A stretch of DNA of 64,000 nt, from the NCBI GenBank assembly GCA_022709695.1, contig JAKLII010000003.1, forward strand, positions 268,124 through 332,123, read 5' to 3'. The translations under genes and the position numbers were made by a program. A model generated the notes under the pieces. It worked only from the letters and a program-made list of their open reading frames with translations. It was not told where the DNA came from and ran no database searches. This stretch comes from Bacteroidota bacterium (lineage in GTDB: Bacteria; Bacteroidota; Bacteroidia; Bacteroidales; SKPS01). Below are positions 1 through 64,000 of this stretch, piece by piece (positions within the stretch are counted from its first letter, which is position 1; each line of letters starts with the position of its first letter).

Positions 1-105
1 AGAATCAGCGGCTTTGCTGCGTAGTTTTTTCGAAAAGAAACGGTAATTTTCCGGCCTGGCTGAATTGCCTGATGTTTTCAGCGATATCGTAGATTAACCT
101 TTTAA

Positions 106-113
106 TAGATTTG
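106..113 (+). promoter_or_regulatory. Bacteroidetes-type -7 box (TAGATTTG)
   Basis: TAGATTTG fits the TAnnTTTG -7 consensus of Bacteroidetes. It ends four bases before the first ATG of the UPF0316 gene, so the transcript would be leaderless or nearly so unless translation begins at the ATGs at 127 or 130. No convincing -33 TTTG was found at the usual spacing. Confidence 0.4.
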
Positions 114-117
114 TGAG

Positions 118-723
118 ATGACAAATATGATGACCGACTTTTTCGGGCCTGAACTCTACAACTGGGTTATTCTGCCTCTGATTATTGCCATAGCCAGGAT
201 TCTGGATGTCACCGTGGGAACCATCCGGGTGATCTTTGTTTCGAGAGGCCTGAAATACTATGCCCCCATCCTTGGGTTTTTTGAAGTGATTATCTGGCTT
301 CTGGCGATTGGTCAAATCATGCAGCAACTCGACAATTTCATGTCGTATATCGGATACGGTGCCGGTTTCGCTATGGGCAATTATATCGGTATTATCCTTG
401 TTGAAAAGATGAGCCTGGGAACTGTCATTGTGAAAGTGATTCCCAAAAAGGATACCTCTGTGCTGGTTCAGCATTTGAGAGAAGCCAATTATGGGGTCAC
501 AACCATACCTGCGTTTGGCAAAGATGGTCCTGTTCAGATGGTGTACAGCATTCTGAAAAAGAAAAACCTGCCGGAAGTGATCAATATCATCAACAGCCAT
601 AACCCGAATGCCTTCTTCACGGTCGAGGAGGTACACGGAGTGAATGAAGGTTTTTTCAAGGCCCATCAGCGAAGGAACACTCTTTTTGGGGGCATCTTTT
701 CCGGGATTCAGATCAGAAAATGA
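118..723 (+). CDS. UPF0316 / DUF2179 membrane protein
   Basis: A 201-residue protein with three hydrophobic segments in its first half (about residues 15-36, 47-66 and 78-96), corresponding to the DUF5698 membrane part. A soluble DUF2179 domain follows (about 105-185), with alternating beta and alpha elements typical of small ligand-binding ACT-like folds. This architecture and length match the UPF0316 family, whose function is unknown. ATGs at 118, 127 and 130 could all serve as starts. The gene stands alone and is convergent with dnaG downstream. Family assignment is from recognised sequence character (TVGTIRVIFVSRG, FEVIIWL). Confidence 0.85.
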   Translation: MTNMMTDFFGPELYNWVILPLIIAIARILDVTVGTIRVIFVSRGLKYYAPILGFFEVIIWLLAIGQIMQQLDNFMSYIGYGAGFAMGNYIGIILVEKMSLGTVIVKVIPKKDTSVLVQHLREANYGVTTIPAFGKDGPVQMVYSILKKKNLPEVINIINSHNPNAFFTVEEVHGVNEGFFKAHQRRNTLFGGIFSGIQIRK

Positions 724-753
724 AACTAAGGTTTTGAATAAGCCGTAACCACT

Positions 754-2685
754 TCAGAAACTGATGATTCGCCCCAGGAAACCTGCCAGCCTGTTGCGCG
801 ATTTCATCAGCTGGTTAAAACGGGTCAGCAACCGGATGGCTTCTTCTTCATCCTCTGCCGTCACAAGCTGGTTGCGGATTTCCTGCATCATCTCCTCCAC
901 TTTTCTGAGCCTGAAAGAATAGATGGCAGCATCAGCCGCCTGCGACAGCAGATCCTTCTCGGTTTCCACATAGATACGCATCTTTTCCCATTTGCTGCTC
1001 AGTTCGTAGGGTGATGAAATCATGCTGATGACCGCAGACCGAACCTCTGCATTCTCATGGTGGATGAACCATGCCTGTGATGGAAGCGGCTTTTGATGGG
1101 CCAGTGCGTTGCGGAAATCTTCATAAATCTGCTGCCATAAAGGATTTGAAAACGTGATTCCATCAGCAGTAAGTTCCTCTGTCAGGTCGGCAGCCAGGGT
1201 AGTTATGTAAGGCTCCCCGTCCTCTTTGGTATGGGTAAGGGGTTGATCCCCATAGGTTACCAGCAGCCTGATAATATCATCCTCCTGGTATTCCACAAGG
1301 GGTTTGGGTGCTTCGGTTTGCTGAGGGGGCGCTGTGCGAACCGTTTCAGGCACCTCCTCGGGTTTTGCCCCGGTGGTTTTGATTTTCAGGTTTCTGAGTT
1401 GCCGGTTCAGCTCATAGTTGAGCTGCTCCTCCTCCATGGCGGTAATGGCTGCACACTTCTTTACAAACAATGTTCTGAGCAACGGATCGGGAATCAAAGC
1501 CACCGAACCGATGATTTCCCGTATCAGGTTTCCCATTTTTACCGGATCCCCTTCAGCCTCTGCCTTCAGCAAGCCTGCCTTGAAGGTGATAAAATCGTCG
1601 CTGTGGGTGTTGAGGAATTGAAGCACATCCGACGATCGGTTCTTCCGGGCAAATGAATCGGGGTCTTCACCTTCGGGCATGGGTACGATCCGCACGTTCA
1701 TCCCTTCGGAAAGGATCATGTCGATACCCCTGAAAGAGGCTTTGATACCGGCAAGATCTCCGTCGTAGATGATGGTTACATTGGGGGTATACCTCCTGAT
1801 CGCTTTGATCTGATCGGTGGTAAGGGAGGTTCCTGAGGAGGCAACCACATTCTGAATGCCTGCCTGGTGGAGCCCGATCACATCGGTATACCCCTCCACC
1901 AGATAACAGTTATCGTGCTGCGCAATGGCATTCCGGGCCTGGTATATGCCGTATAAAATCCTGCTTTTCAGATAGATTTCGGTCTCCGGTGAATTGAGAT
2001 ATTTCGGGCGTTTGGTATCCTGTACCAGTAACCGGGCTCCGAATCCCACCACCCGGCCGCTGATATTATGGATCGGAAAAATCAGCCTGCCACGGAACCG
2101 GTCATAAAGCGCCCCTTCACGTTCGGTCGAAAGCCCCCCGGTAACCAGCAACTCACGATCGTAGCCCTGCAGCAGCGCATGGGAAGTGAAAGCGTCGGGC
2201 TGATTGGGGGAATACCCGATCTGAAATTTCCCGATGCTCTCGTCGGTGATACCCCGCTCACGGCAATAGGTAAGGGCAATGGCACTTCCTTCCGAATCAG
2301 TTAATTGCGTACCGAACCAGGTGGTGGCAAAGGCATTCAGGTTGAAAAGCCTTTCGCGCAACTCGTGAACTGCACTCTGCTCTTCGGAAAGTTCCTCCTC
2401 CCGGATCTCGATATGGTACTTTTTGGCAAGCCAACGCAGCGCCTCTACGTACGAAAGCTGTTCGTGCTTGATCAGAAAGTCAATAGCATTGCCCCCTTCG
2501 CTGCATCCGAAGCATTTGAAGATCCCCTTAACCGGGTGCACATGGAACGAAGGAGTCTTTTCGTTATGAAACGGACAAAGCCCCACGAGGTTTACGCCCC
2601 TTTTTCGCAGGCTTACAAACTCACCCACTACCTCTTCAATCCGCATGGCTTCGCGGATCCGGTCTATGGTTTCAGGGCTGATCAC
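754..2685 (-). CDS. dnaG: DNA primase
   Basis: A 643-residue bacterial replicative primase that makes RNA primers for lagging-strand synthesis. The N-terminal CHC2 zinc ribbon has ligands at about C37, H40, C58 and C61 (LCPFHNEKTPSF, CFGCSEGGNAIDF). The catalytic core includes the TOPRIM domain, with the acidic motif LVEGYTDVI near residue 265 and YDGDLAG near 310. The C-terminal part is the divergent DnaB-interacting helical region. It lies 10 bases after recJ on the same strand and is probably co-transcribed with it. The start beginning MISPETIDRI matches the usual primase N-terminus. Confidence 0.97.
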   Translation of the reverse strand: MISPETIDRIREAMRIEEVVGEFVSLRKRGVNLVGLCPFHNEKTPSFHVHPVKGIFKCFGCSEGGNAIDFLIKHEQLSYVEALRWLAKKYHIEIREEELSEEQSAVHELRERLFNLNAFATTWFGTQLTDSEGSAIALTYCRERGITDESIGKFQIGYSPNQPDAFTSHALLQGYDRELLVTGGLSTEREGALYDRFRGRLIFPIHNISGRVVGFGARLLVQDTKRPKYLNSPETEIYLKSRILYGIYQARNAIAQHDNCYLVEGYTDVIGLHQAGIQNVVASSGTSLTTDQIKAIRRYTPNVTIIYDGDLAGIKASFRGIDMILSEGMNVRIVPMPEGEDPDSFARKNRSSDVLQFLNTHSDDFITFKAGLLKAEAEGDPVKMGNLIREIIGSVALIPDPLLRTLFVKKCAAITAMEEEQLNYELNRQLRNLKIKTTGAKPEEVPETVRTAPPQQTEAPKPLVEYQEDDIIRLLVTYGDQPLTHTKEDGEPYITTLAADLTEELTADGITFSNPLWQQIYEDFRNALAHQKPLPSQAWFIHHENAEVRSAVISMISSPYELSSKWEKMRIYVETEKDLLSQAADAAIYSFRLRKVEEMMQEIRNQLVTAEDEEEAIRLLTRFNQLMKSRNRLAGFLGRIISF

Positions 2686-2695
2686 GGTTTATGGA

Positions 2696-4483
2696 TTACA
2701 AAAAGTTACGGTTGTAATCGAGTATCTTTTGGGTATCAAGATGTATGTCTTTGATATTCAGCTGTAGGGTAACATTCCCGTTCCATTCGTTTTCCTCTAT
2801 CTGGTAACAGATTGAAAAAGGGATCTCTTTCTGGATGTCGTTTTTCTTTTCACCCTGCTGGAAGGCAATGGCAGGAAATACCGGCCCCAGACGGTCGGGG
2901 TCGATAATATCAAGCTTCAGATGATTATTCCCCACAATCCTTACAAAACCCTTGTCGATGACCTCATCTGTCATGAACACCGGGGTCATGTTTCCCGGGC
3001 CGAACGGGGCAAACTGCTTCATGATTTTGTAAAACTTAGGGGTGATATGCCCAAGTCCCAAAGGAGCATCAATCTCAATCTCAGGGGTTAGCATCTCATC
3101 GGTGATATGCCCGGCCACATAAGCGGTAAATTTTTTCTTGAAGGCATTGAAATTCTCCGGTTTCATCGACAAACCGGCTGCATAGGTGTGGCCGCCGAAA
3201 TGTTCCAGAAGGTCGCTGCAATGGTCAATGGCCTCATAGATATCAAACCCTTTTACCGAACGGGCCGAGCCGGTGTAAAGTCCGTTGTTGGTGGTGAGTA
3301 CAATGGTGGGTTTATAATGCACCTCCGTAAGCCTCGATGCCACAATCCCCAGAACGCCCTGCGACCAGCCTTCATGGAAAACCACCGTGGCCCTGGCCTG
3401 CTGAATTTTTGGGTCTGATGAGATCATCTCGAGGGCTTCATCAAAGGCCTGCATATCCTTTTCGCGCCTCTCCTTATTGAAGTTGTCGATTTGTTTGCCC
3501 AGTGTAACGGCGTAATCAGGATCTTCGCATATCAGCAACTCCACTGAGTTGCGGGCATCACCGATACGCCCTGCTGCATTGATGCGTGGCCCGATCAGGA
3601 ACACCAGATCGTTGATGTTCAGCTCACGGGTAAAATACACCGGATTGTACAGCTTTTCACTTTGTTTTACAGGAGTATACGACAAGATGGCCTCAATCCC
3701 TTTGCGGGGTTTTGTATTGATCAGCTTCAGGCCGTGGTAGGCCATAATCCGGTTCTCGCCCACGATCGGCACAATGTCGGAGGCGATACTGATCACCACC
3801 AGATCGAGGTATTTCTCAATTTCCTGAAACGGGATACCCCTGGTGGAGGCAATAGCCTGAATCAGCTTAAATCCAACACCACAGCCGGCCAACCCTTTGA
3901 AAGGGTAGGAGCAGTCGGGGCGCTTGGTATCGAGCACGGCCACCGCATCAGGGATCACATCCCCCGGCAAATGGTGGTCACAGATGATGAAATCGATCCC
4001 TTTCTCCTTCGCATATTCAATCTTCTCGTTCGCCTTGATGCCGCAATCCAGTGCGATGATCAGGCTGAAACCGTTCTCCTTTGCGTAATCAATGCCCATA
4101 TAGGAGATTCCGTACCCCTCTTTGTAGCGGTCAGGCACGTAAAAACCCAGTTTATCGTGAATCGTCTTCAGAAATGAGTACACCAGGGCCACGGCAGTGG
4201 TCCCGTCAACATCATAATCCCCGTAAACCATGATTTTCTCATCCCCGGAAACAGCCTGCTGGATGCGCGCTACTGCTTTGTCCATATCCTTCATCAGAAA
4301 AGGATCATGCAGGGTGTTTAAATCGGGCCGGAAAAAGGTTCGTGCCTCTTCGTATGTTTTTATGTCTCTCTGAACTAATAAATTAGCCAGGTTTTTGTCG
4401 ATGTTGAGGATGGTGGCCAGGTGATCCACCTCCTCCTCTTTTCCCTGGGGCTTCAGCACCCAGCGTTTGTCCGGAATTTGCAT
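2696..4483 (-). CDS. recJ: Single-stranded-DNA-specific exonuclease RecJ
   Basis: A 595-residue DHH-family 5'-3' exonuclease acting in recombination and mismatch repair. Visible motifs are VYGDYDVDGTTA at about residues 87-97 (metal-binding aspartates), ALDCGIK near 144, the signature CDHHLPGD at about 168-175, and a DHHA1 glycine motif (FGGHTYAAGLS) near 425. The C-terminal OB-fold region contains NHLKLDI. Length matches bacterial RecJ. It is first in a two-gene minus-strand unit with dnaG. A TATCTTTG box on the minus strand about 57 bases upstream of the start can drive both. Confidence 0.96.
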   Translation of the reverse strand: MQIPDKRWVLKPQGKEEEVDHLATILNIDKNLANLLVQRDIKTYEEARTFFRPDLNTLHDPFLMKDMDKAVARIQQAVSGDEKIMVYGDYDVDGTTAVALVYSFLKTIHDKLGFYVPDRYKEGYGISYMGIDYAKENGFSLIIALDCGIKANEKIEYAKEKGIDFIICDHHLPGDVIPDAVAVLDTKRPDCSYPFKGLAGCGVGFKLIQAIASTRGIPFQEIEKYLDLVVISIASDIVPIVGENRIMAYHGLKLINTKPRKGIEAILSYTPVKQSEKLYNPVYFTRELNINDLVFLIGPRINAAGRIGDARNSVELLICEDPDYAVTLGKQIDNFNKERREKDMQAFDEALEMISSDPKIQQARATVVFHEGWSQGVLGIVASRLTEVHYKPTIVLTTNNGLYTGSARSVKGFDIYEAIDHCSDLLEHFGGHTYAAGLSMKPENFNAFKKKFTAYVAGHITDEMLTPEIEIDAPLGLGHITPKFYKIMKQFAPFGPGNMTPVFMTDEVIDKGFVRIVGNNHLKLDIIDPDRLGPVFPAIAFQQGEKKNDIQKEIPFSICYQIEENEWNGNVTLQLNIKDIHLDTQKILDYNRNFL

Positions 4484-4539
4484 ATAGTATATCTTTTTTC
4501 ATTTTTTCACGGGTATTTGGCCAAATAAACGGCAACCTA

Positions 4540-4547
4540 CAAAGATA
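4540..4547 (-). promoter_or_regulatory. -7 box upstream of recJ
   Basis: The minus strand reads TATCTTTG here, a perfect TAnnTTTG box, leaving a leader of about 50 bases before the recJ ATG at 4483. It lies just past the 3' end of the RDD gene, which is on the same strand, so recJ-dnaG need not depend on read-through. Confidence 0.5.
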
Positions 4548-4564
4548 ACAAAGATTGCAAATGA

Positions 4565-5344
4565 CTAGCGGGTAAGAATGATATAATCTTTCAACAATTG
4601 CTGTAAAAACTGAACCTTCTTTTTCCGGATGTCACTTAAAAGAAATGGATTGTCTTTATAATGAGAAGGATAGTCTTCCATGGGAATGTCCAGAAAATCC
4701 GCAATTTTTTCACTTGCCACCTCCATGGCTGTGAAATGCCCTTCATTGGGATACCGCAGAAGGCGGTCGAGAAGGGTTTTTACCATCACCATATCCTTTT
4801 CCTGCATCTGAATTACCTGCGGATATACCGGAGTATAACCGTCAGGATTCTGCATCCGGTCGAGCCTTTTCAGAAAGTAGGGATCCGCTGACCTGATTTT
4901 TATTACGGCCAGGTTCGACAGCAGGTCCCCCAGCCTTTGATTCCGTTCGCTGCTGGTGATCATCAGCAGGGCCACCGTTCCCAGGGAGGTCCAGATGTCA
5001 ACCACCCTGAAAGCCCAGCGCACAAAGAAATCGATCGGTGCCGCTCTTTTCCCTTCAATCTGTACCACCCGCAAACCCAGTATCTTCTTGGCCGGGGTTT
5101 GTCCGTTATTGAAGATCTCAAAGGCCAGGGAGTAAAAGAACATTTCCGGGTAGATTAAAACCCAGGTTGCAAGTGTTTCATTGATGAACTCTGATAACAC
5201 GATCCCAACAAACAGTTCCATTAAAAGAAGATACACCAGCATAAAAATCAGATCAATAGCAAACGAACCAGCTCTGATCCAGTATCCGGCAAGATCATAG
5301 GTGATGGTGATTTTTCGTGCAGTAGTAATTTCAATGCCGGACAT
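4565..5344 (-). CDS. RDD family membrane protein
   Basis: A 259-residue protein. The N-terminal RDD domain (about residues 10-150) has three predicted helices, the family-type segment LAGYWIRAGSFAIDLI, and GQTPAKKILGLRVV near residue 82. The C-terminal 110 residues are charged and soluble, ending in a basic segment. RDD proteins have no settled function, and some are implicated in ion antiport. It is divergent from the SpoIIM-like gene with only 38 bases between the starts. RDD-SpoIIM-DUF4129-DUF4350-MoxR-DUF58 is a recurring Bacteroidetes neighbourhood, so it is likely part of the same envelope-related function. Confidence 0.88.
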   Translation of the reverse strand: MSGIEITTARKITITYDLAGYWIRAGSFAIDLIFMLVYLLLMELFVGIVLSEFINETLATWVLIYPEMFFYSLAFEIFNNGQTPAKKILGLRVVQIEGKRAAPIDFFVRWAFRVVDIWTSLGTVALLMITSSERNQRLGDLLSNLAVIKIRSADPYFLKRLDRMQNPDGYTPVYPQVIQMQEKDMVMVKTLLDRLLRYPNEGHFTAMEVASEKIADFLDIPMEDYPSHYKDNPFLLSDIRKKKVQFLQQLLKDYIILTR

Positions 5345-5358
5345 GATTCCAATTTTGA

Positions 5359-5366
5359 TACTTTTA
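5359..5366 (+). promoter_or_regulatory. Possible degenerate -7 box for the SpoIIM-MoxR operon
   Basis: TACTTTTA differs from TAnnTTTG only in the last base and sits 17 bases before the ATG at 5383, in the 38-base gap between divergent genes. It is the best candidate in the gap. Confidence 0.3.
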
Positions 5367-5382
5367 CGCTTCCAGTCAAGCC

Positions 5383-7248
5383 ATGATGAAGGAAACCCGC
5401 TTCATACAACAGAACCGCGAAAAGTGGAACGAATTTGAGAAATTTCTCCATGACGGGCAACACGATCCTGAAAAAATTACACGCCTCTTTGTTGAAATCA
5501 CCGAAGACCTGTCGTATGCCCGTACTTTTTACCCCAACAGAACGGTAAGGTTTTACCTCAACCGGGTTGCACAGTATGTGTACAATAAGGTGAACCGTAA
5601 CAGGATTTTCCGGTGGAGCAGCTTCTGGAATTTTTGGGCCGATGAATTGCCATGGATCGTTTACACTTCGCGCAGACAGCTTCAGATTTCCCTTATCCTG
5701 TTTGTTCTCTGCATGTTGCTCGGAATGTTTATCTCTGCCTTTGAACCCTCTTTTGCCGAAACCATCTTTGGAAAACATTATGTGGAAGAAACCATCAGCA
5801 ATATTGAGCAGGGTGATCCCATGGCAGTGTACAAAAAAAGCGGTGCCACCGGCATGTTTCTGGGTATAACCCTCAACAACGTCAGGGTGGCTTTTCTGAT
5901 ATTCATTTCAGGTTTGCTGGCTGGTATTGGCACTGTGTATGTGCTGATTATTAACGCATTGATGGTAGGTGCATTCCAGTACTTCTTCTATGAACGGGGT
6001 GTTTTGCAGGAAGCACTTATTACCATCTGGCAACATGGCACTATTGAAATCGCAAGCATCATCATTGCCGGTGCAGCGGGCATCATACTGGGAAGTGGGC
6101 TGGCATTTCCCGGGTCCTATACCCGTGGCGATTCTTTTCGGCTCTCTGCCTACCGGTCGGTGAAACTTTTTCTTGGAACCGTCCCCCTTTTCATCTTTGC
6201 AGCTTTTATCGAAGGGTTTATCACTCGTCACACAGAAAGCCCTTTGCTGCTGAGAATCATGGTTATAGCCTGCTCTGTGGGTTTTATCGGGTTTTATTTT
6301 ATCTGGATCCCATGGAAAAAACACCGTGCAAATCCTTCATGGGGTTATCCCGAGGAGAAAATTCCACCGGCACGCCCCTTCACGCTGCAGCCCGGAATCC
6401 TGTCCAACGGATTGATCATTAAGGAAAGCTTCGGATTTCTGAAAGAGAATTTCTCCAAACTGGCCTCCATTGCCCTGGCTGGGGGTGGCTCCCTCGTAAT
6501 GGTTTTTATCCTTCTGTACCAAAACCAGCTCCATTCTGTGTTCATATTCCCGGGATACAGGAGCTTCATCCCCTCTACCCCTTTTCTTTACATCCGTGAT
6601 CTGTATGCAGTTTTTAACCCTTTTGCATTCCCACTGCTTTCAGGATTAATGGTGATTTTAATGACATGGGTTACCTGCTGCACTCTCAACCGTTTTTCAC
6701 GGATGCAACCTCAGACGGGTACCGGACCGGGATTCCGGAAGATTGCCCTCACCTTTCTGGTGGTAATACTGGCTTTTTCCCCCTTCCTGCTGACTGGCTT
6801 CCCCCTGCTATCCATTGCAGTACACCTTTTACTGGCGCCATTCTGGCTTATGGCGGCCATCGCTGTGTACAGCTCCCCCGGAAACCCCTTCGGGATGAGC
6901 CTGAAAGTGTTGGGTAAATACTATTTCAGGGTGCTTTGGCTGCTGATCTCCGCTGCCTTCATCGCATTTCTCGTCTTAAGCGTATTTGCCACTCCTGTGA
7001 TGTTTATCTATATTCAGTTCATTACACAGCATATACCACCAGATCTGGCATCACCCGCCCTTTTTTATGTGGGGTATCTGCTTTTTACAGGATTCTTCGG
7101 AATAGCCCTGCTTTTTCCATTTGTTCTGGTGAGCGTTGCCCTGAAGAAAAATTCCGTGTCCGAAATTGAAACCGCAGTATCGCTGATAGCCTGGTTCAGT
7201 GGGCTTACCAAAGAGAGGAGGGCTTATGGGTTCAGGGCTGAAAACTAA
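5383..7248 (+). CDS. SpoIIM-like (stage II sporulation protein M family) multi-pass membrane protein
   Basis: A 621-residue protein. The soluble N-terminus (1-100) is rich in aromatic and charged residues and carries ARTFYPN. A SpoIIM/DUF95-type membrane domain follows (about 105-310) with a typical NNVRVAFLIFISGLLAGIGT segment and HGTIEIASIIIAGAAG. The extra C-terminal half (about 345-600) has several further helices, making the protein roughly twice as long as a minimal SpoIIM domain. The organism need not sporulate, since SpoIIM-like proteins are widespread membrane proteins in non-sporulating Bacteroidetes. It heads a five-gene operon and overlaps the next gene by 23 bases. The start may be the first or second ATG (5383 or 5386). 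Confidence 0.85.
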   Translation: MMKETRFIQQNREKWNEFEKFLHDGQHDPEKITRLFVEITEDLSYARTFYPNRTVRFYLNRVAQYVYNKVNRNRIFRWSSFWNFWADELPWIVYTSRRQLQISLILFVLCMLLGMFISAFEPSFAETIFGKHYVEETISNIEQGDPMAVYKKSGATGMFLGITLNNVRVAFLIFISGLLAGIGTVYVLIINALMVGAFQYFFYERGVLQEALITIWQHGTIEIASIIIAGAAGIILGSGLAFPGSYTRGDSFRLSAYRSVKLFLGTVPLFIFAAFIEGFITRHTESPLLLRIMVIACSVGFIGFYFIWIPWKKHRANPSWGYPEEKIPPARPFTLQPGILSNGLIIKESFGFLKENFSKLASIALAGGGSLVMVFILLYQNQLHSVFIFPGYRSFIPSTPFLYIRDLYAVFNPFAFPLLSGLMVILMTWVTCCTLNRFSRMQPQTGTGPGFRKIALTFLVVILAFSPFLLTGFPLLSIAVHLLLAPFWLMAAIAVYSSPGNPFGMSLKVLGKYYFRVLWLLISAAFIAFLVLSVFATPVMFIYIQFITQHIPPDLASPALFYVGYLLFTGFFGIALLFPFVLVSVALKKNSVSEIETAVSLIAWFSGLTKERRAYGFRAEN

Positions 7249-7915
7249 CCGGTCGTTCAGGCTGATGTGGCTGTTTTCCGTTCTCATCCCGATGACGGGC
7301 TTAACGGCTGAGGCTTATGCCAGCGGAACTATTGTGATTCAGAAAGTGGGGGCAAATCAGCCATTCAGTGCAGAAACCTGGCAGAAAACCCGCAAAAACC
7401 TGGATTATACCGAGAAGCCCCAGGTCCCCCCGGAGGTTCATAAGGCCAAACCTCCCAAAGCCAGGTTCAAACATCTGAAAGAGACATTGTTTATTGTGGT
7501 AATTGCCATCCTTGCGGGCCTGATCCTGTTTATGTTGTTCTCAAGGAAAAAAATTGTAAAACACAGACAATCAAATGCTTCAGGAATTGAATCCGGCCAG
7601 GAGGAAAATCTTCCGGTGAAAATGCTTGCGGAGCGTTACAAAGAGGCTTTGAGGGCCGAGAACTACCCACTGGCCATCAGATATTTCCACCTGCTCCTGC
7701 TCCAATCGCTGGCTACCCGCCGCATGGTGAAACTTTCGCGTGACAAAACCAACCGGGTATATCTTTCTGAATTGAAAAACACTGAATGGCAGGAGGCTTT
7801 CAGAATGGTCACCCGGCATGTGGAAGAAGCCTGGTTCGGGAACAGATCCCTTTCAAGGGATGATTTCTTCAGGATTACAGCTCCTTTCGATACCCTTATC
7901 CCGATGGGAAAATAA
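7226..7915 (+). CDS. DUF4129 domain protein with signal peptide
   Basis: A 229-residue protein starting at the ATG at 7226. This ATG is preceded by AGAGAGGAGG, one of the few strong Shine-Dalgarno-like sequences in the window, and it overlaps the previous stop. The signal peptide is FRLMWLFSVLIPMTGLTAEAYA. A transmembrane helix lies around residues 85-106, followed by a cytoplasmic DUF4129-type domain (YKEALRAENYPLAIRYFHLLLLQ pattern, split here as YKEALRAENYP and AIRYFHLLLLQ). DUF4129 proteins regularly pair with MoxR, DUF58 and DUF4350 genes. A longer open frame reaches back to 7199, but the RBS and signal peptide favour 7226. Confidence 0.85.
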   Translation: MGSGLKTNRSFRLMWLFSVLIPMTGLTAEAYASGTIVIQKVGANQPFSAETWQKTRKNLDYTEKPQVPPEVHKAKPPKARFKHLKETLFIVVIAILAGLILFMLFSRKKIVKHRQSNASGIESGQEENLPVKMLAERYKEALRAENYPLAIRYFHLLLLQSLATRRMVKLSRDKTNRVYLSELKNTEWQEAFRMVTRHVEEAWFGNRSLSRDDFFRITAPFDTLIPMGK

Positions 7916-7921
7916 TCATTT

Positions 7922-9193
7922 ATGAAAAAGGGATACCTGCTCATCATCGCATTGGTAATACTGGCGGCCATAACTGCCGCAGGATTTCTATGGTACAGGT
8001 ATCGCCAGAATCAATCAAGAAAATACCTGTGGAATCCAACCTATCAGTCGAAAGGCATTCTGAAAAAACAGCCTTACAACCTGTGGGTAGCCAGGCAGTT
8101 GCTTAAGGATCGCCAGGGGGATGGCCATTTTGTAGAAATCAGGAAGCCATTGCGAAAGTTTTTTTCAGAGGACAGCCATCAGCATGGCACTTATATTTTT
8201 ATGGGATGGGTCCCTTACTATTCAGCCGAAGGCGTGGAAACCCTGATCAGTTTTGCCTCAAAAGGGAACCATATTTTTCTGGCAGCTAACCGGATCCCCG
8301 AAGCTCTGGCGGCAGGACTCGGGCTGGATTCACTGGTATTGATGCAATCTTTCATGGCAGACTCATCGGGCATGATTGAAACAACGATTATCCGGCCACC
8401 ACCTCAGGAAACCTGGCGCTTCACCATTGAAAAAGGGATCGGCAAATGGCCGGTTGAATGGTTTTGCCTCGATGAAATCTATTGCAAAACAGGCACCTAT
8501 GAGTTTTCAGGCGTTGGTTACCTGGGGGATGGCAGCTGTACCATGGGCACCTGGAAGATTGGCACAGGAACCCTCACCATTCACACCAATCCGATCCTGT
8601 TTACCAATTATTACCTGATTAAACCGGATGGATTTGACCACGCCTGCAAAGCTTTCAGTTTCCTGGAAAGGGATGCAGATGTGTATTTTGACGTTTTCAG
8701 CCTGAAAACACCCAAAAGTACCGTAAACACAACCCCCGGGCAGATGGACGAAAGTTTGCTGGGTTTCATTCTGTCATCAGGAGGATTGAAAGAAGCCTGG
8801 TATCTGCTGATGCTGATGGCAGTGCTCTACCTGATCTTTACTGCACGACGGGTTCAGAGGCCTGTCCCGGTGATCGAACCGGCTACCGATGATACCCTTG
8901 AGTATGTGAGAACACTGGGGCGGTTATACCAGCGCAGCAGGAATCACCTGAGTATGGCGCTGAAACAGCGCACGCTTTTTTACAGGCATTTGAGCCGGAA
9001 ATATAATGTACGGACAGATGAACCGTCGGGGGAACAGATATTGTTACTCGCTGCAAAAACAGGATTGACTGCCCCTTTCCTCAAACGCCTGCTTACCGAT
9101 CTTAAAAGACTCGACAACAGGGATGATTACTCAGAAGCAGACCTGTTGGAGTTGCATAACCGACTGCATTATTTCTATTCACAAACCGTATAA
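7922..9193 (+). CDS. DUF4350 domain-containing membrane protein
   Basis: A 423-residue protein six bases after the DUF4129 gene. An N-terminal membrane anchor (about 5-24) is followed by a GATase1-like DUF4350 region (about 45-230, with YIFMGWVPYYS and GNHIFLAANRIPEAL). A second transmembrane helix near 295-313 (YLLMLMAVLYLIFTARR) and a soluble helical tail of about 110 residues complete it. The family co-occurs with MoxR and DUF58 genes and is thought to act in a membrane-associated complex; its biochemical role is unknown. Confidence 0.85.
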   Translation: MKKGYLLIIALVILAAITAAGFLWYRYRQNQSRKYLWNPTYQSKGILKKQPYNLWVARQLLKDRQGDGHFVEIRKPLRKFFSEDSHQHGTYIFMGWVPYYSAEGVETLISFASKGNHIFLAANRIPEALAAGLGLDSLVLMQSFMADSSGMIETTIIRPPPQETWRFTIEKGIGKWPVEWFCLDEIYCKTGTYEFSGVGYLGDGSCTMGTWKIGTGTLTIHTNPILFTNYYLIKPDGFDHACKAFSFLERDADVYFDVFSLKTPKSTVNTTPGQMDESLLGFILSSGGLKEAWYLLMLMAVLYLIFTARRVQRPVPVIEPATDDTLEYVRTLGRLYQRSRNHLSMALKQRTLFYRHLSRKYNVRTDEPSGEQILLLAAKTGLTAPFLKRLLTDLKRLDNRDDYSEADLLELHNRLHYFYSQTV

Positions 9194-9196
9194 TTT

Positions 9197-10168
9197 ATGG
9201 AAACATCAACAGAACCACTCCGTGTGCAAATCATACAAGACCTCGCAGATAAGGTCAGGCATGAAATCGGGAAGGTCATCGTAGGGCAGGAAGAGACCAT
9301 TGATCTGATGCTGGTGGCATTGCTCACCCGCGGACATGTGCTGATCGAAGGGGTTCCCGGGATTGCCAAAACCCTTACAGCCCGAATGATGGCAAAGACC
9401 CTCTCGGCAGGTTTTGCCCGTATCCAGTTTACTCCTGACCTTATGCCTTCTGATATCCTGGGAACCATGGTTTTCAGAATGAAAACGGAAGAATTCACCT
9501 TCAATCCCGGGCCGGTTTTCTCGAACCTTGTCCTTATCGATGAGATTAACAGGGCTCCTGCAAAAACGCAGGCAGCACTGTTTGAGGTTATGGAGGAGAG
9601 GCAGGTTACCATGGACGGGAAAACGTGGCCCATGCAGGAGCCGTTTATGGTACTGGCAACGCAGAACCCCATTGAACAGGAAGGTACTTACAAATTACCC
9701 GAAGCCCAGCTCGACCGGTTCCTCTTCAGGATTAAAATCTCCTATCCTTCACTGGAAGAAGAAATGGCCATATTGCTGAGGTTCAGGGAAGATTTCTTCC
9801 AGAAGGTGATTGAGGAGGTTCAGCCCGTGGTATCACCACAGGAAATTACCCAATGTGCTGCTATCATCGAAAAGGTGATGATCAGGGATGAGTTGCTGGA
9901 CTATATCGCCAGGATTGTGCACGAGACCCGCAACAACCGCGACCTGTTTCTTGGAGCCTCTCCACGCGCTTCGCTGGCAGTGATGAAATCCTCTAAAGCA
10001 ATGGCAGCCATCCAGGGCAGAGACTTTGTTACCCCCGATGATATCAGGTTTGTGATGGGGCATGTCCTCAACCACCGCATCATTCTGTCTCCCGAAAAAG
10101 AGATGGAAGGTGCAACCACGGAAGAGGCCATCCATCAGATCATCTCACGGATCGAAGTTCCCCGATGA
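9197..10168 (+). CDS. MoxR family AAA+ ATPase
   Basis: A 323-residue AAA+ ATPase of the MoxR class. Walker A is EGVPGIAKT at about residues 52-60, Walker B is LVLIDEINR near 113-121, sensor 1 is ATQNP near 156, and the arginine-finger and sensor 2 region includes GASPRASLA near 255. MoxR proteins act as chaperone-like ATPases, usually together with DUF58 and VWA proteins. The gene is 3 bases after DUF4350 and overlaps the DUF58 gene by four bases (ATGA), so the two are translationally coupled. Confidence 0.95.
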   Translation: METSTEPLRVQIIQDLADKVRHEIGKVIVGQEETIDLMLVALLTRGHVLIEGVPGIAKTLTARMMAKTLSAGFARIQFTPDLMPSDILGTMVFRMKTEEFTFNPGPVFSNLVLIDEINRAPAKTQAALFEVMEERQVTMDGKTWPMQEPFMVLATQNPIEQEGTYKLPEAQLDRFLFRIKISYPSLEEEMAILLRFREDFFQKVIEEVQPVVSPQEITQCAAIIEKVMIRDELLDYIARIVHETRNNRDLFLGASPRASLAVMKSSKAMAAIQGRDFVTPDDIRFVMGHVLNHRIILSPEKEMEGATTEEAIHQIISRIEVPR

Positions 10169-11490
10169 AAAACCTGTACCTGGCCAAACGGCTATATCTC
10201 CTGCTGGGAATCGTGGCAGGGGTGTTCGCCGCCGGTTTCTTTTATGAGCCCGTGCGGTGGATTGCGATGGCCCAACTTGCCGTGGTGCTGGGGTTGCTTG
10301 CCGCTGATATCGTAACGCTTTTTATTCGTACAAACCCTTTCATTGTCAGGCGTAAAACCACCCCTGTTTGGTCACTTGCCGATGAAAACCCGGTTTCCGT
10401 CTCCGTAGAGAACCGCACTTCGCGTTATCAGTATAAAATCCGGGTTCTGGATGAATTGCCCGAACAGCTTCAGAAAAGGGATCTTGTATTCACAACCACC
10501 ATCCTTCCGGGCAAAACCGTTTTGCTTCACTACACCACACGGCCGGTAACCAGGGGCGAATATCATTACGGCAGGGTCATAGTTCTGGCTTCCACTCGTT
10601 TGGGTTTGGCGGCACGCAGGTTCACCTGTGAACTGAATATGATGGTGCCCGTGTATCCCTCCGTCATCCAGATGAAGAAGTTTGAAATCAGATCGATGGA
10701 GAAGCTTTCCAGGTTCTATGGGGTGAAAAAGATGCGAAAAATCGGACACTCCTATGAGTTTGATACCATTAAGAACTATGTTACCGGAGATGACATGCGG
10801 TGTGTTAACTGGAAGGCCACCAGCCGCAGCCCCCAGTTGATGGTGAACCATTATGAGGATGAGAAATCGCAGCAGATTTATTCGGTTATTGACAAGTCAA
10901 GACCCATGATGCTCCCCTGCGGGGGCGTTACCCTGATGGATCACGCCATCAATACAAGTCTGGTAATGTCAAATGTGGCTCTGCAAAAGCACGACAAGGC
11001 AGGATTGGTAACTTTCTCAGACCGGATGGGTTCGGTAGTGCGTGCCGGCGACAGGAGAGAACAGATGAGCCGGATCTTCGAAACCCTGTACCATGAAAAG
11101 CCACGACCGATGGAGGCCGATTTCGGGTTGCTCTACCAGGTGCTGCAGAAACTGATACCGGTGCGGAGCATGGTCTTTCTGTACACCAACTTCGAAAGCC
11201 GGTACGCCCTTGAAAGGGTATTGCCTGTACTGCGTAAAATAAGCCATCGGCATCTGCTGCTGGTGATAAATTTTGAACATGAAGGACTCAATGAAACTGC
11301 CATCAGAAGTGCCGGTTCCGCAGAAGAGGTCTATGTGTCGGCCCTGGCCCGTGAAATGGCTGAGGAAAAGCAGCAAATGGCAATCCTGATGCGCCATCAC
11401 GGCATTCAGGTAATCCTTACAAAACCTGAAGATCTGACGGTGAATTCAGTAAACCGTTACCTGGAACTGAAAGCCAGAGGGATGATCTGA
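10165..11490 (+). CDS. DUF58 domain protein
   Basis: A 441-residue protein. Two N-terminal helices (about 8-50) are followed by a beta-rich region and the DUF58 signature region with YEFDTIKNYVTGDDMR near residue 194 and NWKATSRS near 213. The C-terminal part has a VWA-like fold (IYSVIDKSRPM resembles a degenerate metal-ion-dependent adhesion site). DUF58 proteins are the membrane partners of MoxR ATPases. It is last in the operon and convergent with gpmI, with only two bases between the stops and no evident terminator. Confidence 0.93.
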   Translation: MKNLYLAKRLYLLLGIVAGVFAAGFFYEPVRWIAMAQLAVVLGLLAADIVTLFIRTNPFIVRRKTTPVWSLADENPVSVSVENRTSRYQYKIRVLDELPEQLQKRDLVFTTTILPGKTVLLHYTTRPVTRGEYHYGRVIVLASTRLGLAARRFTCELNMMVPVYPSVIQMKKFEIRSMEKLSRFYGVKKMRKIGHSYEFDTIKNYVTGDDMRCVNWKATSRSPQLMVNHYEDEKSQQIYSVIDKSRPMMLPCGGVTLMDHAINTSLVMSNVALQKHDKAGLVTFSDRMGSVVRAGDRREQMSRIFETLYHEKPRPMEADFGLLYQVLQKLIPVRSMVFLYTNFESRYALERVLPVLRKISHRHLLLVINFEHEGLNETAIRSAGSAEEVYVSALAREMAEEKQQMAILMRHHGIQVILTKPEDLTVNSVNRYLELKARGMI

Positions 11491-11492
11491 GG

Positions 11493-13019
11493 CTATACCA
11501 AAACGGTACCGGTCATCTGTTCAGGCACAGGAAGTCCCATTACCGTTAAAATGGTAGGGGCAAGATCCGCAAGCCTGCCGTTATGCAAATGCCTCCAGGG
11601 AGTATTCAGGAGGTAAAGAGGCACCAGATTCAGTGAATGGGCAGTGTTGGGGCTGCCGTCTTCATTCAATGCAAAATCGGCATTGCCATGATCGGCCGTG
11701 ATGATGACGGCATACCCGTTTTTAATGGCTTCTTCTGCAACAATCCCAGTGCACATGTCAACGGTTTTTACTGCCTCTTCGATGGCTGGGTACACACCGG
11801 TATGCCCTACCATATCTCCGTTGGCAAAATTCAGGCAGATAAATCCCGCATCTCCCTTTTGAAGTTCAGGTACAATCGCACGGGTGATTTCCGGTGCACT
11901 CATGGCAGGTTTCAGGTCGTATGTAGCCACATCCCTTGGTGAGGGAATAAGGATCCTGGATTCCCCTTCAAACGGCTCTTCCCTCCCTCCGGAGAAAAAG
12001 AAGGTGACATGCGGGTACTTTTCCGTCTCAGCAATCCGGATCTGAGGGATTTTGTGCTGCTCCATTACTTCCCCAAGGGTTTGGGTAACAACCTCTTTGT
12101 CAAAAATCACCCTGATCCCACGGAATGAGTCATCATACACAGCCATGGTAAGGTAGTGGAGCGGCAGGGTTTTCATCCCGAACTCAGGCATGTCCTTCTG
12201 GGTAAGCACGGTAGTGATCTCCCGAAGCCGGTCGGTTCGGAAATTGAAGCAAATAAAAACATCCCCCTCAGAGACCGTGGCCAGAGGAAGTCCGTTCCCG
12301 CCGGTGATCACAGAGGGTTCGATAAACTCGTCGGTAATGCCCCTTTCATAGGAATCCGCAATCGCTTCGGAAGCAGATGCAAATGAGGCTCCGGTACCGT
12401 GCAGCAGCAGGTCATACCCCCTTTTCACCCTTTCCCAGCGTTTGTCGCGATCCATGGTGTAATACCGTCCGCAGACCGAGGCAATGCGGGTATTTTTCCC
12501 GCGCAGATACTCCTCAAGTTCAAACACATATCCGGCTCCGCTCCGGGGATCGGTATCCCGTCCGTCGGTAAGTACATGAACGAATACATCCTCTAGTCCT
12601 GAATTTTCTGCCGCTTCAATCAGCTTGAACAAATGTGGCGTTGCAGCATGTACCCCCCCGTCGGAAACCAGGCCCAGCAGGTGCACTTTTTTATGTCCGG
12701 CAAGCGCGTAGGCAAATGCTTGCTGCAATACCGCATTATTCGCCATCGACCCGTCAGCCACCGCCCGGTTGATACGCACCAGATCCTGATACACAATCCT
12801 TCCGGCACCAATGTTTAAATGCCCCACTTCTGAATTGCCCATCTGCCCTTCCGGAAGACCCACATCCTCGCCGCATGCCCTCAGGGAGGCAAATGCCACA
12901 TCTTCCCTTTCTTTCAGGGAATCCATCCAGGGTGTGGGCGTGCTTGCAATCACATCTGATGCGGAACCATCTCCGAGCCCCCATCCGTCAAGAATCATCA
13001 GTAAAAGTTTCTGCTTCAT
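11493..13019 (-). CDS. gpmI: 2,3-bisphosphoglycerate-independent phosphoglycerate mutase
   Basis: A 508-residue glycolytic enzyme interconverting 3- and 2-phosphoglycerate. It belongs to the alkaline-phosphatase superfamily and uses two Mn ions. The start MKQKLLLMILDGWG at 13019 places the metal-binding DGWG motif correctly. The phospho-acceptor serine lies in MGNSEVGHLNIGAGR, further metal ligands in VLTDGRDTDP, and C-terminal metal motifs in ITADHGNAD and HSLNLVP. The frame stays open to 13235, but that extension is not family-like and would cross the promoter box at 13042-13050. The C-terminus is close to the DUF58 gene on the other strand. Confidence 0.97.
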   Translation of the reverse strand: MKQKLLLMILDGWGLGDGSASDVIASTPTPWMDSLKEREDVAFASLRACGEDVGLPEGQMGNSEVGHLNIGAGRIVYQDLVRINRAVADGSMANNAVLQQAFAYALAGHKKVHLLGLVSDGGVHAATPHLFKLIEAAENSGLEDVFVHVLTDGRDTDPRSGAGYVFELEEYLRGKNTRIASVCGRYYTMDRDKRWERVKRGYDLLLHGTGASFASASEAIADSYERGITDEFIEPSVITGGNGLPLATVSEGDVFICFNFRTDRLREITTVLTQKDMPEFGMKTLPLHYLTMAVYDDSFRGIRVIFDKEVVTQTLGEVMEQHKIPQIRIAETEKYPHVTFFFSGGREEPFEGESRILIPSPRDVATYDLKPAMSAPEITRAIVPELQKGDAGFICLNFANGDMVGHTGVYPAIEEAVKTVDMCTGIVAEEAIKNGYAVIITADHGNADFALNEDGSPNTAHSLNLVPLYLLNTPWRHLHNGRLADLAPTILTVMGLPVPEQMTGTVLV

Positions 13020-13041
13020 ATCTGTGTACCGGAAATTTTGT

Positions 13042-13070
13042 GCAAAAGTATCAACTCTGTGTCTCCTTAA
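13042..13070 (-). promoter_or_regulatory. Promoter of gpmI
   Basis: The minus strand carries TACTTTTGC (13042-13050) preceded, 20 bases further upstream, by TTTG (about 13071). This is a good Bacteroidetes -33/-7 pair. It leaves roughly 15 bases of leader and supports the ATG at 13019 as the gpmI start. Confidence 0.6.
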
Positions 13071-13217
13071 CAAACCAACCGGAAATAGGTTCGAACCGAA
13101 GGGGCTATGCCCTGTGGTTACCTCCTCTGCTAAGTTTATCAATAACAAATAATTAACAAAATTATTTAACTGATTATCAGCGAGTAAACAAAGAGCCCCC
13201 AAAAATTTCCGATCCAG

Positions 13218-13249
13218 TTGTTTTTCAAATAACAATCGTTATACATTTG
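13218..13249 (+). promoter_or_regulatory. Promoter of the YceI-porin unit
   Basis: TTG at 13218-13220, a 21-base spacer and TACATTTG at 13242-13249 form a near-consensus Bacteroidetes promoter. The predicted leader to the YceI start at 13302 is about 45-50 bases. The spacer is strongly AT-rich. Confidence 0.6.
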
Positions 13250-13301
13250 TACTACCAAAAAGATAGGACAGATAGCATAACTAGTATAAAATTTTAAAAT
13301 C

Positions 13302-13904
13302 ATGAAAACTATGAGATTAAAAATCAGAGCATTAACGGTTATAGCCGTTACGGTAGGTTTGCTGTTCACCATGGCTGCTTTCAGTGGTAAAAAAACTTTT
13401 GAGATTCAGAAGCCCTCAAGTTCGATGGTAGTGCAGGGCACTTCATCCCTGCATGACTGGAAGATCGAATTGAAGGATTTCAGAGGTGAGATGTCGGCTG
13501 TTGCAGACGGCAGCAACATGAAAATAGAAGCGGTTACCTTCAGGGGTAAGGCGAAGAGTTTAAAAAGCGACAACAGTACCATGGATGGTAAAACCTATGA
13601 TGCTTTAAAGGTTGACAAGCACCCTGATATCACCTATGCCATCAAGAGTTCCAGGGATGTTCAGATCAAGGATAAGAAGTTTACCGGCTTGATTACCGGA
13701 GATCTGACCATTGCAGGAAAAACAAGGCAGGAAACGATACAGTTTTCAGGGGTAATGATTTCGGATAACAAAATGCAGATCCGGGGTTCCAAGAAACTCA
13801 GGATGAGCGATTTTGGGGTGGATCCGCCCACAGCTATGCTCGGCGCCCTGAAAACCGGCAATGATGTTACCATCACCTTTATACTGATCATGGCCCTTAA
13901 ATAA
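13302..13904 (+). CDS. YceI family periplasmic lipid-binding protein
   Basis: A 200-residue protein with an N-terminal signal peptide (about 1-27; MRLKIRALTVIAVTVG then LLFTMAAFSG) and a YceI lipocalin-like barrel over the rest. The family pattern is visible in GTSSLHDWKIELKDFRG near residue 45, KHPDITYAIKS near 104 and LTIAGKTRQE near 130. YceI proteins bind polyisoprenoids or amphiphiles in the periplasm, sometimes in quinone-related or stress roles. A second YceI gene lies at 15246, with an outer-membrane barrel between them. Confidence 0.92.
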   Translation: MKTMRLKIRALTVIAVTVGLLFTMAAFSGKKTFEIQKPSSSMVVQGTSSLHDWKIELKDFRGEMSAVADGSNMKIEAVTFRGKAKSLKSDNSTMDGKTYDALKVDKHPDITYAIKSSRDVQIKDKKFTGLITGDLTIAGKTRQETIQFSGVMISDNKMQIRGSKKLRMSDFGVDPPTAMLGALKTGNDVTITFILIMALK

Positions 13905-13940
13905 TGAATAACCATAACTAAATATTTTACCTAAAACCAA

Positions 13941-15155
13941 ATGATTATGAAGAGAATAATGATGTTCGCTGCCACTCTGGCATTCGCTTTTTCAGTAAGT
14001 GCCCAGAAATTTGAAGCCCCCAAACCGACCTGTGAGTTTGAAGGGCTGAAAGTAAAAATCGGAGCTGATTTCGCGCTGCAATTTCAGGCGCTTGACCACA
14101 GCACCGGGAGCCTTACGGATACCCTGGTGACCCTTGGCAACAATTTCAACCTTCCCACAGCAAACCTGAACCTGAATGCTGTTCTGGCGGATGGTGTAAG
14201 CATGCACCTGCGCACCTATCTTTCTGCCAGACATCACCGTGAGGCATGGGTAAAAGGTGGTCACATTATGATAGACAAGCTCGATTTTATCTCCGATGGT
14301 TTCCTCTCAGGTGTGATGAAATACACCACCCTGAAAGTGGGTTTGGATGAAATCAATTACGGTGATGCCCATTTCAGAAGAACTGACAATGCCAGGGCCA
14401 TCACCAACCCGTTTGTGGGCAACTATATTATGGATGCGTTTACCACCGAAGCATTTGGTGAGATCTATTTCAGGCACAGCGGTGCGTTGCTGATGCTCGG
14501 ACTTTCGAATGGCCACCTTAACCAGACCGTTTTAAAAACCGTAGGTACCGAGGATAAAGTATCTCTTTACGGAAAGCTGGGATACGATCGTAATTTCTCT
14601 GACGACTTCAGGGTCAGGCTTACAGGATCTTTTTACGCAAACCAGGGTGATTCAAGGAAGTACCTGTATGGCGGCGACCGTGGTGGTTCCAGGTACTACA
14701 GCGTATTGCAGGCAAAATCAGGCGCAGTGAATGATTTTACCGGCCGCTTCAATCCTGATTTTAAAAAGCTGACTGCCATCCAGATTAATCCTTTCGTTAA
14801 ATTCAAGGGGGCTGAACTTTTTGGTGTGTATGAAATAGCCAACGGTAGTTCAGGTGGCACCGATGATTTCAAAGGAACCTATAATCAATTGGGTGTTGAA
14901 TTACTGTACCGTTTCGGCAGTGATGAGAGATTTTATGTGGGAGGCAGGTACAATACCGTAAGCGGCAAGCAGACCGAAACTTCAAAAGACAGAAAGATCC
15001 AGAGAATTAATGTAGGTGCCGGGTGGTTCCTTACCAAAAACATCATCACCAAGCTTGAATATGTACAGCAAACTTACTCAGGCGATGGCTGGACCGGAAC
15101 CCTCTATAACGGAAAGTTCAACGGAGTAATGCTCGAAGCAGCCATTTCCTTCTGA
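13941..15155 (+). CDS. Outer-membrane beta-barrel (porin-like) protein
   Basis: A 404-residue protein with signal peptide MKRIMMFAATLAFAFSVSAQ; the ATG at 13947 is an alternative to 13941. The mature part is a series of amphipathic strands with aromatic girdles ending in a C-terminal phenylalanine (MLEAAISF), the usual outer-membrane insertion signal. It resembles porins of the phosphate-selective or DcaP type in general character, but I cannot name a substrate. Its place between two YceI genes suggests joint handling of a small amphipathic molecule. A strong terminator follows at 15190. Confidence 0.75.
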   Translation: MIMKRIMMFAATLAFAFSVSAQKFEAPKPTCEFEGLKVKIGADFALQFQALDHSTGSLTDTLVTLGNNFNLPTANLNLNAVLADGVSMHLRTYLSARHHREAWVKGGHIMIDKLDFISDGFLSGVMKYTTLKVGLDEINYGDAHFRRTDNARAITNPFVGNYIMDAFTTEAFGEIYFRHSGALLMLGLSNGHLNQTVLKTVGTEDKVSLYGKLGYDRNFSDDFRVRLTGSFYANQGDSRKYLYGGDRGGSRYYSVLQAKSGAVNDFTGRFNPDFKKLTAIQINPFVKFKGAELFGVYEIANGSSGGTDDFKGTYNQLGVELLYRFGSDERFYVGGRYNTVSGKQTETSKDRKIQRINVGAGWFLTKNIITKLEYVQQTYSGDGWTGTLYNGKFNGVMLEAAISF

Positions 15156-15189
15156 TCCCTCAGGATCTGCACAGGTACATTCGGGCAGA

Positions 15190-15227
15190 GTGCTGATGGA
15201 TTTTCTGGTTCCATCAGCACTTTTTTA
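15190..15227 (+). terminator. Rho-independent terminator after the porin gene
   Basis: A perfect 11-bp stem (GTGCTGATGGA with TCCATCAGCAC) with a loop of about 9 bases is followed directly by TTTTTT. It separates the strongly promoted YceI-porin pair from the second YceI and the Rrf2 gene; only about 19 bases remain before the next ATG. Confidence 0.9.
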
Positions 15228-15245
15228 TATCAAAAATTAACAGCT

Positions 15246-15854
15246 ATGAGAGTAAGCAAATCTTTCATTGTGGTGATCGAATGCCTGTTCATGATCTTTC
15301 TGCTGAATTCTGCCGTAAGGCAAAGTACAGGAACAGCGCCAGGCGGAAGCAACGGAAAGATCTCCATTGAAGGAACCACCAATATCAGCAGCTTTACGCT
15401 GGATGGTAGTCTTTCGGGCATTATGATTTATTCCGGCGCCGCACCTGAGTCGGGTTCGGCTGACAGGACGGGTAAGTTTTGGCTCAGGGTGCCTGCAAAA
15501 AATTTCAAATCAAGCAACCAGCAGATCTGCCAGGATTTTCTCGAATTGATCAAAGCACGTGAACACCCGGACATTCTGATAGGTTTCAGTTCCGCAGATA
15601 TCCACAGGATCTGCGCTAAACCAGGGAATCATACCGTTGCTGCGGAAGTTAAGCTGGCTGGAAAAGTCTGTTATTATAAAATCAGGTGTATGGTTATGGC
15701 CAGCACAGTAAAAAAGCTCGTGATTACCGGGGTACAGACCATGAAACTTTCAGATTTTCAGATTACTCCGCCTCAGAAGTTATTTGGTTTGATTAAGGTG
15801 AATAACGAGATTTTGGTTACTTTTGCCTTTAATGTTTCATTCCTCGAATCCTAG
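15246..15854 (+). CDS. YceI-like periplasmic protein
   Basis: A 202-residue diverged YceI homologue. It has a hydrophobic N-terminal signal segment (SFIVVIECLFMIFLL), then GTTNISSFTLDGSLSG near 40, EHPDILIGFSSAD near 105 and TGVQTMKLSDFQITPP near 160, which mirrors the C-terminal MSDFGVDPP motif of the first YceI protein at 13302. It begins 19 bases after a strong terminator, so its expression needs read-through or a weak local promoter; I see no clear -7 box. The Rrf2 gene follows 12 bases later. Confidence 0.82.
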   Translation: MRVSKSFIVVIECLFMIFLLNSAVRQSTGTAPGGSNGKISIEGTTNISSFTLDGSLSGIMIYSGAAPESGSADRTGKFWLRVPAKNFKSSNQQICQDFLELIKAREHPDILIGFSSADIHRICAKPGNHTVAAEVKLAGKVCYYKIRCMVMASTVKKLVITGVQTMKLSDFQITPPQKLFGLIKVNNEILVTFAFNVSFLES

Positions 15855-15866
15855 TCAGATCGTATC

Positions 15867-16286
15867 GTGAAAGTCAATACAAAAACCCGTTACGGAATCA
15901 GAACCATGGTGGAAATTGCCCGGCATTCTCCTGAGCCGGGGATCTATCAGAAGGACATTGCCCTGAGCCAGAAAATCTCCAACAAATATCTGGACCATAT
16001 CATGCATGCCCTCAAAGTAGCCGGCCTGATCAGGAAACTGGGGCATAAAGGGGGGTTCGTGCTTTCACGGAAAGCCTCTGAAATTACCATCCTCGACATA
16101 CACAATGCGTTTGAGCCGGGAATCTGCATCATCGACTGTCTTGACTGCGTAGTGAGGTGTCCGCAGGAACTCGAATGTACCACCAAGGATTTCTGGGGGC
16201 TACTCAATCAAACCATTCATAACCTCTTTATTTCCAACTCGCTGCAGGATCTGGTCGAACAAAAGGTCAAAAGCCCCGGGGTCTGA
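15867..16286 (+). CDS. Rrf2 family transcriptional regulator with C-terminal cysteine cluster
   Basis: A 139-residue winged-helix regulator. The start MKVNTKTRYGIRTMVEIA is the classic Rrf2 N-terminus, with the recognition region near 35-70 (ISNKYLDHIMHALK, GHKGGFVLS). Five cysteines lie at 87, 91, 94, 98 and 104 (C-x3-C-x2-C-x3-C-x5-C). Family members such as IscR and NsrR bind an Fe-S cluster with three cysteines in this region, so redox, NO or iron sensing is likely. It is 12 bases downstream of the second YceI gene and may regulate the YceI-porin locus. Confidence 0.9.
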   Translation: MKVNTKTRYGIRTMVEIARHSPEPGIYQKDIALSQKISNKYLDHIMHALKVAGLIRKLGHKGGFVLSRKASEITILDIHNAFEPGICIIDCLDCVVRCPQELECTTKDFWGLLNQTIHNLFISNSLQDLVEQKVKSPGV

Positions 16287-16302
16287 TCAGTCATTTCCGA
16301 AC

Positions 16303-16340
16303 AAAAAAAAGGTGCCTGAAAAACAGACACCTTCTTTTTT
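16303..16340. terminator. Bidirectional terminator between the Rrf2 gene and tRNA-Phe
   Basis: An 8-bp hairpin, GGTGCCTG / CAGACACC, is flanked on one side by eight A and on the other by TTCTTTTTT. Read on the minus strand, the one mismatch becomes a G-U pair and the structure ends tRNA-Phe transcription. Read on the plus strand, it can end the Rrf2 message. Confidence 0.75.
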
Positions 16341-16341
16341 G

Positions 16342-16414
<73 letters not shown>

Positions 16415-16428
16415 CCCTGAAAAGGGTG

Positions 16429-16460
16429 GCAAAGATACAACCATTTCCGATACCTGCAAA
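16429..16460 (-). promoter_or_regulatory. Promoter of tRNA-Phe
   Basis: On the minus strand TTTG (16457-16460), a 19-base spacer and TATCTTTGC (16429-16437) match both halves of the Bacteroidetes housekeeping promoter. The tRNA 5' end is 15 bases downstream. Confidence 0.7.
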
Positions 16461-16518
16461 AAAACTGTTACCTTTTCACCGGTCCCTTCGTCATAGCCTT
16501 AATTTCAAACCTCTGCCG

Positions 16519-16527
16519 TACCTTTGC
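16519..16527 (+). promoter_or_regulatory. -7 box of the coaX operon
   Basis: TACCTTTGC, a full-consensus box, lies 17 bases before the coaX ATG at 16545. It overlaps a possible TTG start at 16524, which argues that TTG is not used. Confidence 0.6.
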
Positions 16528-16544
16528 AGCAAACATCACAACCC

Positions 16545-17285
16545 ATGAAACTGGTGGCCGACCAGGGCAACACTGCCTGCAAATACTACTTTTTTGACCA
16601 AAAACGCCTGATGGGTATATATTATGGTGAAGGGTCCCGGCAGCAGTCCCACCTGGACCATGTACTCCGCTACCACGGCCCGTTTCAGGGTGCGATCCTG
16701 TCGAGTGTTACAGCTGAGGAGCCAGGTATTGAAGCATCTTTGGTTTCCGAAATGCCGCTTCTGCGGTTTGTACCAGGGCAAACCCCGGTCCCTTTGGCCA
16801 TCAGGTATAAAACGCCTGCAACCCTGGGCCCCGACAGACTGGCCGCTGCAGTCGGGGGGCAGTACATCTTTCCCGGGCATTCGGTATTGACCATTGACGC
16901 CGGCACATGCATCAAATATGATATCGTAACGGAGGGCGCCTATCTCGGAGGGATCATTTCCCCCGGCATCAACATGCAGGCCAGGGCGATGCATACTTTT
17001 ACCGGAAAACTGCCGTTAGTTCAGCCAAACCCTGAAGAGCTTCCGGTGCTTACGGGTGAGGATACCCTTACATCCATGCTCAGTGGCATTATCAATACGA
17101 CACTGGCATCCATGGACGGGATTATTGCCAGATATCTGGAATCTTTTCCGGAGTTGAAAATAGTTCTTACCGGAGGCCAATGGCAATATTTTGATAAAAG
17201 GTTAAAATATAGCATCTTTGCACACCCGAATCTGGTAGGTGTGGGATTGAACGAAATACTTGATTTCAATGAAGATAAAGTTTAA
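16545..17285 (+). CDS. coaX: Type III pantothenate kinase
   Basis: A 246-residue enzyme phosphorylating pantothenate in the first step of CoA synthesis. It is an ASKHA-fold kinase of the CoaX type. The phosphate-binding loop is VADQGNTACKY near residue 3-13, where family members have DxGNT. Further motifs are LGPDRLAAAVGG near 88, TIDAGTCIKYD near 111 and GGIISPGINMQARAM near 131. The frame opens at a TTG at 16524, but the promoter box there makes the ATG at 16545 the better start. It overlaps the following barrel gene by 17 bases and heads the envelope-biogenesis run. Confidence 0.95.
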   Translation: MKLVADQGNTACKYYFFDQKRLMGIYYGEGSRQQSHLDHVLRYHGPFQGAILSSVTAEEPGIEASLVSEMPLLRFVPGQTPVPLAIRYKTPATLGPDRLAAAVGGQYIFPGHSVLTIDAGTCIKYDIVTEGAYLGGIISPGINMQARAMHTFTGKLPLVQPNPEELPVLTGEDTLTSMLSGIINTTLASMDGIIARYLESFPELKIVLTGGQWQYFDKRLKYSIFAHPNLVGVGLNEILDFNEDKV

Positions 17286-18537
17286 AGTACGCTTGCTTCC
17301 TGTGGCTTTTTTAGCCATGATCCTGCCGGTTTCTGCTCAGTTTACCTACAATTCACCCTATTCCCGTTATGGAATCGGCAACCTTTATCAGGTTGTAAAC
17401 GCCCATAATGCTGCCATGGGAGGTTTGAAATATGGCATCAACGGGGCTTATCTGGTTAATCCCTCCAACCCGGCGAGCTATACGGCCTTCAGAAAAAACT
17501 ATTTCACCTTCGATGCAGGCCTGAACGGATCGGCCGCCAGGCTTACCGCAGGATCCAAATCCCGTGACGAAGGGCACTTCAATCTGAATAACCTGGCGTT
17601 TGGGGTTCCCTTAGGCGATCGCTGGGGTGGCGCTTTTGGCCTTATCCCTTTTTCCTCCGTTGGGTATAGCATTTCCGAGCACAACCTCCATCCCGATTTC
17701 GGAGGCTATAATACCATTTATGAAGGGAATGGCGGTATCAACCGGGCATTCGCCGGCCTTGCCGCCAAAATCACCCCTGATCTTTCGGTTGGTGTGAATG
17801 CCAATTTTATGTTTGGCTCCCTGAATTATATCCGTACCGTGGTTTTTGATTCCACCTATTATCTGAACCTCCGGTCACGACAGTCAAGAATTATCCATGA
17901 TGTCTCATTTGATGCAGGGTTGCAGTACAACAAAATCCTCAATGAATCGCGGGGTATCAGCCTTACGGCAGGAGTGATGGCAGGAATCCCGTCCCGTCTT
18001 TCAGGCAGGGAAGATATTCTGACCGAAACCTTTAAATACAGTGGTTCCAATGTGGTTGTAATCCGTGATACGGTTGAAAACGTAAGTGGCGCTGAAGGCA
18101 CCATGAACCTGCCCCTGCAACTGGCAGGAGGAGTGTCGCTGAAAAGGGCAGAGCGCTGGATGGCTGGTGTGGACTTTGCCTGGCAGGACTGGAGTGGGTT
18201 TTCAGCTTTTGGCACCGTCGATTCCCTGAAGCCGGCTTTTCAGATGGCAGTGGGCGGGGAGTATAAACTCAACAGCATCCTCCTGAGGGCAGGCCTCCGC
18301 TACCAGCAGTCATACCTCGAAATTCGCAGCAATCAGTTAAACGAAGTTGGCATAAGCTTTGGGGTTGGACTGCCGGTGTACAACAAAAATTATAGTGTAT
18401 CCATGATCAGTATGGGGCTGGAAGCAGGAATGAGGGGTACCACCGATGATGGATTAATTCAGGAACGTTTCGGCCGGCTCTGGCTGGGATTCACCATGAG
18501 TCAGGAACGCTGGTTTAAAAGAAGAGAGTATAATTGA
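17269..18537 (+). CDS. Putative outer-membrane beta-barrel protein
   Basis: A 422-residue protein with a signal peptide (FKVRLLPVAFLAMILPVSAQ) and a mature region starting FTYNSPYSRYGIGN. AMGGLKYG and NPSNPASY motifs near residues 45-65 are typical of the PorV/FadL-like barrels that are abundant in Bacteroidetes. Amphipathic strands continue to the end, although the C-terminal residues (WFKRREYN) are not a canonical aromatic insertion signal. An ATG at 17260 is an alternative start. The overlap with coaX implies translational coupling. The coaX / barrel / TPR / lptC / CorC / PpiD order recurs in Bacteroidetes. Exact function is unknown. Confidence 0.75.
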   Translation: MKIKFKVRLLPVAFLAMILPVSAQFTYNSPYSRYGIGNLYQVVNAHNAAMGGLKYGINGAYLVNPSNPASYTAFRKNYFTFDAGLNGSAARLTAGSKSRDEGHFNLNNLAFGVPLGDRWGGAFGLIPFSSVGYSISEHNLHPDFGGYNTIYEGNGGINRAFAGLAAKITPDLSVGVNANFMFGSLNYIRTVVFDSTYYLNLRSRQSRIIHDVSFDAGLQYNKILNESRGISLTAGVMAGIPSRLSGREDILTETFKYSGSNVVVIRDTVENVSGAEGTMNLPLQLAGGVSLKRAERWMAGVDFAWQDWSGFSAFGTVDSLKPAFQMAVGGEYKLNSILLRAGLRYQQSYLEIRSNQLNEVGISFGVGLPVYNKNYSVSMISMGLEAGMRGTTDDGLIQERFGRLWLGFTMSQERWFKRREYN

Positions 18538-18570
18538 TCACCAAAATATTAAATAACCGAAAACACCCGG

Positions 18571-20034
18571 ATGAACATGAAAACCCGAATGATTGCAATT
18601 GCATGCACTGTTTCTTTCAGTATTGCAATGCTGGTATCCTGTAAAACGGTGGCTACAGGAACCGATCAAACCTCCCGCCCTGCCGATTATAACCAAATGA
18701 CAGGAGTGCAGCAAACCCAGGAATTGTCTGCAACCCCTTCAGGTGCAGTTACACCCGACAAAAAACCCACCTATGGCAGCGATAGTGCCCAGTGTGTATT
18801 GAATTACTACCTCTACCGGCAATCGTTCCGCGACTGGGAAAACTCAGGCGATGACTTTTACTTCGAAGACCTGTTGCCTTCCTGGACGTATGTATTTAAC
18901 GAATGCCCCGGATACCGTGAAAATACTTTCATCAACGGTACAAAGATCATGGAATACAGGATTTCAAAGCTCCCGGAAAACGAAAGGAAAGGAGCGATCG
19001 ATACCCTGCTTATGATCTATGATCAAAGAATCCTCTACTTTGAGCAGGCCGATTTTCTGTTGGGAGAAAAAGCCGCTGTTCTGATCAAATACCGCCCTGA
19101 ACAGACAAAGGAGATCTTTGAAATGCTGAAGGACGTGGTAAACCGGAATAAGCTGAACACTCCAAACCATATATTGGTATTTTACATGCAGTATGCGGTA
19201 AATATGCACGAAGCAGAATTGATGAGTATCGAAGACCTGATTGATATTTATCTGGAGGTTGACGAAATTGCACACCATAATGTTAAGCTGAATACCCCGG
19301 CCAGTGCCGAATACAATGATGGCATCACCCGGATAGAGCAACTGATGCTGAAATACCTGGAATGCCCGGTTATGGAGAGTGTATTTGGCCCCAAATTCCA
19401 GGCCGATTCCACCAACCTGGAACTCTGCAAAAAGATTGTTGCGCTGATGGCATACAACAAATGTTTCGACCAGCCCATTTTCCGCAGTGCTCTGAACCAG
19501 TTGAACCGAATGGAGCCTACACCAAAACTGCTGTTGTTCGAGGGCAGGTTTTACCAGAACGACGGGAAATATGCCGAAGCCATCAAATCATACCTGAAAG
19601 CTGCTGAAAGTTTCCCGGCAACAGAAGTGGATGATAAGTTTGATGCCTATTTAAAAGCGGCTGAAGTTCAGCTTATTCAGAAACAATACCAGAGCGCGAA
19701 ATCTTCGGTGCTGAAAGCAATTGAAATCAAACCCGACGACGCTTCTGCCCAGATCCTGCTGGGTGACATTTATCTCTATGGTGCCGAATCGTGTGGCAGC
19801 AGTTTCGTTGCAAAATATGCCGGATACTGGGCAGCCTTCGACAGGTACAACCGTGCCAAAGGGATGTCGGATGAGCCTTCCGTACAATCCAAGGCTACAG
19901 AAGGGATGAACAATTCCCGCAGAAGATTTCCCACGACCGGCGATATTTTCTTCAATGGTCTGAAAACCGGGCAGTCCGTTACGGCACCCTGCTGGATCGG
20001 AGAAACGGTTACCGTAAGGGCTTCTGATTCATAG
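18571..20034 (+). CDS. TPR-containing lipoprotein
   Basis: A 487-residue protein with an SPII signal peptide ending in MLVSC, so it is lipidated and periplasmic or outer-membrane-facing. Helical repeats cover most of the mature part. The clearest TPR pair is GRFYQNDGKYAEAIKSYLKA then QYQSAKSSVLKAIEIKPDD in about residues 325-400. A second ATG (18577) is equally plausible. It lies 33 bases after the barrel gene and 8 before lptC, suggesting a scaffold role in envelope assembly. Confidence 0.82.
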   Translation: MNMKTRMIAIACTVSFSIAMLVSCKTVATGTDQTSRPADYNQMTGVQQTQELSATPSGAVTPDKKPTYGSDSAQCVLNYYLYRQSFRDWENSGDDFYFEDLLPSWTYVFNECPGYRENTFINGTKIMEYRISKLPENERKGAIDTLLMIYDQRILYFEQADFLLGEKAAVLIKYRPEQTKEIFEMLKDVVNRNKLNTPNHILVFYMQYAVNMHEAELMSIEDLIDIYLEVDEIAHHNVKLNTPASAEYNDGITRIEQLMLKYLECPVMESVFGPKFQADSTNLELCKKIVALMAYNKCFDQPIFRSALNQLNRMEPTPKLLLFEGRFYQNDGKYAEAIKSYLKAAESFPATEVDDKFDAYLKAAEVQLIQKQYQSAKSSVLKAIEIKPDDASAQILLGDIYLYGAESCGSSFVAKYAGYWAAFDRYNRAKGMSDEPSVQSKATEGMNNSRRRFPTTGDIFFNGLKTGQSVTAPCWIGETVTVRASDS

Positions 20035-20042
20035 CAGTTTAT

Positions 20043-20633
20043 ATGCTCCTGCCCCGGCATGCTCCTGGATGGTTCCTTGCTATCACCAATAGCCTTTTGG
20101 GTCTGATCATGATCGTATCATGTACCAATGATCCTGAGAAAGTTAAGGAACTCAACAAAGGCAAAAACCTTCCGAAAGAGTGGGCTGATGATGTCACGAT
20201 CCATTTCAGTGACTCCGGATTGCTGAGGGCATTGATTACGGCTCCGCGCCTCGAGCGATATACCGACGGCAGGGAACGATACAACCTGATGCCTCTCGGA
20301 ATCAACGCCCGGTTTTTCGATTCAGCCGGGGTCGAGAAATCGGGCATTAAAGCAGGCTATGCCGTTGAGTTTCCTGATAAAAGGATTGTGGAGGCCCGCA
20401 ACAATGTGCAGGTTGTGAATGAAACCGGAGACTCCCTGTTTACCGAATACCTGGTCTGGAACCGGAATACCCGGCTGATATCCACGGAGGCTTCCGTTCG
20501 GATTATCACCCACGAAAACGAAGTTATCTTCGGCAAAAACGGGATGGAGGCCGATGAAAAGTTTACCAGATGGCGCATCAAACACATAACGGAATCCTCC
20601 CTTATTATCCGGGAGGGTGGGCAGAATCCCTGA
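20043..20633 (+). CDS. lptC: LPS export ABC transporter periplasmic protein LptC
   Basis: A 196-residue lipoprotein-type LptC. The N-terminal hydrophobic segment ends IMIVSC (lipobox). The beta-jellyroll LptC domain follows, with SDSGLLRALITAPRLERY near 58 and FPDKRIVEARNNVQVVN near 108, where the family carries YPDG-like and beta-strand repeats. LptC passes LPS from LptBFG to the periplasmic bridge. The gene sits 8 bases after the TPR lipoprotein and just before the CorC-like gene, whose own promoter box begins 7 bases after the lptC stop. Confidence 0.88.
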   Translation: MLLPRHAPGWFLAITNSLLGLIMIVSCTNDPEKVKELNKGKNLPKEWADDVTIHFSDSGLLRALITAPRLERYTDGRERYNLMPLGINARFFDSAGVEKSGIKAGYAVEFPDKRIVEARNNVQVVNETGDSLFTEYLVWNRNTRLISTEASVRIITHENEVIFGKNGMEADEKFTRWRIKHITESSLIIREGGQNP

Positions 20634-20639
20634 TTTGTA

Positions 20640-20648
20640 TATCTTTGC
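20640..20648 (+). promoter_or_regulatory. -7 box upstream of the CorC-like gene
   Basis: TATCTTTGC lies 17 bases before the ATG at 20665, directly after the lptC stop. It provides an internal promoter within the run. Confidence 0.55.
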
Positions 20649-20664
20649 ACCCCAATCATAAGCG

Positions 20665-21927
20665 ATGAATGTTTGGTTACTGGCTGTTTTAACCCTGATG
20701 CTTTCGGCGTTCTTTTCAGGTATGGAGATCGCCTTTGTCAGCAGCAACAAACTGCGCATCGAAATCGACCGTCAGAAAGGTTTGGTTTCCGGTACCATTT
20801 TCAGCCGGTTTCTCAATAAGCCTTCTGAACTGATAGCCACCCTGCTGATCGGTAATAATATTGCCCTGGTCCTGTTCAGTACGGCAAGTGCAGCCATTCT
20901 GGAGCCATGGCTCATGGTACTGGTCCCGGCTTCAAAACATTCCGCTGTTTTGCTGCTGATCCTCCAGACACTCTCTGCCACCACCATTGTCCTTGTGTTT
21001 GGCGAATTTCTGCCCAAGGTGATCTTCAGGGTAAGCCCTAATGGATTTCTTCACTTCTTTGCGGTACCTACGCTGAGTTTTCACTTCCTGTTTTTCCCCC
21101 TTGCCAGGCTTTTCATCGGACTGTCCAAAGGGATGATCAGGCTGTTCTTTAAAAACCGAATGTCAGATGAGCGGTATTCGATCAGCAGAATAGACCTCGA
21201 CAACTATCTGCTTGAATTGTCGACAGAAAATGATGATACGGCAGCCCTGGAGGACGAAATTCAGATGATTCAGAATGCCATGGACTTCAGATCGGTTAAA
21301 CTACGCGATTGCATGGTGCCCAGAACCGAAGTAATTGCTGTTGGGATCGACGATCCGGTGGAGATCCTGCAGGAACTCCATGAATCATCGGGCCACTCCA
21401 AAGTGATGGTGTACGATGACAGTATCGATCACATCGTTGGGTACACCCATGCATTTGATCTGTTTAAAAATCCGGCATCCGTAAAGGACATGCTAAGGCC
21501 GGTGCTGATCGTGCCGGAATCAATGCTGGCCAACCGGGTGATGGAAAGGTTTATCAAGGAGCGAAAAAGTGTGGGAGTGGTGGTGGATGAGTTTGGAGGT
21601 ACAGCCGGCATTATTACCCTTGAAGATGTGATTGAAGAAATTTTCGGAGAAATCAGGGATGAGTTTGATACCGATGATCTGTTTGAGAAACAGGTTGCCG
21701 AGAACGAATATATTTTTGAGGCCCGGCTTGAAATCCACTACCTGAATGAAACGTATGGATTTGAGCTTGAAGAGTCGGATGAATACAATACCCTTGCCGG
21801 TTTCATCCTGTTTCACCACGAAGACATCCCTGCTCCGGGTGAAGTCATTATGCTTGAAAACTATCAGTTCACCATTCTGGAAGCAAGCGGAACGCGACTG
21901 ATAAGGGTAAGGATGAGACTCCTCTGA
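20665..21927 (+). CDS. Hemolysin/CorC family CNNM-CBS transporter
   Basis: A 420-residue integral membrane protein of the CNNM/CorC class, associated with Mg2+ and Co2+ efflux. The N-terminal CNNM domain (about 1-175) has FFSGMEIAFVSSNKLRIE and LIGNNIALVLFS. A CBS pair (about 205-335) contains MVPRTEVIAV and GGTAGIITLEDVIEEIFGEI, and a C-terminal CorC_HlyC domain (about 345-420) follows. The name hemolysin is historical and does not indicate toxicity. It has its own promoter box. Confidence 0.93.
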   Translation: MNVWLLAVLTLMLSAFFSGMEIAFVSSNKLRIEIDRQKGLVSGTIFSRFLNKPSELIATLLIGNNIALVLFSTASAAILEPWLMVLVPASKHSAVLLLILQTLSATTIVLVFGEFLPKVIFRVSPNGFLHFFAVPTLSFHFLFFPLARLFIGLSKGMIRLFFKNRMSDERYSISRIDLDNYLLELSTENDDTAALEDEIQMIQNAMDFRSVKLRDCMVPRTEVIAVGIDDPVEILQELHESSGHSKVMVYDDSIDHIVGYTHAFDLFKNPASVKDMLRPVLIVPESMLANRVMERFIKERKSVGVVVDEFGGTAGIITLEDVIEEIFGEIRDEFDTDDLFEKQVAENEYIFEARLEIHYLNETYGFELEESDEYNTLAGFILFHHEDIPAPGEVIMLENYQFTILEASGTRLIRVRMRLL

Positions 21928-21976
21928 CAGAATTGGGTATACTGACTGATTCCCTTTTTTATTTCATTTTCTTCAT

Positions 21977-21985
21977 TACCTTTGC
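21977..21985 (+). promoter_or_regulatory. -7 box upstream of ppiD
   Basis: TACCTTTGC ends 27 bases before the ATG at 22013, which places the gene under its own housekeeping-type promoter. Confidence 0.55.
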
Positions 21986-22012
21986 ACCTCATTTTTCAAA
22001 ACGACTTCTACT

Positions 22013-24181
22013 ATGGCTATCATTGGCAAAATCAGAGAAAAGTCTACGCTTCTGCTTATCATCATCGGCGGATCTCTGCTGATCTTCATCTGGCAACTGG
22101 CAAAACCCGATAATGATCCGGGCCCACAGGGGCGTCGGAACAAAATCAAACCCCTTGCTGAAGTACTTGGCAATGAAATCAACTACCGCGAATTTGAGTT
22201 TGAACTGCAACGGCAGATCGAGCTGCAGAAGGACCGTAATCCGGACTATTCCCCGTCCGGAATGGAACTCTTCAATCTGCGGCAGCAGTTGTACCAATCC
22301 AAAGTAAAGGAGTATCTCTATCTTGAATACTGTAAGAAACTTGGCCTTGCCATCGACAACGAGTATTCCTCGGTACCCGCCATCAGCAGCGCGGAATTCC
22401 GGGATATGCTGCTGGGTACCGATCCGCATCCCGAAATTAAGCGTGCATTCACCAATCCACAGACCGGACAATTCGATCCGGCCCAGGTTAAACAGGTGCT
22501 TGACAACCAGGACCAGCTCGACGTGGTTCAGCGTTTACAGTGGAGCCTTTTCATTGAAGAGATCAAGAAAGAGAGGCTCTCAGAGAAATACAGGAACCTC
22601 GTGGCAAAAGCATTCTACTACCCTGCTGCTCTGGCAAAAATGGCCTATCATGATGCCAAGGATCAGGTATCTTTCAGGTTTGTTGCCAAAAGGTACGAAA
22701 CGATCAGCGATTCTGCTGTGACCGTTTCGGATGAGGACTACACGAAATACTACAATGAACATAAAAACGAGTATGACCGCGATGCGCAGGCTACCGTTAG
22801 TTTTGCCGTTTTTGAGGCAAAACCGACACCTGCCGATGTAGCTGTGATTGAAGAACGATTCAACACCCTTTTTGAAGGGATGAAGGCTGCCGAAGATCCT
22901 GCCCTGTTTGTGGCGGCAAACTCCCATGATATGTTTGACAGCACCTGGTTCAGGAAGGGGATGCTGCCACCGGTTCTTGACACCGCTTTGTTTAACCAGC
23001 CAAAGGGTGCAACCTACGGACCTTTTGTGGATGGCAGCAAATTTAAAGCTGCTATTGTACTGGATGCTATGGAGCGCCCCGACTCGATGCGTGCCAGCCA
23101 TATCCTTATTGCCTACAAGGGAGCCGAAAGGGCCGGCGAAAACGTTACCCTCCTCAAGGCTGATGCAGAAGCCAGGGCAGACAGTCTGTTTAAGGTGGTA
23201 AAGGCGACCCCTGCAATGTTCGAAAGCTTTGCCTCCACCATGTCTGATGATGCCTTTGCCAGCACAAAAATGGGTGACCTGAACTGGTTCAATGAAAATT
23301 CCATGGCACGCCCCTTTTCCGATGCATGCCTTAACAATGATGTGGGAGAGATTGTACTGACAGAAAGCAGCTTTGGCTATCATATCATCAAGATTACCGG
23401 CAAAAAGGACTTGTCAAGGCAGGTTCGGGTGGCAATCCTTACCAACGATATTGAGCCTTCAAAGGAAACCATCGCCACTGAATTTACCCGGGCCAGTCGT
23501 GTGGCCGGAAAAGTGAAATCGGTTGAAACTTTCGAAGATGCGCTGGAGAAAGAGGGCGTTGCAGGTTCCGAAGCAGTGGTTACCAAGGACATGTACGCAG
23601 TTCAATCTCTGCAGGATGGCCGTGAGATTGTAAGATGGGCTTTCAATGAGGAAACCACACCCAATGAAACTTCAAAAATGTTTGAGTTTCCTGACAAATA
23701 CCAGTATGTGATCTGCATCGTAAAGTCACGCCGCGAAAAAGGGATCTGGGAGCTGGATGAAGACATGAAGAAAAATCTCGAACCCCTGGTTAAGCGTGAG
23801 AAGAAATTTGAAATGATCGCTGCACAGATGAAGAAGGCCGGAACCACAGACCTGTACAAGGTAGCCGAAAAGATGAGCCTTACCGTGGATACGGCCAGCA
23901 TCTCCTTCAATATGACCAATCTCATCAACTATGGCCCTGAAGGAAGGGTTCTTGGAACAGCATTCGGGATGCCTGCAGGAAAAGTCTCAGAACCTGTAAA
24001 AGGTATAATATCTGCATTCATACTTCTTGTAGATGAGAAAATTAAGGCAGAAGAACCCGATAATCTTCTCGATACCCGAATGAACGAAGAGCGTCTTTTC
24101 CAGCAACTGGTACAGCAGAATTTTGACAGGGCACTGGAAAAAGTTGCCAAGGTGGAGGACAACCGGATTCTCTGGTATTAA
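22013..24181 (+). CDS. SurA/PpiD-type periplasmic peptidyl-prolyl isomerase
   Basis: A 722-residue inner-membrane-anchored chaperone. The single N-terminal membrane helix (about 12-32, LLIIIGGSLLIFIWQLA) is followed by a SurA-N-like helical region. Parvulin (PpiC) rotamase domains come after it, the clear one at about 355-460 with MRASHILIAYKG, GDLNWF and FGYHIIKITG. A second, more diverged PPIase-like unit lies towards the C-terminus. PpiD assists folding of outer-membrane proteins, in keeping with the neighbouring barrel and lptC genes. Confidence 0.9.
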   Translation: MAIIGKIREKSTLLLIIIGGSLLIFIWQLAKPDNDPGPQGRRNKIKPLAEVLGNEINYREFEFELQRQIELQKDRNPDYSPSGMELFNLRQQLYQSKVKEYLYLEYCKKLGLAIDNEYSSVPAISSAEFRDMLLGTDPHPEIKRAFTNPQTGQFDPAQVKQVLDNQDQLDVVQRLQWSLFIEEIKKERLSEKYRNLVAKAFYYPAALAKMAYHDAKDQVSFRFVAKRYETISDSAVTVSDEDYTKYYNEHKNEYDRDAQATVSFAVFEAKPTPADVAVIEERFNTLFEGMKAAEDPALFVAANSHDMFDSTWFRKGMLPPVLDTALFNQPKGATYGPFVDGSKFKAAIVLDAMERPDSMRASHILIAYKGAERAGENVTLLKADAEARADSLFKVVKATPAMFESFASTMSDDAFASTKMGDLNWFNENSMARPFSDACLNNDVGEIVLTESSFGYHIIKITGKKDLSRQVRVAILTNDIEPSKETIATEFTRASRVAGKVKSVETFEDALEKEGVAGSEAVVTKDMYAVQSLQDGREIVRWAFNEETTPNETSKMFEFPDKYQYVICIVKSRREKGIWELDEDMKKNLEPLVKREKKFEMIAAQMKKAGTTDLYKVAEKMSLTVDTASISFNMTNLINYGPEGRVLGTAFGMPAGKVSEPVKGIISAFILLVDEKIKAEEPDNLLDTRMNEERLFQQLVQQNFDRALEKVAKVEDNRILWY

Positions 24182-24252
24182 AACCTCCTGACCGTTACCT
24201 TTTCCCCCGGGCCCTTTACCCGGCCAAAGAATCTTTCAGCACTTAATTTTTA

Positions 24253-24260
24253 TACCTTAG
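24253..24260 (+). promoter_or_regulatory. Degenerate -7 box directly before the TonB-C-like gene
   Basis: TACCTTAG, one mismatch from TAnnTTTG, ends four bases before the ATG at 24265, giving another near-leaderless arrangement like those at tatD and dus. Confidence 0.35.
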
Positions 24261-24264
24261 CGGT

Positions 24265-24786
24265 ATGAAATATGGCAGGAAGGTTCTTTGGCTGTTTTTA
24301 CTGGTATCAGTTCATGTTGCGGGGATCACAGCCCAGACCCCTACCGATACGGCAGGGGTTTCAGGTAACAGCGAGTGCCGGTTTCCCGGGGGGGTTGATT
24401 CACTGTACGCATGTCTGGAACAGGTTTTCAGAATCTCGCTTACTGAGCATTCTTATGAGCAATACCAGGATCTGATCGGGGATGTCAGACTCACCATCAA
24501 CAAAAAGGGGCAGGTGGTTACGGTAAACAGCGGCGGATCGCGCATCGAGTATGAACTGGAACGGGCCCTTATGTCGATCCCCCCTTTCATTCCTGCCATG
24601 CAGAACGGGAAACCTGTAACCTCCTACGTCCAGCTGAAATTCATGTTTATGATCAAAGGGAACAGGATGGAAGTGACGCAGCATCTGAACTACCATACAT
24701 CTTCCAGGGGAAAAGACACCGGGTGGATGAAAGCGGGTCTGATCGCCGTGTCGGTGCTGGCATTTCTGCTTTACTGGGGGATCTGA
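24265..24786 (+). CDS. TonB C-terminal-like domain protein with C-terminal membrane helix
   Basis: A 173-residue protein. It has a signal peptide (LWLFLLVSVHVAGITAQ) and a TonB-C-like fold (about 38-140: CRFPGGVDSLYACLEQ, GDVRLTINKKGQVV, ERALMSIPPFIPAMQNGKPV). A C-terminal hydrophobic segment (about 155-172) follows, the reverse of TonB itself, whose anchor is N-terminal. Such stand-alone TonB-C-like proteins are common in Bacteroidetes and mostly uncharacterised. It overlaps purN tail-to-tail by 16 bases. Confidence 0.65.
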   Translation: MKYGRKVLWLFLLVSVHVAGITAQTPTDTAGVSGNSECRFPGGVDSLYACLEQVFRISLTEHSYEQYQDLIGDVRLTINKKGQVVTVNSGGSRIEYELERALMSIPPFIPAMQNGKPVTSYVQLKFMFMIKGNRMEVTQHLNYHTSSRGKDTGWMKAGLIAVSVLAFLLYWGI

Positions 24787-25379
24787 AGCCCTTTAGGGTA
24801 TCCTGCCGGATTTGAAGGGAAAATGTACTGTTCAATTACCTTTGGGTAATACCGGTACTCCAGTTCATGTATCCGCCTGGCAAGAGATTCCGGGTTGTCT
24901 TCAGGCAGAACGGGCAATTCTGCCTGAAACAGTATTTTTCCTGCATCATACACTTCATTAACCAGATGTATGGTTATACCCGATGCTTTCTCACGGTTCG
25001 CCAGCACTGCCTCGTGTACCCGGTCGCCGTACATCCCTTTGCCCCCGTAAGATGGCAGTAAAGCCGGGTGAATGTTGAGGATTTTATTCGGGTATGCGCT
25101 GATAAGGGATGGGTGAATCTTGCGGAGGAAGCCGGCAAGAATCAGATAATCTGCCTGAATCTCTTCCAGGTAATCAGTCACAGGCGAAGGCTCTTCCCAC
25201 GCGGAATTCCCGAATACTCTGGCTGGTATGTGGTACCGGGCGGCTTTCTCAAGCACCCTGGCCTGAGGGTTATTGGAGATCACAGCACCAACCCCAATCA
25301 GCGAATGCCCTGCAAAATATCGGATGATGTTTTCGGCATTGGTGCCGCTGCCCGAAGCCAGTATGGCAAGTTGAATCAT
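24771..25379 (-). CDS. purN: Phosphoribosylglycinamide formyltransferase
   Basis: A 202-residue enzyme transferring formyl from 10-formyl-THF to GAR in purine synthesis. Motifs are LASGSGTNAENI at about 7-18 (phosphate site), LAGFLRKIHPSLI near 86 (catalytic Asn region diverged in context), NIHPALLPSYGGKGMYG near 106-122 (catalytic His) and EVYDAGKILFQ near 147 (catalytic Asp). It overlaps the upstream gene tail-to-tail and is transcribed alone. Confidence 0.95.
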   Translation of the reverse strand: MIQLAILASGSGTNAENIIRYFAGHSLIGVGAVISNNPQARVLEKAARYHIPARVFGNSAWEEPSPVTDYLEEIQADYLILAGFLRKIHPSLISAYPNKILNIHPALLPSYGGKGMYGDRVHEAVLANREKASGITIHLVNEVYDAGKILFQAELPVLPEDNPESLARRIHELEYRYYPKVIEQYIFPSNPAGYPKGLQIPQ

Positions 25380-25397
25380 GCAATTGGATTGAAGGGA

Positions 25398-25405
25398 TAA
25401 ATGTA
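25398..25405 (-). promoter_or_regulatory. Possible -7 box of purN
   Basis: The minus strand reads TACATTTA, one base from consensus, about 19 bases before the purN ATG. Confidence 0.3.
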
Positions 25406-25438
25406 CAACATTCCTTTTACAATCCTTATCCCATCAGG

Positions 25439-26050
25439 TCAGGATTTCTTTTTTTCCTGGGCGCCCGCGGAGAACACCTGTACAGCAGCAGCACGATGGG
25501 TTTTGGGATGAATGACAACACACACCCCGGTATAGCGGTATTGGGGATTGACGGCATTAGCTAAATGCCCCTGCGATTCAGCCCACAACCTGATGAATTC
25601 GTCTGCCAGGTCCTGATATGTATAATTGTAGTACCTTCTTCTGGTCTTTCTGTTTTCCATCAGCTCATGAACAAATGTAACGGCAACATTTTCCCCGCAC
25701 TGAGTACATGTACCCCCATAATAATCGATTCTGCGCCCCACATTGCTTTTTCTGAATCCTGGCTGACTGTGCCCGGATGTATGGTATTCAATCAGATAGC
25801 TGGCCTGATCGGTTGCTGCTGCAGTAAGTACAGAATCGGGTATCAGAGACGGGGCTCCTGCCCTGTTACGAAGGGAGTCGATGCCGTTACGGATCAGTTG
25901 CGAAATCAGGTTCTGATTCAGTGAACCGGGCTTTATGGTATCGGACGGAAGCTGGCAGAGCCCCTGTACAGTTGGGGAGAGGAGGATAATCCCGGTAAGA
26001 AGAAACACGAAATTATTGAAAGACAATGCGATAATTTTTTTTCCTTGCAT
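25439..26050 (-). CDS. CAP (SCP/PR1-like) domain secreted protein
   Basis: A 203-residue protein. The hydrophobic N-terminus (about 9-32) is a signal peptide. The CAP domain has [18 protein letters not shown] near 52, TSGHSQPGF near 91, CGENVAV near 117 and [20 protein letters not shown] near 147; the histidines and glutamates match the CAP cavity. CAP proteins are secreted and mostly of unknown role in bacteria. It is transcribed divergently from acpP. Confidence 0.88.
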
Positions 26051-26101
26051 ATTAAAGCATTTATTACTTATTTTGCCGCGTTAAACCAAAACCTGAAAAC
26101 T

Positions 26102-26338
26102 ATGTCTGATATTGCAACAAGAGTGAAAAACATCATCGTTGACAAACTTGGCGTTGATGAAAACGAAGTTACCCCTGAGGCCAGTTTTACCAACGATCTG
26201 GGAGCAGACTCACTGGACACTGTTGAGTTGATTATGGAATTCGAAAAGGAGTTCAGCATTGCCATTCCCGATGATCAGGCAGAAAAAATCGGAACCGTAG
26301 GAGATGCTATCTCTTACATCGAAAACAATCTGAAATAA
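26102..26338 (+). CDS. acpP: Acyl carrier protein
   Basis: A 78-residue acidic carrier protein of fatty-acid synthesis. The phosphopantetheine attachment serine lies in [15 protein letters not shown] near residue 38. The start at 26102 ([10 protein letters not shown]) is the family-typical one; a longer frame from 26045 adds 19 unrelated residues and overlaps the divergent gene. fabF follows 15 bases later. A TATTTTGCC stretch at 26069 is a weak promoter candidate. Confidence 0.97.
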
Positions 26339-26353
26339 CAAAACTTACTTTTC

Positions 26354-27610
26354 ATGGAACTGAAGCGGGTAGTAGTAACCGGCCTCGGTTCACTGACTCC
26401 GTTGGGCAATACAACCCAGGCATTCTGGGATGCATTGCTCAATGGTGTTAGTGGTGCCGGCCCCATCACACACTTTGATGCCTCCAAATTCAAGACACAG
26501 TTTGCCTGTGAGCTGAAGAACTATGATGCTGCGAACTATTTCGACCGAAAGGAAGTTCGCAAAATCGACCTGTATACCCAATATGCCATGGTTGCTGCCG
26601 ATGAGGCGCTGATGAACAGCGGTCTCCTTGATACGGCCTATGATCCCGACAGGGTTGGTGTAATCTGGGCATCAGGCATTGGCGGGCTCTTGACATTTTT
26701 TGAGGAGGTACGGGATTTTGCCCTGGGAGATGGAACACCCAGGTTCAGTCCGTTTTTCATCCCCAAAATGATTGCAGATATTGCAGCCGGACACATTTCT
26801 ATCAAGTACAACCTGAGAGGACCCAATTTTACCACCACATCAGCCTGTGCTTCTTCAGCCAATTCCCTCATCGATGCATTCAATTACATCAGGCTTGGCA
26901 AGGCAGATGTAATCGTTACCGGTGGTTCAGAAGCTCCGATTAACCCTCCGGGGGTTGGTGGTTTCAATGCCCTGCATGCCATCTCTACCCGCAACGATGA
27001 TCCGGCTACCGCTTCCCGGCCTTTCTGTAAAGACCGAGATGGCTTTGTACTGGGCGAAGGTGCAGGAGCTGTCATTCTCGAGGAACTCAACTATGCCCTC
27101 GCCAGAGGAGCCAACATCATCTGTGAAATAGCAGGAGCAGGTCTCTCTGCCGATGCCAACCATATCACGGCCCCGCATCCCGAAGGTTACGGTGCAATGA
27201 TGTGCATGAAGAACGCCCTGGAGGATGCAGGTCTTACCATCAGGGATATCGACCATATCAATACCCATGGCACTTCAACACCGGTGGGGGATATCGTGGA
27301 GCCCAAAGCCATTGTCAGCCTGTTCGGAGAGGAAGCCTACAAGATCAACATCAACTCCACCAAATCAATGACCGGCCATTTGCTGGGAGCCGCAGGTGTG
27401 ATTGAATCGATTGCTTCTATCCTTGCAGTAAAGAATGATATAATACCTCCTACGATCAACCATCATACCGACGAGCCGGAGATTGACCCGAAGCTCAATT
27501 TTACTTTCGGGAACAAAGCGGTTGCACGAAAAGTGAATACTGCCCTCAGCAATACGTTTGGTTTTGGCGGTCATAATGCTGCCATTATCTTCAAGAAATT
27601 TGCGCTCTGA
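26354..27610 (+). CDS. fabF: Beta-ketoacyl-ACP synthase II
   Basis: A 418-residue thiolase-fold condensing enzyme elongating acyl-ACP with malonyl-ACP. The catalytic triad is visible as Cys in TTSACASSANS (about residue 166), His in NTHGTSTPVGD (about 307) and His in MTGHLLGAAG (about 344). The length and start (MELKRVVVTGLG) are typical. It sits between acpP and rnc, the standard acpP-fabF-rnc order. Confidence 0.98.
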   Translation: MELKRVVVTGLGSLTPLGNTTQAFWDALLNGVSGAGPITHFDASKFKTQFACELKNYDAANYFDRKEVRKIDLYTQYAMVAADEALMNSGLLDTAYDPDRVGVIWASGIGGLLTFFEEVRDFALGDGTPRFSPFFIPKMIADIAAGHISIKYNLRGPNFTTTSACASSANSLIDAFNYIRLGKADVIVTGGSEAPINPPGVGGFNALHAISTRNDDPATASRPFCKDRDGFVLGEGAGAVILEELNYALARGANIICEIAGAGLSADANHITAPHPEGYGAMMCMKNALEDAGLTIRDIDHINTHGTSTPVGDIVEPKAIVSLFGEEAYKININSTKSMTGHLLGAAGVIESIASILAVKNDIIPPTINHHTDEPEIDPKLNFTFGNKAVARKVNTALSNTFGFGGHNAAIIFKKFAL

Positions 27611-27613
27611 CCG

Positions 27614-28354
27614 TTGAGACGATCCTTGTTCAAACGGAGATTGGATGATAACCCGGAGGATGCCTCCCTGATCCTCTTCATTAAAAATATTTTCGGGTTC
27701 ACTCCCGGAAATATTTTTATTTACCGCCAGGCCTTCAGGCATAAATCAGCCTCCTATGCCGTCAAGGAGGGAGTGCGTAATTCAAATGAGCGTCTCGAAT
27801 TTCTCGGGGATGCAGTGCTCGGGGCTATCGTTGCCGACCACCTTTTCCGCAAATATCCCTTCCGTGAGGAGGGCTTTCTCACAGAAACGCGTTCAAAAAT
27901 CGTCAGCAGGGCCACCCTGAACAAGCTTGCCCTGAAACTTGAATTGCACAAGCATTTGATCACCAGCCCTGATCTGCACCGAAATCCTTTGGGGACCCTC
28001 CCCGGAGATGCCATGGAAGCTCTGATCGGGGCCATTTTCCTCGACAAGGGATTTGAGTTTACGCGGCAGGTTATCGTTCGTTTTCTGTTCGAATTACACT
28101 TTAACATAGAAGAGATCGTTGACACGGAGGTGAACTTCAAAAGCCGCATCATTGAGTATTGTCAGCAGGAGAAGATAGAACTGGAATTCAGGCTTGCGGG
28201 GGATGTTGTGCTCAGAAACCATCAGCGGCAGCACCGTGTACAACTTCTGCTGGATGGCAAAGAAGTGGCCGAAGCGGTAGATTTCTCCATCAAGGGAGCC
28301 GAGCAGAGGGCAGCCGAAAAAGGGCTCATGGCTTTGGGCCTGTTGGGCGGATGA
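27614..28354 (+). CDS. rnc: Ribonuclease III
   Basis: A 246-residue double-stranded-RNA endonuclease. The RNase III signature NERLEFLGDAVLG lies near residue 58, and the second acidic motif GDAMEALIGAIFLDKG near 131. The C-terminal dsRNA-binding domain covers about 175-243. The gene starts three bases after the fabF stop with TTG at 27614 (27626 is also TTG); no in-frame ATG precedes the catalytic domain, so a non-ATG start seems required. Confidence 0.96.
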   Translation: MRRSLFKRRLDDNPEDASLILFIKNIFGFTPGNIFIYRQAFRHKSASYAVKEGVRNSNERLEFLGDAVLGAIVADHLFRKYPFREEGFLTETRSKIVSRATLNKLALKLELHKHLITSPDLHRNPLGTLPGDAMEALIGAIFLDKGFEFTRQVIVRFLFELHFNIEEIVDTEVNFKSRIIEYCQQEKIELEFRLAGDVVLRNHQRQHRVQLLLDGKEVAEAVDFSIKGAEQRAAEKGLMALGLLGG

Positions 28355-28402
28355 TGAGAGGGTTAAGAACTGCTGCCTGTGATCCCCAAAGATTAATTTG
28401 CC

Positions 28403-28411
28403 TACCTTTGC
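28403..28411 (+). promoter_or_regulatory. -7 box of lgt
   Basis: TACCTTTGC lies 18 bases before the lgt ATG at 28430. The surrounding sequence is AT-rich, but no TTTG lies at a proper -33 distance. Confidence 0.5.
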
Positions 28412-28429
28412 AGACCAATTTACGGCAAC

Positions 28430-29296
28430 ATGACCCTTTCGTTTATCCATTGGTATTTCAACCCTGAAGTATTCCCCAACACTGCGCTGCCGATGCGCTG
28501 GTACGGGATTCTTTTTGCCCTGGCTTTTGTGGCAGCTTACCTGATTATGCATAAGATTTTCAGGAAGGAAGGGATTGCCATCAAAACCCTCGATGACCTT
28601 ACCTTATACATTGGGATAGGCACCATCATCGGCGCCAGACTGGGGCACTGCCTCTTCTATGAACCCGAGATCTATCTGCGGGAGCCTTTGCGGATCCTGA
28701 AAATATGGGAGGGCGGGCTGGCCTCACACGGAGCTGCCATCGGGATCCTGCTCGCCTTATGGCTCTTTACCCGGAAGTACCGGTATTCCTTTGTAGGATT
28801 GCTCGACAGGCTTGCCATTACCATTCCCCTATCAGGAGCAATTGTCCGGCTGGGTAACCTGGCCAATTCAGAGATCTATGGCAAGGTGACAACCCTTCCC
28901 TGGGGTTTTTATTTTCACAGATCGGCAGAGTTCAGCCACCGGTTCGAGCCTCATCACCCGACACAGCTGTATGAAGCGCTGGGATACGTATTGCTCACCC
29001 TGTTATTATGGAACTTTTACCGGAAAGGGATGGCCGGTCGCAAAGGGCTGCTATTCGGGTGGTTTCTGGTGTTGCTGTTTGCCCTTCGTTTTCTGATTGA
29101 GTTTGTGAAGGAACCCCAGGTGACCTTTGAGCAGACCATGGCACTGAACATGGGCCAGCTCCTGAGTATCCCTTTCATTGCAGCCGGTATCATCATCATG
29201 GTGTATGCCCGAAGAAAACCCGCGGTGGTTGCGAACCTCCGGAAGGATTCAGTTGTTGGTAAAGAGGATCAGGAGAAGGAGACCACTGCCGAATGA
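28430..29296 (+). CDS. lgt: Prolipoprotein diacylglyceryl transferase
   Basis: A 288-residue inner-membrane enzyme that attaches diacylglycerol to the lipobox cysteine. Signature regions are GARLGHCLFYEP near 67, the GGLASHGAAIGIL motif near 94, and RLGNLANSEIYG near 142, the Lgt family signature with the essential Arg and Asn. Seven hydrophobic segments are visible. The many lipobox proteins in this window are its substrates. Its stop overlaps the next gene start (ATGA). Confidence 0.96.
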   Translation: MTLSFIHWYFNPEVFPNTALPMRWYGILFALAFVAAYLIMHKIFRKEGIAIKTLDDLTLYIGIGTIIGARLGHCLFYEPEIYLREPLRILKIWEGGLASHGAAIGILLALWLFTRKYRYSFVGLLDRLAITIPLSGAIVRLGNLANSEIYGKVTTLPWGFYFHRSAEFSHRFEPHHPTQLYEALGYVLLTLLLWNFYRKGMAGRKGLLFGWFLVLLFALRFLIEFVKEPQVTFEQTMALNMGQLLSIPFIAAGIIIMVYARRKPAVVANLRKDSVVGKEDQEKETTAE

Positions 29297-30066
29297 GAAA
29301 AATCATCCGCTTTCTGGTGCGCCGGGTGCCACGACCGTGGCTTATCCGTTTCAGCCGGATCTTTTCGGTGCTGATGGTGCCGTTTTACAAGGGCAGCCGG
29401 TATCAGTGCCCTGTATGTCAGTCCGGCTTCAGGAAGTTCCTGCCTTATGGGAATGCCGGTGCCGATAACAGGCTTTGTCCCTCCTGCCTTTCGCTGGAGC
29501 GGCACAGGTTTCTATGGCTTTATCTGAAAAACCGGACAGACTTTTTTACTGCACCGCGCAAAGTTTTGCATGTGGCTCCTGAACAGCCCTTTATTTCCAG
29601 ATTCCGATCGATGAAAAACCTGGACTACACCACAGCGGATCTGGTTTCACCCCTGGCCGACCTGAAGATGGATATCATGCAGATACCGATGCCGGATGAT
29701 ATCTACGACGTGGTGATCTGCAACCATGTACTTGAACACGTAACCGACGACAGAACTGCCATGCGAGAAATCCTGCGGGTGCTGAAACCCGGTGGATGGG
29801 CGATTCTGCAGGTGCCTGTTGACTGGACCCGAAACCACACCCTCGAGGATCCGACGGTTACCTCTGCAGCCGACCGGGAGCGAATTTTTGGACAGTACGA
29901 CCACCTCCGTTTCCATGGTACCGACTATCCCGACAGACTGAAGGAGGCTGGTTTTCTGGTGGATATGGAAGACTATCTGGCCTCTTTTTCACCAGATGAA
30001 AAGGATTATTTCCGTTTACCCAACCAGGAGATGATCTGGAAATCGACAAAACCAGCCCGTTTGTAA
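29293..30066 (+). CDS. Class I SAM-dependent methyltransferase with N-terminal zinc-finger
   Basis: A 257-residue protein. A zinc-ribbon-like [11 protein letters not shown]...LCPSC pattern (about 38-62) precedes a methyltransferase fold. Motif I is degenerate (LHVAPEQPF), post-I is NLDYTTADL, and motif IV is [13 protein letters not shown] near 145 followed by [26 protein letters not shown] segment is shared with a family of Bacteroidetes and cyanobacterial methyltransferases found near surface-glycan genes. The substrate is unknown. Translation is coupled to lgt through ATGA. Confidence 0.85.
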
Positions 30067-30097
30067 CAGATTTTGCATCAATCAATATATAACCGAT

Positions 30098-31528
30098 ATG
30101 AATACCCATAAAACATTGGAAATGACAGATTACAGGATAGCCGATATGGCACTGGCCGATTGGGGCCGCAAGGAGATCGAGATAGCCGAAAAAGAGATGC
30201 CCGGATTGATGTCGATACGGCATCGTTTCAGCGAAAGCAAACCGTTGAAGGGAGTACGTATTACCGGGTCGTTGCATATGACCGTTCAAACTGCTGTATT
30301 AATCGAAACGCTGGTTGAGCTGGGAGCAAGTGTCCGCTGGGCAAGCTGCAATATTTTCTCGACGCAGGATCACGCTGCTGCTGCTGTGGTGCGCGACTCC
30401 GGCATTCCCGTCTTTGCCTGGAAAGGGGAAACCCTGGATGAGTACTGGTGGTGTACCCGGATGGCCCTCAATCACCCCGGTGGCAAAGGTCCGCAGCTGA
30501 TTGTAGACGATGGCGGAGATGCCACCCTGATGATCCATCTTGGAGTTGAAGCTGAGAAAAATCCTGAAAAACTGCGCCGCACTCCTGAGTCGGCAGATGA
30601 AGCTGCGCTGCTGAAGCAGTTGCAGGAGGCCTATGTGGAAGACCAGGGTACATGGACCAGGATGGCAGCAGAATGGAAAGGAGTGTCCGAAGAAACCACC
30701 ACGGGGGTACACAGGCTCTATCAGATGTTTGAAAAAGGGGAGCTGCTGGTCCCCGCCATTAACGTAAACGATTCGGTTACCAAGTCGAAGTTCGATAACC
30801 TTTACGGCTGCCGTGAATCACTGGCCGATGGGATTAAGCGTGCCACCGATGTGATGATCGCGGGGAAAGTAGTAGTGGTACTCGGATACGGCGACGTTGG
30901 GAAAGGGTGTGCCCGCTCCATGCGCTCGTATGGAGCCAGAGTGCTGGTAACCGAAATCGACCCTATCTGTGCCCTGCAGGCCGCGATGGAGGGCTTTGAA
31001 GTTACCACGGTGGAAGATGCCCTGGCCGAAGGCAATATTTATGTCACCACCACGGGCAACAAGGATGTGATCACCGCCGAACACATGGCCGCTATGAAGG
31101 ACGAGGCTATTGTATGCAACATCGGGCACTTCGACAATGAAATTCAGGTGAGCCGTCTGGAAACCTGGCCCGGCATTCAAAGGGTGAACATCAAACCCCA
31201 GGTGGATAAATATGTGTATCCTGATGGCCATTCGATCTATCTGCTTGCCGAAGGCAGGCTTGTAAATCTCGGTTGTGCAACCGGGCATCCCTCCTTTGTA
31301 ATGAGCAATTCTTTTACAAATCAGGTACTCGCACAGCTCGATCTTTGGGCTAACAAAGACCGGTATGCGGTTGGGGTTTATCGCCTTCCGAAACATCTCG
31401 ACGAAGAGGTGGCCCGTTTACACCTGGAACAGCTTGGGGTTAAGCTGACAAAACTCACTCCTGAGCAGGCAGCCTACCTGGGGGTTCCTGCCCAGGGACC
31501 CTACAAACCAGAGCATTACAGGTACTGA
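30098..31528 (+). CDS. ahcY: Adenosylhomocysteinase
   Basis: A 476-residue NAD-dependent enzyme splitting S-adenosylhomocysteine into adenosine and homocysteine. The NAD loop is [13 protein letters not shown] near 265. Active-site segments include [16 protein letters not shown] near 80-95, [13 protein letters not shown] near 226-238 and the C-terminal KPEHYRY. The insert near residue 150-185 gives the longer bacterial form. It lies just downstream of a methyltransferase gene, which produces its substrate; the gap is 31 bases and shows no SAH riboswitch. Confidence 0.98.
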
Positions 31529-31546
31529 TCCCTGAAAGAAAAATTT

Positions 31547-31575
31547 TTGTGAAACCGGGGAATTTGGTATCATTG
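31547..31575 (+). promoter_or_regulatory. Possible promoter of the MBL-fold hydrolase
   Basis: TTG at 31547-31549, an 18-base spacer and TATCATTG at 31568-31575 (one mismatch) precede the ATG at 31596 by 20 bases. Confidence 0.4.
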
Positions 31576-31595
31576 TATCCAAATTCCCCGATCCC

Positions 31596-32234
31596 ATGCC
31601 TCTTGCCATTCATCGTATGGTGTTCAATGCCTTTCAGGTGAACACCTACATTGCGTACCATTCAGATGGTGATGCCATGATTGTTGACCCGGCCTGCTAT
31701 ACCAGCCGTGAACAGGAGGAAATAGACCGCTTTATCACCAATAATAACCTGACAGTTAAGCATATAGTGCATACCCATTGCCATGTGGACCACATTCTGG
31801 GTACCCGGTATGCATGTGAAAAATTCGGGCAATCACCCAAAATGCACCAGGCAGGATTGCCCTTTTACCAATCCATGGTGGAATTCGCCAACGGGCATGG
31901 GTTTGAGGTGGACGAACCTGTGATGCCGGATGGGTATCTGGCTGATGGTGATGTTCTTGCCCTCGGGGATCAGTATATAAAAATTTTGTACACCCCCGGG
32001 CATGCAAATGGAAGCATTTGTCTGGTTTCAGAACCAGACAAATGGATGATCACAGGTGATCTGGTTTTTTACGGGAGTATAGGCCGCACCGATCTGCCGA
32101 CCGGAAGTCTTGAAGTGTTGCTCGCATCTGTCAGAAAATCGGTTCTGATTTATCCCGATGACTTTGTGCTGTATCCGGGTCATGGACGGCAAACTACCGT
32201 TGGCTATGAGCGGAGAAACAATCCTTTTCTCTAA
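31596..32234 (+). CDS. Metallo-beta-lactamase-fold hydrolase (glyoxalase II-like)
   Basis: A 212-residue metallohydrolase. The zinc motif HTHCHVDHILG (HxHxDH) is near residue 60, further ligands are in TPGHANGSICLV near 135 and TGDLVFYGSIGRTD near 153, and the last histidine is in YPGHGRQTTVG near 195. It resembles the short YcbL-like branch of glyoxalase II. It may cleave thioesters such as lactoylglutathione analogues, but the substrate cannot be told from sequence. It overlaps the GT9 gene tail-to-tail by four bases. Confidence 0.93.
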   Translation: MPLAIHRMVFNAFQVNTYIAYHSDGDAMIVDPACYTSREQEEIDRFITNNNLTVKHIVHTHCHVDHILGTRYACEKFGQSPKMHQAGLPFYQSMVEFANGHGFEVDEPVMPDGYLADGDVLALGDQYIKILYTPGHANGSICLVSEPDKWMITGDLVFYGSIGRTDLPTGSLEVLLASVRKSVLIYPDDFVLYPGHGRQTTVGYERRNNPFL

Positions 32235-33235
32235 GCCGGCGTATTGAGGAGTACTTTCGCTGCCAGTGCCACCTCCGAGGGGAGAATCTTGCGCATACAA
32301 TCGAAGTGTCCTTTGGGGCATCGGGAAAACCCCAGTTTGCTGCAGGGCCTGCATGGCACCACCTCCATCTGAATGATGATGCTCAGATGGCCAAGTTCGG
32401 AGGGAAGGAATGGGGTCATTCCGAAAGCCGGAACGGTGTTTCCCCACAGGCTCACGATTTTCTTTCTCAGGGCTGCCGCGATATGCATCAGGCCGGTATC
32501 ATTGGTGATGACCACATGGGCCATGGCAACCAGAGCTGCCGATCCGTGCAGGGAGAAAATACCGCATCCGTTGAAAACACGCGGATGTCGTGTCTTCCGG
32601 CAAATCGCATCCCCTCTCACACTATCCTCATCTCCTCCCAGCAGCACAACAGGTACCGGAATTTCATCGATCACCAGGGCTACCAGGTCTTCAGGATAGA
32701 TTTTTGTAGAATATCGGCCACCAATGACAAAAGCCACAAAACCATTCTGATGTGATTCGGGTATTCTTTCCCGCACCGAATCGAGGATCCCTTCCGGCAT
32801 AAAGAAATCGAGCCCGCCATCATCATAGGACACGCCAAGGCGTCTGACTGTGTTCATATAGCGGTCAACGATGTGCAGTTCAGGCAGGATATTGATCCTG
32901 AAGCTGGTAAACAGGAGTTTTCGCGGATTAAGTTTCTTAAAGGCGATATTGGGCCTGAGAAGTTTGATTTTTAAACTGAAAGTCCGGATGTTATGGTGAA
33001 GATCAATGATCAGGTCATACCGCTCGTGCCTCAGCGAAGAAATTACCTCAGAGATGGATGAATCGATGGTGATAAGCTTGTCGATATAGGGGTTGAATTC
33101 CATTACCGCCCTGAAGCGCTGAAAGGTAAGGTAATGCAGCTCACACCCCAACTGCTGCTTGAGGCACCTGACCACAGGGGTGGTGAGCACAATATCTCCT
33201 ATGGAGCTGAACCTTACGACCAGTAGCTTCATCAT
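32231..33235 (-). CDS. Glycosyltransferase family 9 (heptosyltransferase-like)
   Basis: A 334-residue GT-B enzyme of the WaaC/WaaF type. The N-terminal motif MKLLVVRFSSIGDIVLTTPVV is family-typical, and the C-terminal nucleotide-sugar site is seen in TNDTGLMHIAAALRKKIVSLWG near 235-256. Near the C-terminus, CRPCSKLGFSRCPKG carries the cysteine pattern common in these enzymes. The role is likely LPS or lipooligosaccharide core synthesis, consistent with lptC in the same window. The ATG at 33232 is an alternative start. Confidence 0.92.
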   Translation of the reverse strand: MMKLLVVRFSSIGDIVLTTPVVRCLKQQLGCELHYLTFQRFRAVMEFNPYIDKLITIDSSISEVISSLRHERYDLIIDLHHNIRTFSLKIKLLRPNIAFKKLNPRKLLFTSFRINILPELHIVDRYMNTVRRLGVSYDDGGLDFFMPEGILDSVRERIPESHQNGFVAFVIGGRYSTKIYPEDLVALVIDEIPVPVVLLGGDEDSVRGDAICRKTRHPRVFNGCGIFSLHGSAALVAMAHVVITNDTGLMHIAAALRKKIVSLWGNTVPAFGMTPFLPSELGHLSIIIQMEVVPCRPCSKLGFSRCPKGHFDCMRKILPSEVALAAKVLLNTPA

Positions 33236-33264
33236 GCCGGAATCACAGAAGGATACTCCAGTTG

Positions 33265-33684
33265 CTATTTCGCCTCATAATGTTCTTCCGTAACATCCGG
33301 TCCATCAGGGGTGGATAAGGTCCTTTCCAGCCACAGATGTTTGTTGGTAAGCCGGAGAATAACCCATGCATCCGATTTGGCAGAATTATCCACCGTAAGT
33401 ACAATTTCCGATTTATCGGAATTGAATTCCCATGTCCCTGTGACCTCAACGGCATTTGAGATTTTCCTGAAGCTGCCGTTCTTATCAAAAATGTAGGCAT
33501 GGTCATCCGGATAAAACTCCGTAACATCCACGCCCTTGTTTTTCACAAGCACGAGGCCCCATTCGCCGTCCAGTCTTTGTTTTTTCGTCAGCAGGCTTAT
33601 CCCCGGGCCCTCCTCATATTTTTTACAGGCACAAAAGGAAACAGCTACCAGGGTGATGATCAGATACAACAGCGGCTTTTTCAT
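33265..33684 (-). CDS. Small lipocalin-like lipoprotein
   Basis: A 139-residue lipoprotein. MKKPLLYLIITLVAVSFCAC is a clear SPII signal peptide. The rest is a short beta-rich domain (QRLDGEWGLVLVKNKGVDV, VTGTWEFNSDKSEIVLTVD) of the lipocalin-like type common in Bacteroidetes. The frame opens further upstream (33777), but that extension crosses the promoter box at 33712-33719. Function is unknown. Confidence 0.8.
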   Translation of the reverse strand: MKKPLLYLIITLVAVSFCACKKYEEGPGISLLTKKQRLDGEWGLVLVKNKGVDVTEFYPDDHAYIFDKNGSFRKISNAVEVTGTWEFNSDKSEIVLTVDNSAKSDAWVILRLTNKHLWLERTLSTPDGPDVTEEHYEAK

Positions 33685-33711
33685 GGCATTGGGTTTTTGG
33701 TTTCTCAAATA

Positions 33712-33719
33712 CAAATATA
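33712..33719 (-). promoter_or_regulatory. -7 box of the lipocalin-like lipoprotein gene
   Basis: The minus strand reads TATATTTG, 27 bases before the ATG at 33684. It is divergent from the tatD box 20 bases away. Confidence 0.5.
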
Positions 33720-33738
33720 GAAAATGATTGTGAATTGG

Positions 33739-33747
33739 TAATTTTGC
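33739..33747 (+). promoter_or_regulatory. -7 box directly before tatD
   Basis: TAATTTTGC ends only three bases before the tatD ATG (33751). If this box is used, transcription starts at or very near the A of ATG, giving a leaderless mRNA. Confidence 0.5.
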
Positions 33748-33750
33748 CCG

Positions 33751-34527
33751 ATGATTTTTATTGACACCCATACCCATTTATACCTGGAAGATTTTGATGC
33801 CGACCGGGAGGCCATGATGGCACGTGCCACTGCGGCCGGAGTGAAGGCCTGTGTGCTGCCGAATATCGACCGGGAGAGCCTGAAGCCGATGACTGATATG
33901 GCAGCCCGGTGGCCGGGACTGTGTTATCCCATGGCAGGGTTGCATCCCACATCCGTAAGCGACGACTGGCATGAACAGCTGCGTACGGCTGAATCCCTGA
34001 GAGATTCGGGAACAGTTGCAGGAATTGGCGAATGCGGGATCGACCTTTACTGGGACCAGACCAGGATTGAGGCACAGAAGAAGGCTTTTGCGATGCAACT
34101 TCAGTGGTCGCTGGACACAGGATTGCCTGTATCAGTACATATACGAAATGCCTTTCCGGAGGTTTTCTCTGTGCTTGACTCGTTCGGGGATACCCTGTTC
34201 AACGGGGTATTTCACTGCTTTTCGGGCAGCAGGGAGGAGGCGGAGCGGGCTGTTGCCAGGGGTTTCATGCTGGGAATCGGGGGAGTTATCACCTTTAAAA
34301 AGAACCGGTTGCGGGATGTGATCAGGGAGGTGTCTCCTGAATCCGTGGTGCTCGAAACCGATGCCCCGTTTCTGGCCCCGGAGCCCTACAGGGGGAAAAG
34401 GAACGAGCCTTTATACCTTCCCTATGTGGCGGAAGCACTGGCCGAACTCTGGGGAATGCCGTTGCACAGTGTTGCAGGAGCAACCACTGCCAATGCCTGC
34501 AAAGTATATACGAAACTTACGCTATGA
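33751..34527 (+). CDS. tatD: TatD family metal-dependent deoxyribonuclease
   Basis: A 258-residue TIM-barrel hydrolase. Metal ligands are seen in FIDTHTHLYL near residue 3, GECGIDLYWD near 91 (Glu), VSVHIRNAF near 128, FHCFSGSREEA near 153 and LETDAPFLAP near 200. TatD proteins are 3'-5' DNases with housekeeping roles. The start MIFIDTHTH is the family-standard one, so the unusual proximity to the promoter box is not a start-calling error. It overlaps ansA by four bases (ATGA). Confidence 0.93.
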   Translation: MIFIDTHTHLYLEDFDADREAMMARATAAGVKACVLPNIDRESLKPMTDMAARWPGLCYPMAGLHPTSVSDDWHEQLRTAESLRDSGTVAGIGECGIDLYWDQTRIEAQKKAFAMQLQWSLDTGLPVSVHIRNAFPEVFSVLDSFGDTLFNGVFHCFSGSREEAERAVARGFMLGIGGVITFKKNRLRDVIREVSPESVVLETDAPFLAPEPYRGKRNEPLYLPYVAEALAELWGMPLHSVAGATTANACKVYTKLTL

Positions 34528-35555
34528 AAGACCCGGTCAGACTTTTGGTAATTTATACGGGAGGCACCATCGGTATGGTGGTTGATCCGGCATCAGGAGC
34601 TTTAAAACCCCTTGATTTCGATCAGTTGTCCCATTATATCCCCATACCGGATGCATTTTCATTTTCGATGGAGTATCTTTCACTGAATCCCATTATTGAT
34701 TCCTCGGATATGAAACCCTCATTCTGGGTACGGCTGGCTGAGATTCTTGAGGACCATTACAATGCTTTCGATGGTTTCGTGATCCTGCATGGGTCTGACA
34801 CCATGGCCTACACGGCCTCCATGCTGAGTTTCATGCTGGAGAATCTGAACAAACCGGTTGTACTGACCGGTTCCCAGCTTCCACTGGGAGTGCTCCGGAC
34901 CGACGGGAGGGAAAACTTCATTACAGCGCTGGAAATTGCGGCCTCGAGGCACCAGGGTAATGCAGCAGTTCCGGAGGTGTGCATCTACTTTGAAAGCAAA
35001 CTGTACCGGGGCAACCGTACCACGAAGCTTCACTCAGGCGATTTTGACGCCTTCTTTTCAGGCAATTACCCCTGTCTTGCGGAAGCCGGCGTTCGCCTGA
35101 AATTCAATCATTCCCACATCCGCAGGCCCAATTTTAAACCGCTGAAGGTGTACAGGGAGCTCTCCACCGATCTGGCCATTCTGAAACTGTATCCCGGGAT
35201 AACACCCCAGGCGGTGGAATCGGTATTGGGCATCCGGGGGTTGCGTGCGGTGATTCTCGAAACCTTTGGTACCGGCAATGCCCCAACCGATCCCTGGTTT
35301 CTGGATCTGCTGAAAGAGGCGGCACTCCGGGGCATCATCCTGTACAACGTGACCCAGTGTAAAGCCGGTGGGGTAGAGGCAGGGAGGTACCTGACCGGAA
35401 AGACCCTTGTGGATATCGGTGTGGTAAGTGGTTACGACATTACCACAGAAAGTGCCCTGGCTAAACTGATGTACCTGATGGGTCGGTATCCGGAGCAGGA
35501 AAGGGTAAAAGAGATCCTGCCGGTTTCGATCCGGGGGGAGATTACGCCCGAATAA
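34524..35555 (+). CDS. ansA: Type I L-asparaginase
   Basis: A 343-residue cytoplasmic asparaginase hydrolysing asparagine to aspartate and ammonia. The N-terminal nucleophile threonine is in VIYTGGTIGM near residue 9-18, the second catalytic triad in LHGSDTMAYTASMLSF near 89, and TGSQLPLG near 115. There is no signal peptide, in keeping with the type I form. It overlaps tatD by four bases; the two form an operon. Confidence 0.95.
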   Translation: MKDPVRLLVIYTGGTIGMVVDPASGALKPLDFDQLSHYIPIPDAFSFSMEYLSLNPIIDSSDMKPSFWVRLAEILEDHYNAFDGFVILHGSDTMAYTASMLSFMLENLNKPVVLTGSQLPLGVLRTDGRENFITALEIAASRHQGNAAVPEVCIYFESKLYRGNRTTKLHSGDFDAFFSGNYPCLAEAGVRLKFNHSHIRRPNFKPLKVYRELSTDLAILKLYPGITPQAVESVLGIRGLRAVILETFGTGNAPTDPWFLDLLKEAALRGIILYNVTQCKAGGVEAGRYLTGKTLVDIGVVSGYDITTESALAKLMYLMGRYPEQERVKEILPVSIRGEITPE

Positions 35556-35680
35556 CCCTGCCGTTGACCCCGGGAAGAGAGCCATTAACTGGATGGATAC
35601 CCGGAAACCGCATAAAACGGGGATATCAGCGTTGCTTAATTAAAATATTGCACCAGGATATTCAGAACATATTTTTTGTA

Positions 35681-35697
35681 ATTTAGCGGCGCTAAAT
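35681..35697. repeat. Short perfect inverted repeat before tRNA-Ser
   Basis: ATTTAGC-GGC-GCTAAAT, 7-bp arms around three bases, lies 34 bases upstream of tRNA-Ser. A degenerate -7 box (TAATTTAG, 35679-35686) overlaps its left arm, so it could be an operator or part of a promoter. The rest of the 175-base gap from ansA shows nothing else clear. Confidence 0.4.
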
Positions 35698-35730
35698 CGG
35701 GAGAAAATAGCACGTTCTCAGACAGCGACA

Positions 35731-35818
35731 GGAGAGATGGCCGAGTGGTCGAAGGCGCGCGCCTGGAAAGTGCGTATACCCCAAAAGGGTATCGAGGGTT
35801 CGAATCCCTCTCTCTCCG
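35731..35818 (+). tRNA. tRNA-Ser (anticodon GGA)
   Basis: An 88-nt class II tRNA. The acceptor is GGAGAGA paired with TCTCTCC, the anticodon loop carries GGA, a long variable arm is formed by TACCCC/GGGGTA-like pairing (CGTATACCCCAAAAGGGTATCG), and the T-arm is GGGTTCGAATCCC. The 3' CCA is not encoded in full. Confidence 0.94.
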
Positions 35819-35914
35819 CAAAGAAAAACCAAATAAAGAAAGCATATCATCAGGTATCCGGTTCTTATCAGGTATTTGACAAAAAGAACAAAGTAAACTC
35901 AAAAACAAAAAGGC

Positions 35915-36739
35915 ATGAAAAAAGTATTTGTTTTAATGGTTATTGCGCTTCTGATGGGGTTCAGCGTTGTGAATGCCCAGGATAACAAAAAGGATGCACC
36001 CAAAGCCGGGACAGAAGTGGCTGAAGCGGCTCCTGTTGACTCTGTTGCACCGGTTGTCGCAGAAACTCCTGAAGTGGCTCCGGCAGAGGAGGCAGAGGTA
36101 AAAGGTTTTCATCAGGCGTTGAAAGAAAAGTTCATCGAAGGGGGACCTGGTTTTATGGCCTTTATCCTTCTTTGTTTGGTGCTTGGATTGGCACTTGCCA
36201 TCGAAAGGATTATTTATCTGAGCCTTGCTTCCACCAACAACCAGAAATTATTGCAGGAAGTTGAAGCGGCTTTGGAACGCAAAGGAGTTGATGCCGCAAA
36301 AGAAATTTGCAAAAACACCCCGGGACCGGTTGCCAGTATCTTTTTTCAGGGGCTTGACCGCTATGGAGAAGGATTGGATGTTGTGGAGAAATCCATTGTA
36401 TCTTACGGAAGTGTGGTAATGGGTCGTCTTGAGAAGAATGTATCCTGGATTTCGCTCTTCATCGCACTTGCCCCGATGCTCGGGTTCTTGGGGACGGTTG
36501 TTGGTATGGTTCAGGCATTTGATGCCATTGAAAAAGCTGGTGATATCTCTCCGCAAATCGTAGCCGCAGGTATCAAGGTAGCTCTTCTTACCACCGTATT
36601 CGGTCTTATCGTTGCTATGATCCTGCAGGTCTTTTACAACTACCTTGTTTCGAAAATCGACACCATTGTAAACGACATGGAGGATAGCTCAATCACCTTT
36701 ATGGATATTTTGGTAAAATTCCAGGCCAAACAGAAATAA
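35915..36739 (+). CDS. exbB: ExbB/TolQ/MotA-type proton channel
   Basis: A 274-residue protein. Unusually, a signal-peptide-like segment (VFVLMVIALLMGFSVVNAQ) is followed by a linker of about 40 residues rich in Ala, Pro, Glu and Val. The MotA_TolQ_ExbB core starts around residue 80, with helices near 82-103 (FMAFILLCLVLGLALAIE), 172-192 (ISLFIALAPMLGFLGTVVGMV, split) and 215-240. The core motif LGFLGTVVGMVQAF is present. Together with ExbD partners it energises TonB or gliding and secretion machinery by proton flow. It heads a four-gene operon ending at a strong terminator. Confidence 0.93.
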   Translation: MKKVFVLMVIALLMGFSVVNAQDNKKDAPKAGTEVAEAAPVDSVAPVVAETPEVAPAEEAEVKGFHQALKEKFIEGGPGFMAFILLCLVLGLALAIERIIYLSLASTNNQKLLQEVEAALERKGVDAAKEICKNTPGPVASIFFQGLDRYGEGLDVVEKSIVSYGSVVMGRLEKNVSWISLFIALAPMLGFLGTVVGMVQAFDAIEKAGDISPQIVAAGIKVALLTTVFGLIVAMILQVFYNYLVSKIDTIVNDMEDSSITFMDILVKFQAKQK

Positions 36740-36802
36740 TCTGTCCACCAGTAGTTCTGTATCTGATTTACTGTTAACAGCCTAATATTGAAAGGTATTG
36801 AT

Positions 36803-37282
36803 ATGAGAAAAATATTTGAAAAATCCTCAAAGATAATTACTTGGGTTATGATGGTGCTGGCTGTCCTGCTGACAGCCTGGCTGACCATCTCTTCCAGTAA
36901 CGATATGGCTAAGGATATGGTAAAAGCATTTGAAAAAATAGGAATGACCCTGAATATTTTCTTCATTGCCACGTACATTATCCTTGGTTTGTCCATCTTT
37001 CTTGCCCTATTCTTTGCTGTAACAAGCATCTTTGTTAAACCTAAAGCAGCAAAGAACGGACTTATCGGTATAGGGGCCCTGGTACTGATACTGGTAGTTT
37101 CCTTCCTGCTTTCCACCTCCGCGATTGATCCGGAGTTTACCAGCAAGATGGCCAGTACCATTACGGTTACTGACGGCATGTCGAAACAAGTCGGAGCCGG
37201 ATTGATAGCAGCCTATATCCTGGGAGCTCTTTCGATCCTTGCAGTTATAGGTTCTGCGGTTTACAAATTTGTTAAAGGTTAA
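36803..37282 (+). CDS. Membrane protein of the ExbB-ExbD operon, unknown function
   Basis: A 159-residue protein starting at the ATG at 36803; a TTG at 36788 in frame is less likely. Four hydrophobic segments (about 10-30, 50-75, 90-107 and 132-153) separate short loops. No catalytic motif is visible. It is conserved in character between exbB and exbD in Bacteroidetes operons, so an accessory subunit of the proton-channel complex is the natural inference, but unproven. Confidence 0.75.
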   Translation: MRKIFEKSSKIITWVMMVLAVLLTAWLTISSSNDMAKDMVKAFEKIGMTLNIFFIATYIILGLSIFLALFFAVTSIFVKPKAAKNGLIGIGALVLILVVSFLLSTSAIDPEFTSKMASTITVTDGMSKQVGAGLIAAYILGALSILAVIGSAVYKFVKG

Positions 37283-37294
37283 AATTTTCATGCT

Positions 37295-37942
37295 ATGGCC
37301 AGACCATGTCCAAATATCAATGCGGGATCTATGGCGGACATTTCGTTCCTCCTGCTGATCTTTTTCCTGGTTACCACCACCATGGATGTAAACCAGGGGA
37401 TCAACAGGTTGCTTCCGCCCCTGATGGATGATCCTACCGCCAAGCCTCCAAAGATTAATAGACGTAATGTTCTTGTTGTGCTGGTCAATTCAACCGACCA
37501 GATGCTTGTGAACAATAAGTTCATGGAGATCGGTGATCTCAGGCAGGAAGCAGTGATCTTTTTCACAAATCCGATGGATGACCCGAACTTGCCTGAGAAG
37601 GAATCCATAACCCAGAAAATGGCTGATTCGAGAGGAGATGCTGCCAAATACGACAAATGGAAGCAGACGTATGAGGTGCTGGGTGAGGATTACAAAGTGT
37701 CCAAGGGAGTGATCTCCCTGCAGAACGACAGGGGAACCTCGTACAAGATGTACATCCAGGTACAGGACGAACTTGCCAGGGCTATTACCGAGGTAAGAAA
37801 TGAGCTGTGCATGCGGTTATGGGGCGTGAAATTCACCTCCCTGAAGGAAGAAACCGACCTGGCGCGCATTGAAGCGATCCAGGCGGTAATCCCCGCTGCC
37901 ATTTCTGAAGCAGAACCTAAAAACATAGGAGGACAGCAGTAA
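37295..37942 (+). CDS. exbD: ExbD/TolR family protein (long form)
   Basis: A 215-residue biopolymer transport protein. The single N-terminal helix with the essential aspartate is seen in SMADISFLLLIFFLVTTTM, residues about 12-30. The periplasmic part is longer than a standard ExbD (about 140 residues) because of an inserted region (about 90-140; MDDPNLPEKESITQKMADSRGD, split). The second ExbD gene follows one base after the stop. Two unequal ExbD paralogues in one operon are usual for Bacteroidetes. Confidence 0.9.
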   Translation: MARPCPNINAGSMADISFLLLIFFLVTTTMDVNQGINRLLPPLMDDPTAKPPKINRRNVLVVLVNSTDQMLVNNKFMEIGDLRQEAVIFFTNPMDDPNLPEKESITQKMADSRGDAAKYDKWKQTYEVLGEDYKVSKGVISLQNDRGTSYKMYIQVQDELARAITEVRNELCMRLWGVKFTSLKEETDLARIEAIQAVIPAAISEAEPKNIGGQQ

Positions 37943-37943
37943 T

Positions 37944-38405
37944 ATGGCAAAATTCAGAAAGAAAAAACTGGAAGCGCAATTTGAGTTGAATACTGCCTCA
38001 ATGCCCGATATTATCTTTATGCTTCTGTTCTTCTTCATGGTTACCACCACCATGAGGGAGGTTAGCCTCTTTGTGAAACTCAAAGCCCCTGAAGCCTATG
38101 AGATTCAGAAACTGCAGAAAGCCAGCCCGGTGAGTTATATCTACGTGGGGAAACCCACCCAACCCGCCCTGTTTGGTACCGACGACCGGTTCCAGTGCAA
38201 CGACCAGTTCAAGGATATTGATGAAATTGCGGGTTGGGCCATCCAGGAACGTCAGATCCTGCCTGAAGAACAAAAGAATAAAATGACGGTAGCCCTGAAG
38301 GTGAATGAAGAAACCCGCATGGGGCTTGTTACCGACATCAAACAGGAACTCAGGAAAGCACAGGCCTACAAAATCAACTACACCACCCGGAGAAAAGGGA
38401 AATAG
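37944..38405 (+). CDS. exbD: ExbD/TolR family protein (short form)
   Basis: A 153-residue paralogue. The membrane helix SMPDIIFMLLFFFMVTTTM near residue 18-36 carries the proton-pathway aspartate, and a periplasmic domain of about 100 residues ends in a basic tail. It is one base after the long ExbD gene and last in the operon; a hairpin plus eight T follows 26 bases later. Confidence 0.92.
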   Translation: MAKFRKKKLEAQFELNTASMPDIIFMLLFFFMVTTTMREVSLFVKLKAPEAYEIQKLQKASPVSYIYVGKPTQPALFGTDDRFQCNDQFKDIDEIAGWAIQERQILPEEQKNKMTVALKVNEETRMGLVTDIKQELRKAQAYKINYTTRRKGK

Positions 38406-38430
38406 TTCTTTTATCCGGGATGATATTCAG

Positions 38431-38467
38431 AACGGGGATACCTGATAAAGGCAGCCCCGTTTTTTTT
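38431..38467 (+). terminator. Rho-independent terminator of the ExbB-ExbD operon
   Basis: AACGGGG pairs with CCCCGTT across a 17-base loop and is followed by a run of T. The T run overlaps the stop region of the convergent CPBP gene. Confidence 0.8.
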
Positions 38468-39416
38468 ATGCATCCCGCCGGGCAGCGTCAGTCTTTCCTG
38501 AAAACCTGATCAGCATACATACCAGTACGGTGAGTAAAATGCTGATGGCCACCTGGCCGATGCCTGCATATTGTCCGAAATCCTGGTATCCGTACCTGAT
38601 AACCCCTAATTGCGAAAGGTATTCAACGACCACAGCGGACCCATTGTTGATAAAATGGGCCGCTACCGGAAGCCATACAGAGCCCGACCACACCATCAGG
38701 TACCCGAATAGAAGCCCCAGAAACATGCGGGGAATGAACCCCTGAAACTGAAAATGGAAAAAGCTGAAAACCAGGGCGGTGATGAAAACAGCCACATGGG
38801 GGTTTCTGAGCCCGGCACGGAGTTGCTGCTGCAGTACTCCCCTGAAGAAGAATTCCTCACCAATGGCCGGGATCACAGCAATCATCAGCAGATTGACCAG
38901 AAACCTTCCCGGAGTCTGGTGGTGGAAGAAAATCTGTGTCAAGGCCCCTGCATCCTCCTCTGCCCTGATCAGGGGGTCGGGAAGCGGTATGCTCATATTC
39001 AGGTCGGTAAGCCACGAGATCAGGGGAAGTGATAGGATCACCAGAGGCAGTGTAAGCAGGATAGCCGGCAGGGTGGGTTTTTTCGGAAACCATTCAGGGG
39101 AATGTGGATTTGCGATTCGGTAAAGACGGATAAAGAGAAAGGGTGGCAACAGGAAAAGGCCAATCTGGGAGGAGATTTGGGTGATGTATAAAATGGGCAG
39201 GGTGTACCCTGGCAGGCTCTCTGCGGACAGGCCATCCGCTCCGCCATTGCGGAGAAGATCCAGCGTGTCGCCCAACGCATGGCCTCCGTACAGCAGCATC
39301 ACCAGCAGTTGTCCGGCGGCTGAAAACAGAAACAACGACATCAGGGTAAGAATGCCGAAAAAGAGCAGTTGTACCCATACATTTTCAGCCATCACAGCCA
39401 CAACAAACCGTTTCAT
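38466..39416 (-). CDS. CPBP family intramembrane glutamic endopeptidase
   Basis: A 316-residue membrane protein starting at the ATG at 39416 (39392 is possible). Eight or so hydrophobic segments are present. The CPBP/Abi motifs are IGEEFFFRGVLQQQL near 200 (EExxxR) and FSFFHFQFQGFIPRMFLG near 237, with a later HFINNGSAV near 277 (HxxxN). The open frame reaches to 39998, but that extension overlaps dus antisense and lies upstream of the promoter box. CPBP proteases resemble the eukaryotic CAAX protease Rce1; the substrate is unknown. Confidence 0.92.
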   Translation of the reverse strand: MKRFVVAVMAENVWVQLLFFGILTLMSLFLFSAAGQLLVMLLYGGHALGDTLDLLRNGGADGLSAESLPGYTLPILYITQISSQIGLFLLPPFLFIRLYRIANPHSPEWFPKKPTLPAILLTLPLVILSLPLISWLTDLNMSIPLPDPLIRAEEDAGALTQIFFHHQTPGRFLVNLLMIAVIPAIGEEFFFRGVLQQQLRAGLRNPHVAVFITALVFSFFHFQFQGFIPRMFLGLLFGYLMVWSGSVWLPVAAHFINNGSAVVVEYLSQLGVIRYGYQDFGQYAGIGQVAISILLTVLVCMLIRFSGKTDAARRDA

Positions 39417-39437
39417 ATACCCCTCGTGCTTTATGGG

Positions 39438-39446
39438 GCAAAAGTA
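39438..39446 (-). promoter_or_regulatory. -7 box of the CPBP protease gene
   Basis: The minus strand reads TACTTTTGC, 21 bases before the ATG at 39416. It faces away from the dus box 27 bases to the right, a compact divergent promoter. Confidence 0.55.
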
Positions 39447-39473
39447 CTGAAAAGAAAGCAGCTTCGCTTTTCT

Positions 39474-39482
39474 TATCTTTGC
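39474..39482 (+). promoter_or_regulatory. -7 box directly before the dus gene
   Basis: TATCTTTGC ends three bases before the ATG at 39486, predicting a leaderless transcript. Confidence 0.55.
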
Positions 39483-39485
39483 CGT

Positions 39486-40469
39486 ATGTTGCAGATCGGA
39501 AACATACAGATAACCGGCTTTCCGGTGCTGCTTGCCCCGATGGAGGATATCAGCGACCCTCCGTTCCGGCGCATCTGCCGCAGGTTCGGTGCGGATATGG
39601 TGTTCACCGAGTTCATTGCTGCAGACGGACTGGTGCGGGATGCAGTCAAAAGCCTCCAAAAACTCGATATCCGTGACGATGAGCGGCCGGTAGGCATTCA
39701 GATTTTCGGGAAAGACCCTGATACCATGGCCGAGGCCACCCGGATCGCCACAGAAGCAAGGCCCGACCTGATCGACATCAATTTTGGCTGTCCGGTCCGC
39801 AAGGTGGCCATGAAAGGGGGCGGAGCCGGATTGCTGAACGATGTGCCGCGTATGGTGGAGATCACACAGGCCATGGTGAGAAGCACCCCGTTGCCGGTAA
39901 CCGTGAAGACCCGGCTTGGCTGGGATGACGACCATAAAAACATCCTTGATATCGCCCTGCGCCTTCAGGATGAAGGGATCGCTGCCCTCACTATACACGG
40001 GCGCACCAGGTCACAGATGTACCGCGGGGAGGCCGACTGGACCCTGATCGGTCAGGTGAAGGCACACCCCGCCATCCGGATTCCAATCATCGGCAACGGG
40101 GATATCACTTCAGCAGCACGGGCCATAGAGATGCAGCAGCGCTATGGGGTGGACGGCGTGATGATTGGCCGGGCCGCCGTGGGAAACCCCTGGATATTCC
40201 GTGAGATCAGGCACTTTATATCTGCCGGACAGATCCCTGCACCTCCAGAGCTGCAGGAACGGGTGGCCGTTTGCCGGGAGCATTTGCTGGCCTCCGTGGA
40301 ATGGAAAGGGGAAAAACTGGCCCTGTTTGAGATGCGGAACCATTACAGCCATTATTTCAAAGGTATTTCCGGCGTCAAAGAGTTCAGGAGTGCCCTGGTA
40401 ACGGCAGATTCACTGTCTCGTGTGCTGCAACTGCTTGATTCCTGGAAAGATTACCTGCAACAAGCCTGA
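39486..40469 (+). CDS. dusB: tRNA-dihydrouridine synthase
   Basis: A 327-residue FMN enzyme reducing uridines in tRNA. Motifs are LLAPMEDISDPPFRRICR near residue 13-30, QIFGKDP near 76, the catalytic cysteine in NFGCPVRKVAMKGGGAGLL near 101-119, KTRLGWDD near 140, and IHGRTRSQMYRGEADW near 171. The C-terminal helical domain is present. The start at 39486 gives MLQIGNIQI; an upstream in-frame ATG (39369) lies beyond the divergent promoters. The exact Dus class (DusB is most likely) is inferred from general similarity. Confidence 0.92.
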   Translation: MLQIGNIQITGFPVLLAPMEDISDPPFRRICRRFGADMVFTEFIAADGLVRDAVKSLQKLDIRDDERPVGIQIFGKDPDTMAEATRIATEARPDLIDINFGCPVRKVAMKGGGAGLLNDVPRMVEITQAMVRSTPLPVTVKTRLGWDDDHKNILDIALRLQDEGIAALTIHGRTRSQMYRGEADWTLIGQVKAHPAIRIPIIGNGDITSAARAIEMQQRYGVDGVMIGRAAVGNPWIFREIRHFISAGQIPAPPELQERVAVCREHLLASVEWKGEKLALFEMRNHYSHYFKGISGVKEFRSALVTADSLSRVLQLLDSWKDYLQQA

Positions 40470-40484
40470 AAATTTTACCATAGC

Positions 40485-41624
40485 ATGCTTATCAACCAAA
40501 AACATTACCGTTCCATCTGGCTGCACCCCGACCATCCGGGGGTGGTTCAGACATTCGATCAGCGAAAACTCCCCTTTGAGGTTGAAATCGTGGATATAGA
40601 AAGCCCTCAGCAGGCGTGTGATGCGATTAAAGATATGCTGGTCAGGGGTGCTCCCCTGATCGGGGCAACCGGCGCGTTCGGATTGTATCTGGCAACCCTT
40701 TTACCGGAATTGGGTGAAGCTGAAAACAAGCTTCAAAAGCTGTCGGACTGGAAAGAAAAACTCCTCAGCACCCGCCCCACTGCAGTGAACCTGCAATGGG
40801 CGCTGGAAAGAGTTTACAACCGAATGGCAGATTGCCTGGATGCAGATGAAATGTCTGATACGGCCCTGAAGGCTGTGCAATCCATTCTGGATGAGGAGGT
40901 TGCGATGTCAGAACGTATCGGAATGAATGGTCTGGAACTTATCCGGGAGATCAGCCGGCGAAAAGGGGGCGCCCCCGTGAATATCCTCACCCACTGCAAT
41001 GCCGGATGGATTGCCTGTATCGACTATGGTACGGCCACGGCTCCCATCTATCTGGCGAAGGAACAAGGCATTCCCGTACATGTTTGGGTCGATGAAACCC
41101 GTCCCCGGAATCAGGGGGCACGGCTTACCGCCTGGGAACTGGGCGAAAACGGAATCCCGCATCACCTGATTGTGGATAATGCCGGAGGGCACCTGATGCA
41201 GCACGGCATGGTGGATATGGTGATTGTAGGCACCGACCGCACCACCCGGCAGGGGGATGTAGCCAATAAAATCGGCACCTACCTGAAGGCGCTGGCAGCC
41301 TTCGACAACCAGATCCCTTTCTATATCGCGCTTCCATCCTCCACCATCGACTGGGGAATCCGGGACGGTATCAGGGAGATCCCCATCGAGGAAAGGGATG
41401 AAGAGGAAGTGTTGTTTTCTGAAGGATGGGATGGTGCGCGCATTCACCGGATACGGGTTACCGGTACAGCTACGGGTGCTGTAAACCATGGTTTCGACGT
41501 CACCCCGGCACGGCTCATAACCGGATTGATCACGGAGCGAGGGGTTTGCCCCGCTTCAGAAGAGGGGTTGCTGAGCCTGTTTCCTGAGAAAATAAGCACC
41601 TCACCCCCCGGCCCCCTCTCCTGA
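40485..41624 (+). CDS. mtnA: S-methyl-5-thioribose-1-phosphate isomerase
   Basis: A 379-residue aldose-ketose isomerase of methionine salvage, related to eIF2B. Signature regions are RGAPLIGATGAFGLYLA near 50, the catalytic cysteine in LTHCNAGWIA near 166-175, ETRPRNQGARLTAWEL near 205-220, and the catalytic aspartate in VGTDRTTRQGDVANKIGTYL near 247. The last nine residues (TSPPGPLS region) are encoded by a repeat-type palindrome and are probably not ancestral. The class II aldolase gene 79 bases downstream suggests a joint pathway. Confidence 0.96.
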   Translation: MLINQKHYRSIWLHPDHPGVVQTFDQRKLPFEVEIVDIESPQQACDAIKDMLVRGAPLIGATGAFGLYLATLLPELGEAENKLQKLSDWKEKLLSTRPTAVNLQWALERVYNRMADCLDADEMSDTALKAVQSILDEEVAMSERIGMNGLELIREISRRKGGAPVNILTHCNAGWIACIDYGTATAPIYLAKEQGIPVHVWVDETRPRNQGARLTAWELGENGIPHHLIVDNAGGHLMQHGMVDMVIVGTDRTTRQGDVANKIGTYLKALAAFDNQIPFYIALPSSTIDWGIRDGIREIPIEERDEEEVLFSEGWDGARIHRIRVTGTATGAVNHGFDVTPARLITGLITERGVCPASEEGLLSLFPEKISTSPPGPLS

Positions 41625-41636
41625 ACGGAGAGGGGG
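41602..41636. repeat. GC-rich palindromic repeat at the 3' end of mtnA
   Basis: CCCCCTCTCC (41612-41621) pairs perfectly with GGAGAGGGGG (41627-41636) across TGAAC. It is preceded by TCACCCCCCGG, a sequence type that recurs as an intergenic repeat in many bacterial genomes. The mtnA stop codon lies in the loop, so the repeat supplies the C-terminal codons. It could also act as an mRNA 3' stem, though no T run follows (GAGAAAAACCC). Confidence 0.7.
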
Positions 41637-41703
41637 AGAAAAACCCTGATTTATAGGATGAAAAGAATCAACCCATTAGCAACGCCATCAATCTTCAGAA
41701 AGA

Positions 41704-42303
41704 ATGAACCACAATGAAGAAGGATATATTAAGTTTGCATGTCACTGGACGGAGGCTCCTGCTCTGATTCCGGAGTCAGTTTTTGATGAGGTGAATGCAG
41801 CCCGCCACCGTATGCTGGAAAAAGGGCTCATCGGGTGTTACGACAACGGGATTGGCTTCGGGAATATCAGTATCCGCAATCCGGAAGTACCTGAACAGTT
41901 TTTCATTACCGGATCGGCGACGGGGCATATCAAAGAGGGAGCGCCGGCGATCTATGCCCTGGCAGAGAGGTGGGATATTGCCCGCAACACCCTTTGGTGC
42001 AAAGGCCCTCTCAGGGCATCCTCCGAGTCGATGTCGCATGCCATCATCTACGATACCTGTCCTGAGGTACAGTGCGTAATCCATATCCACAGCATGGAGC
42101 TCTGGAAGAAGGCAATCCGGGAGATTCCGTGCACCCCCGGGCATGTCTCCTATGGCACCCCTGAAATGGCTCTGGCAATCAGGGATCTCATCCTGTTCGG
42201 GAAGATGCAGGATCATGGCATCCTGGCGATGAAAGGGCATGAAGAGGGGATTGTGATGTTCGGGAGGAGTGCTACAGAAGCGGAAAGGCAAATCAACATC
42301 TAA
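41704..42303 (+). CDS. Class II aldolase/adducin family protein
   Basis: A 199-residue zinc-dependent aldolase-fold protein. Motifs are GFGNISIRNP near 51-60 (substrate phosphate loop), FFITGSATG near 66, the acid-base glutamate in ASSESMSHAIIY (E108), zinc ligands H127 and H129 in VIHIHS, and H179 in KGHEEG. Family members include fuculose- and rhamnulose-phosphate aldolases, MtnB dehydratase and the Ald2 aldolase of the DHAP shunt. The position after mtnA points to 5-methylthioribulose- or 5-deoxyribulose-1-phosphate as substrate, as dehydratase or aldolase. I cannot separate these from sequence alone. Confidence 0.85.
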   Translation: MNHNEEGYIKFACHWTEAPALIPESVFDEVNAARHRMLEKGLIGCYDNGIGFGNISIRNPEVPEQFFITGSATGHIKEGAPAIYALAERWDIARNTLWCKGPLRASSESMSHAIIYDTCPEVQCVIHIHSMELWKKAIREIPCTPGHVSYGTPEMALAIRDLILFGKMQDHGILAMKGHEEGIVMFGRSATEAERQINI

Positions 42304-42347
42304 ATCCCGTCTGAGTTTGCAGGCACCACCAGTATGACTATAGTGGT

Positions 42348-42355
42348 TATCTTTG
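42348..42355 (+). promoter_or_regulatory. -7 box of the PorP/SprF gene
   Basis: TATCTTTG lies 27 bases before the ATG at 42383. It overlaps an in-frame TTG (42353) and so excludes that as the start. Confidence 0.55.
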
Positions 42356-42382
42356 TCTGCTGAACCCCTAATCCCTTCCAAA

Positions 42383-43276
42383 ATGCACCGATGTTTCCGG
42401 CGACCCGATTCCCTTCTGTACCTTGTGCTGATGGCTTTGCTGGCCCCTTTTCCGGCAGTTTCCCAGGAGTTCACTTTCATCAATGGTTTCCAAACTCCTG
42501 TAATCCTGAACCCGGGCTTTGCCGGAACCGAAGAAACCGGAAATCTGAGTCTTCATACAAAATTTTCGGGGAATATATATGGGCAACTGATAAACTTTGC
42601 CGCGGCATGGGATCAGCCGGTCAGAAAATTGCGGGGGGGCCTTGCCGTGGTGTATACGTCCTCAGCGATAAAGTACTATGAAACCAGGAACCTGTTGCAG
42701 GCAGGATATGCCCTTCACCTCAAACCCGGCCCTTTGCTGAAGATCATCCCTTCCGTTCAGGTGGGATTAGGTATCAACCATCTGAAAGCCATGTCATTTG
42801 GAGGGCCTACGGATGCTTCCACTAAGGCTTATTTCTCGGCAGGGGCAGGAGCCCTTGTGCTTTACCGGGGTTTTTCGGGAGGAATGGCCTTCAGCCATCT
42901 GAATACCCCCGATGTGGGGTACGAAAACCTGGAAGTTGAACAGCCCATTGAAATCACCCTCCATGCCCGTCAGAAATTCCTTACCGACATGGAAGGAGTA
43001 TTTCTCTATGCCGGCGCTTACTACTGGCAGCAGGACCAGTGGAGCAGGATCGCCCCCTCCCTCGAAATTAAGGTGAAAGGGTTCACCGCCGGGCTTTGTG
43101 CAATCCGGTATCAGGACATTAATGTGTCCTATGGTCTGGGAGGCTCTGCCGGCTTCGACCTTCGGAAGTTCAAAGCAGGGTATTCGTTCATCGGGAATCT
43201 GTCGGGAAATACCCGACTGGAAATACCTGCACACGAGATCTTTCTGATCTACCGGTTTGATCTGGAGGATCAATAA
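42383..43276 (+). CDS. PorP/SprF family type IX secretion outer-membrane protein
   Basis: A 297-residue protein. The signal peptide (SLLYLVLMALLAPFPAVSQ) is followed by the typical PorP/SprF start FTFINGFQTPVILNPGFAGTE (split in evidence: INGFQTPVILNPGFAG). A beta-barrel follows, with GGLAVVYTSSAIKYYE-like and AGAGALVLYRGFSGGMAFSH-like strands. Members sit with secreted adhesins or gliding and secretion components of the T9SS. Here it stands alone, without an adjacent SprB-type giant protein. PorW/SprE lies 10 kb away. Confidence 0.9.
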   Translation: MHRCFRRPDSLLYLVLMALLAPFPAVSQEFTFINGFQTPVILNPGFAGTEETGNLSLHTKFSGNIYGQLINFAAAWDQPVRKLRGGLAVVYTSSAIKYYETRNLLQAGYALHLKPGPLLKIIPSVQVGLGINHLKAMSFGGPTDASTKAYFSAGAGALVLYRGFSGGMAFSHLNTPDVGYENLEVEQPIEITLHARQKFLTDMEGVFLYAGAYYWQQDQWSRIAPSLEIKVKGFTAGLCAIRYQDINVSYGLGGSAGFDLRKFKAGYSFIGNLSGNTRLEIPAHEIFLIYRFDLEDQ

Positions 43277-43355
43277 CCTGACCGGCGATTCTTCTGTGCA
43301 TGCCATTATTCCGGCAATAATCTGTGGTGCCAGCGCCTGAAAAAAATAAAATTCC

Positions 43356-43364
43356 TATCTTTGC
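43356..43364 (+). promoter_or_regulatory. -7 box of tRNA-Met
   Basis: TATCTTTGC lies 26 bases before the tRNA 5' end, a normal spacing for a processed tRNA precursor. Confidence 0.6.
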
Positions 43365-43390
43365 CGGGCTTTTTAAGACAAGAAAAGCAT

Positions 43391-43464
43391 GGTCCTATAG
43401 CTCAGTCGGTTAGAGCAACTGACTCATAATCAGTAGGTCCCTGGTTCAAGCCCAGGTGGGACCA
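43391..43464 (+). tRNA. tRNA-Met (anticodon CAT)
   Basis: A 74-nt cloverleaf. The acceptor is GGTCCTA with TGGGACC (one G-T pair), the D-arm has AGCTCAG, the anticodon loop is CTCATAA, and the T-arm is CCTGG TTCAAGC CCAGG. The CAT anticodon also fits tRNA-Ile2, where C is converted to lysidine; elongator Met is the default call. It lacks the C1-A72 mismatch of initiators. CCA is not encoded. Confidence 0.92.
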
Positions 43465-43470
43465 CAGGAA

Positions 43471-43580
43471 GTAAAAAGGCAAAAGTAAAAAGGCAAAAGT
43501 AAAAAGTAATGCGGTGGCTGAGCGTAGTCGAAGCCAAAGGCAAAAGTAAAAAGAGGGGGCTGGGAGGCCTCCTTTTTAGT
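43471..43580. repeat. Repeat patch after tRNA-Met
   Basis: The 14-bp unit GTAAAAAGGCAAAA occurs twice in tandem (43471-43498), then partially, and again as AAAGGCAAAAGTAAAAAG at 43536-43553. Between them is GGTGGCTGAGCGTAGTCGAAGCC (43513-43535), a dispersed intergenic motif type familiar from Bacteroidetes. A GGAGGCCTCC palindrome followed by TTTTT at 43565-43579 may terminate tRNA-Met or, read the other way, the lipoprotein gene. Confidence 0.75.
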
Positions 43581-43590
43581 TTTGGGAATA

Positions 43591-44250
43591 TCAGTAGACC
43601 AAATGATAGAAGGCGGTATCGAAACGGGGAATATTCACAAGGGCTGAGTCGGTTTTGTGGTTGGTGCCTTTATGGATATTCCAGGAGATCACGGCGGTTT
43701 TACCGGCTTTGGTGCGGCATTCCGCCAGGGTATCATAACCCATCCCTGTACCCTGCTGCCAGTTGCTGTTGCAGCAGCCGCTGCACGAAGGGTTATCGGA
43801 GACAATCCGGAAGGTAATCAGGTCCGAAGCATTTACGGGATTGGTATTCTGAACCTGTAACCGAAGCGCCCCGATGGGATTCAGGCTGATCTGCGGATTG
43901 TAGGCTTTGCCGGAGGATATTTCATTGATGGTAAGGGGTTTGGAATAATCGAAATACCGGTCTTTTACCGTCTGGAGTTCAAAGTCACTGGCTTTCACCT
44001 GTGCAATGTCGATCCTGAATTTTCCGGATGCATCGGTTTGGACGGTAGCAATCAGGCTGGGATTCGGATTGAAGACCCCCCCTTCGAACATTTTGCCCAC
44101 AAGGTTTACAGTAACGCCCTCCACCGGAGCTGCCACCATCACATCTGTAACGGTTCCTTCAATCAGGATCCGGTCGCTGTTCTTGTTGCAGCCTGCGAAG
44201 AAGAGAAATCCCGGAATGAAAAGCAGCAAAAGGGGGGTGTAATTTTTCAT
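43591..44250 (-). CDS. Lipoprotein with carboxypeptidase-regulatory-like domain
   Basis: A 219-residue lipoprotein with SPII signal YTPLLLLFIPGFLFFAGC. The first half of the mature chain is an Ig-like, carboxypeptidase-regulatory-type beta-sandwich (LIEGTVTDVMVAAPVEGVTVNL, split; TVQTDASGKFRIDI). The second half contains a cysteine-rich segment (NPSCSGCCNSN, then C at AECRTKAG). It is surface or periplasmic and of unknown function. It is 11 bases downstream of the DUF4159 gene and likely co-transcribed with it. Confidence 0.75.
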   Translation of the reverse strand: MKNYTPLLLLFIPGFLFFAGCNKNSDRILIEGTVTDVMVAAPVEGVTVNLVGKMFEGGVFNPNPSLIATVQTDASGKFRIDIAQVKASDFELQTVKDRYFDYSKPLTINEISSGKAYNPQISLNPIGALRLQVQNTNPVNASDLITFRIVSDNPSCSGCCNSNWQQGTGMGYDTLAECRTKAGKTAVISWNIHKGTNHKTDSALVNIPRFDTAFYHLVY

Positions 44251-44261
44251 CAGATGGCATT

Positions 44262-44927
44262 TTATCGTGTGAAGGCGTATTGTACAAGGTTTGCTCCCAT
44301 TCTCAGGGCTTTCTGCCGGGTTTCCTCGCTGTCGCGGTGCACTTCAAAATCTTCCCATCCGTCGCCGAGGTCTGTTTCATAGGAATAGAAACAAACCAGT
44401 TTCCCCTGGTAGATCAGGCCGAAACCCTGCGGAGGCTTGTTGTCATGCTCGTGGATTTTGGGCAAACCTTTGGGGAAGTCGTACTTCTGGTGGTAGACGG
44501 GGTGTGAAAACGGAATCTCCACAAAATCAAGTTCGGGAAATACCTTTTTCATCTGGGGCCTTATAAAAGGATCTATGCCATAATTGTCGTCGATATGCAG
44601 GAACCCTCCGGCCATCAGGTAGGTACGCAGGTTGGCGGCTTCCTGGTCGGAGAAGACCACATTCCCGTGTCCGGTCATGTGGATAAAGGGGTAGTTGAAA
44701 ATTTCGTCGCTGCCCGGCATCACGGTAGCGGGGTTTTTATCGAGGTTCGTGCCGAGATTCCGGTTGCAGAAATCAATCAGGTTGGGCAGGGACGTAGGGT
44801 TGGCATACCAGTCGCCACCGCCGTTGTACTTGAGCAGGGCAACGGGCACTGCAGGATTTCCGGCAGGGGGGGGCGCGGAAGCGGCCATCAGCAGAAGGGC
44901 GGAAAAAAACAGCAGGATTCTGTACAT
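44262..44927 (-). CDS. DUF4159 domain-containing secreted protein
   Basis: A 221-residue protein. The signal peptide is ILLFFSALLLMAASAPPPAG, and the rest is one DUF4159 domain: VALLKYNGGGDWYANPTSL near 29, FIHMTGHGNVVFSD near 76 and GGFLHIDDNYGIDPF near 101, ending with ETRQKALRMGANLVQYA. DUF4159 has a GATase1-like fold resembling the DUF4350 region and often occurs with MoxR and DUF58 clusters, of which this window has one at 5.4-11.5 kb. A promoter box precedes it. Confidence 0.88.
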   Translation of the reverse strand: MYRILLFFSALLLMAASAPPPAGNPAVPVALLKYNGGGDWYANPTSLPNLIDFCNRNLGTNLDKNPATVMPGSDEIFNYPFIHMTGHGNVVFSDQEAANLRTYLMAGGFLHIDDNYGIDPFIRPQMKKVFPELDFVEIPFSHPVYHQKYDFPKGLPKIHEHDNKPPQGFGLIYQGKLVCFYSYETDLGDGWEDFEVHRDSEETRQKALRMGANLVQYAFTR

Positions 44928-44953
44928 CAGAAACTACGGATTGAAAGAAAGTA

Positions 44954-44961
44954 CAAAAATA
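44954..44961 (-). promoter_or_regulatory. -7 box of the DUF4159 gene
   Basis: The minus strand reads TATTTTTG, 26 bases before the ATG at 44927. Confidence 0.5.
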
Positions 44962-44971
44962 CGAAAACAAA

Positions 44972-45682
44972 TCACAGGTCAGCGTTGACCACATTGAAAA
45001 CCATGGCTGCCACCAGTCCGGCGGTTTCGGTACGGAGGGTGGCATTGGCCAGGCTAACGGGCAGAAAGTGGTGGTTGATCGCCATTTCTGCCTCCTGCGG
45101 GGTGAAATCCCCTTCCGGGCCTATGAGGATCAGCGCGTCGGTTCCCGGGGCAAGCACTTTCCCCAGGAACGGCAGATCTTTAGCCCCGCACCAGGCAATA
45201 TGGGCAGGATTATCCCTTTTTTGCCGCAGCAACTCAACAAACGGGGTCGGAGGATTAAGGGCGGGAAGGAGGGTCCTGCCCGACTGCTTCATGGCCGACA
45301 CCAGCAGGTTCACCAGGCGTTCCTGCTTGATGCTTTGTTTCTCGGTGCGCTGACAAATCAGAGGGGTGATTTCGGCAACCCCGGTTTCGGTCGCTTTCTC
45401 GAGAAACCATTCGAACCGGGAGGGGTTTTTCACAGGCGAAATGGCCAGGTGCAGCGATGCCTTCTGCACATCCTTCCCCGGCTCCGACTCCAGAACCTCC
45501 AGCCTGCAGGCAGTTATGGTGTCGGTGAGGATACGGCACCGGTACAAAAAACCTTTTCCGTTGGTCACGGGTATCTCATCGCCGATCCGTTTTCTCAGCA
45601 CCTTCACAAGGTGTTTCGACTCGGCTGCATCCAGGGTGAATGCTCCCTGAACGGGAATTTCGGGGTGATAGAAAAGTTGCAT
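44972..45682 (-). CDS. rsmE: 16S rRNA m3U1498 methyltransferase
   Basis: A 236-residue SPOUT-class methyltransferase. The N-terminal PUA-like part contains ESKHLVKVLRKRIGDEI. The knot region has AISPVKNPSRFEWFLEKATE near 85-104 (with the LEKATELG-type motif), and LILIGPEGDFTPQEAEMA near 185 plus SLANATLRTETAGLVAAM near 211. The start at 45682 (MQLFYHP) is family-like; an upstream ATG at 45706 overlaps the preceding gene. It lies four bases after the amine oxidase. Confidence 0.95.
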   Translation of the reverse strand: MQLFYHPEIPVQGAFTLDAAESKHLVKVLRKRIGDEIPVTNGKGFLYRCRILTDTITACRLEVLESEPGKDVQKASLHLAISPVKNPSRFEWFLEKATETGVAEITPLICQRTEKQSIKQERLVNLLVSAMKQSGRTLLPALNPPTPFVELLRQKRDNPAHIAWCGAKDLPFLGKVLAPGTDALILIGPEGDFTPQEAEMAINHHFLPVSLANATLRTETAGLVAAMVFNVVNADL

Positions 45683-45686
45683 GGGT

Positions 45687-47333
45687 CTATCGGAATTGTT
45701 CTGCAATTTCCCTGGCAGCCTTTAGTCCCGACTGCAGGGCCCCTTCGATCCACCCTCCGGCATATGATACGGCATCCCCGGCAAACCAGATGTTGTTCGA
45801 AGGGGAAGCCAGGGCGTCGAAATAGGGTTGCTGTCCGGCATAGAACTGTTTGAAAGCCCCGCGGAACCCCGGCATCTCTTCCCAGCTGAACCCATAGGCA
45901 CTCACCACATGGGGCCTGATGCTGCCTGCCCCATAGATCTCCTCGAGCATCGAAATGGCCTTTTCGGCCCGTTCTTCGATGGAGGAGGCGTGCCATTTCC
46001 TGCTGTCATCCTCCCAGGTGTAACTGGCGCAGATCAGGCCGGAGTCGGTATCTTCAAAATCAAAGAAATAGACCCCCCGTACAGGCAGGTCGGTGATGGT
46101 GGTGGTGATTTCAGACCCCGGTTTTTTCCAGAAAACAGAATCGGTCTCCAGGAAAATCTTGGCCGAAGACATGAAGTGGGTGTTGTAGATGGCCTGCCAC
46201 TGCAGAGGGGTAAGCAAATCACGGCGGATGTCCATTTCCATCTGAACGGCCCTGGCCTGGGCGGTAATGATCACGGCATCGGCCATGAAGAAATCTCCTT
46301 TTTGGGTGCCAAGGATCAGCTTTCCGGAGGCATCATCCCTGGTGAGCTGTGTAACCGGTGTACCGGTGGCTACCAGCCCAAGCTCTTTCAGGGATTTCAT
46401 CTCCTCCTCTTCCACCTGCACCCGGTGCTCGTAAAATCCTTGTGCCAGCAGGTCGTTACCCCCCACAATCTCCATCTGGTCATCATCCCAGCGGCAGACA
46501 TTGATCCGGAGGATTTCGATGAAGCTGATAGGATAGAGGGGGCCGTAGCCTCCAACCCCGAAGCCCACCGTGGCGAACAGCCCGATCTCTTCGGGAGTCC
46601 ACTGCTGTTCCACCAGAAAATCGCGGAAGGTTGCATTCCTGTAAGGATGCGTAATCTCTTTCCACGTCCGGGTCCTCAGTTCAGGGTCGTGCCACACCTC
46701 TTCCATTTTCCGGGCAAAAGGGCGGATACAGGCATCCCATTTATGGTAAAGGTGCTCTACCCATGGCACCTGTTTTTCCGGGCTGCCAAACTCCTTCTTC
46801 CCGTTCACGTAGTAACAGGTGGTGATGTTGTTCGGGTTGGGAAACTTCCGTGTTTTTATGCCGAAAAGGCCCAGGTAATGCATCAGGGTGCGGTGTACGG
46901 GGGGCACCCGCATGCTTCCCATTTCGGCATATACCAGGGGGTCTTCAAACTCCCTGACCGTGAACAACCTTCCGCCAATCCTGTCGGAGGCTTCAAAAAC
47001 CAGCGGATAGTGTCCGGCCCGGAGCAACTCCATGGCGGCAGCCAGCCCCGATGCGCCGGCACCGATGATGGCCACAACAGCCCTGTATTTGCCGGCAGGG
47101 GGTAAACCCTCACGTGCCAGGGCTGTATAATCGAACGGATCGTCGGGAAAGGAAGAAGGATCAAGCACCACAGGTTTTTCAGGCGTTTGTCCCCCTGCAC
47201 GATCAGAAGGGGTTAACCGGATTCCGGTTCCGGGAACCTGTTCGAAGGGAGCAGCAGGCAGGCACCTCGATTCGAGTTCAAGCTGCATGTTCCCCGGTCT
47301 TTTCTGCTGGAATTGTCTGATGATTTTTAGCAT
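45687..47333 (-). CDS. Flavin-dependent amine oxidase family protein
   Basis: A 548-residue FAD enzyme. The Rossmann motif VAIIGAGASGLAAAMEL lies near 83-99, followed by EASDRIGGRLFTV near 115, the GG motif of the amine-oxidase family. Active-site-proximal regions are in the middle, and the C-terminal FAD motif is IWFAGDAVSYAGGWIEGAL near 517. It resembles bacterial L-amino-acid or tryptophan 2-monooxygenases more than polyamine oxidases. There is no signal peptide, and an 80-residue N-terminal extension precedes the FAD motif. The product is an imino or amide compound; the substrate is unknown. It heads a two-gene unit with rsmE. Confidence 0.88.
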   Translation of the reverse strand: MLKIIRQFQQKRPGNMQLELESRCLPAAPFEQVPGTGIRLTPSDRAGGQTPEKPVVLDPSSFPDDPFDYTALAREGLPPAGKYRAVVAIIGAGASGLAAAMELLRAGHYPLVFEASDRIGGRLFTVREFEDPLVYAEMGSMRVPPVHRTLMHYLGLFGIKTRKFPNPNNITTCYYVNGKKEFGSPEKQVPWVEHLYHKWDACIRPFARKMEEVWHDPELRTRTWKEITHPYRNATFRDFLVEQQWTPEEIGLFATVGFGVGGYGPLYPISFIEILRINVCRWDDDQMEIVGGNDLLAQGFYEHRVQVEEEEMKSLKELGLVATGTPVTQLTRDDASGKLILGTQKGDFFMADAVIITAQARAVQMEMDIRRDLLTPLQWQAIYNTHFMSSAKIFLETDSVFWKKPGSEITTTITDLPVRGVYFFDFEDTDSGLICASYTWEDDSRKWHASSIEERAEKAISMLEEIYGAGSIRPHVVSAYGFSWEEMPGFRGAFKQFYAGQQPYFDALASPSNNIWFAGDAVSYAGGWIEGALQSGLKAAREIAEQFR

Positions 47334-47368
47334 GTTTATTTAACAGTATTGGGAGGAATTCTGTTCAT

Positions 47369-47377
47369 GCAAAGATA
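47369..47377 (-). promoter_or_regulatory. -7 box of the amine oxidase-rsmE unit
   Basis: The minus strand reads TATCTTTGC, 35 bases before the ATG at 47333. It lies just beyond the terminator of the cytochrome bd operon. Confidence 0.55.
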
Positions 47378-47390
47378 GACTTCATCACCT

Positions 47391-47444
47391 CAAAAAAAAA
47401 GAACCACCTGCCGGCTCATGATGTGTCTGTCAGCCGGCAGGTGG
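47391..47444 (-). terminator. Strong terminator of the cytochrome bd operon
   Basis: A perfect 13-bp stem (CCACCTGCCGGCT with AGCCGGCAGGTGG) and 15-base loop precede, on the minus strand, TTC and nine T. It lies 25 bases after the stop of the small 38-codon ORF, marking that ORF as part of the transcript. Confidence 0.92.
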
Positions 47445-47468
47445 CCTTGTAAAAGTATGCGCAGGAAA

Positions 47469-47585
47469 TCAGCCTTCCTGCTGCCGCTTCTCGAACTTCC
47501 GGATGGCCCGGAAGCATACCCTCCAGGCGATCCATACCATTACCGGCCATGAGGCCAGCCATAAAATTTCAGGTAAATATTTCAT
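47469..47585 (-). CDS. Small membrane protein after cydB (CydX-like candidate)
   Basis: A 38-codon ORF, ATG at 47585 and TGA at 47469. The product starts MKYLPEILWLASWPVMVW and continues IAWRVCFRAIRKFEKRQ: one hydrophobic, tryptophan-rich helix (about 4-26) and a basic cytoplasmic tail. It lies between cydB and the operon terminator, where CydX/CydS-type single-helix subunits of bd oxidases are often found. The sequence is not obviously homologous to E. coli CydX, so position and character are the evidence. The leader is a 9-bp tandem repeat. Confidence 0.65.
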   Translation of the reverse strand: MKYLPEILWLASWPVMVWIAWRVCFRAIRKFEKRQQEG

Positions 47586-47591
47586 CTTACA

Positions 47592-47654
47592 AAACTTTTT
47601 AAACAATCTAAACAATCTAAACAATCTAAACTTCCTAAACTTCCTAAACTATTA
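47592..47654. repeat. 9-bp tandem repeat between cydB and the small ORF
   Basis: Seven consecutive 9-base units, each beginning AAAC on the plus strand: AAACTTTTT, AAACAATCT three times, AAACTTCCT twice, and AAACTATTA, which contains the cydB stop. It spans the whole gap between cydB and the small membrane-protein ORF. Confidence 0.9.
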
Positions 47655-48794
47655 ATACACATGACTGTCCGTATCCATCTCCTCCTTCGTGATCTTCTTC
47701 CGGCTCATCGACCACCATACATACCATATATACGCCAGTACGAAAGGCACCAGCAGTGAGACCCAGCTCATGGCTGTAAGGGTGGTATGGCTGGAGGAAC
47801 TGTTCCGGATATTGAGGGAACTCTGCAGGTCGTGTGCCGAAGGATAGTAGCAGGTGTTGTTGAACCCGGCCAGCAGGAACAGTGCAAGGACGGTAAGCAC
47901 GGTGCCAAGGCCGGTAAAGGTGAAGGCGGTTTCCTTCCCTTTAAAGATTCCGAGAAACAGGCCATAGAGCACCAGTAGCACACCCGCCAGGAGGAGGGCT
48001 GTATTGAGGGGCATCTGCAGGATGTTGTGCAGGTATTTGTACGATTCCATGCTAACCAGTCCGGTTTCAGGGTCATAGGCATATCCATCCTTAAACATCA
48101 GGTGGATCACAAAATAGAGGAAGAACACCAGAAACGGGATGGTATTCCGGATCAGGCTTTTCCGGATGCGTGATGCTACCTCTGCACTTTCAACCTGTTT
48201 ATGGATAAAGAGCGCTCCCAGGATGCGGGCAAGGAAAAATACCGCCAGCCCCAGTGCCACGTTATGAAGGTTCAGCACAGCCTCCAGGCCGTGGGCGGGG
48301 TGTGCCCAATAGGAAGTTGCAATCCCCTGATGCCCGAACTCCACCACGAAATTGGCGCCGTTGAAGAAGGTCCCCACAGCGGTGCCGATGAGGATGGTGC
48401 CCAGGAGTCCGTTGAGGAAGAGGAAGGTTTCAAAGGTCTTTCTGCCATATACATTGGCAGGTTTCGACCTGTATTCATAGGCGACAGCCTGGATCACAAA
48501 TGAAATCAGAATAGCGATCCACACCCAGTAAGCCCCTCCGAAACTTGTTGAATAGAAGAGCGGAAAAGAGGCAAAGAAAGCTCCGCCAAAGGTAACCAGG
48601 GTGGTAAAGGTGAGTTCCCATTTCCTCCCCAGGGCATTGATCAGCATTCTTCTGTCGGAATCGTTGCGGGCGAGGGTGTAGATGAGCGTCTGGCCTCCCT
48701 GTACGAACATCAGAAACACGAGCAGGGCGCCCAGTACCGATACAATCACCCACCAGTACTGTTGCAGTGCGTAATGTGAAAGGTTTGCGAACAT
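47652..48794 (-). CDS. cydB: Cytochrome bd ubiquinol oxidase subunit II
   Basis: A 380-residue, eight-to-nine-helix membrane protein of the terminal quinol oxidase. The N-terminal helix has FMVQGGQT-like residues (LMFVQGGQTLIYTLA), followed by RRMLINALGRKWELTFTTLVTFGGA near 48 and a C-terminal helix near 345-365. It forms the heterodimer with CydA and gives high-affinity oxygen respiration. It is one base after cydA. Confidence 0.96.
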   Translation of the reverse strand: MFANLSHYALQQYWWVIVSVLGALLVFLMFVQGGQTLIYTLARNDSDRRMLINALGRKWELTFTTLVTFGGAFFASFPLFYSTSFGGAYWVWIAILISFVIQAVAYEYRSKPANVYGRKTFETFLFLNGLLGTILIGTAVGTFFNGANFVVEFGHQGIATSYWAHPAHGLEAVLNLHNVALGLAVFFLARILGALFIHKQVESAEVASRIRKSLIRNTIPFLVFFLYFVIHLMFKDGYAYDPETGLVSMESYKYLHNILQMPLNTALLLAGVLLVLYGLFLGIFKGKETAFTFTGLGTVLTVLALFLLAGFNNTCYYPSAHDLQSSLNIRNSSSSHTTLTAMSWVSLLVPFVLAYIWYVWWSMSRKKITKEEMDTDSHVY

Positions 48795-48795
48795 A

Positions 48796-50352
48796 TCAGT
48801 TTCCTCCTTCTTCTTTAGGTCCGACTTTGACTTGCTTTACCATAATGGATATTTCAGCGATGAGCAGGGATGTGAATATCACCACAAACATCCAGAAGGT
48901 GGTCTGGACAGCGGTTGCATCAATCCGGGTCACGCCGGTCATGGTGGGCATGAGGTCCTGGATTACCCAGGGCTGCCTGCCCACTTCCGCTACAATCCAT
49001 CCGCACATCGAAGCCAGGTATGCAAAGGGGATGGCAATCACAGCGAGGCGCAGCCAGAATTTCTTCCGTTCCATCCTTCCCCTGAAGGTCCAAAGGAGCA
49101 CCATCGCAAACATCAGCACAAACAGCATCCCCAGCCCCACCATGATCCTGAAACTGTAGAATGTGAGCGGAATACTGGGAATCAGGTGTTTTTCATTGTT
49201 CTCGAAATAGCCATACCCGAAGTATCTGTAGTGTTTTTCCAGCAACGTCCTGGCAGCCAAAGCAGCCGAATCGTTTTGGTTCTTTTGTGCCTCTTTGTAA
49301 TCGGCCAGTGCCTGAATCGCAATCTTTCCGGAGGCGATTTTTTCTGCCACAGGAGGAATCCCTTGTTCAGCGTTTCCGTTAATGAGGTCTTTCACTCCGG
49401 GAACAAAAGCATCAGGGTTGAGATAAGCCATATAGGAAAGCATGTTCGGGATTTCAATCCTGTAGACAACCTCTTTTCCCGGTATGGTATCATCAGGATT
49501 ATCCGGATTTACAACAAAACCCAAAGCGGTAAGGTTTACCCCATTCTTCCCCTTAGCCAGGCCTTCCATGGCAGCGAATTTCATGGGTTGCTTGTGGGCT
49601 ACCTGTCTTGCCGAACCATCGCCTGTACCGATAGTCCCGAAAATACCCGCCAGCCCGAAGATGGATGCCACAATCATGCTTTTTTTGGCCAGCATCTGAT
49701 GCCTCCCTTTCAGCAGGAACCATGCGCTGATGCCGATCACAAATACCGCACTCAGCGTATAGGCACTGGTGATGGTATGCAGAAATTTGTTGATGGCCAT
49801 CGGGGAGAGGAATACATCCCAGAAGTTTGCCATCTCATTTCTGGCGGTATCAGGATTGAACTTCATGCCCACGGGATCCTGCATCCATGCATTGGCCACG
49901 AGAATCCAGAGGGCACTCAGGTTCGAGCCGATGGCCACCAGCCATGTGGAGGTAAGGTGAAATTTCTTGCTTACCCGGTTCCATCCGAAAAACATCACAG
50001 CAATGAAGGTGGTCTCCATGAAGAAAGCCATGATCCCTTCAATGGCCAGGGGAGCACCGAAGATATCCCCCACAAACCACGAATACTGCGACCAGTTGGT
50101 GCCGAATTCAAATTCCAGGATGATTCCGGTGGCTACCCCGATGGCAAAGTTGATCCCGAACAGGGTCATCCAGAATTTAGTGATCTTTTTCCATTCGGGA
50201 TTGCCGGTGCGAACGTAAATCGTCTCCATGATGGCAATGAGGAAAGTGATCCCGAGGGTCAATGGCACAAAGAGCCAGTGGTACATGGCCGTAAGGGCAA
50301 ACTGCCCCCTCGACCAGTCAATCAGTGTGTAGTCAAATTCAAACATAGGCAT
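48796..50352 (-). CDS. cydA: Cytochrome bd ubiquinol oxidase subunit I
   Basis: A 518-residue haem-carrying subunit. Family regions are SRGQFALTAMYHWLFVPLTLG near 14-34 (haem-ligand His), EGIMAFFMETTFIAVMFFGW near 107, LSALWILVANAWMQDPVG near 145, the quinol loop with KQPMKFAAMEG near 253-263 and a C-terminal WIVAEVGRQPWV near 455. It oxidises menaquinol or ubiquinol and reduces oxygen to water. Its ATG overlaps the last base of the DUF4492 gene stop. Confidence 0.97.
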   Translation of the reverse strand: MPMFEFDYTLIDWSRGQFALTAMYHWLFVPLTLGITFLIAIMETIYVRTGNPEWKKITKFWMTLFGINFAIGVATGIILEFEFGTNWSQYSWFVGDIFGAPLAIEGIMAFFMETTFIAVMFFGWNRVSKKFHLTSTWLVAIGSNLSALWILVANAWMQDPVGMKFNPDTARNEMANFWDVFLSPMAINKFLHTITSAYTLSAVFVIGISAWFLLKGRHQMLAKKSMIVASIFGLAGIFGTIGTGDGSARQVAHKQPMKFAAMEGLAKGKNGVNLTALGFVVNPDNPDDTIPGKEVVYRIEIPNMLSYMAYLNPDAFVPGVKDLINGNAEQGIPPVAEKIASGKIAIQALADYKEAQKNQNDSAALAARTLLEKHYRYFGYGYFENNEKHLIPSIPLTFYSFRIMVGLGMLFVLMFAMVLLWTFRGRMERKKFWLRLAVIAIPFAYLASMCGWIVAEVGRQPWVIQDLMPTMTGVTRIDATAVQTTFWMFVVIFTSLLIAEISIMVKQVKVGPKEEGGN

Positions 50353-50570
50353 TAGGATTTTGGTTTGGTGATGGCTTCAATCACGTAGTCTTTCCTTGCT
50401 TCATCTGTTTCGAAATTGGATTTCAGGAAGTTGGGAAAGAAGAAAATCTTCAGGATCACAAACATTACAAAAAGCTTCACCAGGATGATCACCCAGAGCG
50501 ACCTTCCCCAGGTCATCTCACGGAAGCCTGTAACGTAAAACCCGATGATCCGCCGGAATAGACCGGTCAT
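50352..50570 (-). CDS. DUF4492 family small membrane protein
   Basis: A 72-residue protein with one central membrane helix (WVIILVKLFVMFVILKIFFF) and charged ends; FRRIIGFYVTGFREMTWGR is the family-typical N-terminus. DUF4492 genes sit just before cydA in Bacteroidetes, suggesting an assembly or accessory role in bd oxidase. It overlaps the cydA start by one base. Confidence 0.88.
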   Translation of the reverse strand: MTGLFRRIIGFYVTGFREMTWGRSLWVIILVKLFVMFVILKIFFFPNFLKSNFETDEARKDYVIEAITKPKS

Positions 50571-50590
50571 GTATGCTGGTATGAGAGGAT

Positions 50591-50926
50591 TTATTCAGGC
50601 TGATAGAGCCCTTTGAATTCGTAACCTTTGCCGTTGATGGCCTTTTCAATCATATCCGTCTGCACAAGTGCCGTGTCATAGGTTACCTCGGTGTATTTCT
50701 CCAGATGGGAAGATTTTGCCTGTGTAACCCCCTCTATCTCCGTAACGGCCTGGTTGATGGTGTTTTCACAGCCGGTGCAGGTCATCCCTTCCACTGAATA
50801 TCTGATGGTTACAAGCCGTGTGGAGTCAATGGCTTCCTGAAGGTTCTCAGGTTCCTGTGTCTGTTGATTTCTGCAGGCAGGGGCCAGGATAACTGCCAGC
50901 AATGCCACTATTAATAACTTTCTCAT
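50591..50926 (-). CDS. Heavy-metal-associated (HMA) domain lipoprotein
   Basis: A 111-residue protein. SPII signal RKLLIVALLAVILAPAC is followed by a short linker and an HMA domain (about 40-108) with the metal motif GMTCTGCENTI near 50-60. It is lipidated outside the cytoplasm. Its position 20 bases before DUF4492-cydAB suggests it binds copper or another soft metal in the envelope. Cytochrome bd itself contains no copper, so the link may be regulatory (bd oxidase replaces haem-copper oxidases under metal stress). The ATG at 50926 fits the signal; an earlier ATG (50962) sits in the promoter. Confidence 0.88.
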   Translation of the reverse strand: MRKLLIVALLAVILAPACRNQQTQEPENLQEAIDSTRLVTIRYSVEGMTCTGCENTINQAVTEIEGVTQAKSSHLEKYTEVTYDTALVQTDMIEKAINGKGYEFKGLYQPE

Positions 50927-50959
50927 AGGATGCAGGGTTCGGTTTGCTGTAACGGAAGT

Positions 50960-50967
50960 CAAAAATA
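50960..50967 (-). promoter_or_regulatory. -7 box of the HMA-cyd operon
   Basis: The minus strand reads TATTTTTG, 33 bases before the ATG at 50926. All five downstream minus-strand ORFs to 47469 could be expressed from it. Confidence 0.55.
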
Positions 50968-51218
50968 TGCAAACATTTATATAGATATACTGATTCCGGT
51001 AATTTTTATTCCTTCTAAATTAGACCTAATCATCATTCAATCAATAAGTAAGAATTGAAAAGCTGAAGGTTTTATTTTACGTAGTTACCTACTGTTAAGA
51101 TTTTTTGTTTTTACATGGAAGTACCAAACCAGAATAAGATGCTGCTGATGTCCCATTTTATCGTGCTCGATCAGATCATCTGAACCGGTGAATCCCGGCA
51201 GCGCCTTTTCCTGTGCCC
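50968..51218. other. Intergenic region without recognised gene
   Basis: About 250 bases between the acyl-CoA ligase and the cyd operon promoter. It is AT-rich near 50970-51110 and contains only a 22-codon ORF (51115-51183, plus strand) with no family character. I see no stable hairpin or regulator gene. Confidence 0.5.
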
Positions 51219-52835
51219 TTACTGGTACAGGAACCTTTTAATCTTTTGGGAGGGGGTCCGCTCGAAAGGCTGGGTTTGCTCAACCACCACCTGCAGCTTC
51301 GAATATTTGTTCACATGCTGGTTCACCTGCTCCTGGATGTCGCGCAGGATCTCCTGTACCTTCTCACGAATGATCTCCGAGGCATCGTCGTATAGCTGCC
51401 TGAGGTTTTCCTCAATGGCCTCATAATCAAGATGTACCAGACCGGTAAGTTTCCCCGACTTTTCCACCACCAGCGATTCTTTCACAAAACTCCTGCTGTT
51501 GATGATGTGCTCGATATCCTCGGGAAAGATGTTCTTTCCGTTGGCTCCGATAATGGTGGTCTTCAGCCTCCCTTTGATGTGCAGTTGCCCCTTGCCGTCG
51601 ATGTACCCCAGGTCACCGGTCCTGAACCAGCCATCCTCCGAGAATACCTCCCGGGTAAGCTCCGGATTGCGGAAATATCCCTGCATCACGTTTTTGCCTC
51701 TGGCCTGGATCTCGCCGATCCCGGTATCGGAATCTGCGTTGTGGATCCTGAGCTCCACACCCGCCATGGCCGATCCTGTCGACTGCCAGGCAAAATGGTA
51801 GGGGCTCCCTCCGGCCAGGAGCGGGGAGGTCTCGGTAAGTCCGTACCCGATGGCATACGGGAACCGGCCATCGCGCAGAAAAGTTTCAACCCTGCCGTCC
51901 AGCTTCGATCCGCCAATGCCGTAAAACTTCAGTGACCCGCCAAAGGATTTGTACACCTTTTTGCCGGCCAGCCGGTGCAGCAAACGCTTCCCGGTGCGGC
52001 TCCGGTACAGCAGCCGTAACAACGGCTTGGCCTGTAACGTCGGGTACACACTCTTCCAGTAAACCTTCTCGATAAGTAACGGTACCGTGAGCATTACGGT
52101 GGGCCTGACACTCTGCATGGCCGGCATCAGAATTTGCGCGGTGGGAGGCTTGCGGAGATACTTCACCGAAGCCCCTACTGCAATCGGAAGGATCAGCCCC
52201 AGCGTGAATTCGTAAATATGCGACAGCGGCAGTACCGATAGAAACCTGTCGTCTGCTTCCATGGGCTGGATTTTCGCCCCTCCCTCCACCGCAAACAGGA
52301 TGTTGCCGTGGCTGAGCATCACCCCCTTGGGTTCGCCGGTGGTGCCGCTGGTGTAAATGATCGAAGCCAGATCCGTGTCCTGCAGGATGTCGGTTCCGCT
52401 CAGGTCCGGTGCAGGTTCCCCCTCCGGGAATTCAGCATGTACCAGATCTTCAATGCTTTCCAATACAATGACCGGATAACCTGCAGGCACGTGATGGGCC
52501 AGCTGGGTAGAGGAAAAAACCAGGGATGCGCCTGAATGCTGCAGGATCAGTTCGATCTCATGGGCCTTGAAATCGGGCATCATGGGTACCGCTACAGCCC
52601 CCGCCGAGGTAATGGCCAGATACGCCATCCCCCACTGCGGCATGTTGTGGGAAAGGATGGCTACCCGGTCCCCCTGCCGGATGCCCAGTTTTTTCAGATG
52701 GGCCGAAAGCCCGGCAACAATCTGTTTTACTTCAAGATAGGTGAATTCTCTTTCGTTTACAAACCCGAGCGCTGTGCGGGTAGGATATCGTTCTGCAGTA
52801 GCTTTGAAAAGAGCAGGTATGGAGTGGACTCCCAT
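51219..52835 (-). CDS. Long-chain fatty acid-CoA ligase (AMP-binding)
   Basis: A 538-residue adenylate-forming enzyme. The P-loop-like motif IIYTSGTTGEPKGVMLSHGN lies near 161-180, LSHIYEFTLG near 206, GYGLTETSPLLAGG near 325, the TGDLGYIDGKGQLHIKGR hinge region near 405-422, and C-terminal Lys region PSQKIKRF. It is shorter than FadD-type enzymes of 550-600 residues and resembles Bacteroidetes long-chain ligases. It is probably involved in activation of exogenous fatty acids for lipid synthesis. Transcribed alone. Confidence 0.93.
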   Translation of the reverse strand: MGVHSIPALFKATAERYPTRTALGFVNEREFTYLEVKQIVAGLSAHLKKLGIRQGDRVAILSHNMPQWGMAYLAITSAGAVAVPMMPDFKAHEIELILQHSGASLVFSSTQLAHHVPAGYPVIVLESIEDLVHAEFPEGEPAPDLSGTDILQDTDLASIIYTSGTTGEPKGVMLSHGNILFAVEGGAKIQPMEADDRFLSVLPLSHIYEFTLGLILPIAVGASVKYLRKPPTAQILMPAMQSVRPTVMLTVPLLIEKVYWKSVYPTLQAKPLLRLLYRSRTGKRLLHRLAGKKVYKSFGGSLKFYGIGGSKLDGRVETFLRDGRFPYAIGYGLTETSPLLAGGSPYHFAWQSTGSAMAGVELRIHNADSDTGIGEIQARGKNVMQGYFRNPELTREVFSEDGWFRTGDLGYIDGKGQLHIKGRLKTTIIGANGKNIFPEDIEHIINSRSFVKESLVVEKSGKLTGLVHLDYEAIEENLRQLYDDASEIIREKVQEILRDIQEQVNQHVNKYSKLQVVVEQTQPFERTPSQKIKRFLYQ

Positions 52836-52863
52836 CAGGTTTTTATTGGTGAATAACAGGCGG

Positions 52864-52871
52864 CGAAGGTA
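52864..52871 (-). promoter_or_regulatory. Degenerate -7 box of the acyl-CoA ligase gene
   Basis: The minus strand reads TACCTTCG, one mismatch, 28 bases before the ATG at 52835. Confidence 0.35.
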
Positions 52872-52924
52872 ACCTTTTTATTCCGGATGGACGATTACCT
52901 TTTGTCATGCTGCTGAAAATAAAA

Positions 52925-52933
52925 TATTTTTGC
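52925..52933 (+). promoter_or_regulatory. -7 box of porW/sprE
   Basis: TATTTTTGC, full consensus. It lies 14 bases before the in-frame ATG at 52948 and 56 before the preferred ATG at 52990. Confidence 0.55.
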
Positions 52934-52989
52934 ACTTTTAAAGTTTGATGGTAACCCGTAATCATTTGTACACTTTACGTTTCATCTAT

Positions 52990-55620
52990 ATGCCTCTATT
53001 CCGAAGAAAATCCTGTACCAGTATCCCTGTGATCCTGCTTACCATGCTCATGATCGCAGGGTGCAAAACCGACAAGGATGCCTGGATCAACAGAAACTAC
53101 CATAGCCTTACCACCCATTACAACGGATATTTCAACGGCAATGAAAGCCTGAAGGAAGGGGTGGAACAGATACGGCAAAACCACAAGGACGACTACACCC
53201 GCATTCTCCCGGTGTTTCAGTACGGCGACCAGACCACCGCCTCCGGAGCCAACAGCTATATGGATGTGGCGATCAAGAAAGCCTCCATCAGGATTTCAAA
53301 AAGCACTATGTTCATCCGCGGACAGGAGAAAAACCGGTGGATCGACGACTGCTGGATGCTCATCGGCAAGGCCCATTTCTACAAGATGGAGTATGAACAG
53401 GCGATCCAGAACTTCGATTTCGTGATCGCACGGTACAAAAACCTCCCAACACGCTACGAAGCCATGCTCTGGAAGATCAGGGCCAACAGCCAGATGAAGC
53501 GTTTCGGCGACAACGAGGCCCTGCTGGGGCTGGTGCAGAACAGCATCGAAGAGCGGCAGGCACCTCCTGCGGTAAAAAGGATGTTCCCCCTGGTAAAGGC
53601 CGACCATTTCCTGCAGTCGGGCAACCCCGACGGCGCCATCGGGCCTCTGAAAGAGGCCGTGAAGCTCACCTGGAACAAAAAAGCGAAAGTGCGCAGCATG
53701 TTCATCCTGGCGCAGATCTACCAGAAAAAGGGGATGTACGACGAAGCCGCCACCTTCTACAACAGGGTGATCGACAAGAACCCGCCCTACGAGATGGCCT
53801 TCAACGCCAAGATCAATATGGCAAGATGCTACAGCGCCGGCTCGGGCGGTTCGAAATCGATCAAGAAGTACCTGAACAAGATGATGAAGGACGAGAAGAA
53901 CAAGGAGTACCTGGATCAGGTCTATTTTGCCATGGCCGAGGTGTACATGAAGGAGAAAAACGACTCCCTGGCCATGAAAAACCTCCGGCTGTCGGTGGCC
54001 AGTTCGCTCAACAACCCCAACCAGAAGGCCCTCTCATCGCTCCTGCTGGCCGATCTCCACTTCCAGCACGAGAACTACCAGGATGCCCAGGCCTACTACG
54101 ACAGCGCCGTCACCTACCTGCAGAAGGACTATCCCGAGTATGAAGCCCTGATGACCAAGCATAAGATCCTCACCAAGCTGGTGGCCAACCTGCTGGTGGT
54201 GCAGACCCAGGACAGCCTGCTGCGCCTGTCGGCCATGACGCCCGCCGAGCGCACCCGCATCGTGAACGGCATCATCAGCGAAATCACCCGCAAGGAGCAG
54301 GAAGCCAAGGCCGAAGAGGCATCGGGCCGGCAAAACGTCGGGTTCCTGGAGATGGAGAACCGCAACCTCAACCAGATGCAGAAAACCACCAGCGAGTGGT
54401 ACTTCGACAACCCCACCACCCGCAGCTTCGGGTTTACCGAGTTCCGCAGCAAATGGGGCGAACGGAAGCTGGAGGACCTGTGGCGCATCTCGTCCAAAAC
54501 CGGGGATGCCAGCCTCCTCACCCCCGAAGAGCTGCTGGCCGACAGCCTCCGGAAAGACAGCCTGAAGAACGTGGCGGCCAACCTGAAGAACCCCGATTTC
54601 TACCTGAAGAACATCCCCACCACCCCCGAAGCCATCGAAGCGGCCCACCTCAAGGTGGAAAAGGCGCTGTACAATATGGGGTACATCTATTACCACGACC
54701 TGGAAGACCTCGACAAATCGGCAGAAACCTTCGAGCAGCAGATCAAAAGGTATGCGAAAGGGGAGTGGGTGCCACCGGCGCTGTACCAGCTGAGCCTGGT
54801 GTATGCCGACTGGGGCTTTGCCGACAAGGCGGCGCAGTTCCGCAACCGGCTGGTGACGGAGCACCCGGAGCATGAGTACGCGAAAATTGTGTCGGATCCC
54901 GATTACTTCAAAAACAAGGCGATAGCCTCCTCGGCGCACAAGGCGTACTATACCGATACCTGGAACCTCTTTCAGGAAGGGAAGCTGGCCGCGGCAAAAG
55001 CCCGGTGCGACTCTGCCATGGCAAACACGCAGTTCGTCGAAGGGCATCCGAAGTTCAGCCTGCTGAAGGCCATGATCATCGGGAAAACCGAAGGGAAGGC
55101 CCCCTACCAGCAGGCCCTGGAACATACCGCCACCAAATATGCAAAGTTCCCCGAAGGGGTGTATGCCGGCGACCTGCTGAAGCTGCTTACGGCAGAGGTT
55201 GAAAAGGATACCGTGCAAACCGCACCCGCCGATACCAAAATCGACTACTCCATCTATGCCTTCTCGGCGGGCAAACCCCACATGGTGCTCATCATCATCG
55301 ACACGAAGTACGGGAAAACCGACCGGGTGAAGAACAAGATCTCCGATTTCAACCGCAAGTCCTTCTCCCTCAAGAACCTCAACACCACCAGCACCATCCT
55401 GCAGGCACCCCTGGAGATGATCACCGTAACCGGTTTTTCCGATGCCAAAGACGCCAAAATCTACTACGATGCCCTCATCTCGGGCAACGTGGTCACCGGC
55501 AAGGATGCCGAAGGGTCGTTCCACATCTTCGCCATCTCCACCGACAACTACCCCATCTTCTTCAAAGACAAGGACCTGGCGAAGTACCAGGCGTTCTTTA
55601 AGGATCATTACCTGAAATAG
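52990..55620 (+). CDS. PorW/SprE-type TPR lipoprotein of the type IX secretion system
   Basis: An 876-residue protein from the ATG at 52990, whose SPII signal is SCTSIPVILLTMLMIAGC; ATG 52948 would add 14 residues. The mature start CKTDKDAWINRNYHSLTTHYN (split) is typical of PorW/SprE, whose N-terminus holds YNGYFNG. TPR-like helices follow (KAHFYKMEYEQAIQNFDFVI near 125; AQIYQKKGMYDEAATFYNRV near 240; ALYQLSLVYADWGFADKAAQ near 598). PorW bridges inner-membrane T9SS parts with the outer membrane in gliding and secretion. Third codon positions are overwhelmingly C or G, unlike the neighbours. Confidence 0.9.
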   Translation: MPLFRRKSCTSIPVILLTMLMIAGCKTDKDAWINRNYHSLTTHYNGYFNGNESLKEGVEQIRQNHKDDYTRILPVFQYGDQTTASGANSYMDVAIKKASIRISKSTMFIRGQEKNRWIDDCWMLIGKAHFYKMEYEQAIQNFDFVIARYKNLPTRYEAMLWKIRANSQMKRFGDNEALLGLVQNSIEERQAPPAVKRMFPLVKADHFLQSGNPDGAIGPLKEAVKLTWNKKAKVRSMFILAQIYQKKGMYDEAATFYNRVIDKNPPYEMAFNAKINMARCYSAGSGGSKSIKKYLNKMMKDEKNKEYLDQVYFAMAEVYMKEKNDSLAMKNLRLSVASSLNNPNQKALSSLLLADLHFQHENYQDAQAYYDSAVTYLQKDYPEYEALMTKHKILTKLVANLLVVQTQDSLLRLSAMTPAERTRIVNGIISEITRKEQEAKAEEASGRQNVGFLEMENRNLNQMQKTTSEWYFDNPTTRSFGFTEFRSKWGERKLEDLWRISSKTGDASLLTPEELLADSLRKDSLKNVAANLKNPDFYLKNIPTTPEAIEAAHLKVEKALYNMGYIYYHDLEDLDKSAETFEQQIKRYAKGEWVPPALYQLSLVYADWGFADKAAQFRNRLVTEHPEHEYAKIVSDPDYFKNKAIASSAHKAYYTDTWNLFQEGKLAAAKARCDSAMANTQFVEGHPKFSLLKAMIIGKTEGKAPYQQALEHTATKYAKFPEGVYAGDLLKLLTAEVEKDTVQTAPADTKIDYSIYAFSAGKPHMVLIIIDTKYGKTDRVKNKISDFNRKSFSLKNLNTTSTILQAPLEMITVTGFSDAKDAKIYYDALISGNVVTGKDAEGSFHIFAISTDNYPIFFKDKDLAKYQAFFKDHYLK

Positions 55621-55737
55621 TCGGCTGTTGGCCGTTGGCTTTTGGCTTTTGGCTTTTGGCTTTTGGCTTTTGGCTTTTGGCGAAAATATAGCAACTAAGG
55701 TAATCAAAAACAGCCAACGGCCAAAAGCCAACAGCCC
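55621..55737. repeat. GGCTTTT tandem repeat with inverted copies
   Basis: Six tandem copies of GGCTTTT (55637-55678) preceded by GGCTGTTGGCCGTTGGC. About 30 bases further on, CAGCCAACGGCCAAAAGCC and CAACAGCC (55711-55737) repeat the same modules inverted. The inverted parts could form a long hairpin. It marks the junction of the GC-richer core and the AT-rich accessory DNA. Confidence 0.9.
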
Positions 55738-55782
55738 ACAGCAAAATTTTTCCCTCCCCGTTTGGTGATTTGAATAAGTGTT

Positions 55783-55790
55783 TATCTTTG
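55783..55790 (+). promoter_or_regulatory. Promoter ahead of the accessory region
   Basis: TATCTTTG with TTTG at 55761-55764 (18-base spacer) is a consensus-type pair. The identical string TATCTTTGGGGTA recurs at 58185. The next credible gene starts 137 bases downstream at 55927. Confidence 0.5.
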
Positions 55791-55815
55791 GGGTACAATA
55801 CCAACCATACTCCCC

Positions 55816-55896
55816 ATGCACACGAATAAAAACGGCACATTCCCGCACATTACCTTCGACAGGTTTCAAGTATATACGGGAATGACGTTTCTGTAA
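55816..55896 (+). other. 26-codon ORF just behind the promoter
   Basis: ATG at 55816 to TAA at 55896 encodes MHTNKNGTFPHITFDRFQ and YTGMTFL after one valine. It has no recognised family. It might be a leader peptide of the AbiJ-like gene or the truncated 5' end of a core gene cut off by arrival of the accessory DNA. Coding status is uncertain. Confidence 0.25.
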
Positions 55897-55926
55897 ACGA
55901 GTAAGCACACATTAAAATTGGAAAAA

Positions 55927-56751
55927 ATGAATTTTTCACAAAGAATTGGTAAAACATCTATCCGAGATAGTTTGCAATTAGACGATATTGATATTGTGCT
56001 GAAGAATAGAATTTGGAATAATATTCTTCAAGACTTTCTTAATAAGCTGGACGATGGTTTAAGTATTCAGATATACAAATTAATTTGGACTGAATTCTTT
56101 ACAAATCCAATAGACGAATTCCCTTCTGGTTTATATGGATCTTACATTTCTCAAAACAATAAATATTTAAAGGAATGGTTCTATTCGACCAAATGGTATA
56201 ATATTTATAATTTAGTTGAATTTATCACATTTTTTGACTCTCAAATAGATAGTACAAAATTTATTGAAAAATGTAATAATAGTCTTGAAAAGGAAATGTC
56301 TGGTTTTCGAATTGTAGACAAAATTGTTGTGCAAATAACCAGCGAAGAAGAGATAGAAGAAATAGAATCAGCTTTAAAAATTACATCGAGATGGCAATCT
56401 GTAAACGAACACCTTGAAACGGCTCTAAAATATATGGCTGATAGACAAGCACCTGATTACAGAAATTCTATTAAGGAATCTATTTCTGCAATCGAAAGCT
56501 TTTGCAAAATTATTACGGGGGACGAGAAAGCGACATTAGGGAAAGCGTTAAACCAAATTGAATTTAAATGGGGAATTCATAAATCATTAAAAAGCGCATT
56601 TTCTGCTCTTTATGGATATACAAGTGATGAGAGTGGTATTAGGCATTCTCTGCTTGAAAACGGACAAGAAATATTATTCGAAGATGCAAAGTTTATGTTG
56701 GTTTCTTGTTCAGCCTTTATAAACTTTTTGAAAATTAAAATTGAAAAATAA
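55927..56751 (+). CDS. AbiJ-NTD4-like abortive-infection family protein
   Basis: A 274-residue protein starting at the ATG at 55927 (MNFSQRIGKTSIRDSLQLDD); a TTG at 55918 adds three residues. The N-terminal 40-120 residues, with RIGKTSIRDSLQLDDIDIVL and IWNNILQDF, look like the AbiJ_NTD4 domain. The C-terminal helical part (about 155-274) holds YRNSIKESISAIESFCKII, LGKALNQIEF and SGIRHSLLEN; the RH pair at 239-240 recalls HEPN-type RNase domains, though not in the classic Rx4-6H spacing. It is AT-rich with foreign-looking codon use. Predicted phage-defence toxin, by family analogy. Confidence 0.7.
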   Translation: MNFSQRIGKTSIRDSLQLDDIDIVLKNRIWNNILQDFLNKLDDGLSIQIYKLIWTEFFTNPIDEFPSGLYGSYISQNNKYLKEWFYSTKWYNIYNLVEFITFFDSQIDSTKFIEKCNNSLEKEMSGFRIVDKIVVQITSEEEIEEIESALKITSRWQSVNEHLETALKYMADRQAPDYRNSIKESISAIESFCKIITGDEKATLGKALNQIEFKWGIHKSLKSAFSALYGYTSDESGIRHSLLENGQEILFEDAKFMLVSCSAFINFLKIKIEK

Positions 56752-56950
56752 AATATGCAAATAGCACGTAGTCCCAATAGCCAATGAGAGAGCAAATTGA
56801 AATAGCAGTGCCCCGCAGAAAATTTGTAGCGGGTGACAGGGACGAAGCCTGCAAAACGGCTTCTGGGCATAGCTGCAAAACATTATACAACATAGTAAAA
56901 AGTAGAAAATCAGAGAATTTAAACCTTAGCTAATTTATAAATATACATTT
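56752..56950. other. Structured intergenic spacer
   Basis: Nested inverted repeats: outer TGCC (56809-56812) / GGCA (56866-56869), inner CCGC (56813-56816) / GCGG (56829-56832), and GAAGCC (56844-56849) / GGCTTC (56858-56863) around TGCAAAAC. The three stems can form a two-hairpin, multi-branch structure of about 61 bases. The flanks are AT-rich. No ORF or promoter box is convincing. Confidence 0.5.
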
Positions 56951-58093
56951 ATGGGAAATTTAGCTCTTAACAGATTGCCTATAGAAAGGGAAATTTGGAC
57001 AAAACCAGAAGAGACTACTAATGGTAATATAAATGAATATGACGATCATAATGGATTTGGCTACGCAGTTTGGCCTTGTAATTATACGATAGATTTAGAA
57101 TCTGAATTTCGTTTATCAGTAATAAGGTTTTTACTTTGGGACAATTTAGGCAAACCAGGAACCAATGTCAATCCAAGAAAATATAAATTCACATTAAGCG
57201 TATCTTCTGATGGAATTAACTATTTTACTATTTTCTCAAATCAAAATAAAGACGGAGGAAATGGATGGTTTGCGTTTGAATTTACAAACGATTTTTATGC
57301 CAGATACATTAGACTGACTGGGCACTTTAATTCTGCCAATAAACATTTTCATTTAGTTGAATTTGAAATTCATGACCAAGCACCGCCACCTGTTGTAAGT
57401 AAGAATTACCAATCTATTGATATTGCGGCTGGAATTGGAATGCCTAGTGAACAAAGAATGACTGAACTGATTAATAATGTTATATCTACAAGGAGTGCAA
57501 TATTTGAAGGTGTTGAAGAAAAGTTGAAAATGCTTGATTCTTCTTTAAAAAAATCGGGTGAAGCTTTTGAACAAATTGATTTAATTAAAAAAAGTAACGA
57601 TTTCACAACGGAAGCTGCTAATAATAATAAGAGAGCCATCAAATGGTTATGGGCATCTGGTATTACACTTCTATTGTTCCTTGTAATTTTAATATGGTTT
57701 GTGTTCTGTGACAATCATTCTACAAAAATTATCACAGACGCTGCAAAGGACATGAATGTTCAGCCATATACGACTTTATTGGTAAGCGCATTTTATGCTA
57801 CAAAAGCAGTCCTCCTCTCGACAATATTATTTATTTTAACATGGTTATTAAAGAATTATCGCTCTGAAAAGCACAATTATGTGATCAATAAGCATAAAGC
57901 TATGACATTGACAGTAGCAACGGGTATATTAACAAAGGAAGATTATAAAAACACGGATAGAGGAAATATTTTTATTCAAGCAATGGAAATAATATTTACT
58001 CATCAGGTATCAGGGTTTTCAAAAGAGGATACAAGTTCACCAAATGTGATAGATTCGCTTTTACAGAAAGGAATACCTAAGGGAGACATGTAA
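56951..58093 (+). CDS. Discoidin (F5/8C)-domain protein with coiled coil and two membrane helices
   Basis: A 380-residue protein. An N-terminal F5/8 type C (galactose-binding-like) domain covers about 5-142: YTIDLESEFRLSVIRFLLW, NPRKYKFTLSVSSDGINYFT and ARYIRLTGHFNSANKHFHLVEFEI (shown in parts). A charged helical linker follows (165-225, RSAIFEGVEEKLKMLDSSLK). Helix 1 is about 231-252 and helix 2 about 282-300, then a basic cytoplasmic tail with HNYVINKHKAMTL. There is no signal peptide, and positive residues flank both helices on the N-in/C-in side, so the discoidin domain should face the cytoplasm. I do not recognise a named family for the whole. AT-rich, single-gene unit; a defence sensor or effector is possible. 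Confidence 0.65.
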   Translation: MGNLALNRLPIEREIWTKPEETTNGNINEYDDHNGFGYAVWPCNYTIDLESEFRLSVIRFLLWDNLGKPGTNVNPRKYKFTLSVSSDGINYFTIFSNQNKDGGNGWFAFEFTNDFYARYIRLTGHFNSANKHFHLVEFEIHDQAPPPVVSKNYQSIDIAAGIGMPSEQRMTELINNVISTRSAIFEGVEEKLKMLDSSLKKSGEAFEQIDLIKKSNDFTTEAANNNKRAIKWLWASGITLLLFLVILIWFVFCDNHSTKIITDAAKDMNVQPYTTLLVSAFYATKAVLLSTILFILTWLLKNYRSEKHNYVINKHKAMTLTVATGILTKEDYKNTDRGNIFIQAMEIIFTHQVSGFSKEDTSSPNVIDSLLQKGIPKGDM

Positions 58094-58128
58094 ATAGTAA
58101 AACAATTTAACAGAACAAAATTGCATAA

Positions 58129-58250
58129 TAACGGCTTTCTAAAAACGGGGCAGACGGTTTATAGGATAGTGGAGTTCTTTTATCTATCTTTGGGGTATCA
58201 AGACACGAAACGGCTTCGATACCCCCGCCAGTAGAAATCCACGACCGTTA
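58129..58250. other. Structured spacer with nested inverted repeats
   Basis: TAACGG at 58129-58134 and CCGTTA at 58245-58250 bracket 122 bases. Inside, GGGGTATC (58192-58199) pairs perfectly with GATACCCC (58218-58225). TATCTTTG at 58185-58192 overlaps the hairpin, so it may also hold a promoter. It is placed like the spacer at 56809-56869, after a single accessory gene. Confidence 0.5.
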
Positions 58251-58532
58251 ACTCCAATTGTAAGGTCAGACAACGAACGACAGAAAATTGAAAAGTAAAC
58301 CATTGTGAAAGAACAAAAAAACGAAACATTGACAAGATCAAAGAGCCGACACTCAAGCCGACCCATTTTTTTTTTTATCACCACACATTATTTAAAACAA
58401 TTGCCGACCCGCATTGCACACGACTTGTCTTGGTTTTTCGGGATTGCCAAAGCCCCACAAGCCAGCACTACGACTAAAACTTTGTCAAAGAGTGCAATCT
58501 TTCAAACGCAACAATTAATGTGAATTCACAAT
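58251..58532. other. Intergenic DNA upstream of the DUF6361 operon
   Basis: Low-complexity, repeat-poor DNA with a run of 12 T at about 58365-58376. An open frame at 58305-58523 gives a 72-residue product without domain character or signal and is treated as chance. No consensus promoter box is obvious within 60 bases of the DUF6361 start, so the box at 58185 or a non-canonical promoter may serve. Confidence 0.4.
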
Positions 58533-59777
58533 ATGGCTCAGATTGGCTGGATAGATTTTTCAAAAGCACATCATAACAAAGTAATGTTAGTGATGGACAT
58601 GTTCAAAGAGCAAGGTGTTATTGACGAACTTGGTTTGGGAACCATCCGGGATGCATTGAGCGATTTGTTATTTCCAGGAACTTCTACCATCCAAACGAGG
58701 GCAAAATATTTCCTACTTATTCCCTGGATAATTCAGGATATCGAGAAAAAAGAAAAACTTGACCGGTTTCAGTCAGAACTGGAGCAATCAGAAATTCATT
58801 TTGTAAAAACGTTAAAGAAGAATTCCCCACCGAAAAGCGGAGTTATTGGTGAAACTTTACTGAATTCAAATCCAAAGCGAAAACCATCTTCAGTTTATTG
58901 GAATGGTTTAAGAATATATGACATTCTTAGATTTCAGGGTTCTTTAAACGATTACATAAAAAATCAAAAGTATTACTTCCAAAAAGAGCAAAAAACAAAG
59001 AGTCAACTGGCCGATGCAACTGGAAATGTTCCTGGAGACGATAAAGATGCGAACCACCTCTACCAGCATAAATTGTGGGCATCGGTTCCAAAACCACCCA
59101 AAGATTGGAAAGAAAACCTCTCTATTGAGTTATCAAATGATGAAGCTACATTTTTAAAGGAAAGCATAATCAGAAGCAATAGTCAGACTTTATTCGCCTT
59201 TGCACTTACTGATTGTATGGAAGTTGCAAAGGATTTTTATGGTATTGATGATTTTCTTTATGTGCCTAATCTTCCTGATGATTTAAAAAAGATAATAAAA
59301 GTTGCCATTGACTTTAATTCCATCATGCAAGGTGCTTTGATTCGGTATAATTTGCTGATTCAGTTAAACAGGGAAAATGGGAATACTAATCAATTGCAAC
59401 TTGTTTGGGAAGATTATTGGAACGAAATGCAAAATTTTAATTGGAATAATTGGAACACAAAAGCACTTTGGGAATATTGCCCATACATAAAGCCATCAAC
59501 AAGAAGATTCCTTGAACAATGGATGGAATTTGTCAAAGCTGATTCATACAACCAGACCGAGGCTGACTTCATGTTGAAAAATAGAGAATTACGTTTAAAA
59601 GGATTACGCAGAGCAAGGTTAAGTGATAAAGCAATTGCCCAAAAACAGGAAAATACTACAGGTATTTCGATTTACCAGGATGGTTCAGTTTCATATCTAA
59701 CTTACAGGTGGAATACTGTAAAAACTTATTTAAATGACATCTATAACGGAATAACAAATAATGTTACAGCCCAGTAA
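58533..59777 (+). CDS. DUF6361 family protein (ZacA-like)
   Basis: A 414-residue soluble protein. The N-terminus has the DUF6361 pattern: IGWIDFSKAHHNKVMLVM, GVIDELGLGTIRDALSDLLF (split in two motifs, DELGLGTIRDALSDLLF and PGTSTIQTRAKYF, residues 31-60). The remainder is helical, without catalytic motifs I recognise. It is first in an overlapping three-gene operon with a PLD-like nuclease and a helicase. I recall DUF6361 as the first component of the Azaca anti-phage system; that naming is from memory. Codon use is AT-rich, in contrast with the core genome. Confidence 0.85.
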   Translation: MAQIGWIDFSKAHHNKVMLVMDMFKEQGVIDELGLGTIRDALSDLLFPGTSTIQTRAKYFLLIPWIIQDIEKKEKLDRFQSELEQSEIHFVKTLKKNSPPKSGVIGETLLNSNPKRKPSSVYWNGLRIYDILRFQGSLNDYIKNQKYYFQKEQKTKSQLADATGNVPGDDKDANHLYQHKLWASVPKPPKDWKENLSIELSNDEATFLKESIIRSNSQTLFAFALTDCMEVAKDFYGIDDFLYVPNLPDDLKKIIKVAIDFNSIMQGALIRYNLLIQLNRENGNTNQLQLVWEDYWNEMQNFNWNNWNTKALWEYCPYIKPSTRRFLEQWMEFVKADSYNQTEADFMLKNRELRLKGLRRARLSDKAIAQKQENTTGISIYQDGSVSYLTYRWNTVKTYLNDIYNGITNNVTAQ

Positions 59778-61581
59778 AGACAGATTAGATTATGGAAGTT
59801 TGCTAATGCCACCAGAAGGATATTATCTGGAAAATGCAATAGCAACAAGTTATTCCATTAACCTGGATGCGCTAATTTCGATTCCGGTTGCTTTGTATTT
59901 TTCACATTCGTTGGAACTTGATATAAAACAGGACATCGTTCAGGTTTTAGATTCCATTAGGAGAGCAAGCAATACCATAAAAGTCTTTTGTCAAAAAGGA
60001 CAGATTACTGTACCTGATAACCAACACCGGCTATATAGTTATATTGAACCGTGCATTGTTCAGGTTCCGCCAAGTCACCTTAATTCATTTCATCCAAAAG
60101 TTTGGGTTATTAAATACAAGAATAACTTAGGTGATATAAAATTCAGGGTGATTGTTTTAAGTCGGAATTTAACTTTTGACCGTAGTTGGGATGTTGCATT
60201 TCAGTTGGACGGTAATTTTATACAAGAACGACAAAGAAATTACGGTAACACAAAACCACTTATTGATTTTATTAAATATTTGGGAACCTATGAAGAAGTT
60301 GATTGGTTTGAAAACTTCATCTCGGATTTAGGTAAAACTGACTTTCAGTTAAACTCAAACGAATTCGAAAGTTTTTCCTTTGAACCTTCAGGTTTCCCTG
60401 GTTATAAAAAGAACGTACTTTTTAATAATCAGATTTATGATGACATGCTTATTATCAGTCCCTTCCTCACGAACAGTGGGTTGGAAATAGCAAAAAGGTA
60501 TTCACGAAACAAGGCAAAACTATTTAGCAGAGAATATGAATTAAACAAGATAAACCCACAGCATATTGGGGATTTTTCTGTTTATCATTTGGTAAATGAA
60601 TTTGTTGAAGGGGAAGAAAAAATTGAGTCTGATACAGATGAAAATATTTCCCCCCAATTACAGGACCTGCATGCTAAAGTATATTCATGCAGATTAGGTT
60701 GGAATGCAGCTTTGGTATTAGGTTCAGCAAATTGTAGTGAAAGAGCCATGCATCGTAATGTGGAATTTATGATTCAATTAAATGGGAAGAATTCGAAAAT
60801 AGGCCCTGATGCATTGTTTAAAGAATTGGTGAATGATGATTTGAATGTATTCCAACTTTACAATCCTTCTGAACCGCTTTCGGAGCAACAAGAGGAATTA
60901 AATAGTCAGGAGGAAGAATTACAAAAGCTTAAAATCGAGATTGTTAATTCAATAATTACAGCAAATGCAAATAAGCAGAAAGACTCAAATTTCTCAATCG
61001 ATTTTGATTATGACCTTGCCAAATTACCATTTAATCCAAAAGTAGAAGTAACTGCATATTTACTCAACAATAAGGAACAAAGTCAGGAATTAAAATTAGG
61101 AGATTCAAATCAATGGACAGTATATAATATTGCCGAAATAGATATATCCTGTTTCCTGATAATTGAACTAAGAATCAAGGGTACCATGGTTGCCCTGAGT
61201 TTTGTATTAAAAATTCATCTTAATAATATACCTGCATCACGAAGTTCAAGAATTTTCAAGGATATCATCTCGAATACTGCAAACTTCTTTAAATACATTC
61301 GTTTCCTGTTGGCAGAAAATTATTGGGACGAGGAATATATATTCAATGGATTAAACGGGAAACCTTACAAGGGAAACGGACTGGGAGATTACCTGGCACG
61401 TGAGGAACCCATCTATGAAAATATGCTAAAAGCCATTTCAAGAGAACCTGAGAAGTTGACGGAGATAAAAACAGTAATGGATAAATTAAGCGAAGAAGAA
61501 AACGTGGAAGAATCTATTATTCCAGAAGATTTTAAAACGCTGTGGAAAATATTCGAAGAAATACAACTAAAACATAAATGA
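59761..61581 (+). CDS. Phospholipase D-like nuclease with two HxK half-sites
   Basis: A 606-residue protein. Half-site 1: H111 and K113 in SFHPKVWVIK, then S134 and N136 in VLSRNLTFD with D144. Half-site 2: H304 and K306 in LHAKVYSC, then G321-S322-N324 in VLGSANCSERAM and E336 in RNVEFMIQL. The pair forms one PLD active site, as in DNA nucleases of defence systems. The C-terminal 250 residues contain a coiled coil (about 360-395, rich in Glu and Gln) and a beta-rich region. It overlaps the DUF6361 gene by 17 bases and the helicase by 4 (ATGA), so expression is tightly coupled. Confidence 0.88.
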   Translation: MLQPSKDRLDYGSLLMPPEGYYLENAIATSYSINLDALISIPVALYFSHSLELDIKQDIVQVLDSIRRASNTIKVFCQKGQITVPDNQHRLYSYIEPCIVQVPPSHLNSFHPKVWVIKYKNNLGDIKFRVIVLSRNLTFDRSWDVAFQLDGNFIQERQRNYGNTKPLIDFIKYLGTYEEVDWFENFISDLGKTDFQLNSNEFESFSFEPSGFPGYKKNVLFNNQIYDDMLIISPFLTNSGLEIAKRYSRNKAKLFSREYELNKINPQHIGDFSVYHLVNEFVEGEEKIESDTDENISPQLQDLHAKVYSCRLGWNAALVLGSANCSERAMHRNVEFMIQLNGKNSKIGPDALFKELVNDDLNVFQLYNPSEPLSEQQEELNSQEEELQKLKIEIVNSIITANANKQKDSNFSIDFDYDLAKLPFNPKVEVTAYLLNNKEQSQELKLGDSNQWTVYNIAEIDISCFLIIELRIKGTMVALSFVLKIHLNNIPASRSSRIFKDIISNTANFFKYIRFLLAENYWDEEYIFNGLNGKPYKGNGLGDYLAREEPIYENMLKAISREPEKLTEIKTVMDKLSEEENVEESIIPEDFKTLWKIFEEIQLKHK

Positions 61582-64000
61582 AATCAAATCCACATAGTCA
61601 GTTAAAAGATTTTCAAATTGCTACAGTAGATTATGTATTTAAAAGATTTACTGATTCAGAAAATCCATGTAACCGTTTTTTGATTGCTGACGAAGTTGGA
61701 TTGGGCAAAACATTGGTAGCTCGTGGAATCATTCATAAGTTCTACGATTATCACAAATCACTTGGATTAAATCAGTTAAAAGTCATTTATATATGCTCCA
61801 ATCAAAGTATTGCAAATCAAAATATTAGTAGACTGAATATTGAAACTGAAGAAAAACATTCCCTTTCACAAATTCATCGAATTAATGATTTGGCAGTCAC
61901 AAACATAAATCATGATGGAAAATCCTTTTTAGAAATTATAGCATTATCTCCCGATACATCATTCAATATCTCAAGGGGTGGCGGAATAGTAAAGGAAAGA
62001 GCAATTATTTATCATATCCTAAGTAAACATCCTGAATTTCATTTATATAAACGAAAATTAAAAAGAATTTTTCAGTTGGATGTCAAAGACGAAAACTGGA
62101 AATGGTGGATAGATTTTGTTGAAACGCAGTTGAGGGAAGAAATTGCCGTAAAATTCAATCATAAGTTAGACTCAACAGACGTAACTTATTGGGCATTATT
62201 TAGGGTTTGTGAGAACAGATTTGGCAAAAATGAATTTAGAGATTATAGAAAATTAATAGGTGGCTTAAGAAAGTTACTTGCATCGATTTGTGTCTCTTAT
62301 TTACAGCCTGATTTAATTATCATGGATGAATTCCAAAGATTTAAATATTTGATTGATTTGGATGAAGATAGTGAGGCAAAACTTATTACTGAAAGTCTAT
62401 TGACAAATGATAAAATAAACATTTTACTACTGTCTGCAACCCCATATAAAATGTACGTTATGCAGTCAGAAGAAGATGACGGCGAATGCCACTTTGAAGA
62501 ATTTAAATTCATTGTTGATTTCTTATTAAACGATGAAATCAAGAGAAAGCAGTTCGAAGAAGTATGGAAAATTTACTCCAACTCATTAATTCATTTACAA
62601 CAAGGGAATTGGGATTTAATAAGAAATCAAAAGAATAAAGTTGAAAGAATTCTTAAAGATGTAATTGCAAGAACTGAGCGAATAACAGTTTCAGACGACA
62701 GAAACACGATGTTACAACCATCAAAATCCGATATTCTGTGGATAAACCAGGATGATATTCTAAGTTTTATTTCTGCTGATACTGTTGCTTTAAAACTTAA
62801 TAATGTAAACAGTCCCATTGAATATTGTAAATCATCAGCATTCCCTTTTTCATTTATGGAGGGTTACCAACTTCAAAAAATTACACTAAAAGAAATCGCA
62901 AAAGGGAATGATGAACTAAAGTCTGCTTTAAGAAAGAATAGTCGATCATTTCTTCCTATTTCAGAAATGGATGATTACCAACAAATCGGAAGTCCTAATG
63001 CAAAATTGGCCTACCTTTTATACGACTCACTTTACAACGGTGGAAGCGATTTACTTTGGGTACCCCCCTCATTGCCATATTACGATTTTGAAGCACCATT
63101 CGCGGGAAATGAACTGTTTTCAAAAAGTTTGGTATTTTCTTCGTGGATAATGGTTCCAAAAATGATAGCAGCACTTTCATCTTATGAATGCGAAAGAATG
63201 ACAATTGGTGATGAAAATGCTATTAATAATGCTGAAGACAGAAGCCAAAGAAAATATTTTCAAACTGGTTCAGAAAGAAATCCAAAGGCACGATTAAGAT
63301 TCGGAATGGAAAGAAACAATTACAGCACACTTTCAAGTTATGCATTACTTTATCCGTGCATTACACTTACTAATCTTTGGAAGCCAGTTTTAAAAACCAT
63401 CAACCTAAGCAATTTAATTTCTAACCTTTCCACCCAAATCAATTCTTTAATAAGTGGAATTTCAATAAAGGAATTCATTTCTGAACCTAATAAAAAGAAT
63501 GATGACCGATGGGCATTAATTTATATGCTTCTGCTCGATAGAAAGTATAAAATGGAGCAAATTAATCACATTAAGGAAAGTGAAAGCGAATATGATTGGA
63601 ATTGGTTAAAAGGTGATTCAGAAGTGTCAGTTGCTAGTGAGTATTACAAGAAAGTGTTTACAGAAATTTTATTTGCTGAAAGACCAAAATTTATTCCAGC
63701 CTGGGAATTAGCTCGTGGTATTCGGCCTGAAAATGCAATACGAAATACATTAATTCAATTAAGGCTTGGGCAGCCACCTGCTGACATCGCACAAAAATTG
63801 GCATACCTTACAATTGCGTCACCTGCAATTTGCTCTTATCGGCTGTTAAACGCATTTTCAAAGCTGGAGAAAGATATTAATTACATCTCATTTTTTGGGG
63901 CATTTCAAATTGCAGATAGTTTCAGAAGGTTTTTTAATGTATCTGAGAACATTGCTGTAGTTGACAAATATGCCAAAAGAGATAAATCTTATTGGGAGAA
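61578..64000 (+). CDS. Large SF2 helicase (ZacC-like), 3' end outside window
   Basis: An ATG at 61578, overlapping the previous stop as ATGA, opens a frame without stop to the window end (over 807 codons). Walker A is ADEVGLGKT (residues 38-46). The motif II position reads LIIMDEFQRF (D250-E251-F252-Q253), that is DEFQ rather than DEAH or DEAD. Motif III is LLLSATPYK (about 283-291). A second-lobe entry motif FSSWIMVPKM and SYECER lies at 520-540; the remaining lobe-2 motifs are expected past the end. It is most like the large helicase-related proteins accompanying PLD nucleases in defence loci. Confidence 0.88.
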   Translation, partial: MKSNPHSQLKDFQIATVDYVFKRFTDSENPCNRFLIADEVGLGKTLVARGIIHKFYDYHKSLGLNQLKVIYICSNQSIANQNISRLNIETEEKHSLSQIHRINDLAVTNINHDGKSFLEIIALSPDTSFNISRGGGIVKERAIIYHILSKHPEFHLYKRKLKRIFQLDVKDENWKWWIDFVETQLREEIAVKFNHKLDSTDVTYWALFRVCENRFGKNEFRDYRKLIGGLRKLLASICVSYLQPDLIIMDEFQRFKYLIDLDEDSEAKLITESLLTNDKINILLLSATPYKMYVMQSEEDDGECHFEEFKFIVDFLLNDEIKRKQFEEVWKIYSNSLIHLQQGNWDLIRNQKNKVERILKDVIARTERITVSDDRNTMLQPSKSDILWINQDDILSFISADTVALKLNNVNSPIEYCKSSAFPFSFMEGYQLQKITLKEIAKGNDELKSALRKNSRSFLPISEMDDYQQIGSPNAKLAYLLYDSLYNGGSDLLWVPPSLPYYDFEAPFAGNELFSKSLVFSSWIMVPKMIAALSSYECERMTIGDENAINNAEDRSQRKYFQTGSERNPKARLRFGMERNNYSTLSSYALLYPCITLTNLWKPVLKTINLSNLISNLSTQINSLISGISIKEFISEPNKKNDDRWALIYMLLLDRKYKMEQINHIKESESEYDWNWLKGDSEVSVASEYYKKVFTEILFAERPKFIPAWELARGIRPENAIRNTLIQLRLGQPPADIAQKLAYLTIASPAICSYRLLNAFSKLEKDINYISFFGAFQIADSFRRFFNVSENIAVVDKYAKRDKSYWE

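Follow-up and report, generated by a model that had tools for sequence, protein, structure and literature searches.

A 38-codon open reading frame (ORF) downstream of cydB in a member of the Bacteroidales is very probably cydY (cioY). It closes a cydW-cydA-cydB-cydY operon and would encode a 38-residue single-pass subunit of a cytochrome bd oxidase of the long-Q-loop type. The ORF lies in the window, the 64,000-nucleotide stretch of DNA analysed here, and many relatives of gut Bacteroides that are free-living carry a counterpart downstream of their cytochrome bd genes. No report of CydY or CydX-like proteins in Bacteroidota was found in the open-access literature searched.

The cydWABY operon and its last gene

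The operon runs along the minus strand of the window and contains the following features:

50352..50570, minus strand: cydW (DUF4492), small membrane protein of 72 aa, the operon's first gene (Pfam PF14899, E 1.1e-28)
48796..50352, minus strand: cydA, 518 aa, long Q-loop type (PF01654, E 1.3e-163; Q-loop region of 166 residues)
47652..48794, minus strand: cydB, 380 aa (PF02322, E 1.2e-68; TIGR00203 above its cut-off)
47592..47650, no strand: 9-bp tandem repeats in the cydB-cydY spacer
47469..47585, minus strand: cydY (cioY), predicted 38-aa single-helix small subunit (conserved after cydB; purifying selection; homology to the Campylobacteria ORF after cydB)
47404..47444, minus strand: intrinsic terminator of the cydWABY operon (perfect 13-bp stem, 15-nt loop, then T-run)

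Read on the minus strand from the ATG at 47585 to the stop at 47469, the 38 codons specify MKYLPEILWLASWPVMVWIAWRVCFRAIRKFEKRQQEG. The product contains four tryptophans and one hydrophobic stretch (best 19-residue Kyte-Doolittle mean 1.55, residues 7-25), past which the tail carries six Lys/Arg against two Asp/Glu. An earlier note on this DNA had placed the ORF between the cydB stop and a perfect 13-bp terminator, leaving its strand unstated, and had described a tryptophan-rich single helix with a basic tail; both descriptions hold. A gap of 66 nt separates the end of cydB (47652) from the ATG. The terminator stem pairs 47432-47444 with 47404-47416 across a loop of 15, continues into TTCTTTTTTTTT on the minus strand and folds at -30.9 kcal/mol (z -5.0). 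The spacer itself (47592-47650) is filled by tandem 9-bp repeats, TAAACAATC and CTAAACTTC, while the spacer of relatives is usually about 20 nt long. A 51-aa reading with a TTG start, from 47624, was set aside because homologues begin at the ATG.

Since the ORF is short and no clear Shine-Dalgarno motif precedes it in the window, it could be taken for a chance frame in a spacer or 3' untranslated region, but its conservation excludes this reading for practical purposes. Pooled over 19 independent close pairs (about 70-98% DNA identity), pS is 0.371 and pN 0.081, giving a dN/dS of 0.17, with 74, 42 and 182 differences at the three codon positions; in the other two reading frames of the same pairs pN/pS is 1.30 and 1.66. 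A single pair (L208/L215) has pN about equal to pS. In a gap-free comparison, DNA identity is 86% inside the ORF and falls to 49% in the 60 nt past the stop, and conservation extends across families and phyla. Judged by these substitutions, the cydY ORF is a gene. The earlier note had named lack of positional conservation, or of a coding-type substitution pattern, as grounds for giving up the ORF; with its place after cydB conserved and purifying selection evident, the ORF stands as a small membrane protein gene belonging to the bd-oxidase operon.

Relationship to CydY/CioY and CydX

The name CydY was given by Allen et al. (2014), who describe a small protein encoded after cydB in 15 species of Epsilon- and Deltaproteobacteria, accompanying a long-Q-loop CydA and having an absolutely conserved Trp at the start of its helix (PMC4325964). 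CioY of Campylobacter jejuni (34 aa) is described as this same protein, and Trp, Pro and Tyr are reported as conserved in it, Trp and Pro strongly so; it is predicted to occupy a CydX-like seat on CioA, with which it undergoes reciprocal co-immunoprecipitation (PMC11955535, 2025).

A Helicobacteraceae metagenome-assembled genome (MAG; locus L214) among the loci of a genome scan (see below) opened a route to the class Campylobacteria, which was sampled as the class of G393, a Helicobacteraceae genome, the class being taken from L214. This sample comprised 121 genomes, 53 of them with a cydB over the cut-off, and 51 cydB loci were read, G421 and the partial G477 being left out. The Bacteroidales profile recognises an ORF directly after cydB in 48 of the 51 loci at E < 1e-3 (71 candidate ORFs) and in one further locus at E 0.0027; in G393 itself and in L313, no ORF was recognised after cydB. 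Most of the Campylobacteria ORFs are preceded by an AAGGAG-like site. Compared with each other, the Bacteroidales and Campylobacteria profiles align with E 4.2e-17 and a probability of 98.8. Judging by class, position, size and motif, the Campylobacteria ORFs appear to be the published CydY/CioY. Because of the profile match to these ORFs and the presence of published CydY/CioY in the same class, the window ORF is, as far as sequence can tell, the Bacteroidales form of CydY/CioY and not a new kind of subunit. The separate 'Bacteroidetes-type' small subunit proposed in the earlier note thus gives way to membership of a family already known from Epsilon- and Deltaproteobacteria (PMC4325964, PMC11955535).

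The window protein shares with CydY/CioY its position after cydB, its length, a single helix, a Trp-Pro core, a long-Q-loop CydA, an upstream cydW/DUF4492 gene and the sequence profile. All 36 Bacteroidales members have Pro14 and at least 90% have Trp13, in agreement with the conserved Trp and Pro of CioY; both residues are present in the window copy, in which Tyr21, conserved in most members, is replaced by Trp and the family's conserved Ile17 by Val. The window form differs in its origin from Bacteroidales, in the lack of a strong Shine-Dalgarno site, in this Tyr-to-Trp exchange and in that its CydA binding is putative. That the ORF instead arose independently of CydY, as a CydX analogue specific to Bacteroidota, is highly improbable. 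Such a reading would accommodate the failure of the Pfam and NCBIfam CydX and DUF2474 models to match, and single-helix proteins are easily taken for kin, but it is opposed by the profile-profile alignment, by the cydW-A-B-Y order common to both groups and by the CydA clade that they form together (tree support 0.96). Searches of Pfam, NCBIfam and PDB with the window protein and 26 members returned weak, unrelated matches only, in keeping with the earlier note's description of the ORF as unlisted and overlooked.

CydX, which we take to be the family of PF08173/TIGR02106 in Alpha-, Beta- and Gammaproteobacteria, is a more distant case. The earlier note had seen no evident CydX homologue in the ORF, and at the level of sequence models this was right: the Pfam and NCBIfam CydX models match neither the window protein nor any of 26 members at E up to 10, no CydX match occurs in the window operon, and the N-terminal MWYFxWxLG of CydX is absent (12 CydX aligned against 36 members). 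At the level of profiles, there is a resemblance. The Bacteroidales profile aligns with the 12 CydX in hhalign with a score of 22.4 and a probability of 49, placing lW..SW on MWYFAW and the tail glutamate near E25; with Campylobacteria added or alone, the score is 26.6-26.8 and the probability about 80-81. No column-shuffled CydX profile scores as high, neither among 300 nor among 200 in a separate run, and the same holds for 244 natural helix windows taken from CydA and CydB. Against the 200 shuffles and 244 windows, the ungapped CydY-CydX alignment thus outscores all 444 controls, although single helices are weak ground for homology. In some Campylobacteria forms (L316, L297), W-P is replaced by W-I-L, and the CydX profile gives them weak scores.

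The two families are alike in being encoded last, after cydB, in their length of about 37 aa, in a W-x3-W near the start of the helix and in an acidic residue at the start of the tail (E25 or FEK). They differ in that the cydY product has neither the MWYF start nor WxLG, has a Pro after the second Trp and a basic tail, and escapes recognition by Pfam and NCBIfam. The profile comparison suggests a shared origin, with the reservation due to any single helix. A tentative extension, which we consider slightly less probable than its opposite, would unite CydX and CydY in one ancient family: the ancestor of all long-Q-loop bd oxidases would have had a single-helix subunit encoded after cydB. Its descendants would be CydX in Alpha-, Beta- and Gammaproteobacteria and CydY in Campylobacterota and Bacteroidales, with a later loss in the stem lineage of the Bacteroides/Parabacteroides/Prevotella clade. 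CydZ (DUF2474; PMC4325964) and CydS (PMC13189123) are likewise described as single-helix bd-oxidase proteins, but both accompany a short-Q-loop CydA, unlike the long-Q-loop CydA of the window, and the DUF2474 Pfam model does not match the cydY family.

Distribution and history of the operon

A first survey covered 99 genomes, nearly all of the window's order and one per family. Alignable proteins were found, and 27 of 30 retrieved loci contain cydB, with the ORF mostly just after it. A cydB is present in 69 of the 99 genomes, and it is of the window's long type in 63. The 64 long-type loci examined came from 63 genomes of the order and from G335, which has no ORF. Within 333 nt downstream of cydB, the ORF occurs in 36 of the 64 loci (36 of the 63 genomes of the order), and in 34 loci the distance is no more than 100 nt. 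The 28 genomes with no adjacent match were then searched in full with the profile, alongside two positives and one outsider; this added four copies at E ≤1.6e-9 (next match 0.014) and raised the total to 40 of 63. These lie about 550-600 nt downstream of cydB (G098, G090), at a contig end with the genome's cydB cut at another (G059), or as an orphan (G072). By adjacent-locus and whole-genome search, 23 of the 63 genomes with long-type cydB have no cydY. The gene is likewise missing from all 36 genomes of the order that have either no cydB or a cydB of another type alone; their best match (E 0.003) falls within a frame of 146 aa.

In a scan of 84,980 species genomes, 166 stretches matched and 113 were related, of which the best 80 were kept. 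Among these best 80 loci, cydB lies upstream of the ORF in 77, at a median gap of 21 nt and within 100 nt in 72; the other three are L208, where just 357 bases precede the ORF, and the orphan-like L214 and L255. Members include named strains of Marinifilum and Prolixibacter. An occurrence throughout Bacteroidota is not borne out: among 296 genomes drawn from the phylum (alignment A1), a convincing score was obtained only for the window's own gene, the other two matches (E 0.005 and 0.009) lying inside an 814-aa frame or containing a stop, and a Bacteroides/Prevotella clade is without cydY. The home order was thinly represented in this draw and many of the remaining genomes carry other, short-Q-loop oxidases, so the draw says little on long-type operons outside the order. 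In plasmid records, long-type operons of Parabacteroides, Bacteroides, Prevotella and Phocaeicola are without the ORF and a search for Campylobacterota operons found none; viral contigs searched for CydA yielded nothing.

The Q-loop region of CydA measures 166 residues in the window and 161 in Escherichia coli, against 94-104 in seven short types. At the other end of the operon, cydW was named in Porphyromonas gingivalis, where cydWAB is described as one mRNA (PMC4668044). From position, size and gene order, the DUF4492 protein would be the CydW of P. gingivalis, and it is probably the unnamed upstream protein mentioned by Allen et al. (PMC4325964). A tblastn search places cydW/DUF4492 in 59 of the 64 long-type loci of Bacteroidales (of the five misses, two are at contig ends). 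Among 21 Campylobacteria loci with sufficient upstream DNA, 20 have it (one at E 0.024). The order cydW(DUF4492)-cydA(long Q-loop)-cydB-cydY is common to both groups. CydW resembles the cydY product as a small membrane protein of the same operon and lineages, but its gene lies upstream, its sequence is different and it is retained in a clade without cydY. It may be a second small subunit.

That clade emerged from a quick tree of 66 Bacteroidales CydA sequences, with the incomplete L139 and L141 omitted. It comprises 19 sequences (support 99), among them records of Bacteroides ovatus, Parabacteroides distasonis, Phocaeicola massiliensis and Prevotella nigrescens, and cydY is found in none of them, though cydW-A-B is intact; in the rest of the tree, it adjoins cydB in 35 of 47. 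A 50-sequence CydA tree groups Campylobacteria and Bacteroidales together (0.96), beside the CydX-bearing Proteobacteria, with a Bacteroidales node that is almost unsupported (0.155) and Campylobacteria not forming one clade. The simplest reading would be an early origin of cydY followed by later losses; a transfer between Bacteroidales and Campylobacteria is a possible alternative history.

Three copies lie away from cydAB, two in Bacteroidales and one in the Helicobacteraceae MAG, their neighbours being named from reading the sequence. In G072 (contig C112), the ORF at about 4368-4466 on the minus strand (L142) adjoins a putative dihydropteroate synthase-like (folP-like) gene, and the genome's own cydB (46% identical) has no cydY next to it. 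At L255 (1693-1794), the ORF lies between a putative DoxX-like gene and putative electron-transfer-flavoprotein genes. The Bacteroidales-like copy at L214 (4501-4611) lies between a putative GGDEF-type regulator and a phospholipase-D-like gene; the MAG's own cydB (L312) has no cydY after it and no DUF4492 match upstream. Five other loci (L321, L324, L327, L328 and L329) encode CydY forms of about 70 aa directly after cydB, with a signal-like N-terminal extension and in operons with a deep-branching CydA (three in the tree). Such an extension would fit a topology with the N-terminus outside.

Proposed role of CydY in Bacteroidales

All 36 members carry more Lys/Arg after the helix than before it, and the basic tail makes it likely that the N-terminus lies outside and the tail in the cytoplasm. 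In E. coli, CydX is described as a clamp that lies against CydA helices 1, 5 and 6, its Glu25 acting as a float on the cytoplasmic face (PMC6853902), and as able to bridge a dimer (PMC13189123). By analogy with CydX and with C. jejuni CioY, the cydY helix most likely packs on CydA, where it could hold the haem-bearing helix bundles together and support assembly or stability of the enzyme. The same role is proposed for CydY as for CydX because position, charge pattern and family are shared; for the Bacteroidales protein, we infer this CydA-clamping function from CioY and CydX.

The product might alternatively be a small membrane protein that the cyd operon encodes but that is no stoichiometric part of the oxidase, such as an assembly helper or a co-transcribed regulator of another membrane complex. 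This would sit well with the orphan copies away from cydAB (L142, L255, L214) and with the 23 of 63 genomes that have the oxidase and no cydY. It is nonetheless unlikely, as cydY is confined within the order to genomes with a long-type cydB (0 of 36 of the others), and the Campylobacter homologue is reported to co-precipitate with CioA (PMC11955535). Under the favoured reading of a CydA-bound subunit, the oxidase can do without cydY in those 23 genomes, and since one large clade runs the same oxidase in this way, CydY would be an aid rather than a universal requirement.

The window gene extends an experimentally supported, little-known subunit (CioY, 2025) to a phylum where a 2015 study of P. 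gingivalis reported none, and describes a family held by neither Pfam nor NCBIfam, with aligned members from named strains such as Marinifilum and Prolixibacter. Two questions thereby become testable: why gut and oral Bacteroidales operate this oxidase in the absence of cydY, and whether a single ancestral subunit gave rise to both CydX and CydY.

Follow-up and report, generated by a model that had tools for sequence, protein, structure and literature searches.

A complete Azaca (ZacABC) operon in a Bacteroidales defence island, with a predicted helicase motor and a predicted PLD-superfamily nuclease

Results

Gene content and composition of the locus

The window, the whole stretch of 64,000 nucleotides analysed here (G000:C15:268124-332123), ends inside the last of three consecutive genes, which follow an AT-rich gap and two further genes:

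55918..58093, + strand: two flanking island genes outside Azaca, an AbiJ_NTD4/PDC-S32 gene and a discoidin-like gene (GC 0.320)
58094..58532, strand not given: AT-rich gap ahead of zacA
58533..59777, + strand: zacA, 414 aa, DUF6361 protein (PADLOC ZacA and Pfam)
59761..61581, + strand: zacB, 606 aa, PLD-superfamily predicted nuclease with two HxK...N...(D/E) half-sites in a single chain
61578..64000, + strand: zacC, SF2 SNF2/RapA-like helicase, 807/1,087 aa within the window

The overlaps of 17 and 4 bases noticed in the original prediction are both exact by the ORF coordinates, and its visibly AT-rich segment is borne out by composition, zacABC having a GC content of 0.337 (34%) against 0.500 (50%) in window positions 1-55900 and a GC3 of 0.26-0.32 where the adjacent core gene has 0.81. 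The segment begins at about 55.9 kb in the window. A search of the gap at 58094-58532 for the Bacteroidota-type promoter TTTG-N17-23-TANNTTTG gave no match. Reading on along the contig supplied the rest of the helicase, which had been placed past the window: just the 3' end of zacC lay outside, with its stop 841 bases past the window end (G000:C15:332964), and the whole ZacC is 1,087 aa long.

Assignment to Azaca

In an HMM profile search against PADLOC, all three proteins matched ZacA, ZacB and ZacC full length and in the right gene order (E values 1e-108 to 1e-183, which rule out a chance match), so the name given to the set in the original prediction, Azaca (ZacABC), is correct. ZacA matched at 1.2e-108 (residues 3-407 on profile positions 4-394/396), ZacB at 1.9e-149 (profile 1-581/586) and ZacC at 5e-183 when cut at the window end and at 4.4e-286 when whole (profile 10-1018/1019). 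The DUF6361 signature seen in the first gene was recovered with Pfam (4.3e-35, 121.9 bits against a cut-off of 25), which also gave a weak PLDc_2 match on zacB and ResIII/DEAD on zacC. The Azaca gene order A-B-C on one strand is present here and recurs in related loci; the assignment comes from PADLOC profile matches and gene order, as distinct from PADLOC system-calling rules. Judged from its sequence, the locus is a complete, intact Azaca copy, a new copy of a known system rather than a new thing. Azaca was reportedly discovered experimentally by Millman et al. 2022.

That the locus is instead another PLD-helicase system (DISARM, Mokosh, Dpd or Hma) is extremely improbable: ZacC does share helicase-core stretches with the DrmD, DpdE, BrxH and DrmA profiles, and ZacB weakly touches DrmC, but these matches are local and far under the curated cut-offs, whereas the ZacA-C profiles match full length. 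DISARM, which the original prediction had named as an example of a system that further downstream genes might reveal, was rejected on scores (DrmC 17.7 against 133 bits, DrmD 12.7 against 610 bits) and because the genes that follow zacC are HsdR-HsdM-HsdS. Dpd was rejected on DpdE (25.5 bits against a cut-off of 500), Hma because ZacC had no HmaA match at 1e-5, and Mokosh because none of the three proteins matched the MkoA, MkoB or MkoC profiles at E 0.01. No DrmB, Mokosh or HmaA protein was found among the neighbours scanned, and no homologues of Draconibacterium HmaB/HmaC were found around the window locus.

Conserved motifs and structural relatives

The two PLD half-sites read in the second gene lie at H111-P-K113 with S134-R-N136 and at H304-A-K306 with G321-S322-A-N324 of ZacB, and the helicase motifs read in the third (GLGKT, DEFQ and SAT, here SATP) are present in ZacC, whose part past the window adds motif V (TTSIGQEGLDFH) and motif VI (QREGRINR). 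Nineteen ZacB and nineteen ZacC proteins were aligned, from Bacteroidota, Proteobacteria, one archaeon (plasmid) and one mobile element. ZacB H111, K113, N136, D144, H304, K306, S322, N324 and E335 are kept in 19/19 aligned loci, D144 being E in one locus, Janthinobacterium; ZacC retains motifs I, II, III, V and VI in 19/19 proteins with only conservative changes; and the ZacA motif DELGxGxxRDxxxxxxFPGxSTxQTR is largely conserved across 17 loci. A shortlist of conserved residues drawn from these alignments makes the Azaca mechanism directly testable: H111, K113, N136, D144, H304, K306, N324 and E335 in ZacB, GLGKT, DEFQ, GQEGLDFH and QREGR in ZacC, and DELG...FPGxST in ZacA.

Enzymes of the PLD superfamily like BfiI and NucT have nuclease activity, and RapA/SNF2 proteins translocate along double-stranded DNA. 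A predicted nuclease activity is favoured over a lipase activity for ZacB because its profile reaches the BfiI restriction endonuclease (2c1l), NucT (6ehi) and a putative helicase (7clg), the sequence matches to solved PLD structures being short (~40-53 residues). ZacC reaches RapA (RapA-type SWI2/SNF2 motors). ZacA had no detectable relative among proteins of known structure (best E 0.63, chance level), and AlphaFold2 models of ZacA and ZacB built on two-sequence alignments had mean pLDDT values of 33 and 32.

Related loci and rarity

Twenty Azaca loci were collected, of which each alignment holds 17 to 19, some copies being broken. They comprise the window, Draconibacterium orientale, a Marinifilaceae contig, Haliscomenobacter, Caballeronia, the archaeon Halomarina, Bradyrhizobium (two), Cronobacter, Rhizobium, Phaeobacter, Mesorhizobium, Shinella, Niveispirillum, Janthinobacterium, four further genomes of the same phylum and MT835621.1. 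The three genes strictly co-occur, the order A-B-C holds in every complete locus among the 20, and comparison of the loci shows which genes belong to the Azaca unit and which do not. The family is rare: ZacA was carried by at most 4/395 genomes, window genome included, in each of two samples (same phylum; same class), and a full ZacB by 2/295 genomes of the same order. No relative was found in the viral contigs scanned with the ZacA and ZacC alignments, nor did E. coli genomes give a DNA-level match to Cronobacter zacC.

MT835621.1 (L066 457-19346), labelled 'Bacteriophage sp.', looks like a bacterial mobile element, with a conjugation-type gene, HsdM, HsdS parts with a tyrosine recombinase, HsdR and then ZacABC. 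On five alphaproteobacterial plasmids (L033, L035, L037, L072, L073), zacA stands directly after an AddB/AddA-like pair (PD-(D/E)XK and UvrD helicase), which in 3 of the five is itself preceded by a multiubiquitin-ThiF-DUF6527 set.

Horizontal movement and selection

The window and Draconibacterium orientale FH5T (L009) share 90% DNA identity over 6,282 bases, from 5 bases before the zacA start codon to 37 bases before the zacC end, and nothing similar was found between them outside zacABC. By contrast, core genes diverge more: at the amino-acid level, that for an ABC-F protein in the window genome is 51% identical to its Draconibacterium counterpart and 54% identical to that of the Marinifilaceae genome, which also holds a near-identical zac copy, and the one for a cytochrome bd subunit reaches 66% with the latter genome. 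Because the 90% DNA identity is limited to the three genes while core genes reach only 51-66% amino-acid identity, we conclude that zacABC moved horizontally as one cassette. In the one same-genus genome, the contig with the corresponding site breaks off 400 bases beyond the gene on the left flank, and a rearrangement affects the right flank.

The dN/dS of zacABC, 0.08-0.13, shows purifying selection and hence genes kept functional over that divergence. Some related copies are broken, with zacB frameshifted near residue 557 in Draconibacterium, zacA split in Caballeronia and truncated ends in Marinifilaceae, and one might therefore take the present copy for a decayed, functionless remnant as well; we consider this very improbable, since its three reading frames are intact, all motifs are present and dN/dS is low. 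The Marinifilaceae fragment (contig JAFGYE010000034.1, L008) is without the first 19 zacA codons, holds only ~57 codons of zacC and has unrelated DNA at either end.

Genomic neighbourhood and possible association with methylation-based systems

Upstream, at 55918-56751, lies a gene for an AbiJ_NTD4-domain protein (PDC-S32 among the PADLOC candidates, 5e-103; listed with a TTG start), likely a further defence gene. The same contig read on past the window (L002 9431-18277) holds, 3' of zacC, HsdR-HsdM-HsdS (type I restriction-modification, R-M), RhuM (PDC-S05) and a Gp49-like toxin with an HTH antitoxin (HigBA-like pair). With AbiJ_NTD4 upstream and R-M, RhuM and toxin-antitoxin genes downstream, Azaca thus sits in a defence island. 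Between the AbiJ-like gene and zacA, the 380 aa product of positions 56951-58093 has no PADLOC match; it carries a weak discoidin (F5/8 type C) domain and, after it, two apparent membrane helices. Directly before the toxin-antitoxin pair, L002 17010-17414 consists of short-unit repeats open in two frames (RYYAPTELPILRSYGATDITLL).

Type I R-M adjoins Azaca in three arrangements: ZacABC followed by HsdR-HsdM-HsdS in the window genome, HsdM-HsdS-ZacABC-HsdR on a Haliscomenobacter plasmid, and HsdM-HsdS-HsdR with ZacABC 12 bases after hsdR in MT835621.1. Draconibacterium (L009 2323-15082) carries HmaB-HmaC-ZacABC in a row, without HmaA and with 68 bases from hmaC to zacA, and Shinella has a methyltransferase 30 bases 3' of zacC. 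From these arrangements one could read ZacABC as an accessory to methylation-based systems, type I or others, that would take their methylation as its self mark, but we consider this improbable. Most Azaca loci are without an adjacent methylase, and ZacABC also stands alone (for example, in Cronobacter pESA3, G449, G076 and G897); here, GC steps from 0.34 to 0.47 between zacC and hsdR, so that zacABC and the R-M genes were probably acquired separately and differ in history; and type I R-M genes are frequent in defence islands, the association being an observation without a computed null. A bolder version, in which ZacABC would be a transferable DNA-cutting unit that joins unrelated methylation-based defence systems (type I R-M, Hma) and relies on the marks they set, strikes us as more doubtful still; if true, it would explain both the repeated insertion beside or inside such systems and the near-exact movement of the cassette from start codon to stop codon.

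A survey of Pseudomonas places Hma and Azaca in one shared genomic-island hotspot (PMC12629846). HmaBC as a regular Azaca partner was rejected: the two are adjacent only in Draconibacterium, and among the HmaC plasmid matches listed only Niveispirillum also carries Azaca, ~20 kb off.

Discussion

Proposed mechanism

Our reading of the locus, to which we give a probability of about 0.62, is of a complete Azaca operon gained horizontally as a three-gene cassette and lying in a defence island, in which ZacC would be the motor, ZacB the nuclease and ZacA an adaptor or regulator. The mechanistic part is inferred: no published Azaca mechanism was found in the accessible literature, and a 2026 review lists it under 'Unknown' (PMC12926258). 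A domain survey places Azaca in its PLD-like domain row (PMC10952713), and the Hachiman paper counts ZacC among SF1/SF2 helicases (PMC12278908). Action by DNA unwinding and cleavage, as proposed in the original prediction, would fit the conserved motifs.

ZacC, apparently built of RapA/SNF2-like RecA lobes with a ~600-residue insert between motifs III and V, would be a double-stranded-DNA-dependent SF2 motor that recognises or translocates on invading DNA, and the two HxK half-sites of a single ZacB chain would form one PLD active site that cuts it. ZacA, always present and without a known fold or catalytic signature, may connect or hold back ZacB and ZacC as an adaptor or regulator; its role, like any ZacB-ZacC contact, is a guess. 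Because the conserved unit holds no methylase, the system would have to discriminate by a feature of the DNA or a cue of infection, not by a methylation mark of its own. Proteins of a different family (PADLOC 'HKD+Snf2'), found in genomes of the same taxonomic order, fuse PLD and SNF2 in a single chain, which shows that elsewhere the two kinds of domain function within one polypeptide.

An alternative interpretation is that Azaca acts by abortive infection, ZacC sensing damage or replication intermediates and freeing ZacB to degrade all cell DNA in a Hachiman-like manner. A helicase sensor coupled to a nuclease effector is the demonstrated logic of Hachiman HamAB (PMC12278908), and a self mark is not obvious, since many Azaca loci are without an adjacent methylase; however, HamA belongs to a different nuclease family, and we regard abortive infection as possible but on balance unlikely.

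Comparison with known systems

DISARM resembles the present locus in having a PLD protein (DrmC) next to an SNF2-type helicase (DrmD/DrmA), but the DrmA/DrmB/methylase set is absent here and, to our knowledge, DISARM is without DUF6361. Hachiman (HamAB) shares the logic of a helicase with a nuclease, and is thereby a model for the mechanism, but it uses another nuclease family, has two genes and is without DUF6361. The HKD+Snf2 proteins (PADLOC C3a139), found in genomes of the same order, likewise join PLD and SNF2 domains, although in one chain, without ZacA and with another helicase subfamily. With Azaca itself the locus agrees in which genes it has, their order and their lengths, and all three proteins match the profiles full length; the neighbourhood alone differs, with AbiJ_NTD4 and discoidin-like genes upstream and HsdR-HsdM-HsdS, RhuM and a HigBA-like pair downstream. 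The Azaca of Draconibacterium FH5T, whose identity with the present copy spans exactly the three genes, follows HmaB and HmaC and carries a frameshifted zacB, whereas here all three frames are intact.
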